From Pseudomonadota bacterium (GTDB taxonomy: Bacteria > Pseudomonadota > Gammaproteobacteria > Steroidobacterales > Woeseiaceae): a stretch of DNA of 64,000 bases. Below the pieces are notes generated by a model that made no database searches, was not told where the DNA came from, and was given only the letters and a program-made list of their open reading frames with translations. The first letter of the stretch is position 1. Every line of letters starts with the position of its first letter. Position numbers and translations under genes: made by a program. The DNA is taken from positions 62,001-126,000 of the forward strand of contig JACZWL010000002.1 of assembly GCA_022572185.1 (NCBI GenBank), read 5' to 3'. This document shows positions 1 through 64,000 of the stretch, in pieces.

Positions 1-719
1 TTATCTGTGCCTGGTGCATAGTCGCGTACGCCGGGCGAGTCAATGACCGCGCCACCATTCGGTAACGCCAGCATTACAGAGTTGACCGTGGTATGACGAC
101 CCTCACCGCTACGTTCGGACACAGCGGTGGTTGGCAGATCGGCATTCTCGGCGAGCCGGTTAATCAGGCTGGATTTGCCGACGCCGGACTGGCCCACAAT
201 GATCGCTGTCTGCCTGGCGAGAAGGACCCGTAACGCGTCCAGATTGGTGCCGGACCTGGCGCTGCAAAGCACCGTTTGGTAGCCGATACGTTCATAGTCT
301 TGCAGCGTGTCCCTGACGCCGGTGCCGGGCTCTGCCAGATCGGTTTTGTTAAAGATGACCGCGGCGGAAACACCCATCAGCTCTGCCGCGCAAAGGTATC
401 GATCAACTATAAACCAGTCGGGCGTCGGTGGATCGGCAGTGACGACCGCGATAAAGCTCAGGTTCGCAGCAAGTACTTCTAACTTGCCACGGGTATTGGG
501 CCGGCCCAGCTCGTTCGTGCGGGGTAAAACGCGCGTAATGAGCCACTCGGGCTCGTTGGCGATGGGTTCGGCTTCGACACGATCGCCACATACCGGCCGC
601 AATCGCCTGCCTTTTACACGCGCGCTGACCTTCTCGCCATTCGCGAGTTGGAGCGCCATTCGGCGGCTAAAAGTTGCCACGACGAGTGGCTCCTGTCCGT
701 CGGACAGCGGTATCGTCAT
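1..719 (-). CDS. rsgA: Ribosome small-subunit GTPase RsgA, 3' end cut by window edge
   Basis: About 239 codons of a circularly permuted GTPase that acts in late 30S ribosome maturation. The N-terminal OB-fold part runs to about residue 95. The G motifs follow in the permuted order typical of the family: NKTDL at 124-128, GQSGVGKS at 176-183, DSPG at 227-230. The C-terminal zinc domain lies outside the window. The ATG at 719 is directly preceded by an in-frame TGA, so no longer in-frame version is possible. It is divergent from orn, a common gammaproteobacterial pairing. Family assignment is firm; only completeness is unknown. Confidence 0.95.
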   Translation of the reverse strand, partial: MTIPLSDGQEPLVVATFSRRMALQLANGEKVSARVKGRRLRPVCGDRVEAEPIANEPEWLITRVLPRTNELGRPNTRGKLEVLAANLSFIAVVTADPPTPDWFIVDRYLCAAELMGVSAAVIFNKTDLAEPGTGVRDTLQDYERIGYQTVLCSARSGTNLDALRVLLARQTAIIVGQSGVGKSSLINRLAENADLPTTAVSERSGEGRHTTVNSVMLALPNGGAVIDSPGVRDYAPGTD

Positions 720-865
720 TCAGCTCTTGTTCTCAGTGCCTGCATCGGGGCAGAGTATGCCGTGATGCAAGCCGCCTTGCATCCTTCGTCGCGGTACACT
801 AGCAAATCTGACCCGCAGGCGAATATCCACCGGCCGCCTGCACGAAGTCCGCAAAAGAGGCGTGA

Positions 866-1456
866 ATGACTGAAGAAAATGATAATCGGGCGGGAGAGTC
901 ACCGACAAACCTGATCTGGATTGACCTGGAAATGACGGGGCTTGACACGATCTCCGACCACATAATCGAAATCGCAACAGTCGTCACCGACAGCCAGTTG
1001 AACGAACTGGCGGAGGGACCGGTAATCGCGATACGTCAGAGCCGGGAAAGCATGGACGCGATGGATGAATGGAATACTCGCCAACATGGCGAGTCCGGAC
1101 TCACCGCCCGAGTGCTCGCTAGCGACACGAGCATGCAGGAGGCGGAGTTCGAGACGCTCAGGCTTCTCAAAAAGCATGTTGCCGAAGGTGCGTCCCCGAT
1201 GTGCGGAAACAGTATTTGTCAGGATCGCCGTTTCCTTGCGCGTCAGATGCCCACACTTGAAGCATTCTTTCATTACAGAAACCTGGATGTGAGTACGCTG
1301 AAAATTCTCGCGCAAAACTGGGCACCGGATGTTGCGAATGGATTCAAGAAGGAGTCGTCGCACCGGGCGCTGGCGGATATCAGGGATTCGATTGCCGAGC
1401 TTTCGTATTATCGTGACGCGCTTTTTGATCAGAGTGTATTGCGTAAAGAAGTATGA
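866..1456 (+). CDS. orn: Oligoribonuclease
   Basis: 196 residues, usual length for Orn, the 3'-5' exoribonuclease that degrades very short RNAs (including pGpG) to mononucleotides in the cytoplasm. All DEDDh residues are visible: D20 and E22 in [10 protein letters not shown]120 in [12 protein letters not shown]166 and D171 in [11 protein letters not shown]. The ATG follows a GAGG ribosome site by five bases. The stop overlaps the next gene by ATGA, so the two are probably co-translated. Confidence 0.97.
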
Positions 1457-2076
1457 CAGACAAGCCGAATGCGCCGGCTTCCGGACGAAACAGACAGCCG
1501 ATTCTGGATGTGCTGGAAATCGAGTTGCGCGATTGCGGCTCGGTACTTGAGATAGGTTCCGGTACCGGTCAACATGCCGTATTTTTCGCCGAGGCGATGC
1601 CATGGCTAAGCTGGCAAACAAGTGATCTCGCCGAAAACCATCCGGGCATCAGATCATGGATAGCAGACGCCAGGCTGCCAAACGTCCGGGATCCGATGCT
1701 GCTGGACGTGGAACAGGCGAAGGGCGTCATTGGTGAATTCGATGGCGTATTTTCGGCGAATACGGCCCATATCATGAGCATGCCGGGCGTGCGTTGCATG
1801 TTCGATGTTGCCGGACGCGTGCTGTCGGATAGTGGAGTGTTTTGTCTTTACGGGCCGTTCAATCAGGACGGGGAGTTCAGCAGCGACAGCAACAAAGACT
1901 TCGATCGATCGTTACGTAGCCAGGACTCTGTGATGGGGATTCGCAATCTGGAAGACCTGGATGATTTCGCTGACGGATCAATGATGCAGCGTGAGAGACT
2001 CTACGCAATGCCCGCGAACAATCTGTTGGCGGTCTGGCGCAAGCAAGGTATGCAGAAAGAAAATGACGATTCATAA
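1453..2076 (+). CDS. DUF938 family SAM-dependent methyltransferase-like protein
   Basis: 207 residues. The N-terminal pattern [12 protein letters not shown] followed by the SAM-binding loop [11 protein letters not shown] (31-41) is characteristic of the DUF938 family, a class I methyltransferase fold whose substrate is not known to me. It overlaps orn by four bases upstream and the next gene by 14 bases downstream, so it looks like the middle gene of a translationally coupled trio. The fold is clear; the function is not assigned. Confidence 0.85.
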
Positions 2077-2446
2077 AGGCGGTTGCCACTGCGGCCGCAT
2101 CAGATTTGAAGTGGAAGCGCCGGGGGACCTGGAAGTCAATGAGTGCAATTGCAGTATCTGCCGTTTGACCGGGTTCCTGCATCTGATCGTGCGTAAGGAC
2201 AATTTCAGGCTCGTCAGCGGCCAGGACGACCTGTCGACCTATCAGTTCAATACCGGTGTTGCCAAGCACTTTTTCTGCGGCGTGTGTGGCGTCAAGTCAT
2301 TCTACATACCGCGGTCCAATCCCGACGGTTACAGTGTCAACGCTCGATGCCTGGATCCCGGGACTGTAACGTCGATGACCATTGACACGTTCGACGGACG
2401 AAACTGGGAGGCGCATGCGCACACGCTGCGTCACCTGACAGAATAA
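2063..2446 (+). CDS. GFA/CENP-V-type zinc protein
   Basis: 127 residues starting at [11 protein letters not shown]; an upstream in-frame extension would lie wholly inside the preceding gene, so the ATG at 2063 is preferred. Zinc ligands of the GFA fold are visible as C8/C10, C28/C30/C33 (NECNCSIC) and C72/C75 (CGVC). The family includes glutathione-dependent formaldehyde-activating proteins, but most members have no established reaction, so only the fold is claimed. The start overlaps the DUF938 gene by 14 bases. Confidence 0.88.
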   Translation: MTIHKGGCHCGRIRFEVEAPGDLEVNECNCSICRLTGFLHLIVRKDNFRLVSGQDDLSTYQFNTGVAKHFFCGVCGVKSFYIPRSNPDGYSVNARCLDPGTVTSMTIDTFDGRNWEAHAHTLRHLTE

Positions 2447-2483
2447 AGTGTCAGCATTTGCCGACAAAGCCCGCCGGAGAGCC

Positions 2484-2516
2484 AGTGGTCCACCAATATG
2501 TCCTTGTTGGCCCATT
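2484..2516. repeat. Degenerate copy of the TGGTCCA palindromic repeat
   Basis: An imperfect inverted repeat (arms AGTGGTCCA... and ...TTGGCCCATT) in the gap between the GFA gene and the SH3 gene. It matches better copies at 9117, 11724 and 49521 in arm sequence and centre (CCTTGTTGG). The substitutions in both arms suggest an old copy. Confidence 0.7.
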
Positions 2517-2585
2517 AGGTCCCGCTGGTACCGAAAATGCGCTTGCCTTATAGTTGGCAACATTGGCGTTGGACGATTTGAAGCA

Positions 2586-3269
2586 ATGATTAAGAGACCA
2601 GTTTTGCAAATGATCTGTTTCCTGGGCTGCGGTCTGCTTGCCGTCGTGAAGACTCTCGCAGCGCCGGCCTGGGTGAGCGACCATTTCGAAATTATGCTGC
2701 GCTCGGGCCCGAGCAGCAGCAACGCAATTCAACTTATGGTTACCAGCGGTACACAGCTCGACGTCCTCGAGCGCGACGAGGAGGCAGGCTATTCAAGAGT
2801 AAGGACAGCAGGCGGCACGGAAGGCTGGGTACTCAGCCGTTACCTGATGTCGGAACCACCCGCCCGCGAACAACTGGAAACATTAACGAGTCAACTGACC
2901 AGTGCTAATGCCCAGGGAACATCAATGGGCTCTCAGCTCAAGGCAATAAAAGGCGAATATGACAGCGCCAACCGGCAGATCAGAACGCTGGAGACCGAGA
3001 GAGACAGGCTCGAGTCAGAGTTGGCGGAGATCAGGCGGACAGCCGCAAATGTCCTGTCTATCGACAGTCAGAATAAGGAGTTGCAGCAGCAACTGACCGA
3101 CGCCGAAATCAAGGCAAGCATTCTTGAGCAGGAAAATCAGGAACTCAGCAGTCAACAAACCCGGTACTGGTTCTTAAGCGGTGCGCTGGTTTTGCTGGTG
3201 GGCATCATATCGGGGTTGTGGTTGCCCAGGATCCGCTGGCAGCGACAATCCAGGTACGACAGCTTTTGA
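2586..3269 (+). CDS. Membrane-anchored bacterial SH3-domain coiled-coil protein
   Basis: 227 residues from the ATG at 2586; a longer in-frame start upstream would run through the repeat at 2484 and is rejected because MIKRPVLQMICFLGCGLL begins a clean signal sequence. Order: signal peptide (about 1-25), SH3b domain (about 28-90, ending GWVLSRYL), long coiled coil (about 95-195), one transmembrane helix (about 200-220) and a short basic tail. This is the layout of the YgiM/TIGR04211 group. Inferred topology: periplasmic SH3 and coil, C-terminal inner-membrane anchor. No specific role is proven. Confidence 0.85.
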   Translation: MIKRPVLQMICFLGCGLLAVVKTLAAPAWVSDHFEIMLRSGPSSSNAIQLMVTSGTQLDVLERDEEAGYSRVRTAGGTEGWVLSRYLMSEPPAREQLETLTSQLTSANAQGTSMGSQLKAIKGEYDSANRQIRTLETERDRLESELAEIRRTAANVLSIDSQNKELQQQLTDAEIKASILEQENQELSSQQTRYWFLSGALVLLVGIISGLWLPRIRWQRQSRYDSF

Positions 3270-3357
3270 TCGGGAATCGCCCGCCAGGACGGGTTCCAAC
3301 AAGTTGCTGACTACCGTTGCAATACTCCTGCAGGAACCCATCCTGACGGGCGATTTG

Positions 3358-5721
3358 TCACACCGTTTCACCAGCCAGGAACATCCAGGTCTCGATTACG
3401 CTGTCCGGGTTCAGGGACATGCTTTCGATGCCTTGCTCGACAAGCCATTTCGCAAGGTCCGGATAATCGGACGGACCCTGGCCGCAGATGCCGATATATT
3501 TATTTCTCGCCTTGCATGCTGAAATAGTCATTTTCAGAAGTGCTTTCACGGCATCATCACGTTCGTCGAAAATCTCGGCGATCTGTGCGGAATCGCGATC
3601 AAGACCAAGCGTCAACTGAGTCATATCATTGGAACCAATCGACATGCCGTCGAAATGATCCAGGTATTTGTCGGCCAGCAAAGCGTTCGTCGGCAATTCC
3701 GACATCATGATGATTTTGAGTCCGTCTTCGCCACGCTTCAAACCGTTCTCGGCAAGCAGGTCGATGACATCAATTCCCTGCTGCACCGTGCGGACAAACG
3801 GAACCATAATCTGGACGTTCTTCAGGCCCATGTCGCCGCGCACCTTGCGAAGTGCGGCGCACTCGAGTTCGAAGCAGGGCCGAAAATTTTCATCCAGGTA
3901 GCGAGCCGCACCGCGAAACCCGAGCATCGGGTTTTCTTCCTGCGGCTCGTATGCTTCGCCACCGATAAGGTTGGCATATTCATTGGACTTGAAGTCGGAC
4001 AAGCGAACGATTACAGGCTCAGGGGCGAATGCGGCCGCGATCGTACTGATGCCTTCGGCCAGCTTATCGATGAAAAACCCAACGGGGTCGTCGTACCCCG
4101 ACATTTGCTCATCAACTGCTTCTCGCGTCTCGGTATCGAGCTGGTCATACTCCAGCAAAGCGTTGGGGTGTACGCCGATCATACGGTTGATTATGAATTC
4201 GAGCCGGGCCAGTCCGACTCCTTTATTCGGAATACTGGCGAAGTCGAATGCCCTGTCCGGGTTGCCGACATTCATCATGATTTTTACGGGGATGTCCGGC
4301 AATGAATCCAGCTCGATTTGTGTGCGTTCAAATTTCAGCAGGCCCTCATAAACGTAGCCCTCGTCACCCTCGGCACAACTTACGGTGACTGCTGTACCGT
4401 CGGCGATGTTCTCCGTCGCGTCACCGCAGCCGACAACGGCCGGAATACCAAGTTCTCGTGCGATAATTGCTGCGTGACAAGTTCTGCCGCCGCGGTTCGT
4501 AACGATAGCCGATGCGCGCTTCATTACCGGTTCCCAGGCCGGGTCAGTCATATCCGAAACCAGGACGTCGCCTTGTTGCACACGGCTCATTTCGCTGATA
4601 TTGCGAATAATTTTTGCTGTGCCGGCCCCTATCTTCTGCCCGATGCTCCGGCCTTTACTGAGTACGGCAGACCGGTCTTTGAGCGTAAACCGCTGAATCG
4701 TGCGACCGCTCCTGCTTTGCACCGTTTCCGGTCGCGCCTGAAGAATGTAGAGTTTGCCGTCAGAGCCATCTTTGGCCCATTCGATGTCCATCGGCCGGTC
4801 GTAGTAATTTTCGATCGTTACCGCTGTCTGCGCTAGCTGGATTATTTCTTCTTCGCTTAACGAAAACTTCCCGGCGTCCGACTCGTCGACGTCAACAGTG
4901 TCAACGGTCTTGCCGGGAGTCGGGTCCTTGCTGTAAATCATTTTTATTGCTTTGCTGCCGAGATTCTTCCTCAGCACAGGAAAATGGCCGGCGTTCAACG
5001 CCGGTTTGTAAACATAAAACTCGTCAGGATTGACCGCTCCTTGCACTACCGTTTCCCCGAGGCCATAGGACGACGTAATGAACACCGCATCCCGGAACCC
5101 TGATTCGGTATCGAGCGTAAACATCACGCCGGCCGAGCCGATATCGCTGCGAACCATGTACTGAACGCCAACGGACAGGGCGACAAGGGAATGATCGAAT
5201 CCCTGGTGCACGCGATACGCGATTGCCCGATCGTTGAAGAGCGATGCGAATACCTGGTGCAAAGCCTCAATCAGGTGATCGATGCCCCTGATGTTCAGAA
5301 AAGTCTCCTGCTGACCCGCGAAAGAGGCATCAGGCAGGTCTTCGGCTGTGGCCGACGACCGAACCGCGACTGCGATGTCCTTGCCGTCCGACATTTCCTC
5401 CCAGGCTATGCCCAGTTCGTCCGTAAGCCTGTCGGGTAACGGTGAATCAACAATCCAGTCCCGAATCGATTGTCCCGCGTCTGTGAGTGCGTCAATATCA
5501 TCGACATCGAGCCCATCCAGGACGCCGGCAATACGTTCATCGAGCCCGGCGTTTTGCAGAAAGTCGCGGTACGCCGCTGAAGACGTCGCAAATCCGCCGG
5601 GTACTACGACGCCAAGACTGGCCAGATTACTGATCATCTCGCCGAGCGAGGCATTCTTTCCCCCAACAATTTCAATGTCTTGCATTCCAAGCTTGTCAAG
5701 CGTGATAACGTACGGCTCCAA
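3358..5721 (-). CDS. ppsA: Phosphoenolpyruvate synthase
   Basis: About 787 residues. Converts pyruvate and ATP to PEP, AMP and phosphate for gluconeogenesis. The N-terminal ATP-grasp part begins [19 protein letters not shown]. The swivelling phosphohistidine domain has [14 protein letters not shown] near residue 420, and the C-terminal barrel carries CGQGPSDYP with the catalytic cysteine near the end. The start is non-ATG: GGGAG sits six bases before the TTG at 5721 and touches the alternative TTG at 5727, so 5721 is preferred. Divergent from its regulator ppsR, which supports the assignment. Confidence 0.96.
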
Positions 5722-5825
5722 TATCAACTCCCTATGTGTTACTTAGCTGGACATGGACGCTCGAATGGAATTGATGCACGGAACGGTCGTGAACTGAGTT
5801 TTTCTGCAAACCCGGACCAATTACA

Positions 5826-6650
5826 ATGACTAAACGTACTGTCTTTTTTCTCTCTGATAAGACCGGTGTGACCGCTGAAACGCTCGGACACAGTCTCCTT
5901 ACGCAATTCGATCGACAGGAATTTCGGCACGTGACTGTGCCATTTATAGATACCGATGACAAGGCACGCGAGGCAGTAGAAAAAATCAACGAAACGGCAA
6001 AGGCAGAAGGCGCCCGGCCAATCGTGTTTTCGACGCTTGTGTACGATGATTTCCGGGCGATCGTCAAAGGGGCGAACGGATTGCACCTCGACATTTTCGA
6101 CGTCTTTTTGGAGCCGTTGGAGAAGGAATTCAAACAAAAGGGTACTCACACGGCCGGTCGCGCACACGGCATGAGCGATATTGAAAGTTATATGAAGCGC
6201 ATCGAGGCAACCAACTTTGCCCTGGCGAATGACGACGGCGCCATTACCGGAAATTACGATATGGCCGACGTTATTCTCGTTGGGGTATCCCGCTCAGGCA
6301 AAACACCGACGTGCCTGTACCTCGCTTTGCAATATGGTGTCTATGCGGCGAACTATCCTCTTATCGATGAAGAATTGGAAAGCGGCAAATTGCCGGATAT
6401 TTTGGTGAAACAAAAACAGAAATTGTTTGGCCTGACAATTGCACCGACGCGCCTGCAACAAATTCGCAAGGAGCGGAGGGCGCTTGGCCGCTACTCATCT
6501 GCGCAGCAAGTACGCTACGAGTTAAGAGAGTCTGAGAAAATATTCAAACGCTACGGGATCCAGAACATCGACACGACAGAGTTCTCGATCGAGGAAATCG
6601 CGAGCAGAATTCTGGATAGTACAGGTGTTGAACGCAGAGTTCGACCATAA
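5826..6650 (+). CDS. ppsR: PEP synthase regulatory protein (kinase/pyrophosphorylase, DUF299)
   Basis: 274 residues, family length. PSRP inactivates PEP synthase by ADP-dependent threonine phosphorylation next to the catalytic histidine and reactivates it by Pi-dependent removal. The P-loop-like motif GVSRSGKT lies at 153-160. It is divergently transcribed from ppsA across a 104-bp gap, the usual arrangement, so substrate identity is well supported by context. Confidence 0.95.
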   Translation: MTKRTVFFLSDKTGVTAETLGHSLLTQFDRQEFRHVTVPFIDTDDKAREAVEKINETAKAEGARPIVFSTLVYDDFRAIVKGANGLHLDIFDVFLEPLEKEFKQKGTHTAGRAHGMSDIESYMKRIEATNFALANDDGAITGNYDMADVILVGVSRSGKTPTCLYLALQYGVYAANYPLIDEELESGKLPDILVKQKQKLFGLTIAPTRLQQIRKERRALGRYSSAQQVRYELRESEKIFKRYGIQNIDTTEFSIEEIASRILDSTGVERRVRP

Positions 6651-6727
6651 TTTTTTTCAAAAAACGCGAAAAGCGGAACTATTTTTGCATGCCTTTCGAA
6701 TAGTGGTTGCTGTGATATATTTACTTA

Positions 6728-7183
6728 ATGTTGCTCGAATACCAACTCGTAGCCGAGACGATTGCAAAGCCGCGAAGTTTTGTCGGCCTCATGTCTCTGT
6801 ATGAAAGTAATTATTTGCGTCTGCAACAATTAGTTCCTGAGCTTGAACGGCTTGACGGTTATTATCGGTCGCGTGTTGCTGGTGCCTGTGATTTGCACGT
6901 CGAAATTATCGACCGGAGCAGGTACACGGTGACGCTGTCACTGTCGTATTTCTTTTATGAGTCTGAACGGCGTATTGCTGAACCGGACATGCAAGTTCGC
7001 GCCTACCTGGATGGACAACTGGCGGAGGCGATGAATTTTTGCGGCGATCGTCGTCATGCAGAACTCAGACGGCCGTCGGGCTCGCACAGGGAGGAACTCG
7101 ACCGGCGATGGCATCGCAATGTCGTGCTCAACAAGTGGCTGGAATACCTTATGGATCAGGGCCACATAATCTTCGAACGGTAG
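6728..7183 (+). CDS. DUF1249 (YqiB-like) protein
   Basis: 151 residues. The pattern FVGLMSLYESNYLRL near the N terminus, RSRYTVTL in the middle and NKWLEYLMDQGHI at the C terminus matches the YqiB/DUF1249 family, whose role is unknown. No clear ribosome site precedes the ATG at 6728. An AT-rich TGATATATT lies just upstream and could be a -10 element leaving a very short leader. It is separated from ppsR by 77 bases that include a T7/A6 run. Confidence 0.8.
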   Translation: MLLEYQLVAETIAKPRSFVGLMSLYESNYLRLQQLVPELERLDGYYRSRVAGACDLHVEIIDRSRYTVTLSLSYFFYESERRIAEPDMQVRAYLDGQLAEAMNFCGDRRHAELRRPSGSHREELDRRWHRNVVLNKWLEYLMDQGHIIFER

Positions 7184-7328
7184 TCACAGTTCCCGGCAAG
7201 CGCCCAGCCGCAGATCCAAAAACTGTCGATTGAGTCAAGGAGTAACACCATTTCACTTGTCATTATCCGGGCAGGGTAGTCCTCAGCGCCTCGCCTTATT
7301 GGCGTGGATTATGTAAAAGGAGCATGGG

Positions 7329-8360
7329 TTGTCGAGCCTCGCCGCAATCTTCGGGAATTCGCCGGAAAAGTCGCAGGAAAGCGAGAAGCTGCTGGACTTG
7401 TATTGGAATCGAGCGGCGCTCAAGAAAAAATTTGCCGGTATGCGCAAGGAGCAGTTCAGGCTTCAGGACAAGATCAAGCAACAGGAAGGAGTTATCGGCA
7501 GATTGCAACAGAAACTGGATCATCTTGAGGATCTCCTGGTCGACCCGGATTTGGCGCACAATGTCATTGTTTTTTATCAGTTACGGGGACTGGCGCTTCG
7601 TTGTCAACGAAAGCTCACGAACTTCGCCGAACAACTAAAACAACAACGAGAGCAGAAGCGATACGATCGCCTGCTCGTTTCGTGGAATGAAGAGCGTACG
7701 AGAGAAGAGAGAGGGCTGGAAGGGCAGATTTCAGAAATACGCGCTACCGTTCAGCAACTCGAGGACCAGCTGCAAGCAGAACATAATCGCCTGGATTCGA
7801 TGAGCGGTTTCCTGAAAATATTCAAACGCCGATCGGTAACGGCGATGCTATCTGACGTGGCCGAGCAAATCGCTGTTGCGCAGCTGGAAGAGGCTAAGCT
7901 GCAGCGGCGTGTCGATGAAATTCATAACCGCGAGCCGCCCGACAACGAGGGTCTGGATATTCCGACCAAGCGTTCCATCAATTTGATGATAATCGCTTTC
8001 GCCCAGGATCTGTTTTTGACTTTTTCCGATGTGGAACTCGCGGCAATGGCGAAAGAAGCAAGCGACAAAGGTGTCGGGGCGATCAACTACGGTACGCGTG
8101 ATGAGTGTGATCAGCTTCTTGCAAAAATATATAAGCGAATTGAAATGATGGAGCAGGCTTCGGACTTTGCAGAAAGTCTGCAACAGCGGTCGAAACTGCT
8201 CGGGGAACATGCCGAATTCAGAAACGATACGGATGTCGTACCGGTTGCCGGAACTGTTGCAACGCTTTACAACATAGGTAACAACGGTCTCGTCAAAGAA
8301 AGTGAAACCAACATTCTGGGCGAAAACTGGTGGGGAATCTCAAAGGTCCTGAGCCGCTAG
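7329..8360 (+). CDS. Unrecognised coiled-coil protein
   Basis: 343 residues, cytoplasmic by appearance (no signal peptide or membrane segment). The start is TTG: an AAAAGGAG ribosome site lies six bases upstream. Residues about 20-190 are heptad-rich and highly charged (a coiled coil in two blocks). Residues about 215-275 look globular (IPTKRSINLMIIAFAQDLFL... then INYGTRDECDQLLAKIYKR). The C terminus ends GENWWGISKVLSR. I do not recognise a family. Its TAG stop is the TAG of a CTAG that begins a palindromic repeat copy, so the original 3' end may have been altered by the repeat. Confidence 0.8.
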   Translation: MSSLAAIFGNSPEKSQESEKLLDLYWNRAALKKKFAGMRKEQFRLQDKIKQQEGVIGRLQQKLDHLEDLLVDPDLAHNVIVFYQLRGLALRCQRKLTNFAEQLKQQREQKRYDRLLVSWNEERTREERGLEGQISEIRATVQQLEDQLQAEHNRLDSMSGFLKIFKRRSVTAMLSDVAEQIAVAQLEEAKLQRRVDEIHNREPPDNEGLDIPTKRSINLMIIAFAQDLFLTFSDVELAAMAKEASDKGVGAINYGTRDECDQLLAKIYKRIEMMEQASDFAESLQQRSKLLGEHAEFRNDTDVVPVAGTVATLYNIGNNGLVKESETNILGENWWGISKVLSR

Positions 8361-8440
8361 GGGTCCAACAAGGCTGAGCTACAGAATACTGGGCCTGGTC
8401 ACGCCAATGCTCTGCCAAGGTGATATTGATGGAGTACCAG
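8357..8440. repeat. Two half-copies of the palindromic repeat family
   Basis: CTAGGGGTCCAACAAGG at 8357-8373 is the left half of the family and contains the upstream gene's stop codon. At 8416-8436 the sequence CAAGGTGATATTGATGGA and the bases GTA that follow are shared exactly with the glmM-tpiA region (54680-54700). The 40 bases between do not match the family. This is either a decayed element or a repeat split by an insertion. Confidence 0.7.
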
Positions 8441-8442
8441 GG

Positions 8443-8988
8443 TTAGATGTCCGTTCGGAACATCTGCCGTTGAAAACGTGGAACGGCTTCTACCTCCGCA
8501 GCCGACGCTGGATCGATCAGCTCCGACGAGTCGGCTTGAGACGCGTCGCCCGCGACCGGTGACAGCGGCGACTCGTGCTGCGACAAGGATTGGGTCGCCA
8601 ATGACTGGGCCGGATCAGGGGACTCTAAGGGCGGAGTTTCAATGGCAATGGCAGAGAAGACATTCTGCAGAATTACTGCCACGCGGGGCGCCAGGTAAAG
8701 GATCGGTGCGGCGGATCCCGCCTGTGCAGGGAGGGTGTTCAGCGATTCGTCATTGTCGTCGCCAGGCTCGACTGCGATATGGCCGCCAACATTTGCAGAT
8801 AGATCGCTGACCGGCACCTCCAGACTTCGTAGATCGGCCGTGAGATCACAGGCCGTCGTCGCAGCTGTAGCCCCCAGAGCAGTGGCACACCAAGAAGCGG
8901 GGCCCAGTACCAGGATCGCCAGGAACGGGATGTGCCGGCCTCCTGACGCATTTTCTGAACGGTCCAGCGGTACTGCTCTTCGTGTCAC
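8443..8988 (-). CDS. Hypothetical secreted or anchored protein
   Basis: 181 residues from a GTG preceded by a good CAGGAG site. A hydrophobic stretch (IPFLAILVLGPASWCATALGA, described by its ends at about residues 20-40) suggests a signal peptide or anchor. The remainder is acidic, rich in Ser/Pro/Ala and low in complexity towards the C terminus. No family is recognised. The ribosome site, the GTG start and a perfect 8-bp-arm dyad 34 bases upstream favour a real gene over a chance ORF, but composition alone is not decisive. Confidence 0.5.
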   Translation of the reverse strand: MTRRAVPLDRSENASGGRHIPFLAILVLGPASWCATALGATAATTACDLTADLRSLEVPVSDLSANVGGHIAVEPGDDNDESLNTLPAQAGSAAPILYLAPRVAVILQNVFSAIAIETPPLESPDPAQSLATQSLSQHESPLSPVAGDASQADSSELIDPASAAEVEAVPRFQRQMFRTDI

Positions 8989-9021
8989 CGCAGCTCCTGA
9001 TTGCTTGAATCAGCAAAGTTA

Positions 9022-9043
9022 GTGTTGTAGTACAGTACAACAC
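9022..9043. promoter_or_regulatory. Dyad-symmetric operator-like site
   Basis: GTGTTGTA and TACAACAC form perfect 8-bp arms around six bases, 34 bp upstream of the GTG of the 8443-8988 gene on the minus strand. Size and spacing fit a dimeric regulator such as a TetR- or PadR-type protein. That is inference; no regulator gene is adjacent. Confidence 0.4.
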
Positions 9044-9116
9044 CTGCGTGCCCGAATGCAAGCGGTGATTCTCGGCTATTGCCGGTTATTGACCGGCAAG
9101 ATCCGCTTATTTCGGA

Positions 9117-9153
9117 CTAGTGGTCCATCAATACAACCTTGTTGGACCACTAG
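9117..9153. repeat. Best copy of the palindromic repeat, CTAG-bounded
   Basis: Perfect 11-bp arms CTAGTGGTCCA and TGGACCACTAG enclose a 15-base centre that contains CCTTGT. The outer CTAG on each side could be a 4-bp target duplication or part of the arms. The right CTAG (9150-9153) is shared with the element that follows. Confidence 0.85.
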
Positions 9154-9319
9154 CAGGCTGTTGAAAAACTCTGTTTTTCTACAGCCTGTTAGCCGGTACA
9201 GGGATGTACCATCATTTTCGATGGCTATAAGCCATTGAAAATGTGAGGGATCCGAAAATCACACTTTTCGGATCGCGCCGTTGAAAAAGTCATGGAAGAC
9301 TTTTTCAACATCCTGCTAG
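9150..9319. mobile_element. MITE-like element built of five consecutive hairpins
   Basis: 162 bases between CTAG tetranucleotides at 9150-9153 and 9316-9319. The ends are inverted repeats (CAGGCTGTTGAAAAACTC against CAGGATGTTGAAAAAGTC, 16 of 18). Inside are hairpins at 9150-9192 (12-bp stem with a second GAAAAAC/GTTTTTC stem), 9195-9210 (GGTACA/TGTACC), 9213-9243 (14-bp stem, loop ATA), 9249-9274 (GATCCGAAAA/TTTTCGGATC) and 9281-9308 (TTGAAAAAGTC/GACTTTTTCAA). No coding capacity. A 4-bp CTAG duplication is of the type made by IS5-group elements (YTAR). The family link is inference. The right CTAG supplies the prc stop codon. Confidence 0.75.
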
Positions 9320-11427
9320 GGCCGGACCTGGGCGGTCTGGGCCGGCCGCACATCGATTTCCCTCAACTGCGCCAAGTCTGTGACGATTGCCGCGGCCTGG
9401 TCAAGATGCACATCGGGTGGCTCCAAAGCCTCGAGTTCTTCCAAGGTTGCAACAGGTTCCAGCTGCAACGCTGCCCGGCGTGCATTCTCTCTATCCAGAC
9501 GGCGATTGATCTCATCCTTACGCTCGGCACGGCGGACTTCAATGTTAAGGGACACGCTTTTTTGTGCACGGACCTGTTCGATGTCGTGAATCCCCGCCAT
9601 AAGGTATTGGTAGTCGGGGTCGTCTTTACTGCGCGAGTTGTGGCTGGCCATAAGCGATGAAATCGTGCTGTCCAGCGGCGCGCCAGCCTGGAATTTGGTC
9701 GTTCTGATGGTATCCCAGGGCAAGGCAGTTTCACGAACGCTTTCACCGACCAGCTCGGTATCGATCGAGGATGGCAGGGCGATATCCGGCTTCACACCCC
9801 TGTGTTGGGTGCTCTCGCCTGTCACCCGGTAGTATTTTCCAATGGTCAGCGTCAGCTGGCCGAGGCCTGCCTCATCGGGCCTGCGAACGTACTGATCGAG
9901 CGAATAGAGGTTTTGCACCGTGCCTTTGCCAAAAGTCTGCTGGCCGATAATCACGCCGCGCGCATAGTCCTGAATCGCGGCCGCAAAAATCTCCGAAGCC
10001 GAGGCGCTGTAGCGGTTGACGAGAACGGCAAGCGGTCCGTTGTAGGATACCCGCGGTACGGGGTCGGGATCGTCGAGACGGCTGATCCGGCCGTTCGAGT
10101 TGCGCAACTGGACTACGGGCCCATTGTCAATAAACAGGCCAGACAATGCGGTTGCTTCCGTGAGGTGACCGCCGCCATTGTTTCGGAGGTCGACAATCAG
10201 CCCGTCGATTCCCTCGTCCTCCAGCTCTCTAATCAGGCGTCGTACGTCCTTGGTCGTGCTCGTATAGTCCTTATCGCCGTTACTCAAGGCGCGGTAGTCG
10301 CGGTAGAAACTCGGCACTTTAATCACGCCGATTGACCAATCTCTTCCTTCTCGCGGAACCGTGATGGTTTCGCTTTTTGCGGCTTGCTCTTCCAGCTTGA
10401 CCTGGTTTCTGGTCAGGCTGATGATCTTTTCCGGTGCGCCCGGTAGTGCGCCAGCAGGCATTATTTGCAGTCGCACGACGGTGTCGGCTGGTCCCCGAAT
10501 CAGCTGCACGACGTCGTCAAGTCGCCAGCCAATGACATCGATCAAGTCACCTTGTTCTCCCTGCGCGACACCGGTGATCCTGTCCTTGGGCTGGAGTTTT
10601 CCGTCAATTGCCGCAGGGCCGCCCGGAATAATATTGATGACCATCACATAGTCATCGTCGATTTGCAGCGATGCACCGATTCCGAAATAGGAGAGGCTCA
10701 TCTGAATACGATATTCTTCAGAGTTTCGCGGTGACAAATAACTTGAATGCGGATCGAGCGTATGGGCGAACGCATTCATGAAAGTTTCGAACACGTCGTC
10801 ACTCTTGATCTGATCCATTCGCTTGAGGAAACGCAAGTAGCGCTTGCGCAGGATCTCCTGAGTCTCCGTCCAGTCCTTTTCGGCAAGTCTGAGATTCATG
10901 GCGTCATTCTTGACACGCTTGCGCCAGAGGTCGTCCAGTTCGGCTTCAGTCTGCAGCCAGGGTAGATCCTCCCGGTCAAACACATAGGTTTCATCGATAC
11001 TGAAATCGGGCTCGGTTTCGAGCTGCAGAAGGGCGAAATTCAACCGTTCGCGAACCCGTGCCCGGTATACCGCGAATATTTCGAAGACCGGATTCAGGGG
11101 CTCGGATCTAACCATGTCATCGAGTCGGTAGCGTTGCGGCTCGAAGCTCTCAACATCGCTGGCCAGCAGATACATGCGGTTGCTGTCCAGGGCATAGATA
11201 TATCGATCGAGGACCTTCGATGACAGGTCGTCATCGACGGCGGTGTGCCGGTAGTGAGACTTCTGAACAAACTCGCTGACCAGCTGGCCGATCTTCTCGT
11301 GCCGAGCCTCCGGGCCCAGCTCGTTGTCGGATATGACTGCAGGTATCGCAGCGATGCCGGACAGGGCCCACAGGCATACGAATGCTGCAAAGATCCAGCG
11401 GCGGCAACCGGTGTCAAAATTCTTCAA
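9316..11427 (-). CDS. prc: Tail-specific carboxy-terminal protease Prc
   Basis: About 703 residues, close to E. coli Prc (682). A periplasmic serine protease that trims C-terminal tails of envelope proteins. Order: signal sequence (WIFAAFVCLWALSGIAA), helical N-terminal region with CLIP-like FMNAFAHTLDPHSSYLSP, PDZ domain (about 245-330), then the S41 core with SASASEIFA and FGKGTVQ carrying the Ser/Lys dyad 25 residues apart. An ATG at 11439 exists but has no ribosome site; GGAGGAAAG lies just before the TTG at 11427, so that start is preferred. The TAG stop lies inside the CTAG edge of the adjacent MITE-like element. Confidence 0.93.
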   Translation of the reverse strand: MKNFDTGCRRWIFAAFVCLWALSGIAAIPAVISDNELGPEARHEKIGQLVSEFVQKSHYRHTAVDDDLSSKVLDRYIYALDSNRMYLLASDVESFEPQRYRLDDMVRSEPLNPVFEIFAVYRARVRERLNFALLQLETEPDFSIDETYVFDREDLPWLQTEAELDDLWRKRVKNDAMNLRLAEKDWTETQEILRKRYLRFLKRMDQIKSDDVFETFMNAFAHTLDPHSSYLSPRNSEEYRIQMSLSYFGIGASLQIDDDYVMVINIIPGGPAAIDGKLQPKDRITGVAQGEQGDLIDVIGWRLDDVVQLIRGPADTVVRLQIMPAGALPGAPEKIISLTRNQVKLEEQAAKSETITVPREGRDWSIGVIKVPSFYRDYRALSNGDKDYTSTTKDVRRLIRELEDEGIDGLIVDLRNNGGGHLTEATALSGLFIDNGPVVQLRNSNGRISRLDDPDPVPRVSYNGPLAVLVNRYSASASEIFAAAIQDYARGVIIGQQTFGKGTVQNLYSLDQYVRRPDEAGLGQLTLTIGKYYRVTGESTQHRGVKPDIALPSSIDTELVGESVRETALPWDTIRTTKFQAGAPLDSTISSLMASHNSRSKDDPDYQYLMAGIHDIEQVRAQKSVSLNIEVRRAERKDEINRRLDRENARRAALQLEPVATLEELEALEPPDVHLDQAAAIVTDLAQLREIDVRPAQTAQVRP

Positions 11428-11439
11428 ACTTTCCTCCAT

Positions 11440-11723
11440 AAATGGCGATTGGGGATTCGAGCCCTTCCCTTACGGGCTAGGCTAGTGGGCATAGGCGCTT
11501 CAATCAAGGGCGCAATTGGCAAAAAGCCATGGATTGTGGTCATTCGACCGCAGTCTGGCCCCCTGCAATGCTATGACCGCGATTTCGTTCCTGAGTTTCT
11601 GGGTAGTCGATAATTACCGGCAGAGCCCGCATCGCGGGCCGTCCTGTCCCTGGCAACCCTTATGTAAGAGCATATCCAGGACTATTTCCGTCACCGACCT
11701 CCCAATTCAGCATATTTCACCGG
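11440..11723. other. Intergenic region upstream of prc
   Basis: With the repeat at 11724-11754 this makes a gap of about 330 bases without a convincing gene. It holds the prc promoter region, a small hairpin at about 11459-11478 (AGCCC/GGGCT), a GC-rich hairpin near 11626-11640 (GCCCGC ATC GCGGGC) and a CCATGGA motif near 11527 like those at 52318 and 56160. No RNA gene is recognised. Confidence 0.5.
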
Positions 11724-11754
11724 GTGGTCCATCAACATAGCCTTGTTGGACCAC
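11724..11754. repeat. Palindromic repeat copy
   Basis: Arms GTGGTCCA and TGGACCAC around a centre containing CCTTGT. It lies 18 bases beyond the 3' end of the DUF1232 gene (stop at 11773) and lacks the outer CTAG seen at 9117. Confidence 0.85.
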
Positions 11755-11772
11755 TCGGATCGCGGATCAGAA

Positions 11773-12342
11773 TCAAAGTAGCCGCATGGGCGGGCCGCTG
11801 TCAGAGCGGTCGTTACCATGCTTGTGCCGTCGCCTCATGCGTGACTGCAGCGCCTTGCGCCGGGTTTCCAGCCATTGTTCGCGAGTAACGTCACTGGTTT
11901 TGTTTCTGATGCCGGGTTGCGGGACGCTGTTGGCGCGGTAGTCACAGAAGTCCCGATAGGCCTCGATTTCATGACGCAGCTCGCGGACAACCAGTTCGAT
12001 CATGATGGCATCGTCAAGGAAGCCAAGGCCTGGTATGTGATCCGGTATCAGGTCTTCCGGCTCACAAAAGTAGGCGAGGGCGTTCAGTACTCTCGCCGAC
12101 TCCTGTTCCGGCAGAGCCCATTCGTGGTCGGACAGCATGCGGATCATGATTTCCAGTTTTTCGAGCCGATCGGTAACGAACTTTGGGATACCCGTAGTGC
12201 CGATATCTTTTATGAGATCCTCGGCCGACGCAACAATGTCTTCAGGCGAAGCGTTTGCCGCGGCTTTTCGCGCCTCGCGCATAATCAAACGAAAATGTCT
12301 CAAGTCATCGTCATTAAGCTCGAAAGAAACCCTGAGTCCCAT
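11773..12342 (-). CDS. DUF1232 (YkvA-like) protein
   Basis: 189 residues from ATG 12342, which has GGAG eight bases upstream; a longer in-frame start at 12426 has no such site. Residues about 85-135 hold the YkvA core: RVLNALAYFCEPEDLIPD then IPGLGFLDDAIMIELV. The N-terminal half is helical and charged, the C terminus very basic (SRMRRRHKHG). Function of the family is unknown. The core hydrophobic segment may be membrane-associated, but this is not certain. Confidence 0.8.
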   Translation of the reverse strand: MGLRVSFELNDDDLRHFRLIMREARKAAANASPEDIVASAEDLIKDIGTTGIPKFVTDRLEKLEIMIRMLSDHEWALPEQESARVLNALAYFCEPEDLIPDHIPGLGFLDDAIMIELVVRELRHEIEAYRDFCDYRANSVPQPGIRNKTSDVTREQWLETRRKALQSRMRRRHKHGNDRSDSGPPMRLL

Positions 12343-12481
12343 GGACAACGCTCCGGCAGGATGGATCGACTGCAGACTACCGGCGGCTTGAAATGCCGTC
12401 AATTGGGCGGCTTGAACAGCCGTCAATCTGATACTGATTAATTACGTCGGATCAGCACTGCATCCGAAAAGCCGGCCGGCA

Positions 12482-12838
12482 CTACTTTCTGTTACGCAAG
12501 TTCCAGAACTTGGAGCGGTCAAATCGACCTGTGTTGTACGGATCGCATCCGGATTCTTCGTCTTCAACCAGAGAATCGTCGATTATCTTGAGCGTCTCGT
12601 GTGTACCGGTGTCCTCACGCACATACTTGTTGCGTATCAGAACATTCTTGCCCGGACCACCGTCTTCAATGCGTCCACCGAGCGCCGTCTCAAGATCTAC
12701 CAATCCGTCGCCCGGAGCCTTTGACGTTGGCGGTTTGGGCTTCACGTTGCCCCTGCGGGTGGTTTGACGGAGGACTGATTCCGGCTTAGCTTCCTTCGCA
12801 AATAGCTTCGATCCCAGCCATGTCAGAAAGCGCTTCAT
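12482..12838 (-). CDS. Small basic hypothetical protein
   Basis: 118 residues from MKRFLTWLGSKLFAKE; an in-frame start 26 codons upstream is less likely because this short amphipathic N terminus is a natural start. The sequence is hydrophilic, with a Lys/Pro-rich segment (about 25-45) and GKNVLIRNKYVREDTGTHE in the middle, and ends in FDRSKFWNLRNRK. No family recognised. It is isolated, with 140-190-base gaps on each side. Confidence 0.6.
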   Translation of the reverse strand: MKRFLTWLGSKLFAKEAKPESVLRQTTRRGNVKPKPPTSKAPGDGLVDLETALGGRIEDGGPGKNVLIRNKYVREDTGTHETLKIIDDSLVEDEESGCDPYNTGRFDRSKFWNLRNRK

Positions 12839-13033
12839 TGTGTGTTTCCGGTGGTTCTGTGTGCTCGACCTGATGATAGATGAATAGTGTCGGAGCAAGG
12901 CACGATCATGCATCATTGTTTACATAAATTCTATGAAAACTACCTTAATCTCATGTTCGGCAAAGACAAAATGTGACAAAGGTCACAGTCAATTGCAGCC
13001 ATTCTTTGCAGTGCGAAGTAACGGTCCACAGCG

Positions 13034-13324
13034 TTATCTGGCGTGGCTGCTCCTGCGAAAAGCCCAGATCGTAAGGCGGAGCAGCATAAGGATCAGATAG
13101 GGCGTTAGCACCAGGAACCAGACCGCAGGCCGGCCATCCCGTATTTCGCTGCTCAGGCGGCCGTAGAAATCTGAAAAACCCGCCCCACCGTACTCGCCAA
13201 ACACGGATTGGCCGGTGAAGTAAATTGCCAGCGGCAGCAAAACCAGACCTGCAAAGATGAATGAGAGCGCAAGCGCCGTTTCATTCAAAGCTTTCTGTTT
13301 GAACGGTTTCTTCTCTATTGACAC
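13034..13324 (-). CDS. Small inner-membrane protein, two predicted helices
   Basis: 96 residues, GTG start. Hydrophobic helices at about 16-38 (LALSFIFAGLVLLPLAIYF) and 68-88 (VWFLVLTPYLILMLLRL), separated by a Gly-rich polar loop and ended by a basic tail (RRSSHAR). Not recognised. Same strand and about 70 bp from the next small membrane gene, so the two may be co-transcribed. Confidence 0.65.
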   Translation of the reverse strand: MSIEKKPFKQKALNETALALSFIFAGLVLLPLAIYFTGQSVFGEYGGAGFSDFYGRLSSEIRDGRPAVWFLVLTPYLILMLLRLTIWAFRRSSHAR

Positions 13325-13397
13325 AGGTCATCTGTAATCGCGTGAAAAACACGCGCCATCCTTGATCACGTGGGCGCCAAGGTCAAGCAGAGCAGGA

Positions 13398-13709
13398 TTA
13401 GTCTGTCGGAGTCTGGTCCGGCTGGTCGGAATCGCTCCGATGGGGACCTTTTCGCTTTCGATAGACGGCCCATGACAGGTGCAGACAGGCCGCGGAGAAG
13501 AGAATGTAATGCGGCAGCACCCAGAACCAGTCACTGATATACAGGGTGGCAAAAAAAGCCGCGAAACCGGCTGTCAGATAGAAATAGGGGAGGCAATCGT
13601 AAAGGAGCTTTGGTAACCAAATCTTCCGGGACGCCAGGTTTCCGGCACGGCGTGCTACTTCCTGGGTGGAGCTAAGGTCGAGATGTTTTGGCGCGGTCTT
13701 TGTCAGCAT
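13398..13709 (-). CDS. Small inner-membrane protein
   Basis: 103 residues from ATG. Basic N-terminal segment, then two hydrophobic helices (YDCLPYFYLTAGFAAFFATL and WFWVLPHYILFSAACLHLSW regions, about 37-85) and a basic, Asp/Pro-rich tail. No family recognised. Position upstream of the 13034-13324 gene suggests a two-gene unit of small membrane proteins. Confidence 0.65.
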   Translation of the reverse strand: MLTKTAPKHLDLSSTQEVARRAGNLASRKIWLPKLLYDCLPYFYLTAGFAAFFATLYISDWFWVLPHYILFSAACLHLSWAVYRKRKGPHRSDSDQPDQTPTD

Positions 13710-13875
13710 TATCTGGGCTTATTTATGGTAACCGTGCTCATGGTGACAGACGGTAGCTGAACGGATCCTGAAAGTCCGTGATTGTCCTCACATAACGATG
13801 TGTCAACGCCTTGCGACACATCGAAGCGTTCAAAAGAATTTACGGGAGGATCCTGTCGGCCGAAGCCAACAGCTA

Positions 13876-15789
13876 TTAGCGCTTTGGTCTCTCTTCGAAC
13901 TTAAAGTCTGCTGAGCCTATCGTTACGAGGTCGTTGTTTCGGAGGATCTGCTCCGTGACGCGCTTCGAGTTGACATATACGCCATTCTTGCTGCCCGAGT
14001 CGATGATCCTGGTGCCGTCTTCATCGGTCACGATAGCGGCATGGCGCCGGCTGATGTACGGTGCATTGATTTGAATGTCATTATGTACAGTTCGCCCTAT
14101 GGTGAGCCTGTCCTTGAACAGCGGGAATCTGAGTTCTTGGCCGTCAATGTTGCCAATGAGAAGTCGCGTGACTCGCGCTCTCTCAACGCCGCTCTGATCA
14201 TCGATTTGTTCTGATATTCTGTCATCCAATTCATGAATAACGTCTTCTATTGCGTCAGTTGATTTTATTGCTTTGCTTTGCTTTGTCAGCTCTTGCAACA
14301 TCCCAGCTAGCGCATTGTCCTTGTTGCTGAGTTTGTAGTTTAGATCATCGTTCAGCGTCTCAATCTTTTTCAGCTTCCTTTTGAGCTTGGCAATAGTTGC
14401 TTTGTTTTCTTTTGCAGCAGCGCTGAGCTGAATTTCAAGGCTTGAACTGAAACTCCTGGTGTCAAAAAGATCGGATGTCAGCTGCTGACTGAGGGACTCG
14501 CGATCGGCAACAGTCTCTTGCGCCTCGCCAAGTTCGAGCCGAATCAGCCGCAGCTCTTTTTCGAAATTTTCCTGCAGCCTGGACTTTTCATCGATCAGAT
14601 CCGCGTTTCCGGAGCGCAGCTCTTCGATACGATCGGAGAATTCCCGGACCTCTGCATTTGCACTCGCCAGTGACGTTTCCAGGTGCTTCGTTCGGGTCTG
14701 TAGTCCATCCGTCAGTACAAGCTGGTCCTGAAGCTGTCTGCGAAGTTTGTCCGCGTAGGTCTCAGTGCGTGTAATCTGGTTCTTTAATTCGCTGATTTCG
14801 AAGTTTTTACCGGCCAGCACCCCTGTATGCTCCGCCAGCAGCTTCTTGCCTGCCGCCGCCCTTTCCGTGTCCTCGTTCTGTGCCTCAATGCGAAGCTGTG
14901 TGATTTCCTTCAGCAGTTCGTCACGTGTTGCGGTAAGTGACGCCAGGCTGCCGTTCAGGCCGTCCTGAATGGTCCGACTGTCCTGCAGTTCCTCGTTCGT
15001 GTTTTCGAGCTGCCTGGAGAGCTGCTTGATTTTGTCCTGGCTCTCGAGAAGACGGGACTCTTGTTTATCCCAATCAGATTTTCGACAGTCAATGTCTCGT
15101 TGAAGCCCGGATACAGAAGCACGAGACGCCGCGACTTCCTGCTTCATATTATCAAGCTCGACTGCAAGCAACTGGGCTTGTTCTTTTGTCGCTTGCTGCT
15201 CAGACCATTCAAGCTGTGACTCGTTTGACAGGGCGCTGAGCTTTTCTTCGGCGTCATGTAGTTGTGCCTGAAGCTCCACCACGCGGGATTCCGATTCCTG
15301 TCCTTTGTTCCCGATTTTTTCGATCTGCCGGGCGGACTCTTTTAGTGATTGCTCATTGCTGGACAACCGTGATTCGAGCAATTCGATCTCGTTTTCGCGT
15401 TTCTCGAGCAACCTGTCCGTGTGCGATAGTTTGGTGTGAGCTAACTTCAACTCCTCCGCGAGTTTATTTGTCGCGTCCTCGCGGACATTGATTTCTTTTT
15501 CAAGTCCGATCCATCTTGATCGGAGCTGCTCGATGTCGAACTGCAATTTGTCGATGCTATCAGCCCGTGATTCCAGATCTGCTCTCAGGTTTGAGATAGT
15601 TTCATGGGCATCGCCGAGTTCGGTGTCCACCTCCGAAAATTCAACGGTGTTGTCGTCCGATTCGGCTTCGGCTGCCCTGTCAGCCTCGAGTGCCTCACGA
15701 ATTGCTTCCGGCAGAATCTCGAATTCCACCGTCGGCTCGTCGTCTTGGTCGGAGACTAATTCGTTGATTTTCTTATTTTCATTAGCCAT
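13876..15789 (-). CDS. Long coiled-coil protein with C-terminal FHA domain
   Basis: 637 residues from ATG 15789 (a TTG immediately upstream is also in frame). The acidic N terminus (about 1-55) is followed by almost 480 residues of continuous heptad-type coiled coil, then an FHA domain (about 545-637). The FHA signature is readable as LTIGRTVHNDIQI, ISRRHAAI and GSKNGVYVN. FHA domains bind phosphothreonine, so a phospho-dependent scaffold is inferred. No kinase or type VI gene is adjacent. No signal peptide or membrane helix is seen. Confidence 0.8.
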   Translation of the reverse strand: MANENKKINELVSDQDDEPTVEFEILPEAIREALEADRAAEAESDDNTVEFSEVDTELGDAHETISNLRADLESRADSIDKLQFDIEQLRSRWIGLEKEINVREDATNKLAEELKLAHTKLSHTDRLLEKRENEIELLESRLSSNEQSLKESARQIEKIGNKGQESESRVVELQAQLHDAEEKLSALSNESQLEWSEQQATKEQAQLLAVELDNMKQEVAASRASVSGLQRDIDCRKSDWDKQESRLLESQDKIKQLSRQLENTNEELQDSRTIQDGLNGSLASLTATRDELLKEITQLRIEAQNEDTERAAAGKKLLAEHTGVLAGKNFEISELKNQITRTETYADKLRRQLQDQLVLTDGLQTRTKHLETSLASANAEVREFSDRIEELRSGNADLIDEKSRLQENFEKELRLIRLELGEAQETVADRESLSQQLTSDLFDTRSFSSSLEIQLSAAAKENKATIAKLKRKLKKIETLNDDLNYKLSNKDNALAGMLQELTKQSKAIKSTDAIEDVIHELDDRISEQIDDQSGVERARVTRLLIGNIDGQELRFPLFKDRLTIGRTVHNDIQINAPYISRRHAAIVTDEDGTRIIDSGSKNGVYVNSKRVTEQILRNNDLVTIGSADFKFEERPKR

Positions 15790-15959
15790 CAAGGGATAAT
15801 AACACGATAGAAATCAAGGAGTGTGACTATGGGACCGTGCCGCTACGTTGCTTACCAGCGTATCGAGTTGAAAACGTTAGGTTAAATAGGGCGACAGCAG
15901 CGCGCGTGTCCATCACTCGCAGGCAACGCAGCGCCGGGCTGCCGCTTGGCGAAGCAATC

Positions 15960-16244
15960 CTGTTTTTCTCGCCATTCAGCTCAGGAAGCTTCCCAGGACC
16001 GGTTGCGCAGTCCCGGTTTCACCAGCTTGTCCGGCGAGGCCTTTCTCAATTTCGTCGATCCACAGGACGCAGGACGCCATAACGTCGGCCGTTCCTGGCG
16101 ATTCGCGCAAATTACGCTCGGTCTCTCCGTGATACTTGTGGTACAAGGCACCGAAGTCGAGCTGCAGTAGCGGGTCTCTATCACCACTATCGGTGTTCGG
16201 GAACGCAGTATCAGCTCAAGGTCGTGTTGTCTGTCCAAGGACAA
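15960..16244 (-). pseudogene. Decayed Ycf46-type AAA ATPase
   Basis: Two fragments in different frames read as one family. Frame one (16244-16173) gives DLELILRSRTPIVVIET, the usual N terminus of Ycf46-like ATPases. Frame two (16170-15986) gives LLQLDFGALYHKYHGETERN, then DVMASCVLWIDEIEKGLA (Walker B) and PVLGSFLS, ending at a TGA where the family normally has Trp (TGG), followed by MARKT. The segment with Walker A is missing, so there was an internal deletion plus frameshift plus nonsense change. The rest of the 15790-16264 gap shows only a weak 18-codon ORF at 15829 with an AAGGAG site. Confidence 0.8.
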
Positions 16245-16264
16245 GTGCAGTTTTTTGCGTGCCG

Positions 16265-17590
16265 CTAATCTTCGCAGTTGTTCAGGTCTTTGTCGCTCAA
16301 TACTTTGCTTTCGCTGCCTGCAAGGTCCGCGACAATCTTGCGAAATTTCTGTATGGAAATCTTGTCCTGAGAACCGGCCACTCGGCGAATGACGTCGTCG
16401 AGATTGTATTTTCTATCAGTCTTTTTTCTGATTTCATCGTTGAGTCCTGCCAGTATGGTTACTGCGCGAGCGGTGACTTCGCCGGTCGATGGATCGGCGC
16501 ACAATGATTTTGCGCCTTTGCCCCAGCTTTCGAGCTTCGAAAATGCTGTCCGGTACCGTTTTTCGCTGATCGTCCCGCTTCGCCTCAGGATTTCAAGGCT
16601 GTAGTATTCCGCCAGCCCTTCGACAATCCAGTCAGCACCCGTCACTGCGCTGGCGCCAAGCCCGATATGAATTGCTTCGTGCATGATCGTACTCGTGCCG
16701 TTTTCACTGACTAGCGGGCGGTCCGCATGCACGTAAAATGATCGCGGCGCCGACAAGGCTCCACGCCACATTGGCGCGCCGGCACCGACAATAGTCAGCC
16801 GCTTCGGAAAACCGGGAAGCAAGCGGACAAGATCGGGCAATGTCCAGTTAAGCATTGCCAGAGTGTCCATGCGTCTGAAAGCGTGATCCACAGGTGCAGC
16901 GACGACGACCCGGACACCGGCAATATTCTCGTGTCTTACGCCAAGTTTTCCAAGGATGATCCAGCCAGTCGGTCGGTCGAAGCGCCGATTGGGATTGGAG
17001 ACATTGAAAACGTTCGACCGCCTGAAGTACTCGGTCACCGCAGACCAACCGGCAGGCAAGTCGAACATGAGCCTGGTTTTGCTTACCGATCGTTTCAGCG
17101 TTCGTGTCGCCGTTGGTGGGATCACATCTTCAGCCCTGAAAAGCGCCCAGTTATCGCCGATGAACGCGTCGTAACTATTGCTGCTTCGCAGGTGATTAAT
17201 GGTCGCGAACCAGTGTAATTCACCGCCATCCGCGGGCGGCACCCAGCGAATTCGTTCATCGTCAATCGAGATCTGCCCGTCACCGCCAATGTCGCTGATC
17301 CTCTTCGCATCCAGCGGCATGCTCAGTTCGCGCAGCAATCTGTCGCTCTGAGAGATCCTGAGTCTTACAGTGGCGCCGCCTCTCGATATATCTGGCCTGA
17401 CCCGATAGTCAACGCCGTAAATGCGCTCCTTCATCGCTTGTGACGCCCCTGATTCCGATGCCGGGGCGCTGCACGCAGCAATAAAGGCGCCTGCAAGAAT
17501 TGCAAGTAGCCTGGCCACCGTCCAGCGCCCGAAACCGGGTAGATAGCTGTGGTCCTTCGTCTGAACCTTTGTTCCCGGGATGCAGTTCAT
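16265..17590 (-). CDS. Lipoprotein zinc metallopeptidase-like protein
   Basis: 441 residues. A lipobox ends FIAAC at C40 after a basic N-region. The gluzincin motif HEAIH lies at 304-308, with a downstream Glu at 324 in WIVEGLAEYYS, the pattern of M61/M1-type aminopeptidase-like enzymes. The N-terminal 200 residues look beta-rich. Inferred: membrane-anchored periplasmic peptidase. The substrate cannot be told. It is divergent from an NlpC/P60 lipoprotein with only 47 bp between starts, so shared regulation is possible. Confidence 0.78.
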   Translation of the reverse strand: MNCIPGTKVQTKDHSYLPGFGRWTVARLLAILAGAFIAACSAPASESGASQAMKERIYGVDYRVRPDISRGGATVRLRISQSDRLLRELSMPLDAKRISDIGGDGQISIDDERIRWVPPADGGELHWFATINHLRSSNSYDAFIGDNWALFRAEDVIPPTATRTLKRSVSKTRLMFDLPAGWSAVTEYFRRSNVFNVSNPNRRFDRPTGWIILGKLGVRHENIAGVRVVVAAPVDHAFRRMDTLAMLNWTLPDLVRLLPGFPKRLTIVGAGAPMWRGALSAPRSFYVHADRPLVSENGTSTIMHEAIHIGLGASAVTGADWIVEGLAEYYSLEILRRSGTISEKRYRTAFSKLESWGKGAKSLCADPSTGEVTARAVTILAGLNDEIRKKTDRKYNLDDVIRRVAGSQDKISIQKFRKIVADLAGSESKVLSDKDLNNCED

Positions 17591-17637
17591 GTCGAGTTCA
17601 GGCTGTTCACGTTATTGTCCGCGCATGGGTGAGTGAC

Positions 17638-18165
17638 ATGATATCGCAGGCAGCCAGGACTCTTGGAAACATTAGCGCAGCCGTATTGATCGGCCTCGTG
17701 CTTGGCGCTTGCTCGTCGCAGGAAACCAGGACAGTCGAAAGACCGGCGACTGGCGGAGCCGGCGAGCTTATAACGCGTCACGAGACACCGGCAAAACGGC
17801 TCTCTGTCGGTGAGCAGGCAGCCGTTGTGGCGGTCAGGCAGCTCGGTGTGCCGTATCGATACGGTGGCAGCACGACTGACGGCTTTGACTGTAGCGGCCT
17901 TGTACAGTACGCCTATGCGAAAGCCGGTAGAGCGATCCCGAGAACCGCCAGGGCCCAGTGGCGTAGCTTGCAGCCGGTCGCCGTGCAAAACCTACGCGTA
18001 GGGGACCTGCTGTTTTTTGATATCGACGGCAAGGTTTCTCATGTTGGCCTTTATCTCGGTAGCCGCCGATTCGTGCACGCACCATCGACCGGCAGGGAAG
18101 TCACAATCGAAGAGCTGGACTCCCGTTATTACCGAAAAACATTCGTCGGTGGAGGACGTCCGTAA
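17638..18165 (+). CDS. NlpC/P60 lipoprotein peptidase
   Basis: 175 residues from MISQAARTLG; an in-frame start at 17500 would overlap the divergent gene and spoil the signal peptide. Lipobox VLGAC with C25. NlpC/P60 catalytic residues are visible: C85 in FDCSGLVQYAY, H135 in VSHVGLYLG, H147 in FVHAPS. Such enzymes cut peptide stems of peptidoglycan in the periplasm. Length and layout resemble Spr/MepS-type lipoproteins, but orthology is not claimed. Confidence 0.9.
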   Translation: MISQAARTLGNISAAVLIGLVLGACSSQETRTVERPATGGAGELITRHETPAKRLSVGEQAAVVAVRQLGVPYRYGGSTTDGFDCSGLVQYAYAKAGRAIPRTARAQWRSLQPVAVQNLRVGDLLFFDIDGKVSHVGLYLGSRRFVHAPSTGREVTIEELDSRYYRKTFVGGGRP

Positions 18166-18232
18166 TAGGTATAGCCATAGCCAGGGTATTGTACCTTTGG
18201 CAATCGATGAGCCGATCTGATCGGCTGACGGA

Positions 18233-18913
18233 TCAGGCGAATTCGTCGGTGACGATAAACGACTTCAGCTGATCGGCCAGCCCTTTGCAAGCCTTCGCCC
18301 GAGTGCGCGCAATCAACGGAATCGGAATAACAATTGCCGGGAGGTAGGATGTGCCGCTTACGTCCGTGCTGACAGTGCCGGCCGATTGCAGCGCAGTAAG
18401 ATCCCAGACAGCAGCGTCGTATTTCGAATCCTTCGTCCACCAGGCAAACCCGAAGCAGCCGCCGCCACCCGGACCTGCTGCACATGACAGGCTGCCGCCT
18501 CCTGCGACCCTCTCAGTATCGCCATCCAGCCAGATCACGTAACGCACGCCCTTTCGGGCAATCGTTTCCGCGACGCCCGGCCGCGCCATTAAATCCGGAA
18601 GCCCCTTGGTATCAGACGGTGCAGTCCGCGGCTCGAACCAGGGGAAGAGGGCATCGACAAATTCACTATTCGGCACGACTCGCAAAGCGGAAGCACCACG
18701 AGCAAGCGCCGCGCCAACACATTTGATGAACTTGTCCTCGGTTTCATTGCCGAGGTGATAGCTTCTTGCCATGATCACCACGCCTTCACCGTCAAGTATT
18801 CCTGTGGCGGTCACCCTGACGTCTTCAACTCGCGCCGTGGTACAGGCACTCACAACAATGCACGGCAGAATCACCAGCAGCAGCTTTCCGAGTCTGTCGA
18901 TTTGATCGCTCAT
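18233..18913 (-). CDS. Unrecognised lipoprotein, second gene of a pair
   Basis: About 226 residues from ATG 18913 (in-frame ATG at 18931 overlaps the previous gene). Signal peptide with lipobox IVVSAC. Gly-rich cysteine-containing segment (SLSCAAGPGGGGCFGFAW) in the middle and a basic C-terminal part. No family recognised. It lies four bases beyond the stop of another lipoprotein, so the pair is probably co-transcribed and may act together in the envelope. Confidence 0.72.
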   Translation of the reverse strand: MSDQIDRLGKLLLVILPCIVVSACTTARVEDVRVTATGILDGEGVVIMARSYHLGNETEDKFIKCVGAALARGASALRVVPNSEFVDALFPWFEPRTAPSDTKGLPDLMARPGVAETIARKGVRYVIWLDGDTERVAGGGSLSCAAGPGGGGCFGFAWWTKDSKYDAAVWDLTALQSAGTVSTDVSGTSYLPAIVIPIPLIARTRAKACKGLADQLKSFIVTDEFA

Positions 18914-18917
18914 GGGT

Positions 18918-19664
18918 TTAACCCGTTTCATCTGTCGTGTCCTCCGCAGCGGTCGTCTGCGATTCTTCCGGTGCGCCTTCCGGCAATGCCGGTTCTGGCA
19001 TTGCCGGTTCCGGGCTTGCTGCGATGCTGGACAGTGTTTCACGGTTAAGGCTGCTTATGCCAGTCGCTCTGTCCATCTGCATGATGATCAATGCCGCAGC
19101 ATCCCGCATTGCCAGCACCGCGGCGCGGCGCAGCGCGTTATCCCCGCCCATCGCTGTACTCAGGCTCTTGCCATAGGCACTGATCGGCCAGTTCGCAAAC
19201 TGGTTGCCCTCACTGTCGAAAATCTTGATGCGGTAGCGGATCCAGACCGCGAAAGAAGGCGTTTGGCTTTGACTTGGAACCGAAAACTCGAAGGCATCGA
19301 TGCTCGGCTCAATCCACGCATCTATCGGCAAGTCGCGGGGATCCACACTATCATCGACGACTGTAAACTCATCGAACATTGCTTCAAAGAGTTTGGTAAA
19401 GAGCAAAGTATTGGATCGACCGAGATCAATCGTCCACTTTTCCTTGCCGATCACGTTCTCCTGGTGAACAAAGTGCTCAAATTCATCCGGAAACTTGACG
19501 GCGACGGAGATCGGGATTTTTTCGACGAGAGGATCCGGAATCGTCGGAGCATTCACGGTAACCTGGGACGAGCAGGCGCCAAGCGCGGTCAGAAAAACCG
19601 CGGTTAAAACCGCTTTGAGCGTGTTCGAAGTCAAATTACCGCATCCCCGGGGAGACTGTTGCAC
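18918..19664 (-). CDS. Unrecognised lipoprotein, first gene of a pair
   Basis: 248 residues if the GTG at 19664 is used; a TTG about 11 codons further in (LTSNTLKAVL) is equally possible because neither has a strong ribosome site. Lipobox TALGAC. The core (about 40-200) is mixed alpha/beta, and the C-terminal 45 residues are a low-complexity Pro/Glu/Ala/Thr tail. No family recognised. It is the leading gene of the two-lipoprotein unit. Confidence 0.72.
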   Translation of the reverse strand: MQQSPRGCGNLTSNTLKAVLTAVFLTALGACSSQVTVNAPTIPDPLVEKIPISVAVKFPDEFEHFVHQENVIGKEKWTIDLGRSNTLLFTKLFEAMFDEFTVVDDSVDPRDLPIDAWIEPSIDAFEFSVPSQSQTPSFAVWIRYRIKIFDSEGNQFANWPISAYGKSLSTAMGGDNALRRAAVLAMRDAAALIIMQMDRATGISSLNRETLSSIAASPEPAMPEPALPEGAPEESQTTAAEDTTDETG

Positions 19665-19937
19665 CGGTGTTTGCTCATATATCAGAGCACTGCAGGTGGT
19701 CAGAGTTCCAAAGATTCCTAAGGTTCAGTTTGTGAGTATCACTTTAGACCCGGTTCGGAGGCAGTGCAACAAGTCTGGCTTGCGCGAAATCGGCCATGAC
19801 ATTACCGGATGCTTTCCCCGCAACAGGGGAAGGCGTTGCTGATACGCTATGTCCCTGATTCGGGATGCAGCACCGGCTTTTGCCATAATTGGACCACCAG
19901 TCTGAAACAGGCGAACGACCCTTCGAAGAAAAAGCTC

Positions 19938-20690
19938 ATGGCGCGACCGAAAATTCTCGTATTTCAACACGTGCCGCATGAACCGCTGGGCACGCTGGAT
20001 CCCTTGCTCAAGAAGGCGGGGTTTCGAATTCGTTACGTAAATTTCGCCCGCGACCCGCAGCAGGTTCCGTCCCTGGACGGATATGCGGCGCTCATTATTC
20101 TCGGTGGCCCGATGAATGTGGACCAGGTTCACGATTTTCCCAATCTGGCCACAGAAGTGTCCCTCATCCGGGACGCGCTGGACAGGGGGATATCGATCCT
20201 CGGTATATGCCTGGGTGCACAATTGCTGGCACGCGCCCTCGGTTCACCAGTGAGGCTTGATCACGCCAGGGAAATCGGCTGGTCCGACGTTGATCTGACA
20301 GCGGAGGGCATAGCGGACCCGGTATTGTCTGCCTTTGGCCCGCGACAACAGGTATTTCAGTGGCATGAGGACGCGATAGAGCTGCCGGCCGGCGCGGTGC
20401 ACCTCGCAAGCTCCGAGGCGTGCGAGGTACAGGCATTTCGGTTTGGCGAACGCGCCTACGCTTTTCAGTTTCACCTCGAAGTAGACCGCTCGTTAATCGA
20501 ACGCTGGCTTGACAGAATGGGCTACCAGCCCTTGCTGGATGAAATGTCAGGGACGATCGATCCCGAGCGAATAAGGGAGCTGTCAAAAGGCTCGATCAAG
20601 CCATTGATGGAATTGAGCAACCGAACGTTTTCCCGCTGGATTGACAGATTCGAGATCGGTTTGAGGCGCCGCACCCTGCCTTCTCGTTAG
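19938..20690 (+). CDS. Class I glutamine amidotransferase-like protein
   Basis: 250 residues from ATG 19938 (GAAGAAAAAG site just upstream; longer in-frame start lacks support). Triad residues visible: nucleophile C91 in GICLGAQLLA, H179 and E181 in FQFHLEVD. This matches the stand-alone GMP-synthase-like amidotransferase group. The acceptor substrate is unknown and no synthetase partner is adjacent. It is convergent with srkA. Confidence 0.9.
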   Translation: MARPKILVFQHVPHEPLGTLDPLLKKAGFRIRYVNFARDPQQVPSLDGYAALIILGGPMNVDQVHDFPNLATEVSLIRDALDRGISILGICLGAQLLARALGSPVRLDHAREIGWSDVDLTAEGIADPVLSAFGPRQQVFQWHEDAIELPAGAVHLASSEACEVQAFRFGERAYAFQFHLEVDRSLIERWLDRMGYQPLLDEMSGTIDPERIRELSKGSIKPLMELSNRTFSRWIDRFEIGLRRRTLPSR

Positions 20691-20704
20691 CGCACCGTGC
20701 GGGC

Positions 20705-21706
20705 TCAGCCCGACCACTCCAAAGGCATTTCTTCCATCAGTGCCGCCTGTTCACGAAGCGCCAATATGTGCTCGTCCCAATAGCGGTGTGAGTTGAACCA
20801 GGGAAATGCGATCTTGAATGCAGGATCCTGCCAACGCCGGGCAAGCCAGGCCGCGTAATGCATGATTCGCAGTGTTCGGAGCGCCTCGATCAGGTGCAAC
20901 TCGCGTGCATCGAACTTGCGGAACTCCTCGTATCCTTCCAACAGCGTAGCCAGCTGTGGGGTTTGCTCGTTGCGGTCGCCCGACAGGAACATCCACAGGT
21001 CCTGAACAGCAGGTCCCGTTCGGGCATCGTCCAGATCAACGATGTGCAGCTGCTCGCCTGCCACCAACACGTTGCCCGGATGAAAATCCGCATGCAAACG
21101 GATCGATCGTGATCCGCTGGCCCTGTCAAAACACGCGTTGATATCTTCGAAAAGGTGCTCGGCGATGCTTTCATACGCCGCTTGAAGTTCGTCGGGAATG
21201 AATCCCTGTTCAAGCAGGTAGTCGTGCGAGGCGTTGCCATAAGTTTCAATATCGATCGCAGGCCGGTGCTCGAACCTGCCGGTCTCGCCTTGTAAATGCA
21301 TTCGGGCGACCAGCCTGCCTAATTGGCGCATCAGATCGCGATCATCCAGTTCCGGCGCACGGCCACCGCGGCACGGTGATACGGATACACGAAACGGCCC
21401 GCATTGATGCAGCGTGGCCCCTGCAATCGTCAGGGGCGCGACCACCGGAATCTCCTTGTCCGCAAGTTCCGCCGTGAAGCGGTGTTCCTCGAGAATGGCA
21501 TCGTCACTCCAGCGGCCGGGCCGATAAAATTTCGCGATGACCGGTTCGCTGTCTTCGACACCGACCTGATAGACCCGGTTTTCGTAGCTGTTTAGGGCGA
21601 GAAATCGCCCGTCGCATTGAAAGCCGAGGCCGTCAATTGCCGTCAGAATGTCATCTGGCCGAAGCTGGGCGTAAGCCAGCTCTGATTCTCGTGAGGACGC
21701 TGTCAT
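20705..21706 (-). CDS. srkA: Stress response kinase A (YihE/RdoA family)
   Basis: 333 residues, family length about 328. An aminoglycoside-phosphotransferase-like fold; E. coli SrkA is a Ser/Thr kinase that counteracts MazF-linked death under envelope stress. Catalytic loop RLHADFHPGNVL with its Asp near 214 and metal-binding IVDLDDA near 233. The N-terminal nucleotide lobe contains the lysine in VIAKFYRPGRW. A perfect TATAAT lies 12 bases before the ATG, so the transcript may be almost leaderless. Confidence 0.9.
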   Translation of the reverse strand: MTASSRESELAYAQLRPDDILTAIDGLGFQCDGRFLALNSYENRVYQVGVEDSEPVIAKFYRPGRWSDDAILEEHRFTAELADKEIPVVAPLTIAGATLHQCGPFRVSVSPCRGGRAPELDDRDLMRQLGRLVARMHLQGETGRFEHRPAIDIETYGNASHDYLLEQGFIPDELQAAYESIAEHLFEDINACFDRASGSRSIRLHADFHPGNVLVAGEQLHIVDLDDARTGPAVQDLWMFLSGDRNEQTPQLATLLEGYEEFRKFDARELHLIEALRTLRIMHYAAWLARRWQDPAFKIAFPWFNSHRYWDEHILALREQAALMEEMPLEWSG

Positions 21707-21718
21707 TGGAGGCCGCGG

Positions 21719-21724
21719 ATTATA
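21719..21724 (-). promoter_or_regulatory. Candidate -10 box of srkA
   Basis: Perfect TATAAT on the minus strand, only 12 bases from the srkA ATG. No good -35 hexamer is seen at 16-18 bp. The implied leader is about six bases, with CCTCC rather than a Shine-Dalgarno site before the start. Confidence 0.4.
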
Positions 21725-21877
21725 GAGAGCAACCGATGAAAATGGTATGCAGTTGATGGTTGGCTGTTAGAGAAACCGGCAAAAAAATAACTGCAGCTAC
21801 GCAATACAAGGTACAAATGTCATAGACTTCGCGGCCTGAAGATATCTTTCCGGTGCGGTGTCTGGCAACAAGCGTTT

Positions 21878-22828
21878 ATGACGAGACGACTATTGGGATA
21901 TGTCCGCCTGTGTGCATTCGCTGTGCTGGCCGCTTCATTGCTCGGGTGCAGCGGTGACCCGACCGGTTCTGCCGTGGTTCAGGACCAAAACGCGTATCTC
22001 GCGGAGCTTGCGGCATGGAAGGCTGAGCGTGTGGCAAGCCTCAAAGGGCCCACCGGCTTTCTGAATCTTGTCGGACTGTTCTGGTTGCGGCAGGACGTCA
22101 GCACTTTCGGCTCGTCCCCCGACAGCGATTTTGTTCTTCCACGCCAGGCTGCGCCGACAGTTGGTTCCTTCCACCGGGAGAATGGGCAGCTTGTAATGAC
22201 GGTTGAGAAAGGTATCGAGGTGTTTCACGATGAAACACTGATCAGAGCAATAGTGATGGACGACGACCAATCGGACCAGCCGGTCGTTCTGACGCATGGC
22301 AGCCTGGCCTGGACAGTCATTCGACGGGACGAGAAATTGGCGGTGCGGGTCAGGGACTTCGATAATCCCGCCATTGAGGCGTTCAAGCCAATCAAGTACT
22401 TTCCCGTGGACAGGTCATTTCGTGTGCCCGCCATCTTGCAATGGTTCGACGAGCCAAGGCAGCTGAGAGTCGACACGGTGATTACAGGTCTTGACTGGAG
22501 ACCGCAATCGCCCGGAAAGCTGAAGTTCGAAATTGCCGGTGAGTCATACGAGTTGGAGGCCTACGACTCGGGCGACGAGCTGTTTATGGTTTTCGGCGAC
22601 CTTACCAACAGTCGCGGGACCTATCCGGCCGGTCGATTCCTCTATGCGTCAATGCCGGATGAATCCGGACTGACCATGCTCGATTTCAACAAGGCCTACA
22701 ATCCGCCCTGTGCATACAATGAATTTGCAACTTGCCCGGTTGCCTCGCCGCAAAACCGCTTGAAAACGAAAATACTGGCTGGCGAGCAGTTTGATTCCCC
22801 GATACAGGCGCCAGGAAGCGCACACTGA
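21878..22828 (+). CDS. DUF1684 lipoprotein
   Basis: 316 residues. Lipobox LLGC follows a basic N terminus. DUF1684 features are clear: GPTGFLNLVGLFWL (about 58-71), and near the C terminus FNKAYNPPCAYNEFATCP with three cysteines, then PQNRLKTKILAGE. The family is common in marine and soil bacteria and has no established reaction. Envelope location is inferred from the lipobox. Confidence 0.88.
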   Translation: MTRRLLGYVRLCAFAVLAASLLGCSGDPTGSAVVQDQNAYLAELAAWKAERVASLKGPTGFLNLVGLFWLRQDVSTFGSSPDSDFVLPRQAAPTVGSFHRENGQLVMTVEKGIEVFHDETLIRAIVMDDDQSDQPVVLTHGSLAWTVIRRDEKLAVRVRDFDNPAIEAFKPIKYFPVDRSFRVPAILQWFDEPRQLRVDTVITGLDWRPQSPGKLKFEIAGESYELEAYDSGDELFMVFGDLTNSRGTYPAGRFLYASMPDESGLTMLDFNKAYNPPCAYNEFATCPVASPQNRLKTKILAGEQFDSPIQAPGSAH

Positions 22829-22855
22829 GCCTGTCAGTAAGGCTTGCAACACAAT

Positions 22856-24097
22856 TCACATCAGCTCGAAAGCAAGGCCGGCGTTATCCACGAGCCGCCT
22901 TAGCAACGCGTCGCCCATGGCCGAGGCCGGCGTCAGGAAGCCGCCACTCGACGGCAGGTCGTCGGTGGCGAGGCAGACGGCACTCTCGCTGAGCATTTTG
23001 CTGGTCGAACCATAGCCAGGGTCGCGATCCCCTGTGACGCGTGCTCGCATTATCGAGCCATCCGCAAGTTTGCCGACAAGCAACAGCTTGAAGAAGCCCG
23101 CTTGTCGTTGCTCCTTGCTGGGTCCTTCGCCGGGCTTGGGCAATACCCGCTTGACCAGAAAAGAACGGCTCGGACCAAAGGAACTTGCCAGCATGAATCC
23201 ACCCAGCCCGGCGCTAATGCCTGCGGATTTCATCCACCCGGACGGGCCTGTGCCAACCAGCGTTGCTTCACTGTATTTGAAGTCGTGGCCGTACGGATAA
23301 TTGAGGAGAGCATTTGTCCGGCGCACGACCCTGGTGTTCACAGAGGCCATGACGAACGGTGCCGTCCAGGCGCCGCTTTGCTCATTGAACTCGATGCCCA
23401 TCTGGTCCCTGCCATCGGGCCCGCTGCGTTCGCCCACCGGGTTCAGGGCGTATGGATCCACGAGAATCTCCGCAATACTGCGATCACGCCGGCTTTCTTG
23501 TATCGCGTTCATCATACTGGCGAAGGTCCCGCCGCTGGCGCCACCTTTCAGTGCCTTGACCAGCAGCTTGATCTCCACACAGGTCTCGCCATGACGTTGT
23601 CTTGCCTCCCGCTGCAAGAACCAGACGCCGATATCCGAAGGAATCGAGTCAAATCCACAGCTATGCACCATTCGGGCGCCGCTCTTCTCGGCATCCGGCT
23701 GGAACCGGTCGATCATTGCCCGCATCCACTGGACTTCACCGGCAAGGTCACAATAGTGCGTGCCGTTTGCGACGCAGGCCGCCACAAGATCCGAGCCATA
23801 TTTCGCATAGGGGCCCACCGTGGTGAGGACAACCCTGGTGTCGGCCGCGAGCTGCTGCATGGATTTGCTGTCGTAGCAGTCGGCAATAATAATGGGCAGG
23901 CTGCCGGACCGGACCCCCAGTTCGGCACAGATCTTTTCCAGTTTCTGCTGGTCTCGCCCGGCGATCGCCCAGCGCAGCTTGCCGCCGGTGCCGTATTTGC
24001 CAAGCAGGTATTCCGTGACGAGCCTGCCGGTGAAACCCGATGCGCCCCATACAGTCACGTCGTACTGGCGGTGATTCTGCTTGTTATGCGCGTCCAT
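22856..24097 (-). CDS. Saccharopine dehydrogenase-like / enoyl reductase-type oxidoreductase
   Basis: 413 residues. N-terminal Rossmann motif VTVWGASGFTGRLV (14-27) with IAGRDQQKLEKI following, then MVHSCGFDSIPSDIGVW in the middle. This layout belongs to the saccharopine dehydrogenase-like group that includes mycobacterial trans-acting enoyl reductases; true saccharopine dehydrogenase activity is unlikely. A lipid-related role is inference. It is divergent from a flavin monooxygenase gene, 142 bp away. Confidence 0.85.
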   Translation of the reverse strand: MDAHNKQNHRQYDVTVWGASGFTGRLVTEYLLGKYGTGGKLRWAIAGRDQQKLEKICAELGVRSGSLPIIIADCYDSKSMQQLAADTRVVLTTVGPYAKYGSDLVAACVANGTHYCDLAGEVQWMRAMIDRFQPDAEKSGARMVHSCGFDSIPSDIGVWFLQREARQRHGETCVEIKLLVKALKGGASGGTFASMMNAIQESRRDRSIAEILVDPYALNPVGERSGPDGRDQMGIEFNEQSGAWTAPFVMASVNTRVVRRTNALLNYPYGHDFKYSEATLVGTGPSGWMKSAGISAGLGGFMLASSFGPSRSFLVKRVLPKPGEGPSKEQRQAGFFKLLLVGKLADGSIMRARVTGDRDPGYGSTSKMLSESAVCLATDDLPSSGGFLTPASAMGDALLRRLVDNAGLAFELM

Positions 24098-24239
24098 CCG
24101 ACCCTTCTTGCTTTGTGCCTGTCTCGCGCATGTTATTCGGGACTACGCCAATGCGCCAATGCGGTTCGCTGGCACGATCCATGGCCTCAGGTGTTATCGT
24201 GCTCTCTATCAAGCCCTGTCAGGACGCTGTTGCAGCGAG

Positions 24240-25724
24240 ATGACTTACCAGAACCACCCTGAAAAACACGATGTGATCATTATCGGCGCCGGCTTCTCCG
24301 GCATCGGCATGGGCATCAAACTGAAAGAAGCGGGCATAGACAATTTTTTGATTCTCGAGAGCGCCGACTCGATTGGCGGTACCTGGCGCGACAACGATTA
24401 CCCGGGCTGTGCGTGTGATATCCCATCGCACCTCTACTCTTTCTCATTCGAACCATCCCCGGACTGGAGCCGCATGTTTCCCGCGCAGGATGAGATATGG
24501 GCTTACCTGCAACACTGTGTCGACAAATACGGATTGAGCTCGCACCTGAGTTTGAACAGCAACGTCGACCAAGCCGTGTTTGACGAAGACGCGCTTGACT
24601 GGAAGCTCACGACGGACGACGGCCGCTCTTTTACGGGCAGGACGCTTGTATCTGGCATGGGAGGGCTGAGTCGCCCTGCGTACCCGGACATTCCGGGACT
24701 ATCACGGTTTGAGGGAAGCTGTTTTCACTCGGCGCGCTGGGACCATGGTTTCGAATTCCACGGCAAAACGGTCGCAGTTATCGGCACCGGTGCAAGTGCC
24801 ATACAGTTCGTACCGCAGATCGTAGACGAGGTCAAAAGCCTGCTGCTGTTTCAGCGCACGCCCCCGTGGATCGTGCCGAAGCTCGATCGCCCGATTCGTC
24901 GCTGGGAGAGATGGTTATATCGTCATGTGCCGTTCGCCCGGTTTCTGTTTCGGAATTTCATTTACTGGAGACAAGAGGTCAGGGGCATTGGCTTTACGAT
25001 CGATCCGAGGCTGATGGGCCATGCGAATAAAATTGCCCTCGAGCACCTGGAAAAACATGTCGCCGACGAGCAACTGCGCAACAAACTGACCCCTGATTAC
25101 ACGATAGGGTGCAAACGAATCCTGATTTCCTGTGATTACTACCCGGCGCTGCAAAAAGACAATCTCAGCCTGATAACGACCGGTATCCGGGAGATTACTG
25201 CAGATAGCATCGTCGATGACAATGGTCAGGAGCATAAGATCGACGCCATAATTCTCGGCACGGGATTTCGCGCGACCGATCCGATATCTCCGGCACGAAT
25301 CTTCGGTATCGGTGGACGGGAGCTGTCCCATGACTGGCGGAACGGGCCGGAGGCGTTTCTGGGGATCAATGTGGCCGGGTACCCGAACTTATTCCTGTTG
25401 GTGGGTCCGAACACCGGTCTCGGACACAATTCAATGATATTCATGATCGAGTCCCAGGTACGCTACACGATCAAGATGCTCAGGAAGATGTCCGAGCAAG
25501 GCCACCAGGCTGTTGATGTGAAGGCCAATAGTCAGGAGCGATTCAATCGCAATCTGCAGCGGATTCTTGCGAAGTCTGTATGGCAATCGGGTTGTAAGAG
25601 CTGGTACCAGACCGAGGACGGCAAGAACTCTTCGATCTGGCCGGGGCCTTCCTTCAGCTATTGGGCGCGAACCTTGAGACCGGATATGCGCCATTACAAT
25701 GTTACTGGCCGGCGCACCCGATGA
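24240..25724 (+). CDS. Flavin-dependent monooxygenase, Baeyer-Villiger type
   Basis: 495 residues from MTYQNHPEKHDV; a much longer in-frame start at 24081 would add a non-homologous leader. FAD Rossmann motif GAGFSG (16-21), the Baeyer-Villiger fingerprint FEGSCFHSARWD (157-168), and the NADPH Rossmann motif GTGASAIQ (182-189). Such enzymes insert oxygen next to a ketone using NADPH and O2. The substrate is unknown; steroid- or alkanone-like ketones are typical for the family. Confidence 0.92.
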   Translation: MTYQNHPEKHDVIIIGAGFSGIGMGIKLKEAGIDNFLILESADSIGGTWRDNDYPGCACDIPSHLYSFSFEPSPDWSRMFPAQDEIWAYLQHCVDKYGLSSHLSLNSNVDQAVFDEDALDWKLTTDDGRSFTGRTLVSGMGGLSRPAYPDIPGLSRFEGSCFHSARWDHGFEFHGKTVAVIGTGASAIQFVPQIVDEVKSLLLFQRTPPWIVPKLDRPIRRWERWLYRHVPFARFLFRNFIYWRQEVRGIGFTIDPRLMGHANKIALEHLEKHVADEQLRNKLTPDYTIGCKRILISCDYYPALQKDNLSLITTGIREITADSIVDDNGQEHKIDAIILGTGFRATDPISPARIFGIGGRELSHDWRNGPEAFLGINVAGYPNLFLLVGPNTGLGHNSMIFMIESQVRYTIKMLRKMSEQGHQAVDVKANSQERFNRNLQRILAKSVWQSGCKSWYQTEDGKNSSIWPGPSFSYWARTLRPDMRHYNVTGRRTR

Positions 25725-25848
25725 CCGGGACGCGGCCAGGTGAAAACACTCGCTGTTCCTGTCGATTATCCCTTGTGTGACTTTTAGCAGCGACTAACGG
25801 AAAATGCCCGATTACCGTTCACACCGTTTTCACCACGGATTTTTCTTC

Positions 25849-27597
25849 ATGTTCAAAGCAAATACCTTCAAGCTGATTCTTGTCCTGTGCATCGTTTCGA
25901 TCACCGCAGCAGGATGCAACGGCGCCCCCGACGACAGCACGACTGCCTCCCCAATGACATCGGAGCAGGGCCTGCTCAGGTATGTTCCGGCGGATACGCC
26001 GTATGTCTTCGCGATGATAGATCCGCTCCCCGACGAGGTGGCTGACAAGTTTGAGCCGAAGCTCGATGCAATGCTGAAGACCTATCAGGAAGTGCTGCGG
26101 GCAATTGTACGAACCGAAGCGACAGATAAATCCGATGCTGAAGAGGGTCATGGGTTTCCCGATGAAGCTGCCGCACTGCTGGAAGAGTTGGCCGGGCTTT
26201 TGAGCATAGAGGGATTTCGCAGTGCCGGCATCGACCGTGACTCGACGATGGTGCTGTATGGGGTCGGCCTGCTCCCGGTGATGCGCATGACACTTTCCGA
26301 TGGCGATCTGCTCGAGGCAAGCATTGCTCGCATGGAGAAAAAAGCGAATCAAAGCATGTCGACAGCGACAATCGATGGCCAGGCATATCGCTACGCAGGC
26401 GACGAGGAGGTGCGACTTGTCGTCGCGGTCATCGACGATGAATTCGTGATGAGTATGGTGCCGGCGAATCTGCCGGAAGATTTGCTCAAATCCGTTTTGG
26501 GTCTGACTCTTCCTTCGTCAAGCATCGCCGACACCGGTGAACTGCAGAAAATCGTCGACGACAACGGATATCAATCACATTCGCTTGGCTTGATCGATGT
26601 CGAGCGCATCGTCGCCACATTCCTTGACGACCAGTCTGGCGTCAATGCAGAGCTCCTGACGCTCATGGAATATGACGGCTCGGTTTTGAGCGATGTCTGC
26701 AAGTCGGAAATTCGGTCCATGGCGTCCATCGCACCGCGGATCGTCACGGGATACACAGAGATGAGCGTGGACAAGTTCACGTCCAACACGATCATCGAAC
26801 TGCGCAGCGACATAGCCGCAAGGCTTAGCACACTGTCGGCGCCGGTTCCCGGCCTGGGAAGCGAGCAAGGCGCTTTGTTTTCGTTCGGCATGAGCCTCGA
26901 TCTGCTTGCGGCGCGCGAGTTCTATTCATCGCGGCTCGATGCACTGGAGGCTGAGCCGTACCAGTGTGATTTGTTTGCCGGATTGCAGGAAGGGGTTGTA
27001 AAGGGAAGGGAGATGCTGAACCAGCCCATCCCCCCGATCGTTTACGGCTTCAAGGGATTCCTTGCGGTGATCGAGGACATCAAGGGGATGGATCTCGCGA
27101 AAAAACGGCCCCCGACTTCAGCCGACTTTCGTTTGCTGATATCAACCGACAATGCCGAGGGGCTGCTTGCAATGGGTGCGATGTTCAGCCCCGAGATCGC
27201 TGCACTCGACCTTCAGCCTGACGGCGTGCCAGTTCGGTTCGAATCGCCACAGTTCGCCGGCATGATCGATGTAGCATGGGTGGCGATGACGGAAGATGCG
27301 CTGGCACTCTCGATAGGGGCAGGCACCGAAGCGCGGCTGGGCGACATGTTAACGGCCGCCATCAGCGAGCCGACTCCGTTCATGAGCATGGAGATGGATG
27401 CAGCCCGTTATTACGATTTCATCGCTCAGGCCGTGGCACTCGAAGATGACGAGGAAGACCCGACACCGCCGGAACTCAAGGCGGCGATCAGCGAGATGAT
27501 TGGTGTGGTTGGCAACATGTTTTCCCGTATGACGATCGAGGTCAAGTTCACTGAGCGCGGTGTAGAATTTCCTTCTACCGTAGTGATGTCTGACTGA
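25849..27597 (+). CDS. Large unrecognised lipoprotein
   Basis: 582 residues from MFKANTFKLILVLCIV; an ATG at 25804 is also in frame, with no better ribosome site. Lipobox ITAAGC. The mature protein begins with a short Asp/Thr/Ser linker and then LLRYVPADTPYVFAMIDPLP. It shows alternating hydrophobic strands and amphipathic helices and is acidic overall. A pattern starting from a YVPADTPYVFA-like segment may relate to DUF3352-type proteins, but I am not sure. Same strand as, and 29 bp before, the CX4R phosphatase-like gene. Confidence 0.75.
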   Translation: MFKANTFKLILVLCIVSITAAGCNGAPDDSTTASPMTSEQGLLRYVPADTPYVFAMIDPLPDEVADKFEPKLDAMLKTYQEVLRAIVRTEATDKSDAEEGHGFPDEAAALLEELAGLLSIEGFRSAGIDRDSTMVLYGVGLLPVMRMTLSDGDLLEASIARMEKKANQSMSTATIDGQAYRYAGDEEVRLVVAVIDDEFVMSMVPANLPEDLLKSVLGLTLPSSSIADTGELQKIVDDNGYQSHSLGLIDVERIVATFLDDQSGVNAELLTLMEYDGSVLSDVCKSEIRSMASIAPRIVTGYTEMSVDKFTSNTIIELRSDIAARLSTLSAPVPGLGSEQGALFSFGMSLDLLAAREFYSSRLDALEAEPYQCDLFAGLQEGVVKGREMLNQPIPPIVYGFKGFLAVIEDIKGMDLAKKRPPTSADFRLLISTDNAEGLLAMGAMFSPEIAALDLQPDGVPVRFESPQFAGMIDVAWVAMTEDALALSIGAGTEARLGDMLTAAISEPTPFMSMEMDAARYYDFIAQAVALEDDEEDPTPPELKAAISEMIGVVGNMFSRMTIEVKFTERGVEFPSTVVMSD

Positions 27598-27626
27598 ACT
27601 TAAAGAGCCAAACAGAGGTGCAGCAC

Positions 27627-28148
27627 ATGAGATTTGACCTGACTACGCGACATCAAAGCTTCGTCCTGGTGGGCGCATGCTTGCTTGCCTTCGCGACTTC
27701 TGCCGTTGCCGACAACGACAGCGTGGCATGGAAATACCGCTTCGAGCCGGCCGACGGGATCACCGCCGCCGGGCAGCCGAACGAGAATGGACTCAGAGAG
27801 CTGGCCGAAGACGGCTACGTGGCCGTTATCGATCTTCGTACCGAAGCAGAAGATCGGGGCATGGATGAACAAGCTGTTGTCGAGAGCCTCGGCATGGATT
27901 ACGTCTCCTTACCCATCGCAGGGCGGGGTGCCATCAGTTTCGAAAACGCGGCAAAGCTTGACCAGATTCTTGGCAAGTATGACCAGCCAGTCCTTGTACA
28001 TTGTGGCAGCAGCAATCGTGTTGGTGCATTACTCGCATTGCGTGAAAAAATGCACGGGGCCGACGACGAAGATGCTTTGGCGTTCGGCAAGTCAGCGGGC
28101 ATGACCAGCCTCGAAGACACTGTCAAGTCGAGATTGGCAGAAGATTGA
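27627..28148 (+). CDS. Exported CX4R phosphatase-like protein (DUF442-type)
   Basis: 173 residues from ATG 27627, six bases after AGAGGTG. A signal peptide (SFVLVGACLLAFATSAVADN) directs it to the periplasm. The core resembles the protein-tyrosine-phosphatase-like domain of the DUF442/beta-lactamase-hydrolase-like family: early GQPNENGLRELAEDGYVAVIDLR and active-site loop HCGSSNRVGALL, where Cys and Arg are separated by four residues instead of the classical five. Phosphatase activity is inferred, not shown. Follows the large lipoprotein gene closely. Confidence 0.85.
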   Translation: MRFDLTTRHQSFVLVGACLLAFATSAVADNDSVAWKYRFEPADGITAAGQPNENGLRELAEDGYVAVIDLRTEAEDRGMDEQAVVESLGMDYVSLPIAGRGAISFENAAKLDQILGKYDQPVLVHCGSSNRVGALLALREKMHGADDEDALAFGKSAGMTSLEDTVKSRLAED

Positions 28149-28159
28149 GGCTGCCTGCT

Positions 28160-28651
28160 TTATTCTCCGTCAGGTGCCACGCTCGAATTAAAGATGTCGC
28201 GATGAATCTTCCATCCGCCATCAGTTTGTCTCCTGAGGATGGTCATGAATTTGCCATCGACAGGGATCGGCTGACTGCCGTCTTTCGGCGTAAATGTCGC
28301 GGAATAAACACCTCGAGAAAATGCCCATTTCTCCGCCACTTCGACTTCCTGATTCGTGATGTCGATTGTCACAGTGAACAGGTCCAAGGCTGCTCCGTTC
28401 CTTTGCCGCAACTTATCCTTTCCGATAACCGGAGCCTCGTTCGGAGGCATTTGCACACCATCTTCCGTCCACAACGATAACCACGCATCGATATCGCCAG
28501 CCTCAAGACTGGACACATAGGTGGACCAGATGGCGTTTATCGCGGCCGTGTCAGCCTCCGTGTTGGGTCCGTCCTCCGACGTGCAGCTGGCCACCAGCAG
28601 CACCACCGTGAAGAAACCAACCAATAATTGAAACAGATTCTTGTTTGTCAT
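28160..28651 (-). CDS. NTF2-like (SnoaL/DUF4440-type) lipoprotein
   Basis: 163 residues from ATG 28651 with GAGGAA upstream. Lipobox LLVASC. The core has the NTF2-like order: AINAIWSTYVSSLEAGDIDA, then WLSLWTEDGVQMPP, and a late VDGKFMTILRRQTDGGWKI strand, as in DUF4440 proteins. Most such proteins bind or turn over small ligands. No specific role is visible. Convergent with the phosphatase-like gene, 11 bp apart. Confidence 0.85.
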   Translation of the reverse strand: MTNKNLFQLLVGFFTVVLLVASCTSEDGPNTEADTAAINAIWSTYVSSLEAGDIDAWLSLWTEDGVQMPPNEAPVIGKDKLRQRNGAALDLFTVTIDITNQEVEVAEKWAFSRGVYSATFTPKDGSQPIPVDGKFMTILRRQTDGGWKIHRDIFNSSVAPDGE

Positions 28652-28906
28652 TATTTGTTCCTCGTCTGTCTGCAATCCATGCGTGTTTATCGGCTCAACT
28701 CAGTATAGTACAGGGCTACTTGCGCTTTAGTTTAACGAGGATGGGGCAAGCAAATTCATGTCGGCTTTGAGTGGCGATCTCCACCGATAGACGTAACACT
28801 TTATCTTGGATGAAAAAGATGGAGTGACTGCAAATGGGCGAAAAGCTGTCTCTGGAGTTCGACTGAATCTGACAGAGCCAGTACCATCGGACTTGATCCA
28901 ACGTAG

Positions 28907-29779
28907 CTAGAACTTGCCTGACTGATAGTCCGAAAACGCCTGTCGCAGCTCATCATCCGTATTCATGACAAACGGGCCGCCACGCGCGATGGGTTCGTTG
29001 ATGGTGCGGCCTGCGATCAATAGAAAGCGGTTAGCTGTTCCTTCGCCCTTTACTTCAACGGCACTTCCTTCCCCCAGGATTGCCAAACTTCCCGCATCAA
29101 CAACGCTTGAGGCACCAGGCTGATTCGATGCCACGCATATCGACCCGGCAAGGACATAAATAAAAGCACCATGGGTCGGGGCCACAGTTTCCCTGAAACA
29201 GGCAGCCTCTGGTAAGCGCACGTCGAGATAAAGAGGATCGGTCGGGCGGTCGGTCACAGCCCCAATCGTACCTTGCGAGGTCACGCCGGCGATGACAATG
29301 ACTTCGATATCTCCGTCTCTTTTCTCTCTTGGTAACTGCCCGGCAGCAAATTCGCGGTAGGCGGGCGCCGTCATCTTCTCTGAGCTCGGCAGGTTGACCC
29401 ACAATTGCGTGCCCCACATGAGGCCGTCTTCCTGCTCCGGCAACTCGGAGTGCACGATTCCTCTGCCGGCAGTCATCCACTGTATGCCACCGGGCCCGAT
29501 TAGTCCTTCATGACCAGCGTTGTCCTTATGCCGCATTTGCCCGGCAAACATATAAGTCACCGTCTCGAATCCCCGATGTGGATGTGACGGGAAACCGGCG
29601 ATGTAGTCGTCCGGATTGTCTGTTTGAAAAACGTCCAGTAATAAAAACGGATCGATTTGGTCCAATTGAGACGTGCCGATGAGACGGGTCATGCGGACAC
29701 CAGCGCCGTCTGTCGCCGGCACGCCGGATGTCATGCTCTCGACCGGGCGCAACTTTGCGCTTGAATCTGAATGGCTCAT
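28907..29779 (-). CDS. Pirin-like bicupin protein
   Basis: 290 residues from ATG 29779 (a TTG eight codons upstream is possible). The N-terminal cupin contains metal ligands in FPSHPHRGFETVTYM and the paired HSELPEQ segment; the C-terminal cupin ends ARGGPFVMNTDDELRQAF. The PIRIN signature is clear. Family members include quercetinases and redox-sensing regulators, so the precise role is open. No neighbour points to one. Confidence 0.92.
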   Translation of the reverse strand: MSHSDSSAKLRPVESMTSGVPATDGAGVRMTRLIGTSQLDQIDPFLLLDVFQTDNPDDYIAGFPSHPHRGFETVTYMFAGQMRHKDNAGHEGLIGPGGIQWMTAGRGIVHSELPEQEDGLMWGTQLWVNLPSSEKMTAPAYREFAAGQLPREKRDGDIEVIVIAGVTSQGTIGAVTDRPTDPLYLDVRLPEAACFRETVAPTHGAFIYVLAGSICVASNQPGASSVVDAGSLAILGEGSAVEVKGEGTANRFLLIAGRTINEPIARGGPFVMNTDDELRQAFSDYQSGKF

Positions 29780-29818
29780 GTTGTCGATTAGGCGATCAAT
29801 CAAAATTCGGTATTTTGC

Positions 29819-29911
29819 ATGAGATTACTCAGCGTATTCCTTTTGCTTGCAACAGTAGCCTTTGGACATAACGCTTTTTCGACCAATCAAACAAGACAGC
29901 GAACCTGTTGA
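29819..29911 (+). CDS. Possible 30-codon secreted peptide
   Basis: ATG 29819 opens a 30-residue ORF starting MRLLSVFLLLATVAFGHNAF, a textbook short signal peptide, then a polar tail with one Cys. No ribosome site is seen, and it lies between divergent-looking elements (pirin start and the tmRNA terminator). It could be a small exported peptide, the stump of a lost exported protein, or chance. Confidence 0.25.
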   Translation: MRLLSVFLLLATVAFGHNAFSTNQTRQRTC

Positions 29912-29927
29912 GACCGACGCGACAGGG

Positions 29928-29956
29928 AAAGACCCCAACAGCCGTTGCTGGGATCT
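29928..29956 (-). terminator. tmRNA terminator
   Basis: On the minus strand, seven bases beyond the tmRNA CCA end, AGATCCCAGCA pairs along all eleven positions (two G-U) with TGTTGGGGTCT across a short loop and is followed by TTT. This fits an intrinsic terminator. Confidence 0.75.
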
Positions 29957-29962
29957 TGGAAT

Positions 29963-30324
29963 TGGTGGAGGCGGCGGGAATCGAACCCGCGTCCGCAAGC
30001 CCTCTGCCCTGAGGTCTACATGCTTATTCCGTCTTTAATCTCATCACAGGCTACCCGACGGGCAGGGAAAACCTGCAACCAGTTCAGTAAGGATTTAACG
30101 GGTTGAACACTGAACAAGCTCGTGCCGCGGTCTTGTGTCGGTGACCCCTGGGATCCGGACGCACAAGCACGATCCGGGCAGAGGGCGCTAGGCTGGTTTT
30201 TAAGCAGCTAGTGCGTAGTTGTCGTCGTTGGCAACTATAAGTGTTACAGCTGGATTTACGAGGTGATCTGTCCCTCGGCATGCACCCAGAGTTTCGCGAC
30301 CCACGTCGAAGCCATGTCGCCCCC
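29963..30324 (-). ncRNA. ssrA: Transfer-messenger RNA
   Basis: 362 nt, one-piece tmRNA that rescues stalled ribosomes. The 5' end GGGGGCGACATGGCTTCGAC pairs over seven positions with the 3' acceptor ...CGCCTCC before ACCA. The T-arm GGGTTCGATTCCC is clear. The tag frame at 30232-30203 encodes ANDDNYALAA followed by TAA (30202-30200). The CCA end is encoded. Its partner smpB lies 600 bp away on the same strand. The mature ends are inferred from pairing. Confidence 0.97.
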
Positions 30325-30328
30325 GGTG

Positions 30329-30379
30329 TCAGGACAAAGTCCTGCTTGCATAGTGTAGGGGCAGGGGGCTGGAATTCAA
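30329..30379 (-). promoter_or_regulatory. Candidate tmRNA promoter and leader hairpin
   Basis: On the minus strand TTGAAT (30379-30374) and TACACT (30357-30352) are 16 bp apart. The implied leader holds a perfect CAGGAC TTT GTCCTG hairpin (30343-30329) just before the mature 5' end, where RNase P processing would be expected. The gap beyond, to 30537, is AT-rich and otherwise empty. Confidence 0.5.
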
Positions 30380-30537
30380 TCGATCAGGCAGAAAATTCTG
30401 TCTTCCCAACGAAAATATTTGTGAACCATTTGCAGCGACTTCCGCAAGAAAGTTGCCCGAATCTTTGCCAAGTGCTACAAAATACGTAGCAAAAATGTTG
30501 CGTCGCTATCAAAAACGAAGCAAGATCTGCAGGTCTT

Positions 30538-30852
30538 ATGGCTAAAGGGATTCAGAGCATCAGGGAGAGCCGGACCAGCGTCGAGCTGGCGCAGGCCCTC
30601 GATCATTTCGGCCGGCGTTGGGCCTTGCGGGTAATCTGGGAATTGAGGTCTGAAGCGTTGAATTTCAGGGCATTGCGGGCCGCCTGCACCGGTATTTCAC
30701 CGGCTGTGATGCAGGCCAGGCTTCACCAGTTGAGGGATCTGGGGCTCATAGAACAGATTCCAGGCCTCGGCTACCGCCTGACAGCAGCTGGGGAGCAACT
30801 ATTCAGGGTACTGGCGCCGCTGGCCGAATGGGCCGAGAGTCACCTGAAATAA
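30538..30852 (+). CDS. HxlR-family winged-helix regulator
   Basis: 104 residues. The HxlR fold is recognisable from LAQALDHFGRRWALRVIWEL (helices 1-2), NFRALRAACTGISPAVMQARL (recognition region) and LGLIEQIPGLGYRLTAAGE (wing). There is no cysteine in the N-terminal region typical of redox-sensing HxlR members; the single Cys (in AACTGIS) lies inside the DNA-binding part. The target is unknown; the nearest divergent transcript is tmRNA. Confidence 0.88.
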   Translation: MAKGIQSIRESRTSVELAQALDHFGRRWALRVIWELRSEALNFRALRAACTGISPAVMQARLHQLRDLGLIEQIPGLGYRLTAAGEQLFRVLAPLAEWAESHLK

Positions 30853-30903
30853 CAGGATTTTTAGTAAGTATTTAGATGAGGTAATTAGAATAAGTTATTG
30901 TTT

Positions 30904-31386
30904 TCACTTGTTTGAAGATTTGAGAATTCGCGCCTTCTGTCGTTGCCAGTCCCTGTCTTTCTCGGTTGCCCGCTTGTCGTGTTGCTTCTTGCCCTTGGCG
31001 AGCCCGATATCGAGTTTTGCGCGTCCGCGGGTCCAGTGGAGGTTGAGCGGCACCAGTGTATAGCCCTTGCGCTCCACCGCGCCCAGCAAACGGTCCAGTT
31101 CGGGACGGTGCAGCAGCAGTTTTCGCGTTCTGGTCGGGTCCGGCCTGACATGGGTCGACGCCGTATTCAGCGGCGAGATATGCGCGCCGAGTAGCCAGGC
31201 CTCGCCATCCCGAACGTGGACATAGCTTTCAGTGAGCTGGGCCCGACCGGCCCTGAGGCTTTTTACCTCCCAGCCTTCAAGGGCGAGGCCTGCTTCGAAA
31301 GTGTCCTCGATGAAGTAGTTGTGCCGTGCCTTCTTGTTGACAGCAATCCGGGCTGGCGCCGCATGCATGTTCTTCGGTTTGTTCAT
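30904..31386 (-). CDS. smpB: SsrA-binding protein SmpB
   Basis: 160 residues from [11 protein letters not shown], preferred over a 29-codon upstream extension. SmpB binds the tRNA-like end of tmRNA and delivers it to stalled ribosomes. Core motifs: [52 protein letters not shown] and the basic tail [20 protein letters not shown] that enters the mRNA channel. Same strand as ssrA. Convergent with the HxlR gene across 51 AT-rich bases. Confidence 0.97.
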
Positions 31387-31559
31387 TTTGCGGGCAATCA
31401 GGCGTTGGTCTGATGGGAGGGCCCGGATTATACGGCAGATACGGCTGACCCAGGGTCGCCGCGCATTCTTCATTTTGTTGTAAGGGATCTAAAATTCATC
31501 CAGAATCGCGGCCTTGGCTGGCGCACATCGCGGCCTCTACCGCCGCAGCGAGCACAAGA

Positions 31560-32954
31560 ATGCTGAACGAACAAGCAACCGGCAAGGCATCACGCGCATC
31601 TCTGCACGGCCATTGGTCTTCCCACATGGCCTTCATTCTGGCCGTGACAGGATCGGCGGTCGGCCTGGGCAATATCTGGAAATTTCCTTACATAGCGGGC
31701 CAGAACGGTGGCGGTGCATTCGTCCTCGTCTATCTCATTTGCGTCGTCCTGATCGGCATGCCTGTCATGATGTCGGAGATCCTGATTGGCAGACGGGGCA
31801 GGCGTAATCCCATAGCCACTATGGCTTTGCTTGGAGCAGAGGAAGGCAGTACCCGGCATTGGCGGCTGGTTGGCCTGGTGGGAGTACTGGCCGGGATTCT
31901 CATACTGTCGTATTACAGTGTGATCGCCGGCTGGACGCTGGCGTATGTGTACAAGAGCATTACGGGGGTCTTCGCGGGTGCAACAGCGGCCGAGGTCAGC
32001 GCTCAATTCGGCGGCTTCGTGGGCGACTGGCGGCTCGTCGCAGTGTGTCATACCTTGTTCATGGGCCTGACGATCTTCGTTGTTGCCCGCGGTGTGGAGC
32101 GCGGGCTCGAGCAGGCTGTCAAGTTCATGGTGCCCGCGCTTCTGCTACTGATGCTGACGCTTCTCGGTTATTCGATGAACTCCGGGCATTTCGGCGAAGG
32201 CCTGGCGTTCATGTTCACGCCTGACTTCGACAAGCTGACCTGGGACAGCGTGCTGGCTGCCATGGGACAGGCATTTTTTTCCTTGAGTATCGGCATGGGC
32301 GCCATCATGGCTTACGGCGCCTACTTGCCACAGGAGACGTCGATAACCGGTGCCACCGCAGCCGTCGTTACGGCAGATACAGTGATTGCGATACTTGCCG
32401 GCCTGGTAATTTTCCCGTTGGTCTTTGCCAACGGGCTGGATCCGGCCGAAGGTCCGGGACTGGTGTTCGATACGCTGCCACTGGCATTTGGTCAGATGAC
32501 GGGTGGCGCAGTTTTCGCGACGCTGTTCTTCGTGCTGTTGTCATTCGCCGCATGGACATCTGCCATCGGCCTCATGGAGCCGGCCGTGGCGTGGATGGTT
32601 GAACATTTTGGACGAGCGCGTGCTCAGGCGGCTGTTCTTGTGGGCATCCTGATATGGGCCCTCGGATTCGCGACAGTGCTCTCGTTCAACGTGCTGGCTG
32701 ATCTGACTTTTTACAAGGGAACCATCTTTGCCAATATCGATTACCTGACCAGCAACTTCATGCTGCCGTTGGGCGCAGTGTTCATGACGGTTTTTGCTGC
32801 CTGGGTGATGTGCCGAAACTCGACAGCCGAAGAACTTGGCGGGGCGGGCACGCTTTACAAATTATGGCGCCTGCTCGCCAGATTCGTCGCACCGCTCGCG
32901 ATCCTGTTTATTTTCCTGAAGGCAGTTGGTTTGTTGCCTGATTTTTCCAGCTGA
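31560..32954 (+). CDS. Sodium-dependent neurotransmitter-symporter-family (NSS/SNF) transporter
   Basis: 464 residues with about 11 hydrophobic helices. Helix 1 carries the sodium- and substrate-binding pattern AVTGSAVGLGNIWKFPYIAG. This is the bacterial SNF layout (LeuT/MhsT relatives), importing an amino acid or similar compound with Na+. Substrate cannot be read from sequence. No paired small subunit is adjacent. It stands between divergent smpB and ratA. Confidence 0.93.
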   Translation: MLNEQATGKASRASLHGHWSSHMAFILAVTGSAVGLGNIWKFPYIAGQNGGGAFVLVYLICVVLIGMPVMMSEILIGRRGRRNPIATMALLGAEEGSTRHWRLVGLVGVLAGILILSYYSVIAGWTLAYVYKSITGVFAGATAAEVSAQFGGFVGDWRLVAVCHTLFMGLTIFVVARGVERGLEQAVKFMVPALLLLMLTLLGYSMNSGHFGEGLAFMFTPDFDKLTWDSVLAAMGQAFFSLSIGMGAIMAYGAYLPQETSITGATAAVVTADTVIAILAGLVIFPLVFANGLDPAEGPGLVFDTLPLAFGQMTGGAVFATLFFVLLSFAAWTSAIGLMEPAVAWMVEHFGRARAQAAVLVGILIWALGFATVLSFNVLADLTFYKGTIFANIDYLTSNFMLPLGAVFMTVFAAWVMCRNSTAEELGGAGTLYKLWRLLARFVAPLAILFIFLKAVGLLPDFSS

Positions 32955-32993
32955 TCGATACTCGGATTTTGGCCCTGATTCCGGTGAACTGTC

Positions 32994-33431
32994 GTGCGTA
33001 AGGTCAGTCGCAGTGCGCTCGTTCCTTATACAGCTCGCGAGATGTTCATGCTCGTCGACGACGTCGAGACCTACCCGGAGTTTCTGCCATGGTGCAACGA
33101 TACCGAGGTGCACGAACGTACTGACAACGTTGTTGACGCAACACTTGAGCTGCACAAGGGCTCCCTGAGCAATCACTTTACGACTCGAAACACACGCCAC
33201 GAGTTTGAAAGCATCGAGATAGCGCTGATTGGCGGTCCATTTCGACAGTTGCAGGGAGGCTGGCGGTTTACGGAGATCGGCGAGGAAGGATGCAAGGTTA
33301 CGCTCGAACTGGAGTTCGCATTCGAGAATATCTTTATAGACATGATGTTCGGCGCGTTGTTCGAGGACACTTGCAATTCACTGGTCGACGCATTTACGAA
33401 GCGTGCACAAGTGGTTTACGGTGCGCGGTGA
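32994..33431 (+). CDS. ratA: RatA / COQ10-like START-domain protein
   Basis: 145 residues, GTG start. A polyketide-cyclase/START fold related to Coq10, which binds ubiquinone; E. coli RatA was reported to affect 70S ribosome association. N-terminal ALVPYTAREMFMLVDDVETYPEFLPWC is diagnostic. It precedes rnfH (ratB) by three bases and faces smpB across the transporter gene, the conserved smpB-ratA-ratB neighbourhood. A coenzyme Q chaperone role is at least as likely as a toxin role. Confidence 0.92.
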   Translation: MRKVSRSALVPYTAREMFMLVDDVETYPEFLPWCNDTEVHERTDNVVDATLELHKGSLSNHFTTRNTRHEFESIEIALIGGPFRQLQGGWRFTEIGEEGCKVTLELEFAFENIFIDMMFGALFEDTCNSLVDAFTKRAQVVYGAR

Positions 33432-33434
33432 AAC

Positions 33435-33806
33435 GTGAATCACGAATCGAATGATCCAGGTCGTCTGGCCATTGAAGTCGTTTTTGCATTGCCGGCACGG
33501 CAGGAATTGATCTCTCTGACAGTCGATCCCGGCACGACCGTTGCAATGGCGATACGGCAGTGCGCGATCGGCGATTTGTTTCCAGGGGAGGATCTTGCCG
33601 ACTATCAGGCAGGCATATGGGGCAAGCCTGTCGGTCGTGATCATCCCTTGAAGGACGGCGATCGCCTGGAGCTTTACCGGCCGTTATCGATGGACCCGCG
33701 CGAGGCAAGGCGCAAACTGGCGGCAGACGGGCGATCGATGGGGCAGCCTGCTGACAATCCGACACGAGAATCCGAAAGCGCCGAAGACGCTAAAGATTCG
33801 GATTGA
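33435..33806 (+). CDS. rnfH: RnfH/RatB ubiquitin-like-fold protein
   Basis: 123 residues, GTG start three bases after ratA. The beta-grasp core begins RLAIEVVFALPARQELISL and includes DYQAGIWGKPVGRDHPLKDG and LELYRPLSMDPREARRK, the RnfH signature. The C-terminal 25 residues are a polar tail not needed for the fold. Its last 17 bases overlap the end of bamE on the other strand. Confidence 0.92.
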   Translation: MNHESNDPGRLAIEVVFALPARQELISLTVDPGTTVAMAIRQCAIGDLFPGEDLADYQAGIWGKPVGRDHPLKDGDRLELYRPLSMDPREARRKLAADGRSMGQPADNPTRESESAEDAKDSD

Positions 33807-34116
33807 GTTGCTGGCCATCCACAATCTCGCTGACGTTGTCGCCGTCGAAGTAAATCGAGATCCAGCGCTTGAAAATGGCGTCGTCGCGGCCGATTTTCAG
33901 GTAATAAATGTAATCCCAACGCTCTTCGTGGAACGGGTCGTCGATCATCGGCGTGCCGAGCAAGAAGCGCACCTGTCTGCGCGTCATACCGACTTCCACC
34001 TGGTCAAGATCTTCCTGTTTGAGCAAATTTCCCTGCGAAAGGTTGGCTTGATAGACGCAGCCTCCGGCCACTGAAAGGATGAGGAGCATGCAACATGAGA
34101 TGGCTGGTTTTCGCAT
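33790..34116 (-). CDS. bamE: Outer membrane assembly lipoprotein BamE
   Basis: 108 residues. Lipobox SVAGGC, then VEVGMTRRQVRFLLGTP and FHEERWDYIYYLKIGR, the SmpA/OmlA core. BamE is a lipoprotein subunit of the BAM complex that inserts beta-barrel proteins into the outer membrane. Divergent from fur, as in many Gammaproteobacteria. Its 3' end overlaps rnfH by 17 bp tail to tail. Confidence 0.95.
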   Translation of the reverse strand: MRKPAISCCMLLILSVAGGCVYQANLSQGNLLKQEDLDQVEVGMTRRQVRFLLGTPMIDDPFHEERWDYIYYLKIGRDDAIFKRWISIYFDGDNVSEIVDGQQLNPNL

Positions 34117-34281
34117 TATTTATTGATTCAGTACTGTCCGTGCAATCAGGAATTACAGGCTGATATTGGACTGTCGGTGGAGTGGCCGGTTCAACTGGGT
34201 CATAATAGCCGCGAATGATACCTGCTTGCCTACCGCCGCGGTAGCCGACCCTTTCGCACCATACTCAACGAGACCCAGTGA

Positions 34282-34701
34282 ATGTTGCAACGTCAGGAAT
34301 TAAGAAAAGCAGGCCTCAAAGTGACGCTTCCCAGGCTGAAGATTCTCGAGATTCTCGTGAGCAGCCGGCAGCGCCATTTGAGCGCGGAAGATATATACAA
34401 GGAGTTGCTCGATACGGGCGAGGAAATCGGGCTGGCAACGGTTTACCGGGTGCTGACCCAATTCGTGGCAGCCGGGCTCGTTACTCGCCACAATTTCGAA
34501 GGCGGACATTCGGTTTTCGAAATGGACGACCGCAAGCATCACGATCACATGGTGTGCATTGAGACTGGCGAAGTTGTCGAGTTTGTAAACGAAGAAATCG
34601 AACGCTTACAACACAAGATCGCGAAGAGTCATAATTTCGAACTCATCGATCACAGTCTCGTACTTTACGTAAGACGGCTGGGGAAAGATTCGGAATCGTA
34701 G
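34282..34701 (+). CDS. fur: Ferric uptake regulator Fur
   Basis: 139 residues. Winged helix KVTLPRLKILEIL ... EIGLATVYRVLTQF, then the dimerisation and metal domain FEMDDRKHHDHMVC. At the position of the E. coli CxxC zinc motif only the first Cys is kept (CIET instead of CLDC), and no second Cys pair is present, so zinc binding must differ. Regulates iron uptake genes. A Fur box upstream is not evident to me. Confidence 0.95.
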   Translation: MLQRQELRKAGLKVTLPRLKILEILVSSRQRHLSAEDIYKELLDTGEEIGLATVYRVLTQFVAAGLVTRHNFEGGHSVFEMDDRKHHDHMVCIETGEVVEFVNEEIERLQHKIAKSHNFELIDHSLVLYVRRLGKDSES

Positions 34702-34799
34702 GGCGCGGTACAGGGTTCGACCATCCCAACGGACATGCTATTCGCCCTCAATCAATGTCGGCAGTGCCATCCCGATTCGCAGTCTTCAGGCAAAGATGG

Positions 34800-35126
34800 T
34801 CAGTTGCCGGATCGCCGGTAACTCCTGCTGTACTCGTGCGCTGCTACACACGCTGGCAAGTCAAAGAACAGCGCTGGGCCGTTGGGCGAACTCTGGCCGT
34901 AGCCCGCGTAGAAACGCTCGCAGGATTCCCGCTCAGGGCGTTGCTTTTTCTCCACGCATTCCTCGACTAACTGCGCCCTTACGGCAATGATTTTCACTTG
35001 CCGAGCCGCTTCGCAGATAGCGTCCAGTTCCGCTTGCTTCGCTTGCCGCTCTTCTTCCGTCTCGAAGGCCAGACCGGTGGCAGAGACCACCATCGCCGCC
35101 ATGAAGAACAACCACGCGTTTTTCAT
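34800..35126 (-). CDS. Small exported hypothetical protein
   Basis: 108 residues from MKNAWLFFMAAMVVSATGLA, with GGAG six bases before the ATG at 35126. After the signal peptide come a charged helix (ETEEERQAKQAELDAICEAA) and paired cysteines (four in the mature part), suggesting disulfides in the periplasm. Not recognised. Same strand as recN and 54 bases beyond its stop. Confidence 0.72.
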   Translation of the reverse strand: MKNAWLFFMAAMVVSATGLAFETEEERQAKQAELDAICEAARQVKIIAVRAQLVEECVEKKQRPERESCERFYAGYGQSSPNGPALFFDLPACVAAHEYSRSYRRSGN

Positions 35127-35180
35127 TACAAACTCCAAAGATCATCACCCGCATTGCCGGTGGCTTTTCCCGACACGCCC

Positions 35181-36881
35181 TTATGCCGTTTCTTTTCTGT
35201 TGTCATCGCCACGCGAGCCCGATGCAAGCATCTCCGCTGCATGTTCCCTGGTCTTCTTCGTAATCGCGACACCACCGAGCATTCGCGCCAGTTCCTCGAT
35301 TCGTTCGTCGTTACCCAGACGAGCGATACCTGTTCTGGTTGATTTGCCATCAGTCATCTTGTGTATTCGATAATGGTGATCCGCAACACTGGCCACCTGG
35401 GGCAGGTGAGTTACGCAAAGGACCTGGCGGTTCTCGCCGACCTGGTTGAGCCTGCGCCCGACCATTTCCGCCACAGCCCCGCCGATGCCACTATCGACTT
35501 CATCAAAGACCATCGTTGCAATTGTGCTGCCGTCACTGGCAATCACCTGAATCGCCAGGCTCATTCTCGACAGCTCGCCTCCGGAGGCTACTTTTGCCAG
35601 CGGCATCGGAGGCTGCCCGGGATTGGCGCTGATCAGGAACTCGATATTGTCGATGCCGTGGGATTTTTCGTTGCCTTCGCTACATTCAACGACGGATATG
35701 TCGAAAATCCCGCCCGGCATTCCAAGACTCGCCATTGTTTCCGTTACGGCAGCAGAAAACCTGATGGCTGAATCCTTGCGAGCACTGGACAATCTTCGTG
35801 CGTTCTTGCGATAGCTGCCGGCAGCTTTCCTGGTTTTTTCGGTAAGCTCTGCGCCACGCTCCTCGGCATGTTGCAGTTCGCTCAATTGTCCGCGAACCCT
35901 GGTCTGAACCTTTGGCAACTCGTCGGCTTCAACCCGATGTTTGCGCGCGACGGTTTGAATGGCATTGAGGCGTTCCTCTACCCAGTCACGACGTGCCGGG
36001 TCCATGTCAATCGTGTCGGCGTAACGTCGCAGCGTTTCAGTCGCTTCACTGACCTGAATGCCCGCCTCCTGAAGCATGGCGAGAACCGGTTCGAGTTGTG
36101 GATCGAAAGTACTCAAGTGTTCCAGTGTGTGGCAGGCGTCGGCAAGAAAGCCTTGTACATTCGCCGTGTCACTGTCGTATATATTTTGCAGAATGCCGGA
36201 TACACCATCCGCGAGCCGGCCGCAGTTCTGCAATCTTTGCCTTTCACTCTGCAAGGAGTCCGTCTCATTTGGCTGCAAGTCCAGGGCTTCGAGCTCGCCC
36301 AACTGAAATTCCAGGAGATCTATGCGCGACGCTCGATCTGCGTCGGCGGCCTCGAGATTGTGCAGTTCAATGGCGAGCGACTGCCAGTCGCCGTAGGCGA
36401 ACTCAGTCGCTTTGCGCAGATTGACGAGATCGCCGAAATGATCCAGCAAGTCGCGCTGAATGTCGTACCGGCCCAGGGACTGGTGAAAATGCTGGCCATG
36501 AATGTCCAGCAGTTGCTCTCCCAGTTTCTTCAGCGTCTGCAGGGAGACCGCGTTTCCGTTGATAAATGCCCGGGACCGTCCATCGGCATTGATCACGCGG
36601 CGAAGCACGCATTCGTCATCCTGATCAAGGGTTTGTTCGTCAAGCCATTTCCTTGCTTCGGGCAGGTCCGCAAGATTGAACTCAGCGCTGAACTCGGCAC
36701 GTTTCGCGTTGACACGCACAAGGCCATTGCCGCCGCGTTCTCCCAGAACCAGCCCCAGTGCGTCTACAAGAATCGATTTGCCGGCGCCTGTTTCCCCGGT
36801 AAGGACCGTCATGCCTTCGTCAAAGTCGACTTCCACCTGATCGATAATCGCGAAGTTACGAATCTGCAGACTTGTGAGCAT
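35181..36881 (-). CDS. recN: DNA repair ATPase RecN
   Basis: 566 residues, an SMC-like ATPase acting in double-strand-break repair. N-terminal LTSLQIRNFAIIDQVEVDF and Walker A GETGAGKS (29-36); long coiled arms in the middle; C-terminal signature ASGGELSRMSLAIQ and Walker B TMVFDEVDSGIGG, then VTHLPQVA. The next gene upstream, nadK, ends three bases before its start, so nadK-recN are co-transcribed. Confidence 0.96.
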   Translation of the reverse strand: MLTSLQIRNFAIIDQVEVDFDEGMTVLTGETGAGKSILVDALGLVLGERGGNGLVRVNAKRAEFSAEFNLADLPEARKWLDEQTLDQDDECVLRRVINADGRSRAFINGNAVSLQTLKKLGEQLLDIHGQHFHQSLGRYDIQRDLLDHFGDLVNLRKATEFAYGDWQSLAIELHNLEAADADRASRIDLLEFQLGELEALDLQPNETDSLQSERQRLQNCGRLADGVSGILQNIYDSDTANVQGFLADACHTLEHLSTFDPQLEPVLAMLQEAGIQVSEATETLRRYADTIDMDPARRDWVEERLNAIQTVARKHRVEADELPKVQTRVRGQLSELQHAEERGAELTEKTRKAAGSYRKNARRLSSARKDSAIRFSAAVTETMASLGMPGGIFDISVVECSEGNEKSHGIDNIEFLISANPGQPPMPLAKVASGGELSRMSLAIQVIASDGSTIATMVFDEVDSGIGGAVAEMVGRRLNQVGENRQVLCVTHLPQVASVADHHYRIHKMTDGKSTRTGIARLGNDERIEELARMLGGVAITKKTREHAAEMLASGSRGDDNRKETA

Positions 36882-36884
36882 GGA

Positions 36885-37790
36885 CTAACGACTCCCGGTA
36901 TCGTCAGCGTCGGTCAGAATACGGCTGTTCCGGCCCCAGTGCAGCTTGGAACGCAGGATCTCGTAGAAGTCATAGCCCGGCGGGTGAATAAGAGTAATTC
37001 GCTTATCCGCCGCACGAATAAGAAGGCGATCCTTCGCAGTCATTGCACCGAATGAATGACCGTCTGCGGTGACTTCGGCCTGCGTATCGACGCGTTCAAG
37101 CAAATTCACTTCAATTTCGAGGTTCGCGGGCACAACAATCGGCCGGTCGCTCAATGTATGCGGGCATATTGGCACAACGACAACAGCATCGAGTTGTGGC
37201 TCAATGATTGGTCCACCGCAACTCAGAGCATAGGCCGTGGATCCTGTCGGTGTCGCCACAATGAGTCCATCGCCTGAGTGCCTGTTGACCCGCCGGTTAG
37301 CGATTGAGGTCTCGAAGTCAATCATTCGCCCGGTTCCACGCCTTTTCAGAACGATGTCATTCAAAGCGGTGGCGGTGACGACACTACCGTCGCTTGACAC
37401 GAGACGTGCATGCAAAAGCAGTCGCGATTCCCGCGAATAATCACCGTCAAGAATACTGTCGAGACTCTGGAGCATCTCATCGGGCGTTACGTCGGCAAGA
37501 AAGCCGAGGCGACCCCTGTTGACGCCGAGTAGCGGTACGTCATGTTCCCAGGCCAGCCCCGCGGCATGCAGCATCGTGCCGTCGCCGCCGACCGCAACGA
37601 TCAGATCGGCCAGGCCGGCAATTTCATCCTCTGGCACGCGATGAACCGGCAGTTTGGTCGGAACCTCCGGTAGCGTGATAACTTCGGCCCCGGCTTTAGT
37701 TAAATATGATGCCAGCACGGCCATCGGTTCGGCGACGCGCGGATCTTCATGCCGGCCCAGAATGGCTATAATACTGAATTCTTTGCTCAT
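36885..37790 (-). CDS. nadK: NAD kinase
   Basis: 301 residues. Phosphorylates NAD to NADP with ATP or polyphosphate. GGDGT at 68-72, NDIVL in the middle and GDGLIVATPTGSTAYALSCGG are diagnostic. Divergent from hrcA over a 170-bp gap rich in dyad symmetry. First gene of the nadK-recN unit. Confidence 0.96.
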   Translation of the reverse strand: MSKEFSIIAILGRHEDPRVAEPMAVLASYLTKAGAEVITLPEVPTKLPVHRVPEDEIAGLADLIVAVGGDGTMLHAAGLAWEHDVPLLGVNRGRLGFLADVTPDEMLQSLDSILDGDYSRESRLLLHARLVSSDGSVVTATALNDIVLKRRGTGRMIDFETSIANRRVNRHSGDGLIVATPTGSTAYALSCGGPIIEPQLDAVVVVPICPHTLSDRPIVVPANLEIEVNLLERVDTQAEVTADGHSFGAMTAKDRLLIRAADKRITLIHPPGYDFYEILRSKLHWGRNSRILTDADDTGSR

Positions 37791-37830
37791 CTGACCGACT
37801 GAAGTCCCGTATAACGCACAGCAAGAGCCT

Positions 37831-37869
37831 GCAATGCATCGCTCGGCTGCATTGCGCCAACAATTGTTG
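37831..37869. promoter_or_regulatory. Dyad-rich nadK-hrcA control region
   Basis: GCAATGCA (37831-37838) and TGCATTGC (37848-37855) are perfect 8-bp inverted arms around exactly nine bases, the geometry of a CIRCE operator but not its sequence. A 12-bp perfect palindrome CAACAATTGTTG follows at 37858. GTTAGCT and TTCGTTTCT each occur twice between 37899 and 37954. Confidence 0.45.
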
Positions 37870-37959
37870 CAAACCCTTGACCCACCGCCAAGCCATTGTT
37901 AGCTTTTCGTTTCTACACTAACACAATGAGTTAGCTGCTCATTTTTCGTTTCTTTGCGT

Positions 37960-39018
37960 ATGGCATCGGAAGCAATCAGTCCTGCACCAAACGAACGCGC
38001 TCAATCTCTCTTACGAGTTTTGATCCAGCGTTTCATCCGCGATGGCCAACCGGTAGGTTCGAGAACGCTCTCGCGCGATGCCGGTATTGACCTGAGTCCG
38101 GCAACGATACGCAATGTGATGTCCGATCTGGAACAGATGGGACTTATCTCCGCGCCGCATACCTCGGCAGGCAGAGTCCCGACGCCGCGAGGCTACCGCC
38201 TGTTTGTCGATACGTTGATTCGTTACAAGCCGCCAAATGAAGGCGAAATCAGGAAAATGCAGTCGCAACTCCATAAGCAACAGGATGACCCTGAAGCGCT
38301 TGTCAGCTCGGTGTCGAATTTACTCTCCAATATCACCAGTCTGGCGGGTATCGTCACCGTACCGCGGGGGCAGCATGCGACACTGCGGCAGATCGAATTT
38401 CTGTCGCTGTCCGACAATCGTGTGCTGGCCATTCTCGTCATCAATGATCGTGAAGTACAGAACCGCATAGTGCACACCGATCAACCCTATACCGCAGCAC
38501 AACTGCAACGTGCTGCGAATTTCATCAACGAGAATTACGCGGGCGCGGGTTTGCTGGAAATTCGCGAGCGCTTGCTGGCTGATCTGGAGCGGACTCGCGA
38601 TTCAATGAATCAGACAATGCACGACATTATCGCCGTCGCGCGTTCTGCAATGAAAGGCGCCGCCACGCCGCCTGCGGAATTCGTGGTCGCCGGGGAGACA
38701 AATCTGATGGATTTTGCGGAGTTGTCGGATATTGAGACACTGCGCCGGCTGTTCGACGCTTTTTCGAAAAAGCGCTTCATGCTGGATCTACTGGACAGGA
38801 GCATAAATGCGGCCGGTGTGCAGATCTTCATCGGAGAAGAGTCGGGCGTACAGATTCTCGACGACTGCAGTGTCGTGACTGCACCTTATCGTGCTGATGA
38901 CGATAGCGTCGGGGTACTCGGTGTGATCGGGCCCACGCGGATGGCCTACGACCGGGTCGTCCCCATAGTCGATATCACCGCAAGATTGCTGGGTTCCCTG
39001 CTCCACGCGCCGGACTAG
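37960..39018 (+). CDS. hrcA: Heat-inducible transcription repressor HrcA
   Basis: 352 residues from ATG 37960 (TTG two codons earlier possible). Winged helix with RDGQPVGSRTLSRDAGIDLS and ATIRNVMSDLEQMGLI; AGRVPTPRGYR is the family hallmark; the rest is the GAF-like dimerisation part. HrcA represses groE/dnaK genes through CIRCE, with GroEL as co-factor. First gene before grpE. Its TAG stop forms part of a palindromic repeat (CTAGTGGTCC). Confidence 0.95.
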   Translation: MASEAISPAPNERAQSLLRVLIQRFIRDGQPVGSRTLSRDAGIDLSPATIRNVMSDLEQMGLISAPHTSAGRVPTPRGYRLFVDTLIRYKPPNEGEIRKMQSQLHKQQDDPEALVSSVSNLLSNITSLAGIVTVPRGQHATLRQIEFLSLSDNRVLAILVINDREVQNRIVHTDQPYTAAQLQRAANFINENYAGAGLLEIRERLLADLERTRDSMNQTMHDIIAVARSAMKGAATPPAEFVVAGETNLMDFAELSDIETLRRLFDAFSKKRFMLDLLDRSINAAGVQIFIGEESGVQILDDCSVVTAPYRADDDSVGVLGVIGPTRMAYDRVVPIVDITARLLGSLLHAPD

Positions 39019-39030
39019 TGGTCCAACAAG
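39015..39030. repeat. Half-copy of the palindromic repeat at the hrcA stop
   Basis: CTAGTGGTCCAACAAG is identical to the left arm of the family. Its TAG is the hrcA stop codon. The right half is absent or decayed into the following sequence. Confidence 0.75.
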
Positions 39031-39051
39031 TCCGGTAATAAATCCGACGGC

Positions 39052-39079
39052 CTTGATATTTGCTGTCATGTCCCCAAAC
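39052..39079 (+). promoter_or_regulatory. Sigma32-like promoter of grpE
   Basis: CTTGATA, 13 bases, CCCCAAAC. This is one mismatch from the heat-shock -35 CTTGAAA and keeps the CCCCA core of the -10. It sits about 70 bp before grpE. Confidence 0.7.
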
Positions 39080-39149
39080 TTCCCCTTTACTTTGATGGGT
39101 CACCGGCCATAAGGAACCGCGGCCGGCAAGCAAGCGGAGCAATCTCGAA

Positions 39150-39761
39150 ATGAGTGGACAGCACGATCGTCCGGAATCCGGGCAGGATGAAACCGATGAA
39201 AGCGCGGAAGTGAATGCCGGGAAATCCGCGCCAGACGGCACCGGACCCGCTAATGGCGAGCCTGACAATGATGCCGACGCAGGGCTGGCCGAATTGAAGG
39301 CCCTGGCGGACGAGAACTGGGACAGGTATCTAAGGGCTGCCGCCGAACTGGAGAACGTCCGCAAACGTGCCTCCAGAGACGTCGAGAAGGCGCACAAATT
39401 TGCGCTTGAGCGATTCTGCAGCGAGTTGCTCGCGGTGAAAGACAGCCTCGAAATGGGCCTCGCGGCGGCAGATAAGGCCGACGTGCAGAGCTTGTTGGCA
39501 GGCAAGGAGGCAACGCTCAAGTTGCTGACGGCGACCATGGAACGCTTCGGTGTAGCGGAACTGAACCCGGAAGGGGAGCCCTTTGACCCGCAGGAACACG
39601 AGGCAATGTCCGTGCAGCCGTCGTCAGAGGTCGAGCCCGGCTCCGTGCTAACCGTATTTCAGAAAGGATATGCCCTGAATGGTCGTCTGCTGCGACCGGC
39701 ACGTGTCGTGGTTGCATCCGCAGTACCCGAGAGCAGCGGCGACGGCGATAAGGAAGAATAA
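39150..39761 (+). CDS. grpE: Nucleotide exchange factor GrpE
   Basis: 203 residues. An acidic disordered N terminus (1-45), then the long dimeric coiled coil LKALADENWDRYLRAAAELE and NVRKRASRDVEKAHKFALE, and the C-terminal beta domain with FDPQEHEAMSVQPS and VFQKGYALNGRLLRPARVVV. GrpE releases ADP from DnaK. It lies between hrcA and dnaK and has its own sigma32-like promoter. Confidence 0.96.
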   Translation: MSGQHDRPESGQDETDESAEVNAGKSAPDGTGPANGEPDNDADAGLAELKALADENWDRYLRAAAELENVRKRASRDVEKAHKFALERFCSELLAVKDSLEMGLAAADKADVQSLLAGKEATLKLLTATMERFGVAELNPEGEPFDPQEHEAMSVQPSSEVEPGSVLTVFQKGYALNGRLLRPARVVVASAVPESSGDGDKEE

Positions 39762-39786
39762 GATGCGCGAATCAGGCCGAAAGCCG

Positions 39787-39814
39787 CTTGAAACCTCGGT
39801 GCCAGGCCCCACTT
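39787..39814 (+). promoter_or_regulatory. Sigma32-like promoter of dnaK
   Basis: Perfect CTTGAAA, 13 bases, CCCCACTT. Both halves match the heat-shock consensus almost completely. Lies 49 bp before the dnaK ATG, so dnaK can be induced separately from grpE. Confidence 0.82.
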
Positions 39815-39862
39815 ACAGCGTAGTTTTGAAGTATTTCCAACAGAATCCGGAGATTAGGAATC

Positions 39863-41794
39863 ATGGGTAAAGTTATCGGTATCGACCTGGGTACCACCAA
39901 TTCCTGCGTTGCGGTGATGGAGGGCGATAAGCCCAAGGTCATCGAAAACAGCGAGGGAGATCGCACTACGCCGTCGATTGTGGCATTCAGCAAGGACGAC
40001 GAGGTGTTGGTGGGGCAGTCAGCCAAGCGCCAGGCGGTCACAAATCCGACCAACACACTGTTTGCGGTCAAGCGACTCATCGGACGTCGATTCGAGGACG
40101 AGGTCGTGCAGCGCGACATCAATATGGTGCCGTACAAGATCGTCGGTGCCGACAATGGCGATGCCTGGGTGCAGGTAAACGACAAGTCCATGGCGCCGCC
40201 TGAGATTTCCGCCCGCGTGTTGATGAAAATGAAAAAGACCGCGGAAGATTATCTTGGTGAAGAGGTCAAGGAAGCGGTGGTAACGGTTCCGGCCTATTTC
40301 AACGACTCGCAGCGACAGGCCACCAAAGACGCCGGCAAGATTGCCGGCCTCGACGTGAAGCGCATCATCAACGAGCCGACGGCGGCCGCACTCGCATACG
40401 GCATGGACAAGAAGCGTGGTGACGTCAAGATCGCAGTGTTCGACCTCGGTGGCGGGACGTTTGACGTATCGATCATCGAGATCGCCGAAGTCGATGGCGA
40501 GCATCAGTTCGAAGTGCTGGCGACGAATGGTGACACGTTCCTCGGTGGTGAAGACTTCGACATGAGGGTGATCGAGTATCTGACCTCGGAGTTTCAGCGC
40601 GAAAGCGGTGTCGATATTACCCAGGACCCGCTGGCGATGCAGCGGCTCAAAGAGGCTGCGGAAACAGCCAAAATCGAGCTCTCGTCACAGCAGCAGACCG
40701 AAGTCAACCTGCCATATATCACAGCCGATGCGACCGGTCCGAAGCATCTGAACATCAAACTGACCCGTGCCAAGCTCGAGTCTCTCGTTGAAGAACTCAT
40801 CGCCCAGACGATCGGGCCATGCAAGACCGCGTTGAAGGACGCAGGATTGAAAGTCAATGAAATCAACGACGTCATCCTGGTCGGCGGCCAGACACGCATG
40901 CCGAAGGTCCAGGAAGAGGTGCAGAACTTCTTCGGCAAAGAGCCGCGCAAGGACGTGAATCCCGACGAAGCAGTTGCCGTGGGTGCCGCGATTCAGGGTG
41001 GTGTCCTGGCAGGCGATGTCAAGGACGTTCTACTCCTGGACGTTACGCCATTGTCGCTCGGTATCGAGACGCTGGGCGGCGTGATGACGAAACTCATAGA
41101 GAAGAACACGACGATTCCGGCAAGCGCCGATCAGGTGTTTTCAACAGCCGACGATAATCAGTCCGCGGTGACCATCCACGTGTTGCAGGGCGAGCGCGAG
41201 CGCGCGCTGGACAACAAGTCGCTCGGCCGCTTTGACCTGACCGATATTCCCTCGGCACCGCGCGGGTTGCCGCAAATTGAAGTGATGTTCGACATAGATG
41301 CGAACGGTATTCTCAACGTGTCTGCGAAGGACAAAGCGACCGGCAAGAGCCAGAACATCGTCATCAAAGCATCCAGCGGGCTGTCTGATGAAGAAATCGA
41401 GCAGATGGTTACAGATGCGGCGAGCCATGCCGAGGAGGACAAGAGGTTCCGCGAGCTCGTGGACGCACGCAATCAGGCGGATAGCCTGATGCATGCCTCG
41501 GAAAAGACGCTGAAGGAACTCGGTGAGAAGGCGAGCGGCGAAGAGCGTCATGCCATCGAAACCGCGATCGCTGATCTAAAAGCGGCATTGGAGAAAGACG
41601 AGAAGGATGCCATCGAAGCCAAGACCTCGGCGCTCGCAGAGGCATCGGCCGGACTTGCACAGAAACTCTATGCGGAGCAGGCAAAGGAAGGCGCCGGGGC
41701 CCAGGCTGGTGACGGCGCTGCGCAATCGGGCGACGATGTCGTCGACGCCGAATTTGAGGAAGTGGACAAGGACGGCAAGTCCGAATCAGACTAA
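39863..41794 (+). CDS. dnaK: Molecular chaperone DnaK (Hsp70)
   Basis: 643 residues. Starts [20 protein letters not shown]; ATPase signatures [13 protein letters not shown] and [13 protein letters not shown], linker [19 protein letters not shown], substrate domain and an acidic C-terminal tail ending [18 protein letters not shown] precedes the ATG. Works with DnaJ and GrpE in folding and heat shock. Confidence 0.98.
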
Positions 41795-41810
41795 CTTGTC
41801 TGGTACGGGT

Positions 41811-41844
41811 CTTGAAATGATCAGGGCGCCCGATGTGGCGCCCT
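41811..41844 (+). promoter_or_regulatory. CTTGAAA box and hairpin between dnaK and dnaJ
   Basis: CTTGAAA (41811-41817) is a perfect sigma32 -35, with CCCGATGT 11 bases later as a possible -10 (spacing shorter than usual). Overlapping it, AGGGCGCC (41823-41830) and GGCGCCCT (41837-41844) form a perfect 8-bp hairpin without a good T tract, probably a partial terminator or RNA-processing stem that lowers dnaJ relative to dnaK. Confidence 0.55.
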
Positions 41845-41866
41845 TGATTTAGAAGTAATACGAGCT

Positions 41867-42991
41867 ATGGCCAAACGCGACTACTACGAAGTTCTTGGTA
41901 TCAAGAAGAATGCATCGAGCGACGAGATCAAAAAGTCGTATCGACGCCTGGCCATGAAACACCATCCCGATCGCAACACGGAAGACAGCGACGCCGAAGG
42001 CAAATTCAAAGAGGTAAAAGAAGCATACGAAGTACTGAGCGATTCCGACAAGCGTGCCGCGTACGACCAGTTTGGACATGACGGTGTCCGGGGCGGCCCG
42101 CCCGGCGGCGGATTCAGCGCAGAGGGTTTCGGAGACATTTTCGGCGATGTCTTTGGCGATATTTTCGGCGCCAACCGCGGCAGCAGAAGCCAGGTATTTC
42201 GCGGTGCTGATCTCGGCTACGAACTCCGGCTGGACCTCGAAAAGGCCGTCAGCGGCGACTCAGTCACCATCGAGGTACCGACCCAGGTGACCTGCGAAGA
42301 ATGCAGAGGCAGCGGTGCCGAAAAAGGCTCGGAGCCGGTGAAATGCATGACCTGCGGCGGCACCGGCCAAGTCCGCATGCAGCAGGGATTCTTCGCTATT
42401 CAGCAGACCTGCCCGGCATGTAAAGGCGCGGGTACGGTGATCACCAATCCATGCCGCAATTGCCACGGCCGTGGCCGCATCTCCAAGGCCAAAAGATTAT
42501 CGGTGAAGGTTCCACAGGGCGTCGAGGATGGCGATCGGATCAGGCTTTCGGGTGAAGGAGAGGCCGGCCGCAACGGCGGCCCGCCGGGCGACCTCTATGT
42601 CGAGATCCGCGTAAGTCCCCACAAGATCTTCCATCGCCACGGTGCGGACCTGTCCTGTGAAGTACCGATCAGTTTCGGTACGGCTGCTTTAGGCGGCGAC
42701 ATAGAACTGCCGACGCTCGACGGTCATGTCTCGCTGAAAATTCCGGCCGGCACCCAGTCCGGCAAGAAGTTTCGCTTGCGTGGCAAGGGCGTGACGACCG
42801 TCCGTGACCGGAGACAGGGCGATCTGTTTGCGCGCGTCGCCGTCGAAACACCGATCAACCTGACGGTAGAACAAGAGTCCTTTTTACGCCGTTTTGACGA
42901 TTCGATCAGCGCGGGTGGGGAGAAGCATAGCCCCCGTGCCGGCGGTTGGCTCGATACGGTTAGGCGGTTTTTCGAGCGCGTCAGCCAGTAA
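41867..42991 (+). CDS. dnaJ: Co-chaperone DnaJ (Hsp40)
   Basis: 374 residues. J domain with MKHHPDRN (HPD), Gly/Phe-rich segment ([19 protein letters not shown]), four zinc-finger CxxCxGxG units ([32 protein letters not shown]), then the C-terminal substrate domains. All type I DnaJ parts are present. Confidence 0.98.
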
Positions 42992-43015
42992 ACCTGGGCC
43001 GGATCATCTGGAATT

Positions 43016-43033
43016 CGCCCGTCCTGACGGGCG
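43016..43033. repeat. Tight hairpin containing the CCTGACGGGCG motif
   Basis: CGCCCGTC CT GACGGGCG, perfect 8-bp arms, 24 bp after dnaJ. CCTGACGGGCG recurs in the same orientation at 3342, 52485 and 56206, always outside genes. Could be a dnaJ terminator stem, though the downstream T-run is weak. Confidence 0.5.
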
Positions 43034-43111
43034 GTCCTTATTCAGTTTTGCCCATCACCCGGACGCGGATTACGCTTACCGCCTCTTTCACGACAGCTAA
43101 ACGTGGTACCG

Positions 43112-43936
43112 ATGGGAAAGGATCAGGAAACCCTCAATATCGCCGTTCTCGGCGCAGGACGCATGGGCCAGGAGCTCATGCGGGCGATGGCGGACAACGA
43201 TGAGCTGCGTCTGGCCGCTGTCTGGGCCCGAAAAAAGAGCCCCGCGTTGCAGCAGCGCATGGCGGAGTTTTCCGGCGCGGCCGCAGGGGAAATTGAGATC
43301 AGCAATGATCTGGCATCGGTGTTGGATGCAGCCGATATTGCGATCGATTTCAGTCTCCCCGAAGCCACACACAAGGTTCTCGATGCTGTGCTTGCGGCCG
43401 CGAAGCCGCTGGTAATCGGCGTTAGTGGCCTCGATAGAGCGGCAGTTGACGAGATCGAAGTCGTCGCGCGCACGATCCCGATTCTATATGACCGCAATAT
43501 GAGTCTCGGTATTGCCGTGCTGGACAGCCTCGTGCGGCAGGCGGTGGCCAGCCTCGGCGCCGGGTTCGAAGCGGAAATCCACGAGACGCATCACAAGCAC
43601 AAGCTGGATGCGCCGTCCGGTACAGCGTTGAAACTGGGCGCATCTCTTGCCGAGGCGCGAAATCAGGACTTTGAATCTGTCAAACGGTACGAGCCGGCTG
43701 GCTTGAAGAGGCCGCTGGCCCCTGGCGAAATCGGCTTCGAGGTCAGCAGAGAGGGAGAAGTACCCGGCGAGCACACGGTCATCCTCTACAGCGAATCCGA
43801 ACGCCTGGAACTGAAGCACGCCGTCTCGGGTCGCCGCGTTTTTGCAGATGGCGCTCTCCGCGCTGCTCAATGGCTGTCGAATCGGCCACCCGGGCTGTAT
43901 GCGATGCGTGACCTGCTGTTTCAAGCAGATACCTGA
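43112..43936 (+). CDS. dapB: 4-hydroxy-tetrahydrodipicolinate reductase
   Basis: 274 residues from ATG 43112 (GTG three codons earlier also possible). Lysine/diaminopimelate pathway enzyme. NAD(P)-binding LNIAVLGAGRMGQ at the N terminus; catalytic HETHHKHKLDAPSGTAL near 155-171. Feeds both lysine and peptidoglycan synthesis. Followed by carA after 134 bp. Confidence 0.96.
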   Translation: MGKDQETLNIAVLGAGRMGQELMRAMADNDELRLAAVWARKKSPALQQRMAEFSGAAAGEIEISNDLASVLDAADIAIDFSLPEATHKVLDAVLAAAKPLVIGVSGLDRAAVDEIEVVARTIPILYDRNMSLGIAVLDSLVRQAVASLGAGFEAEIHETHHKHKLDAPSGTALKLGASLAEARNQDFESVKRYEPAGLKRPLAPGEIGFEVSREGEVPGEHTVILYSESERLELKHAVSGRRVFADGALRAAQWLSNRPPGLYAMRDLLFQADT

Positions 43937-44070
43937 CGCCGGTGAGGTTTTTTTGCACAAACTGGCGTGCTCAGGCCGGCTTGAGTAAACTAGTGCGGAT
44001 CGCTGGCTGGTAGGCGGTCAGATGAGCGGGAGGCACAGGCCTTCCGCTTTTGTGCATCTGAGGATTAAGT

Positions 44071-45228
44071 TTGAGTACGCCTGCAGTTCTGGCCTTGCAA
44101 GATGGAACAATCTTCCATGGTGTGTCCGTCGGTGATGACGGTAATACCATCGGCGAAGTTGTCTTCAATACTGCGATGACCGGTTACCAGGAAATCCTGA
44201 CAGATCCCTCCTATTGCCGTCAGATCATTACCCTGACCTACCCCCATATCGGCAATACCGGCACCAACAGTGAGGATATGGAGTCGTCGAAGATTCATGC
44301 ATCGGGGCTGATCATTCGAGATTGTTCAATGCTCGCCAGCAACTGGCGCGTCGAGCGTGATTTTCGGGCCTTTCTGCGAGGCGGCAAAACGGTGGCGATT
44401 GCCGATATCGACACGCGAAAACTGACGCGGCTGATCAGGGAGAAGGGCGCCCAGTCGGGATGCATTATGACGGGCGACGCTAATCCCGACACCGCTGTCG
44501 AACACGCGCGAAAATTCCCCGGTATCGCGGGCATGGACCTTGCCAAGTTCGTAAGCACAGATCGGGCCTATCAGTGGTGTTACGGCGCCGAATTCGGGAA
44601 ACGCAGCCGGGTCATGAGCAGGCGTATCGCGCCGTATCATGTCGTCGCCTACGACTTCGGCATCAAGCGGCATATTCTCAGGCTGCTTTCCGACCTCGAT
44701 TGCCGCATGACCGTTGTACCGGCGACGACGACAGCTGACGAAGTGTTGTCATTGGCGCCTGACGGCGTTTTCCTGTCCAACGGACCGGGTGATCCGGAGC
44801 CCTGCGACTATGCGATCAAGGCAATACAGGAACTCCTGGAGAGCGGTGTGCCCATATTCGGCATCTGTTTGGGCCACCAGTTGCTTGCTCTGGCATGCGG
44901 CGCCAAAACCGTCAAAATGAAGTTCGGCCATCACGGCGCCAATCATCCGGTGCAGCATCTGAGTACCGGCCGGGTAATGATCACCAGCCAGAACCATGGC
45001 TTTACCGTCGAGGAGGAATCGCTGCCCGAGGACGTGGAAGCCACACACCGGTCGCTGTTCGATGGCAGCTTGCAGGGTATTGCCTTGAAAGACGCGCCCG
45101 CATTCAGTTTTCAGGGTCATCCGGAGGCCAGCCCGGGCCCGCACGATCTCTTGCCGCTGTTCGAGCGCTTTATTGCTGATATGGATGAAGCCAAGCGCAA
45201 TTCTTCAGCAACGGCGTTGCTTCTATAG
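44071..45228 (+). CDS. carA: Carbamoyl-phosphate synthase small chain
   Basis: 385 residues, TTG start six bases after GAGGA. Glutamine amidotransferase subunit that passes ammonia to CarB for arginine and pyrimidine synthesis. N-terminal [14 protein letters not shown]; nucleophile in [14 protein letters not shown], His/Glu in [13 protein letters not shown]. No leader peptide or obvious attenuator is visible upstream. Confidence 0.97.
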
Positions 45229-45326
45229 TGAAAACCACAATTAAAACAATAATATCCAAGTATTTATTAAAGTGTATCCTCATTCGAATACCTGCCGTGA
45301 TCTGGCTGACGGAGCGCCCCTGAGCC

Positions 45327-48547
<3,221 letters not shown>

Positions 48548-48551
<4 letters not shown>

Positions 48552-49024
48552 GCAAGGTGCCGATGACCGTTCGTGGTGCCGAGCTGCTGCGCGACGAACT
48601 CAAGAAACTGAAGTCGGAAGACCGGCCGGCAGTAATCAAGGCGATTGCCGAAGCACGCGCGCACGGCGATCTGAAGGAAAATGCGGAGTATCACGCTGCC
48701 AAGGAACAGCAGGGTTTTATCGAGTGGCGTATCAAGGATATCGAGGGCAAGCTTTCCAACACGCAAGTCATTGACGTGACGACGATCGATGCGAAGGGAA
48801 GAGTTGTTTTTGGATCCACGGTACAATTGCTTGACGAGCAGACCGGCAAAGAAATCGTCTACAAGATCGTGGGCGAAGACGAGGCGGACATCAAGATTGG
48901 ACTCATCTCGTTTTCATCCCCGATAGCACGAGCGTTGATCGGCAAAAACGAAGGTGATGAATTCAGTTTTTCAGCGCCAGGCGGCGAAAAACATTACGAA
49001 GTCATCGAGGTTCGCTACGAGTAG
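48548..49024 (+). CDS. greA: Transcription elongation factor GreA
   Basis: 158 residues if the TTG at 48548 is used, which gives [14 protein letters not shown] aligned with E. coli MQAIPMTLRGAEKL and the same total length; ATG 48563 is the alternative. The TTG overlaps the carB stop (TTGA). N-terminal coiled coil with [18 protein letters not shown] carrying the acidic tip residues, C-terminal FKBP-like domain with [10 protein letters not shown]. Stimulates RNA cleavage by backtracked polymerase. Confidence 0.96.
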
Positions 49025-49055
49025 CCGAAGTAAATTTTCTTGCGGTGCGAGCCAA

Positions 49056-49349
49056 TTATGGGAGCCGGATGCGCTGTTCGTCCGAGTCGGGGCGGTAGAT
49101 CAAGGCAACGTTGCCAATTCGCTGAATGAGGTTTCCGGATCCCTGCCGGCACAGTTCATCGATCATGGCATTGCGGCTTTCCCTGTCCGCTACCCGAAAC
49201 CGGACTTTGATCAGTTCATGATGTGAAATCGTCGAAACAAATTCCCGTAGAACGGATCCGGACAATCCGGTATCTCCCACTGTAATTACCGGCTTTAATT
49301 GATGACCCAGTCCGCGCAAATACTTCTTCTGAGATTCCGACAAGTTCAT
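49056..49349 (-). CDS. yhbY: CRM-domain RNA-binding protein YhbY
   Basis: 97 residues, a single CRM domain associated with pre-50S ribosomes. GLGHQLKPVITVGDTGLS, with the GxxG-like loop of the family, and ELIKVRF in the middle. Convergent with greA and divergent from rlmE. Upstream lies the MITE-like element, so its promoter may be inside or beyond that element. Confidence 0.95.
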   Translation of the reverse strand: MNLSESQKKYLRGLGHQLKPVITVGDTGLSGSVLREFVSTISHHELIKVRFRVADRESRNAMIDELCRQGSGNLIQRIGNVALIYRPDSDEQRIRLP

Positions 49350-49363
49350 GGATGGGGGGTCCA

Positions 49364-49546
49364 GTGGTCCAACAAGGCTATATTGACAGGTTCAGCGAGC
49401 CGTGAAGCAGTCGTCCGAAGAGAGTTATCCAGATGATCCAATACCGCGTTGCAGTCCTTGAAAAGGACATGCCATTCCCCGTGGACTGCGCCTGGTCCTG
49501 GATCATCCGGGTAACTCTGAGTCCATCAATATAACCTTGTTGGACC
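49364..49546. mobile_element. MITE-like element with nested inverted repeats
   Basis: 183 bp. The ends are inverted copies of the palindromic repeat family: from 49366 GGTCCAACAAGG and nine further bases match the complement of 49526-49546 with a single difference. Inside, AGAGTTATCCAGATGATCCA (49421-49440) pairs with 49499-49518 at 18 of 20 positions; GCAGTCC/GGACTGC and GTCCTT/AAGGAC form inner stems. No coding potential. It may fold as one long hairpin. Confidence 0.75.
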
Positions 49547-49599
49547 AGCAACAGCCAGATGTCCGTAGCGATGCATACTCTCAGACGAGACCAAGACAG

Positions 49600-50223
49600 A
49601 TGAACGAACCGCGAAGGGGCGGCGGAACATGGAGAGATCGCCAGGAACGGGATCCGTATGTACTGCAAGCACGGCGGGACGGCTGGCGTTCCCGGGCCGT
49701 TTACAAGCTCGAACAAATCATACAAAAAGAACAGCTACTGAAGCCGGACATGACCTGCGTCGATCTTGGCGCAGCGCCGGGCAGCTGGAGTCAATACGTC
49801 ACCCGGAAGCTGAAGGGACGTTGCCGGATTATTGCATTGGACATTCTGCCGATGGACGCCTTGCCGTCGGTTGAGCAGATTCAGGGTGATTTCACAGAGG
49901 ACGACACGCTTCGATTACTTCTCAGCATCCTCGAAAATTCGCCGGTGGATCTTGTATTGAGCGATATGGCGCCCAATATAAGCGGCAACAAAGCGCTCGA
50001 TCAGCCGAGATCCATGCATCTTGCCGAGCTGGCGCTGGATCTTGCCAAGAAAGTTCTCAGACGCAGGGGCAATTTTGTTTGTAAACTGTTTCAGGGCCAG
50101 GGTACGGACGCCTTTGTCACCGAGACCAGGAAAACATTTGAACGTGTGAAAGTGATGAAACCCAAGGCTTCCAGGCCCGGTAGCAGTGAGGTTTACTTGG
50201 TAGCGAGAAACTATCGACTATAG
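49600..50223 (+). CDS. rlmE: 23S rRNA 2'-O-methyltransferase RlmE (FtsJ/RrmJ)
   Basis: 207 residues from ATG 49600, close to E. coli RlmE (209); an upstream in-frame TTG start at 49537 would lie in the mobile element. Methylates U2552 of 23S rRNA. SAM loop VDLGAAPGSWSQ; K-D-K-E catalytic set in SRAVYKL, LSDMAPNISG, CKLFQGQG and SSEVYLVARNY. Immediately precedes ftsH, the usual order. Confidence 0.96.
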   Translation: MNEPRRGGGTWRDRQERDPYVLQARRDGWRSRAVYKLEQIIQKEQLLKPDMTCVDLGAAPGSWSQYVTRKLKGRCRIIALDILPMDALPSVEQIQGDFTEDDTLRLLLSILENSPVDLVLSDMAPNISGNKALDQPRSMHLAELALDLAKKVLRRRGNFVCKLFQGQGTDAFVTETRKTFERVKVMKPKASRPGSSEVYLVARNYRL

Positions 50224-50278
50224 TAGGGTCTGATCATTAGACGCAGTCTAATTTGCCAACGGAAAACATACAGCAATT

Positions 50279-52201
50279 GTGAACGACTTAACCAAAAACA
50301 TCCTTGTCTTCATCGTCATCATCGTGGTGCTTCTGTCTGTCGTGCAGGGCTTGAGCGGTGTCAGTGGCTCGGCACCGGAGAAGGCGGATTACTCCGAATT
50401 CCTGAGCCAGGTTCGTAGCGGGCACGTGCAGCGCGTTGAATTTGAGGACCAGCGTATACGCTACGGGAGTCGTCAGCCGCTTGCTTATTACACGATCAGT
50501 CCGGAGACCGACAACAACACGCTCATCGGTCTGCTTGAGGACAACGACGTCCAGTTCACGGCGCAGGAACCGAAGTCGCAGAGCCTTATCGGCCAGCTCC
50601 TGATCAGCTCATTTCCGATACTCCTGTTGATCGGCGTCTGGATCTACTTCATGCGTCAGATGCAGGGCGGCGCCGGCGGTCGCGGCGCTATGTCGTTCGG
50701 CAAGAGCAAGGCGCGCCTGCTTGGCGAGGACCAGGTCGGCGTTTCCTTCGCCGACGTGGCCGGCATCGATGAAGCAAAGGCGGAACTCGTCGAGATCGTC
50801 GATTTCCTCAAGGACCCGAGCAAGTTCCAGCGTCTGGGTGGCAGGATTCCCAAAGGCGTGCTACTGGTCGGTGCGCCGGGCACCGGCAAGACATTGCTGG
50901 CCAGGGCTATAGCGGGCGAAGCGAAGGTGCCGTTCTTCACCATTTCCGGTTCGGACTTCGTAGAGATGTTTGTCGGCGTCGGCGCGTCTCGTGTCCGGGA
51001 CATGTTTGAGCAGGCCAAGAAGCAGGCGCCATGCATAATTTTCATTGACGAGCTTGATGCCGTTGGACGGCATCGTGGTGCCGGTCTTGGCGGCGGGCAC
51101 GACGAGCGCGAGCAGACGCTTAACCAGATGCTGGTCGAGATGGATGGATTCGAAGGCAACGAGGGCGTTATTGTAATCGCCGCCACGAACAGGCCGGACG
51201 TTCTCGATCCGGCGTTATTGCGACCCGGGCGGTTTGACAGACAGGTCGTCGTGCCATTGCCCGATATCCGGGGCAGGGAACTGATCCTGAAAGTACACAT
51301 GCGCAAGGTGCCGCTTGACGACAATGTTCGCCCAAGTGTGATCGCACGTGGCACGCCCGGATTCTCCGGTGCGGATCTTGCCAACCTGGTCAACGAAGCA
51401 GCATTGCTTGCGGCGCGCTCGAACAAGCGCGTGGTAAGCATGGGCGAGTTCGAAGAGGCCAAAGACAAAATCATGATGGGAGCGGAACGGCGTTCCCTGG
51501 TCATGAGCGAAAAGGAGAAGCTCAACACGGCCTATCACGAGGCCGGACATGCCATTGTCGGCTTCTGTGTGCCCGATCATGACCCTGTTTATAAGGTGAC
51601 AATCATTCCGCGCGGGAGGGCGCTCGGTATTACGATGTATTTGCCGGAAGAGGACAGGTACAGCACCTCGAAAGAGCAACTCGAGAGCACGATCTCTACC
51701 CTTTTCGGCGGCAGGCTGGCCGAAGAAATGGTGAATGGTCCGGAACGCGTCACGACCGGTGCTGCGAACGATATCGAGCGGGCGACCGAGATAGCGCGCA
51801 ACATGGTTACCAAGTGGGGGCTTAGCGAAAAGCTCGGACCGCTTACTTATAGTGAGGACGACGGCGAAGTTTTCCTCGGCCGTTCGGTGACGCAGCACAA
51901 ACAGGTATCGGATGTCACGGCGCATGCGATCGACGAGGCAGTCAGAGGCATCGTCGACCGCAATTACGAGCGGGCGAAGTCGATCCTGAAGGAACATGAA
52001 GACAAGCTTCACATCATGGCCAAGGCATTGATGAAGTACGAGACGCTCAACGATGTGCAGGTTAAAGACATCATGGAAGATCGCGAACCACGGCCACCGG
52101 AAGACTGGGATGACTCTGACAATTCGGCAACCACCGGCGTCAAACAGGACGACGAGGCAGAATCGACCGGTGTGATCGGTGGTCCGGCCAGCGAACACTA
52201 A
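50279..52201 (+). CDS. ftsH: ATP-dependent zinc metalloprotease FtsH
   Basis: 640 residues, GTG start. Two N-terminal membrane helices (about 6-24 and 100-125) flank a periplasmic segment; AAA domain with [19 protein letters not shown] and [15 protein letters not shown]41 protease site HEAGH. Degrades membrane proteins and short-lived regulators such as sigma32 and LpxC, linking it to the heat-shock genes here. Confidence 0.98.
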
Positions 52202-52504
52202 ATATCGTCCGCCGGGACCGGCGATCATGGCCAATTCGACCAAACCACTGAAGATCACGAATTCGCCGGGGTGAGGTGGAAAGCCAATGCATCGCATCGG
52301 CCCACCGAACGCCGAAGCCATGGAAGGCGAAGGCCGGAGTTGTTAGTGAGGCGGGATGCCGAACTTACAACTAAACTTGGACATCGGTACGATGCTTTTG
52401 CGAAGCGAAAGTCACGACCATGGATGGTCGTGATCAATCCGCAACGATCGTAATAATGCTAATCAGGCCTCAGGCGGATTGCATCCTGACGGGCGAATAA
52501 TGTA
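52202..52504. other. ftsH-folP intergenic region with dyads
   Basis: 303 bp without a gene. TCACGACCAT and ATGGTCGTGA form perfect 10-bp arms at 52412-52433 around two bases. CCATGGA motifs occur at 52318 and 52418, and CCTGACGGGCG at 52485; the same three motifs recur in the tRNA-Leu to nuoA gap. This looks like REP-type repeat material. It must also hold any folP promoter. Confidence 0.5.
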
Positions 52505-53344
52505 ATGCAATTGCGCCTCGGCCCCCGGACACTCGATCTCGATCGCCCGCAGGTGATGGGCGTGTTGAATATCACGCCTGATTCCTTCTCGGATGGCGGC
52601 AGATTTCTGCAAGTTGATGACGCAACACGCCAGGCAGAACGGATGCAGGCGGCGGGCGCCGTAATAATCGATGTCGGCGGCGAATCCACAAGGCCGGGCG
52701 CCGAGAGGATCTCCGAGGGCGAAGAGCTTGACCGCGTCATCCCCGTCATTGAATCGATCTCCGGCTGCAGTGACGTCTCGATCTCGATCGACACCAGCAG
52801 GCCGGCTGTAATGCGCGCCGCCGTTGCAGCAGGCGCATCGATGATCAACGATATCTATGCGCTGCGGCAGGAAGGCGCGATGGAAGCCGCCTTGCAGCTC
52901 GGTACCGCCGTATGCCTTGTGCACATGCAGGGAGAGCCCGGTACGATGCAGCACCAGCCCGATTACAAGGATATTCCCGGCGATATTCTGGAATTCCTTT
53001 CACACCGCTTGGCCGCATGTCGAAACGCCGGGATCGAGCCCGATAGAATCGTTATTGACCCGGGATTTGGATTTGGCAAGACGCACGAGCACAATGTACG
53101 TCTGCTGGCCAGGCTGGAACGATTTCAAAAACTTGAGATGCCGTTGCTGGTTGGCTTGTCGCGCAAGAGTACACTTGGGTATCTGACTGGCAAGGGTGCA
53201 GAGGATCGGCTTTCGCCAGGAATTGCTGCGGCCGTATTGGCCGTGGAACGGGGCGCAAATATTGTGCGTACTCATGACGTTGAACCGACAGTTGATGCGC
53301 TGAAGATTGCGTATGCAGTGATGCAGTCAGGAAAGAACCAATGA
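52505..53344 (+). CDS. folP: Dihydropteroate synthase
   Basis: 279 residues. Folate pathway enzyme joining p-aminobenzoate to dihydropterin pyrophosphate; sulfonamide target. MGVLNITPDSFSDGG, IIDVGGESTRPGA, INDIYAL, VIDPGFGFGKTHEHN and SRKSTLG are all in place. The stop overlaps glmM by ATGA, a conserved folP-glmM coupling. Confidence 0.97.
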   Translation: MQLRLGPRTLDLDRPQVMGVLNITPDSFSDGGRFLQVDDATRQAERMQAAGAVIIDVGGESTRPGAERISEGEELDRVIPVIESISGCSDVSISIDTSRPAVMRAAVAAGASMINDIYALRQEGAMEAALQLGTAVCLVHMQGEPGTMQHQPDYKDIPGDILEFLSHRLAACRNAGIEPDRIVIDPGFGFGKTHEHNVRLLARLERFQKLEMPLLVGLSRKSTLGYLTGKGAEDRLSPGIAAAVLAVERGANIVRTHDVEPTVDALKIAYAVMQSGKNQ

Positions 53345-54687
53345 GCAAGAGATTCTTTGGCACGGATGGAGTCCGGGGCGCGGTCGGCAAAGACCCGATG
53401 AGCGCCGATTTTGCACTTCGCCTGGCAAGCGCTGCCGCACAGGTACTCGTACCAACCGGCGGCACCGTCCTGATTGGCAAAGACACGAGGCTTTCCGGGT
53501 ACATGTTTGAGTCGGCACTTGAAGCGGGATTCGTGGCTGCGGGTGCCGATGTCCTGTTGCTCGGGCCATTGCCGACACCGGGAATCGCCTACCTGACCCA
53601 GTGTTTTGAAGCAAGTCTCGGCGTTGTGATCAGCGCGTCACACAACCGTTATCAGGATAATGGCATCAAGTTTTTTGACGGTGCCGGGGCGAAACTGTCG
53701 GATGAAGTGGAACTCGAGATCGAGCGCTTTCTCAGTCAACCTGCCATTACACTGGAATCGGAGTCCTTGGGAAGCGCCAAACGAATTGACACTGCGCGTA
53801 TACGCTATCAGGACTTTTGTGCTTCGACATTTCCCGATGATCTGAATCTGGATGACGTCAAGGTCGTCTTCGACGGTGCCAATGGCGCCGGTTATAAAGT
53901 CGGGCCCAGGACGCTGGCAGAGCTTGGTGCGGAGGTTATTCCGATTGGCTGCTCGCCGAATGGGCGCAATATCAATGATGGTTGCGGCTCGACTCACCCG
54001 GAGTTATTGCAACTGACCGTCCCGGCAGTCCGGGCCGATGCCGGCATCGCACTGGACGGGGATGGTGATCGCGTCGTGATGGTCGACGAACTCGGCCAAA
54101 CCGTCGACGGCGATCAGCTACTTTATATTCTTGCAACGGCCCGGCAAAGGGAAGGACAATTAAAAGGTCCCGTGGTTGGAACGGTTATGAGCAATCTCGG
54201 CCTCGAGCGCGCCCTCGACAAGCACGACATCGAATTTCGCCGGGCTCGTGTCGGAGACCGTTATGTTCTGGAAACACTTTGTGAGACAGGCGGCATCATT
54301 GGCGGAGAAACATCAGGGCACGTCATCTGTCTCGACCGCACGACGACGGGCGACGGACTGATCGCCGCGTTGCAGGTGCTTGCCGTCATGAAAAGAACGG
54401 GCAAGACCTTGTCAAAGCTATCCGACGGCATGGCGAAATACCCGCAGACAATGCTAAACGTGCGCACGGAAAAAAGCCTGGATCCATCCAAATCCAGCAA
54501 GATTCAGGAGGCCATCAGCCAGGTCGAAGACGAGTTGGCTGATTCCGGACGTGTTGTATTGCGTGCATCCGGTACCGAGCCGGTGATTCGCGTCATGGTC
54601 GAAGGAGAAGACGAAAGCCAGGTATTGCTTCTTGCCGAAAGGCTTGCCGCCGTCGTTGCCGAAGCAGCTGGTACTGAGTCAAGGTGA
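53341..54687 (+). CDS. glmM: Phosphoglucosamine mutase
   Basis: 448 residues. Makes glucosamine-1-phosphate for cell-wall and LPS precursors. FGTDGVRGAVG at the start, phospho-Ser loop VISASHNRYQDNGIKFF near 102, metal loop DGDGDRVVM, and RASGTEPVIRVMVEG near the C terminus. The stop TGA lies within a palindromic repeat copy shared with 8416. Confidence 0.97.
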   Translation: MSKRFFGTDGVRGAVGKDPMSADFALRLASAAAQVLVPTGGTVLIGKDTRLSGYMFESALEAGFVAAGADVLLLGPLPTPGIAYLTQCFEASLGVVISASHNRYQDNGIKFFDGAGAKLSDEVELEIERFLSQPAITLESESLGSAKRIDTARIRYQDFCASTFPDDLNLDDVKVVFDGANGAGYKVGPRTLAELGAEVIPIGCSPNGRNINDGCGSTHPELLQLTVPAVRADAGIALDGDGDRVVMVDELGQTVDGDQLLYILATARQREGQLKGPVVGTVMSNLGLERALDKHDIEFRRARVGDRYVLETLCETGGIIGGETSGHVICLDRTTTGDGLIAALQVLAVMKRTGKTLSKLSDGMAKYPQTMLNVRTEKSLDPSKSSKIQEAISQVEDELADSGRVVLRASGTEPVIRVMVEGEDESQVLLLAERLAAVVAEAAGTESR

Positions 54688-54700
54688 TATTGATGGAGTA
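54672..54700. repeat. Variant repeat copy across the glmM stop
   Basis: CAAGGTGATATTGATGGA and the three bases GTA after it are identical to 8416-8436. The palindrome is partly kept (TACT.../...AGTA, TCAA/TTGA). TGA in the centre is the glmM stop. Confidence 0.7.
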
Positions 54701-54780
54701 ATTGCTGAACCGCGTTGATTTGCAGGGGATGCACCGGTATCCTTGCGCGCCTTTTAGATCAACAGATAAACGGGTGAGCA

Positions 54781-55542
54781 ATGCGCGATTTCCTGGTCGC
54801 TGGCAACTGGAAAATGAATGGCAGTGCGGCCGCCAGTGCCGAGCTGACAGACGGCATCCTGGCCGGCATGCCGCAGTCAGATGCCGTTCATTTGCTGATT
54901 TGCCCACCGTATCCGTATCTGGGAGAGCTGGCGCAGAAGCTTGCCGGGACGGCATTGTCTCTCGGCGCCCAGAATGTCTCTCAACACGAGTCTGGTGCTT
55001 ACACCGGTGAGGTGTCAGCGGGCATGCTCAGGGAGATCGGCTGCGAGTACGTCATCGTCGGCCACTCCGAACGGCGTGCGATGATGGGGGAATCGAGCGA
55101 GATCGTCGCCGCCAAGTTCATGGCAGTCCTCTCGGAGGGCCTGAAGCCGATCTTGTGTGTCGGCGAGAGCCTGGAAGAGAGAGAAGCTGAGCAGACGGCG
55201 GCGGTCATCGACGCACAGCTGAATGCCGTCCTGGATGCAGCCGGTGCCGAGTCGTTCGAGACGGCGGTTATTGCCTATGAACCGGTCTGGGCAATCGGCA
55301 CCGGGCGAACCGCAAGCCCGGAGCAGGCTCAGGACGTGCATAGCCACATTCGTGCGGCGCTGGCGTCTCGAAGCGAAAAAATGGCCTCGGCCATTCAAAT
55401 ACTGTATGGCGGCAGCGTAAAAGGGGACAATGCCGTCGGACTCTTTACAATGCCTGATATTGACGGGGGATTGATCGGCGGCGCTTCACTGAAGGCAGCC
55501 GACTTTTTGGCGATCGCTGCAGCTGCGGCATCGCTCGTTTGA
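54781..55542 (+). CDS. tpiA: Triosephosphate isomerase
   Basis: 253 residues. Interconverts dihydroxyacetone phosphate and glyceraldehyde-3-phosphate. GNWKMNG with the catalytic Lys near 11, VIVGHSERRAMMGE with the His, AYEPVWAIGTG with the Glu near 168, and YGGSVKGDN. Followed by secG after a GAGG site. Confidence 0.98.
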   Translation: MRDFLVAGNWKMNGSAAASAELTDGILAGMPQSDAVHLLICPPYPYLGELAQKLAGTALSLGAQNVSQHESGAYTGEVSAGMLREIGCEYVIVGHSERRAMMGESSEIVAAKFMAVLSEGLKPILCVGESLEEREAEQTAAVIDAQLNAVLDAAGAESFETAVIAYEPVWAIGTGRTASPEQAQDVHSHIRAALASRSEKMASAIQILYGGSVKGDNAVGLFTMPDIDGGLIGGASLKAADFLAIAAAAASLV

Positions 55543-55546
55543 GGTA

Positions 55547-56011
55547 ATGATGGACACAATGCAATCTGCGGTGCTCATAGGCCATACACTTGTGGCTGTG
55601 TTGATAATCGTTCTGGTGCTCCTGCAGCGCGGCAAAGGCGCTGATGCAGGCGCCGCGTTCGGCGCCGGTGCGTCCGGTACTGTTTTTGGCGCCCGTGGCT
55701 CATCGAACTTTTTTTCCAGAGCGACGGCCGTCCTGGCAACTGTATTCTTTGCCAGCAGCCTGACACTCGCTTATATGAGCAGCCAGCGCTCGACCGGTCC
55801 CGCAAGTCTCCTGGAGGACGCAGCGGCAATAGAGGCGCCGCTGGAGCCCGAGTTGACGGGAACCGACGGTTCCTCCGGGGTCGGAGAATTGTCTGACGTC
55901 GGGGAATTTCCAGAGTTGCCCGGTCTCGAGGGTTCCGGTCCGGCGGCAGATGATAGCGAGATGCCGTCTCTCGAGTTCGACGAACCCGTCGAAGATGCCA
56001 GCGAGCAATAA
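55547..56011 (+). CDS. secG: Protein translocase subunit SecG with long acidic tail
   Basis: 154 residues (second ATG at 55550 equally possible). The SecG core has two helices (about 6-24 and 56-76) around LVLLQRGKGADAGAAFGAGA, the conserved loop. E. coli SecG is 110 residues; here the last 75 are an acidic, Ser/Glu/Pro-rich disordered extension. Part of the SecYEG channel. The tpiA-secG-tRNA-Leu-nuo order is conserved. Confidence 0.95.
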   Translation: MMDTMQSAVLIGHTLVAVLIIVLVLLQRGKGADAGAAFGAGASGTVFGARGSSNFFSRATAVLATVFFASSLTLAYMSSQRSTGPASLLEDAAAIEAPLEPELTGTDGSSGVGELSDVGEFPELPGLEGSGPAADDSEMPSLEFDEPVEDASEQ

Positions 56012-56037
56012 CAGATAAGCTTCAAGACGATCACGCG

Positions 56038-56122
56038 GCTCTGGTGGTGGAATTGGTAGACACGCTGTCTTGAGGGGGCAGTGGCGTAAGCCGTGCGAGT
56101 TCGAGTCTCGCCCAGAGCACCA
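56038..56122 (+). tRNA. tRNA-Leu, anticodon GAG
   Basis: 85 nt class II tRNA. Acceptor GCTCTGG pairs with CCAGAGC before ACCA (CCA encoded); D-arm GTGGAATTGGTAGACAC; anticodon stem CTGTC/GGCAG with loop TTGAGGG, anticodon GAG; variable arm TGGCGTAAGCCGT; T-loop GAGTTCGAGTCTC. Confidence 0.96.
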
Positions 56123-56493
56123 TTCTCAAGATACCTGTTGCAGCTGCTGGCGCTGTCCGACCACCATGGATGGCGGGAGTGCAGGTGTTGCAGGAGCATT
56201 CACCTGCCTGACGGGCGAGGCGTTGTCCTGCGACAAGGCTCCTGGCCGAAGCCCGTATCCATGGAAAGACGATCTCAAAGTCGAGGCCGTGTATCTAGCG
56301 GACGAGGGGCGACCCCAAGCCCCGCGTTCTGCATTGTTTGGAGGTGCAGCCAGCCCCACGATAAAGCCTTACGTATATTCCACAGCAAAAAATCGGCACA
56401 TACATTGCCCCGAGGGCTGTTAACCTGCCAAGCCTGACTGATACAATAAGAAGACAATTCCAGCTTGAACAGCGCATCGCTCAGATACCAGGA
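56123..56493. other. tRNA-Leu to nuoA intergenic region with nuo promoter candidate
   Basis: 371 bp without a convincing gene (ORFs here are short and overlap the tRNA or nuoA). GCAGGTG and CACCTGC form 7-bp arms at 56181-56207. CCATGGA motifs at 56164 and 56261 and CCTGACGGGCG at 56206 match the ftsH-folP gap. Near the end, TTAACC (56420) and TACAAT (56442) 16 bp apart form the best sigma70-like promoter for the nuo operon. Confidence 0.5.
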
Positions 56494-56850
56494 ATGCTGC
56501 AAAATTACCTGCCCGTACTGATTTTTCTGGCAGTAGCCGCCGGGATCGGCGTGCTGCTCATGGCGATGGGTTTTCTGATCGGCAGCGGCAAGAAATACGA
56601 TGAAAAGCTGTCACCCTATGAATGCGGCTTCGAACCATTCGAAGATTCGCGCACGAAATTCGATGTGCGTTACTACCTCGTTGCCATTCTCTTCATAATT
56701 TTCGATCTCGAAATTGCGTTCTTGTTTCCCTGGGCGGTATCACTGGATGCCGTAGGGGGATTCGGGCTGATCGCGATGGGCATCTTCCTGGCGGTCCTGG
56801 TTGTCGGGTTTATCTATGAGTGGAAAAAAGGGGCGCTCGAGTGGGATTGA
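56494..56850 (+). CDS. nuoA: NADH-quinone oxidoreductase subunit A
   Basis: 118 residues, three membrane helices. The conserved loop [24 protein letters not shown] (given by its ends, about 38-62) contains the quinone-site cysteine. First gene of the complex I operon; NADH:ubiquinone proton pump. The end overlaps nuoB by 10 bases. Confidence 0.97.
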
Positions 56851-57377
56851 GTAACGCGGCCGAAACCCGCTCTGATCTGACTGCAGGTACCATAACTCAG
56901 GAAGGTGGGCAGAGCCTTCAGCAAAAAGGATTCCTCGTAACCGGTGTCGATGCCGTGATGAACTGGGCACGAACCGGTTCAATGTGGCCCATGACGTTCG
57001 GATTGGCCTGTTGCGCCGTCGAAATGATGCACGCCGGTGCGGCGCGCTACGATCTCGACCGGTTTGGCATCATTTTCCGCCCAAGCCCGCGCCAGTCGGA
57101 TGTGATGATCGTTGCGGGAACACTTTGTAACAAAATGGCGCCGGCCCTGAGAAAAGTTTACGACCAGATGCCGGAGCCCCGCTGGGTTGTATCGATGGGG
57201 TCCTGTGCGAATGGTGGCGGTTATTACCATTACTCTTATTCGGTGGTTCGTGGTTGTGACCGTGTAATACCGGTGGACGTATATGTACCTGGCTGTCCGC
57301 CAACCGCGGAAGCCCTGATATATGGCTTGCTCCAGCTGCAAAATAAAATTCGGCGCACGAGCACGATAGCCAGGTAG
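56841..57377 (+). CDS. nuoB: NADH-quinone oxidoreductase subunit B
   Basis: 178 residues from GTG 56841, with AAGGGG upstream. Carries cluster N2, the last iron-sulfur centre before quinone. Ligands visible in [20 protein letters not shown] and [12 protein letters not shown]. Overlaps nuoA by 10 bases. Confidence 0.97.
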
Positions 57378-57388
57378 AAATCAAGAGA

Positions 57389-58093
57389 ATGAGCCTTAGC
57401 AACGAGACATTAGCCGCTCGGATCGACGCTCGGTTCGGCCAGAAGCTCACGCGAGTCGATTCGACCTGTGGTGAGCTGACCTATCAGCTTGATAAGGATG
57501 ACCTTATCGAGGTCGCGAGAGCCTTGCGCGACGAACCGGATTTTCATTTCGAAATGCTTATTGACGTCTGTGGTGTCGATTATCTGACCTATGGTTCTGA
57601 CGAATGGACTACGCAGAGTGCAGCGGGAAGCGGCTACAGCCGCGGTGTTGAGCGCGAGCCGGTGATTCTCGACGAGGCTGATACGTTCGATCCCGAGCGG
57701 TTCGCGGTCGTCTATCATTTATTGTCGCTCAGGAACAATGCCCGTCTGCGCCTGCGCATATTTACAGGTGACGCCAATCCGCCCATCGTGAAATCCGTTG
57801 TCGACATCTGGAATTCCGCCAACTGGTTCGAGCGGGAAGCTTTCGACCTGTTTGGGATCCTGTTCGAGGGACACCCGGACCTCCGGCGGATCCTGACCGA
57901 CTACGGCTTTATCGGTCATCCGTTCAGGAAGGACTTCCCGTTGATAGGGAACGTCGAAGTTACATACGACCCGGACAAGGGGCGCGTCGTGTATCAGCCG
58001 GTGACCATAGAACCGCGGACCCTGGTGCCAAAAGTTATCCGCGACGACGGCCAGTATTCCGCAGCACTGGGGGATGAGGCAGGCGATGCCTGA
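57389..58093 (+). CDS. nuoC: NADH-quinone oxidoreductase subunit C
   Basis: 234 residues, the 30-kDa subunit as a separate gene, unlike the fused NuoCD of enterobacteria. Signature [20 protein letters not shown] then [20 protein letters not shown]. Ends inside nuoD by 8 bases. Supports peripheral-arm assembly. Confidence 0.96.
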
Positions 58094-59339
58094 GATCCAG
58101 ACTTTTACGATGAATTTCGGGCCGCAGCACCCGGCGGCACATGGAGTCTTGCGGCTGGTTCTCGAGATGGACGGCGAAGTCATCCATAGCGCCGATCCGC
58201 ACGTCGGCCTGTTGCACCGTGCCACCGAAAAACTGGCAGAGTCCAAACCTTACAACCAAAGCATCGGCTACATGGACAGGCTGGACTATATCTCGATGAT
58301 ATGCAATGAGCACGGCTACGTTTTGGTGATCGAAAAGCTGCTCGGCATCACGCCACCGATCAGGGCGCAGTACATCCGTGTCCTGTTCGATGAGATCACC
58401 CGCATCCTGAACCACCTGTTCTGGCTCGGTGCACACGGACTCGATATCGGCGCAATGACAATATTCCTGTATTGCTTCCGTGAGCGTGAAGATCTGATGG
58501 ATATATACGAGGCCGTCTCAGGAACGCGCATGCATGCGACCTATTATCGACCCGGCGGCGTTTACCGGGACTTGCCGGAAGCGATGCCGAAATACCAGGC
58601 CTCGAAATGGCGTAGCAAAAAATCTGTCGCGAAGCTCAATGCCATTCGGGAAGGATCGTTACTCGATTTCATCGATGCATTCACTGTCAAGTTCCCGGCA
58701 TGCGTGGACCAGTACGAAAACCTGCTCACTGACAACCGAATCTGGAAACAGCGAACGGTCAACATAGGCGTCGTGCCACCGGAACGGGCATTGCAACTCG
58801 GGTTTACGGGTCCGATGTTGCGAGGTTCCGGCGTCGAGTGGGATCTCCGCAAAAAACAACCATACGAAGTATATGATCAACTCGACTTCGACATTCCGGT
58901 CGGCACTAACGGCGATTGTTATGACCGCTATCTCGTTCGCGTCGAAGAGATGCGACAGTCGAACAAAATTGTTAAGCAGTGTGTCGACTGGTTAAGAGAA
59001 AACCCCGGGCCGGTCATGCTGGAGGATCGTAAAATCGTTGCGCCGACGCGCGTCGAGATGAAAGACGATATGGAATCACTCATTCATCATTTTAAATTGT
59101 TTACTGAAGGTTACTGCGTGCCGGCCGGAGAGGCTTACGCGGCGATCGAACACCCCAAGGGTGAGTTCGGCGTTTACATGATTTCCGACGGGGCTAACAA
59201 GCCGTATCGCGTCAAAATTCGCGCTGCAGGTTTCGCCCATCTTGGTGCTATGTCGGAAATGGTGACAGGGCACATGCTCGCGGACGTCGTCGCCGTCATT
59301 GGCACTCAGGATATCGTGTTTGGTGAGATAGATCGATGA
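58086..59339 (+). CDS. nuoD: NADH-quinone oxidoreductase subunit D
   Basis: 417 residues from [20 protein letters not shown], the 49-kDa quinone-site subunit derived from the NiFe-hydrogenase large chain. [16 protein letters not shown] and [13 protein letters not shown] form the quinone cavity. ATGA overlap with nuoE. Confidence 0.97.
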
Positions 59340-59827
59340 GCGATGCCGATTTGCTGTCGGATCACGTGCGTGAGGAGATCAATCGCTGGACCGTACGATT
59401 TCCGGAAGAGCGGCAACGCTCCGCTGTCATCGGTGCATTGCATGCCGTGCAACATGAAAACGGTGGATTCCTTACCGACGAACAATTGAACGCCGTTGCG
59501 GACTACCTGCATCTGCCGACGATTCAGGTGTATGAAGTCGCGACGTTCTACTCGATGTTTCAAACCAAGCCCGTCGGCCGACATAACGTTGCGATTTGCA
59601 CGAACATTTCCTGCATGCTGCGCGGTGCAGATGACATCGTTGAACACGTTGAAGCCAAACTCGGCATCAAACTTGGTGAAAGCACCGCAGATGGACGAGT
59701 TTATCTGAAGGAAGAAGAGGAATGCCTTGCCGCCTGTTGCGGGGCGCCGATGATGATGGTTGATCACAAGTACCACGAGAACCTCAGTAAAGAGAAAGTG
59801 GACGAAATTCTGGATGCATTGGACTGA
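59336..59827 (+). CDS. nuoE: NADH-quinone oxidoreductase subunit E
   Basis: 163 residues, thioredoxin-like 24-kDa subunit with the N1a [2Fe-2S] cluster. Ligands CTNISC near 93-98 and CLAAC near 134-138. Overlaps nuoD by four bases and nuoF by one base (TGATG). Confidence 0.97.
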
Positions 59828-61125
59828 TGGATCAGAATCTCGTTTGTTTTAATACTCTTGGTGAGAAAGACTCGTGGTCGCTCGGTACCTATGAAAAGTT
59901 CGACGGCTACAAGGCGTGGCGCAAGATACTCACGGGCAAAATGACGCCTGAGCAGGTGGTCGACGAAGTCAAAGCATCCGGTTTGAGGGGCCGCGGCGGG
60001 GCCGGATTCCCGGCCGGGCTCAAGTGGAGCTTCATGCCGCGAAATTACCCGGGTCAGAAATATCTTGTCTGCAATTCAGATGAGAGCGAGCCGGGTACGT
60101 GCCACGACCGCGACATATTGCGCTATAACCCGCATTGCCTGATCGAGGGCATGGCTATCGCGGGGTACGCGATGGGAGCGACAGTCGCGTACAACTACAT
60201 ACGCGGCGAGTTTATTGACGAACCGGTGCCGCGCTTCGAAGCAGCCGTCAAGGAAGCCTATGACGCCGGCTTGCTGGGAAAAAATATTCAGAAATCCGGA
60301 ATAGATTTCGATCTTTACACCTTTATCGGTGCGGGCGCTTACATTTGTGGCGAGGAGACCGCGTTACTTGAGTCTCTTGAGGGCAAGCAGGGCAAGCCGC
60401 GCTTCAAACCGCCGTTTCCGGCGAGTTATGGGCTTTACGGCGAACCGACGACCATCAATAACACCCAGACTCTGGCCAGCGTGCCTGCGATCATGAGAAA
60501 TGGTGCGGCCTGGTTCGCTGCACTTGGCCCGGAAGGCTCGGGGGGCACAGCAGAGTTTTCCGTTTCAGGCCATGTTGAGAAACCGGGTAACTACGAGTTG
60601 CCGATGGGAATTCCATTCAGGGACCTGCTCGATCTCTGCGGCGGCATGCTCGGTGGGCGAAAACTAAAAGCAGTCATTCCAGGAGGATCTTCTGTAAAAG
60701 TGCTGCCTGCAGAGATCATCATGGAATGCACCATGGACTACGTATCACTGCAAAACGCCGGATCGTCGTTCGGTACCGGCGCCGTGATCGTCATGGACGA
60801 AACGACCTGCATGGTCAACATGCTGCGACGTATTGCACGATTCTACATGGCGGAGTCCTGTGGACAGTGTACGCCGTGCCGCGAAGGCACAGGCTGGCTG
60901 TATCGGATGCTGACACGAATCATGGCAGGTAAAGGGCGACAGGATGACCTCGATAAACTCGTGGACGTTGCCAACAAGATAGAGGGCCACACGATATGTG
61001 CTCTGGGCGATGCCGCCGCCTGGCCCGTGCAAAGCTTTCTGCAACATTTTTACCATGAGTTCGAGTATATGGTGCACAACCTGGGCCGCAGCATCGTGGA
61101 TGACGTTGCTGGGGTCGCAGCCTGA
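59827..61125 (+). CDS. nuoF: NADH-quinone oxidoreductase subunit F
   Basis: 432 residues, the 51-kDa NADH-binding flavin subunit. [18 protein letters not shown] binds [26 protein letters not shown] is the flavin loop; [13 protein letters not shown] with a later Cys holds N3. The stop TGA runs directly into TGGACCAACAAG, a fragment of the palindromic repeat family, in the 27-bp gap before nuoG. Confidence 0.97.
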
Positions 61126-61137
61126 TGGACCAACAAG
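61124..61137. repeat. Fragment of the palindromic repeat at the nuoF stop
   Basis: GATGGACCAACAAG joins the two half-site words of the family (GATGGACCA and CCAACAAG). Short enough for chance, but it sits exactly after a stop codon like the others. Confidence 0.4.
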
Positions 61138-61152
61138 AGCGATTTATGGTTC

Positions 61153-63321
61153 ATGAGTAACGATATCGTAAAATTTGAAGTTGACGGCAAACCGGTCGAA
61201 GGCAGGCAAGGCCAGATGATCATGGAGGTCACCGATGCAATCGGTGTCTACATCCCGAGATTCTGTTATCACGAAAAGCTGAGCATCGCCGCCAACTGCC
61301 GCATGTGCCTGGTCGAGGTCGACAACGCGCCGAAACCGCTGGTCGCCTGCGCGACGCCGATTGGCGAGGGCATGAAAGTATTCACACGCTCGCCGAAAGC
61401 GGCTGCCGCACAAAAGGCGACGATGGAATTCCTGCTGATCAACCATCCGCTGGACTGCCCGATCTGCGACCAGGGCGGTGAATGCGAGTTGCAGGATCTG
61501 GCGATGGGATACGGCCGCGACGTGTCGCGCTACACCGAAAAGAAACGCATCGTAAAAGACAAGGATCTCGGACCGCTGATATCCACGGACATGACTCGCT
61601 GCATCCATTGCACGCGTTGCGTCCGATTCGGTGAGGAAATCGCCGGGATTCAGGAGCTCGGTACGATCGGGCGTGCCGAGGATATGAAAATCAGCACTTA
61701 CATCGAGAAGAGTATCGATCACGAGTTGTCGGGGAACATTATCGATCTGTGTCCGGTTGGTGCCCTGAACAACAAGCCGTATCGGTACAGCGCCAGAGCC
61801 TGGGAAATGGAGCAGCATCCGACCGTGTCGCCGCATGATTGCGTAGGTTCCAACCTGTTTGCGCATGTGCTGCGCGGTACCGTCAAGCGGATAGTCCCGC
61901 GCAACAACGAAGCGATTAACGAGACCTGGATATCCGACCGTGATCGCTACAGTTACGAGGGTATCTACAGCAGCGACAGAATGCAGTCACCTCGCGTCAA
62001 GGAAGGCGGTCAGTGGCACGAAATCAGCTGGGAAGACGCCCTTGAGAAACTCGCACAGACCTTGCGGGAGAGTAATGGCGAAAAGGTCGGGATCCTCGCG
62101 TCTCCCAGCGTAACGATCGAAGAGGCGCATCTTCTGGCACGGATTGCAGATTACCTCGGCACCGCAAATATCGATCACAGATTGAGGCGCCGGGACTTCT
62201 CGGACCAGGGTGAGGATGCTCAATTCCCGTGGCTCGGTTGCGATATTGCAGATATCGAAAACTGTGATGCTGTGCTGATCGCGGGATCCAATATTCGCAA
62301 GGAAGCGCCGATTCTTGCCCACCGCCTGCGCAAGGCGGCGGTCGGGGGAGCAAAGGTCGGCTTCGCCAACAGTGAGGTCTACGACTATTACTTCAAGGTC
62401 GCAGAATATCTCGCAGGCAGAGGCCTGGTAGAGCAGCTTTCGGGTATTGCGGTTGCCGCTGCGCAAGGCAAGAAGCTCACGTCCGCCGTGACAGACCTGT
62501 GCAAAGGCGTAAAAGCCGACAAGCAGCAGAAGCGTATGGCGAAGATGCTGAAGGACGCTACGCATGGCCTGGTTCTGCTCGGCAACATCGCCGGCCGGCA
62601 CAAAGCATTCTCGGCGGTAAGGGCGCTGGCTGCATCGATTGCGTCGACGACCGGCACGCGGCTTGGCTTCCTGTCCGAAGGGGCGAACTCGGCCGGCGCG
62701 CACCTTGCCGGCGTGCTGCCACATCGGCGAAGCGGTGGCAAGACAAGGGACGAGGACGGTCTCCACGCTGGTGAAATGCTCGACGCCGATCTGCACGCCG
62801 TACTCCTTTTCGGACTCGAGCCCGACCTCGATCTGACCGCGACCGAAGATGCCGTGAAGAAACTGGCTGAGCAGAGGTTTGTCGTTGCGTTTTCGCCGTA
62901 TACATCGGACGCACTTGACGACGCGGCTGACCTGCAGTTGCCGATTGGCACATTTGCGGAGACTGCCGGTACTTTTGTCAATTGTGAAGGCCGCTGGCAG
63001 AGTTTCGCGGGCGTCGCCAAACCGGTCGGGCAAGCTCGTCCCGGCTGGAAAGTGCTTCGCGTGCTCGGCAATCTCCTCGAAATCGAGGGCTTCGAATACC
63101 TGAGTGCCGCAGACGTGTGCGACGAACTGCAAGAGCTGCTGGGCGAGGTTACACCCGATAATGCATACCGGCGCAAGAAAGCACTGAGAAAACCAAACGG
63201 CGAAGACGCGCCCGCAAGCGACGTCGATATCCCGATTTACGAGGTTGATGCCATCGTCAGGCGGGCCACAGCATTGCAATTGACGCCCGAGGCGCAGCGT
63301 TTACGGAGCACGGATCCGTGA
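61153..63321 (+). CDS. nuoG: NADH-quinone oxidoreductase subunit G
   Basis: 722 residues. N-terminal [2Fe-2S] domain ([18 protein letters not shown] region), HxxxC/CxxC cluster site in [18 protein letters not shown], two [4Fe-4S] sites from [13 protein letters not shown], then a molybdopterin-type but cofactor-free domain. Electron wire of complex I. The stop overlaps nuoH by GTGA. Confidence 0.97.
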
Positions 63322-64000
63322 CCGGGATGATCGAGTACCTGAATTCGATATGGGCAACGGTCCCAGCGGATTATCAGTACCTGGTTATTGTCACGTCGCA
63401 GATTCTGGCCGTCGCAATGACCGTCATTCTGACGGTTGCATTCACGACATATTTCGAGCGCAAGGTCATCGGCTACATGCAGGGGCGCCTCGGACCAAAC
63501 CGGGTGGGGCCGTTCGGTCTCGGTCAGCCGTTTGCGGACGTTTTGAAACTTTTGATCAAAGAGGTAATCGTTCCTGCCAAGTCGAATCGCTTCCTGTTTA
63601 TCATTGCGCCACTGCTGGCCATAACGCCGGCGCTTGCGGCCTGGGCAGTCATTCCGCTTAGTGACAACTTTGTTATCGCTGATATTGATGCAGGCTTGTT
63701 GTATGTACTCGCCCTTACGTCAGTCGGCGTCTACGGCGTTATTATTGCGGGCTGGGCGACGAACTCCAAATACGCGCTGCTCGGCGCAATGCGTTCGGGG
63801 GCGCAAATCGTCGCCTACGAGATCGCAATGGGGTTTGCATTGGTTGGCGTATTGATGGCCGCTGGCAGCCTTAATCTCGGCGACATCACGCGGGCGCAGG
63901 CCGGCGGTTTCAGCCACTGGTTCCTGTTCCCGCTGCTGCCTTTATTCCTTGTCTTTTTCGTTTCCGGCGTTGCGGAAACGAACCGGGCGCCGTTCGATGT
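63318..64000 (+). CDS. nuoH: NADH-quinone oxidoreductase subunit H, cut by window edge
   Basis: About 227 codons from GTG 63318 (GGAG nine bases before); ATG 63327 is the alternative. Membrane subunit at the quinone entry. [20 protein letters not shown] and [20 protein letters not shown] are diagnostic, and the visible end is [12 protein letters not shown]. Several membrane helices are visible. The remaining third of the gene is outside the window. Confidence 0.96.

Follow-up and report, generated by a model that had tools for sequence, protein, structure and literature searches.

Among the mobile elements described in bacteria, IS5-group MITEs and their insertion at CTAG are already known, and bcr1 of the Bacillus cereus group has a conserved structure. 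MITEPsy1 from Pseudomonas syringae pv. phaseolicola transposes in vivo and carries ISPsy2-like (IS5-family) inverted repeats of ~18 nt (PMC3189936), while IS5 of Escherichia coli duplicates YTAR, most often CTAG (PMC5493358). The element described here lies next to prc in a 64,000-nt stretch of DNA (the window) from a Pseudomonadota bacterium of the family Woeseiaceae. Like MITEPsy1 it is short and non-coding, with IS5-family-like inverted repeats and a 4-nt duplication (CTAG or YTAA in MITEPsy1), but MITEPsy1 is 100 nt long with ends GGAAGGTCTGAAAAAGCC, and neither a five-hairpin chain nor placement on stop codons is described in the available portion of that report (PMC3189936). With IS5 and the NCBIfam family IS5_4 it shares the YTAR target (PMC5493358), and IS5_4 is the DDE family of the insertion sequences that bear its ends; these are autonomous elements of 1.2-1.5 kb, whereas the window element is gene-less. 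Similarly, bcr1 and QMITE2 of Coxiella burnetii are MITEs of ~150-190 bp with stable folds, and QMITE2 copies reach 1-10 bp into the 3' ends of genes, but their hosts or ends are different and the QMITE2 duplications are 7-11 nt long and variable in sequence (PMC5896051).

Composition of the block downstream of prc

The original prediction described six contiguous hairpins at 9117-9319 as one CTAG-flanked element, and a dyad search recovered all of the dyads where it had placed them. Their density is far above background, as had been supposed: folded as single-stranded DNA, the 203-nt block reaches -64 kcal/mol versus -19.9 ± 3.3 for 200 dinucleotide shuffles (z = -13.2), and the MITE portion alone, folded as RNA, gives z = -11.1. 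The proposed 162-bp stretch between CTAG tetranucleotides with matching inverted ends was likewise present (23 nt, 91% matching, 9150-9172/9297-9319). The chain is not a single element, however. When the own genome (G000; 3.14 Mb in 99 contigs, 96% complete and fragmented) was searched with the block, 49 matches of two kinds were returned, ~17 long (roughly 9150-9319) and ~20 short (9117-9153 only). The block is therefore composite, its first hairpin being a separate 37-nt palindrome repeat that precedes the 162-bp MITE (Table 1). Two additional dyads proposed upstream do exist (9022-9043 and 9073-9105, between the palindrome and the next ORF) but are outside the repeated element, because repeat matches begin only at ~9112.

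Table 1 Features of the block and the adjoining gene, with positions in the window.
Feature	Positions	Strand	Remarks
CTAG-bounded palindrome, 37 nt (CTAGTGGTCCATCAATACAACCTTGTTGGACCACTAG)	9117-9153		dyad 9117-9131/9139-9153, 93%; separate dispersed repeat outside the MITE
Left CTAG target-site duplication	9150-9153		doubles as right end of palindrome; sister elements show YTAR duplication
MITE proper, 162 bp, terminal inverted repeats CAGGCTGTTGAAAAACTCT / AGACTTTTTCAACATCCTG	9154-9315	+	dispersed copies; covariance-model score 195 bits
Hairpin H1 (left-end palindrome)	9153-9189	+	dyad 9150-9169/9173-9192, 90%; consensus helix 1 of alignment A1
Hairpin H2, GGTACAGGGATGTACC	9195-9210	+	loop motif CAnGGAnG
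Hairpin H3	9213-9243	+	dyad 9213-9226/9230-9243, 93%; conserved in both alignments
Hairpin H4	9249-9274	+	dyad 9249-9258/9265-9274, 100%; stem repeatedly replaced by compensatory change
Hairpin H5 (right-end palindrome)	9280-9309	+	dyad 9280-9291/9298-9309, 100%
Right CTAG target-site duplication	9316-9319		supplies the stop codon of prc (TAG, complement of 9316-9318)
prc, intact gene for a 707-aa tail-specific (carboxy-terminal processing) protease	9316-11439	-	TIGR00225 306 bits (cut-off 219)

The long copies, which the original prediction had proposed to look for, are 85-100% identical and lie at unrelated loci of the own genome, and at least 13 MITE copies were scored in each of two related genera. 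As in other IS5-group MITEs, these dispersed copies are without coding capacity, and no ORF of at least 80 aa lies inside the window element. The idea that the copies always sit beside prc was rejected, since among the loci examined prc adjacency occurs only in this window; one copy lies near an S41-peptidase-like gene (37% identity).

The 37-nt palindrome is present in the own genome as 6 perfect-arm copies and ~20 further near copies. Approximately eight long MITE copies adjoin a palindrome copy with a YTAR in common, mostly at the palindrome's AACAAG end, which fits MITE insertion into the CTAG that the palindrome offers. In places the palindrome ends a longer repeat (..ATTGATGGACTCAGAGCTACCCAGATG..; L029:1502-1536, L054:1217-1251 and window 49516-49550), and it may derive from a second MITE family, as a remnant or as an end. 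Elsewhere, a CTAG-bounded 43-bp solo H1 palindrome (L023:1501-1543) ends a 298-codon ORF, and a CTAG-bounded 80-bp element (L231:1501-1580) retains only parts of both end hairpins.

Terminal repeats and the putative transposase

The MITE ends, CTAG followed by CAGGCTGTTGAAAAA, match those of complete insertion sequences of 1.3-1.5 kb. In the own genome the 19-nt end motif occurs at 58 places versus 1 in the control. At least 118 stretches, belonging to many different phyla, contain the motif CTAGCAGGVTGTTGAAAAA. Among the matches listed, paired ends mostly enclose gene-less elements of 130-215 bp, and six (L103, L138, L098, L171, L187 and L200; ends CTAGCAGGCTGTTGAAAAA) are 1.30-1.54 kb long and carry a transposase frame; these are complete insertion sequences with the same ends, as the original prediction had suggested seeking. 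The four of their transposases that were scanned match NCBIfam NF033581 (IS5_4) at 243-265 bits (cut-off 140) as well as Pfam DUF772 and DDE_Tnp_1, so that the MITE has its ends in common with IS5-family insertion sequences.

A search of G000, G001 and G002, genomes with many MITE copies (tens in G001 and G002), gave no transposase of the IS5_4 type bearing these ends, and we therefore infer the mover; it is missing, has been lost or falls into a gap of the assembly. An autonomous partner in the same genome is usual for a MITE and not required. Two sets of candidates were rejected: an IS1182-type element of the own genome (L089), the ends of which (CAGACTGCTGACAAAGCCC) differ, and transposases found with PF01609 (L060-L062), which have no matching ends nearby.

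Target-site duplication and empty sites

The original prediction read the paired CTAGs as an IS5-group-type duplication. On their own, CTAG/CTAG flanks are ambiguous, because CTAG is self-complementary and may be either a direct duplication or the outermost part of the inverted repeats; asymmetric YTAR flanks were therefore informative. Twelve elements have these flanks in direct orientation (TTAG/TTAG or CTAA/CTAA; they include the orthologue pair L328/L332 and the G000 copies L010 and L017) and none has them inverted, while 65 further elements are flanked by CTAG/CTAG. The 4-bp YTAR duplication of IS5-group MITEs is thus found here.

For Pseudomonas MITEs with the same ends at eight loci, relatives were also searched, using in-silico emptied flanks as queries. 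A single CTAG occupies the site in L346 (versus L333; 93% over 264 bp), in L347 (versus L330) and in L350, L360 and L368 (versus L336), and a single CTAA in L349 (versus L339) and L345 (versus L329). These natural empty sites show precise 4-bp YTAR duplication by the Pseudomonas MITE, and the duplication predicted for the window element is borne out on its sister elements. A further Pseudomonas copy, L198:6252, lies at the stop of an alr-like gene, and its near-identical relatives L299 and L300 lack the MITE; they were rejected as exact empty sites, since they have TGA in place of CTAG.

These results bear on whether the block is instead of the REP/BIME type, mobilised by a RAYT (an HUH, Y1 transposase) that acts on hairpins carrying a tetranucleotide on their 5' side. 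REP/BIME sequences are likewise abundant intergenic hairpins with tetranucleotides (PMC3686654, PMC8266576), and such a reading would accommodate the hairpins and tetranucleotides at both ends, the solo terminal hairpin at L023 and the two Y1 transposase genes of the own genome. However, it is DDE transposition that characteristically leaves direct 4-bp duplications together with exact empty sites, the ends are of the DDE type and are borne by complete insertion sequences, and neither RAYT locus in G000 has a copy of the palindrome or the MITE nearby. One of these RAYTs (L260, contig C89) is beside its own GTAG-type REPs (GTAGGAGCGGC..; GTAGGAGCGGCTTCAGCCGCGATC), and the RAYT of G002 (L254) is likewise flanked by its own GTAG-type repeats (GTAGGAGCGTG; GTAGGAGCGTGACCTGACACGCGAC). 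Spread by a RAYT is consequently very improbable.

Placement on stop codons

The right-hand CTAG of the MITE provides the stop codon of prc, which remains intact, and this coincidence recurs across loci. Elements flanked by 500 bp or more were pooled over loci; of these 86, 59 coincide with a CTAG in which the TAG terminates an ORF of at least 100 aa, versus 66 of the 268 remaining CTAGs at these loci. ORFs were called mechanically in both sets. The difference persisted when gene-interior sites were set aside (59/71 elements versus 66/116 other CTAGs, P = 2e-4) and with a 200-aa ORF threshold (46/74 versus 27/128, P = 9e-9). Convergent double stops, where both neighbouring genes end on one CTAG, were found for 8 of the 86 elements versus 1 of the 268 other sites (P = 7e-5). 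CTAG is depleted in the own genome (observed/expected 0.41 over 464 kb), and 23 of the 67 CTAGs remaining there are stops. Much of the stop-codon effect reflects where CTAG survives, because outside gene interiors 23 of 38 are already stops; a remaining preference is visible in the pooled loci. Only one of the six full-length insertion sequences, a very small sample, is at such a stop.

Conservation of the hairpin chain

Thirty copies, drawn from G000, related genera and Sedimenticola, could be aligned on one structure (alignment A1), in which 96.2% of cells are paired and 23 of 54 pairs are doubly changed, versus 10.5 ± 1.8 when shuffled and 5-8 when slid. Compensatory changes affect 7 of 15 pairs in H1, and double changes 7 of 10 pairs in H4. 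With a covariance model built from A1, 274 genomes sampled from the host's class were searched, and 51 of them, representing 40 genera, contain full-length matches (E <= 1e-6); up to 10 copies were scored per genome, and many genomes reach 10, the complete genomes G309 and G445 among them. Elements of G001 match at about 1e-20 with unrelated inner sequence. In an alignment of 36 class-wide matches, 97.5% of cells are paired and 51 of 54 pairs doubly changed, values that lean towards the model to which this alignment was fitted. These matches bear at least four types of terminal repeat (GTTGAAAAAG, CTCTGAATAA, GCTGAATAAAT and GTCGCAAAAG), and the H2 loop CAnGGAnG is nearly invariant across 22 sequence-divergent families.

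Two side observations concern related arrangements. In the one-contig genome G203, three overlapping model matches (C1:2569108-2569527) lie at intervals of exactly 124 bp and probably represent hairpin-chain elements arranged in tandem. Pseudomonas MITEs with CTAGCAGG ends (L198:6252-6399, L246:1001-1070 and L245:1001-1073) have the inner core GCGTTAAAAA..CAAAATGCTCATTTACA..CGTAAACTCCGCTTTTTCG, which is common to a Halomonas repeat with ends CCTCTGATTAAC and a stretch of a P. cerasi plasmid; here, too, a single core is combined with different ends.

The conserved fold raises the question of whether the functional unit is a structured host RNA or 3'-UTR element (an sRNA, two-way terminator or mRNA stabiliser), with the inverted repeats as interchangeable vehicles. 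The class-wide covariation, the position behind stop codons and the retention of the five-hairpin plan and H2 loop across families with different terminal repeats would all suit an element of this kind. In contrast, a search of Rfam (4227 families) gave no match over the element in the window and only chance-level matches, far below gathering scores, for its relatives; the sole resemblance to a canonical terminator among the hairpins was one weak match; and the gene-facing end is mixed by inspection, being either H1 or H5. Single changes mapped on the tree comprise 31 G-U and 21 A-C, and the data therefore do not favour RNA on one strand over single-stranded DNA. We regard an RNA as the primary unit as somewhat unlikely.

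A second possibility is that no selection acts on the hairpins and that mutation alone made the compensatory changes, through template switching at quasi-palindromes as the DNA replicates. Palindromic DNA readily undergoes such correction of one arm from the other, the G-U and A-C changes are about equal, and loop lengths vary in the G002 copies, all of which agree with such a process. It nevertheless leaves unexplained why always five hairpins recur in the same order in 40 genera and why the letters of the H2 loop are conserved. As a complete explanation it is quite unlikely, and mutational repair of palindromes may contribute to the compensatory changes.

Proposed mechanism and significance

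The block at prc is very probably a gene-less, non-autonomous IS5-group-type MITE, moved in trans by an IS5-family DDE transposase and resting on the prc stop codon. Among the MITE, structured RNA and barrier that were originally offered, the MITE is favoured by the dispersed copies, IS5-family ends, YTAR duplications and sister empty sites. That call stands, but it overlooked the separate first hairpin, the identity of the target CTAG with the prc stop codon and the class-wide conservation of the fold; its opposition between a mobile element and a structure conserved by compensatory change falls away, as both hold here.

Under this mechanism, an IS5-family DDE transposase from an insertion sequence with the same ends would recognise the 15-19-bp MITE ends in trans, and the MITE would insert at YTAR tetranucleotides, strongly preferring CTAG, with duplication of those 4 bp. 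Insertions within genes would tend to be lost, and copies on stop codons would accumulate behind genes. The element would come to rest on stop codons because CTAG is depleted and many surviving CTAGs are stops, and the gene, here prc, is left intact because the duplicated 4 bp carry TAG. The hairpin chain would then form the first part of the 3' untranslated region of one neighbouring gene or of both. Since the five hairpins have been kept by compensatory change over very long times, their single-stranded shape probably matters, and the covariation calls for something extra because a DDE transposon needs no single-strand role. The likeliest cause is that the hairpins are kept as a harmless or useful two-way 3'-end structure that would end or protect transcripts; alternatively, the fold may be needed on single strands during movement.

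In the literature searched, no description was found of IS5-group MITEs placed mainly on stop codons through their CTAG target with the gene left whole, nor of a class-wide five-hairpin plan that compensatory change preserves in roughly one in five of the sampled genomes despite changes of sequence and even of terminal repeats. A 2024 review of prokaryotic MITEs contains neither 'stop codon' nor 'CTAG' in its text (PMC10969869), and literature searches with the end sequences returned only primers and unrelated matches. A broader proposal, which at present we hold to be doubtful, is that these elements form a class-wide 'gene-end' transposable superfamily, in which a selected five-hairpin fold with the CAnGGAnG loop swaps at least four IS5-type end sets and, once lodged at a stop codon, serves one or both neighbouring genes as a preformed 3'-end structure. 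Independently of this proposal, the placement on stop codons and the conserved plan, if right, would explain the near-neutrality of a high-copy element, and would provide naturally occurring 3'-end insertions, paired with empty sites, for studying the effects of hairpin chains on mRNA ends.
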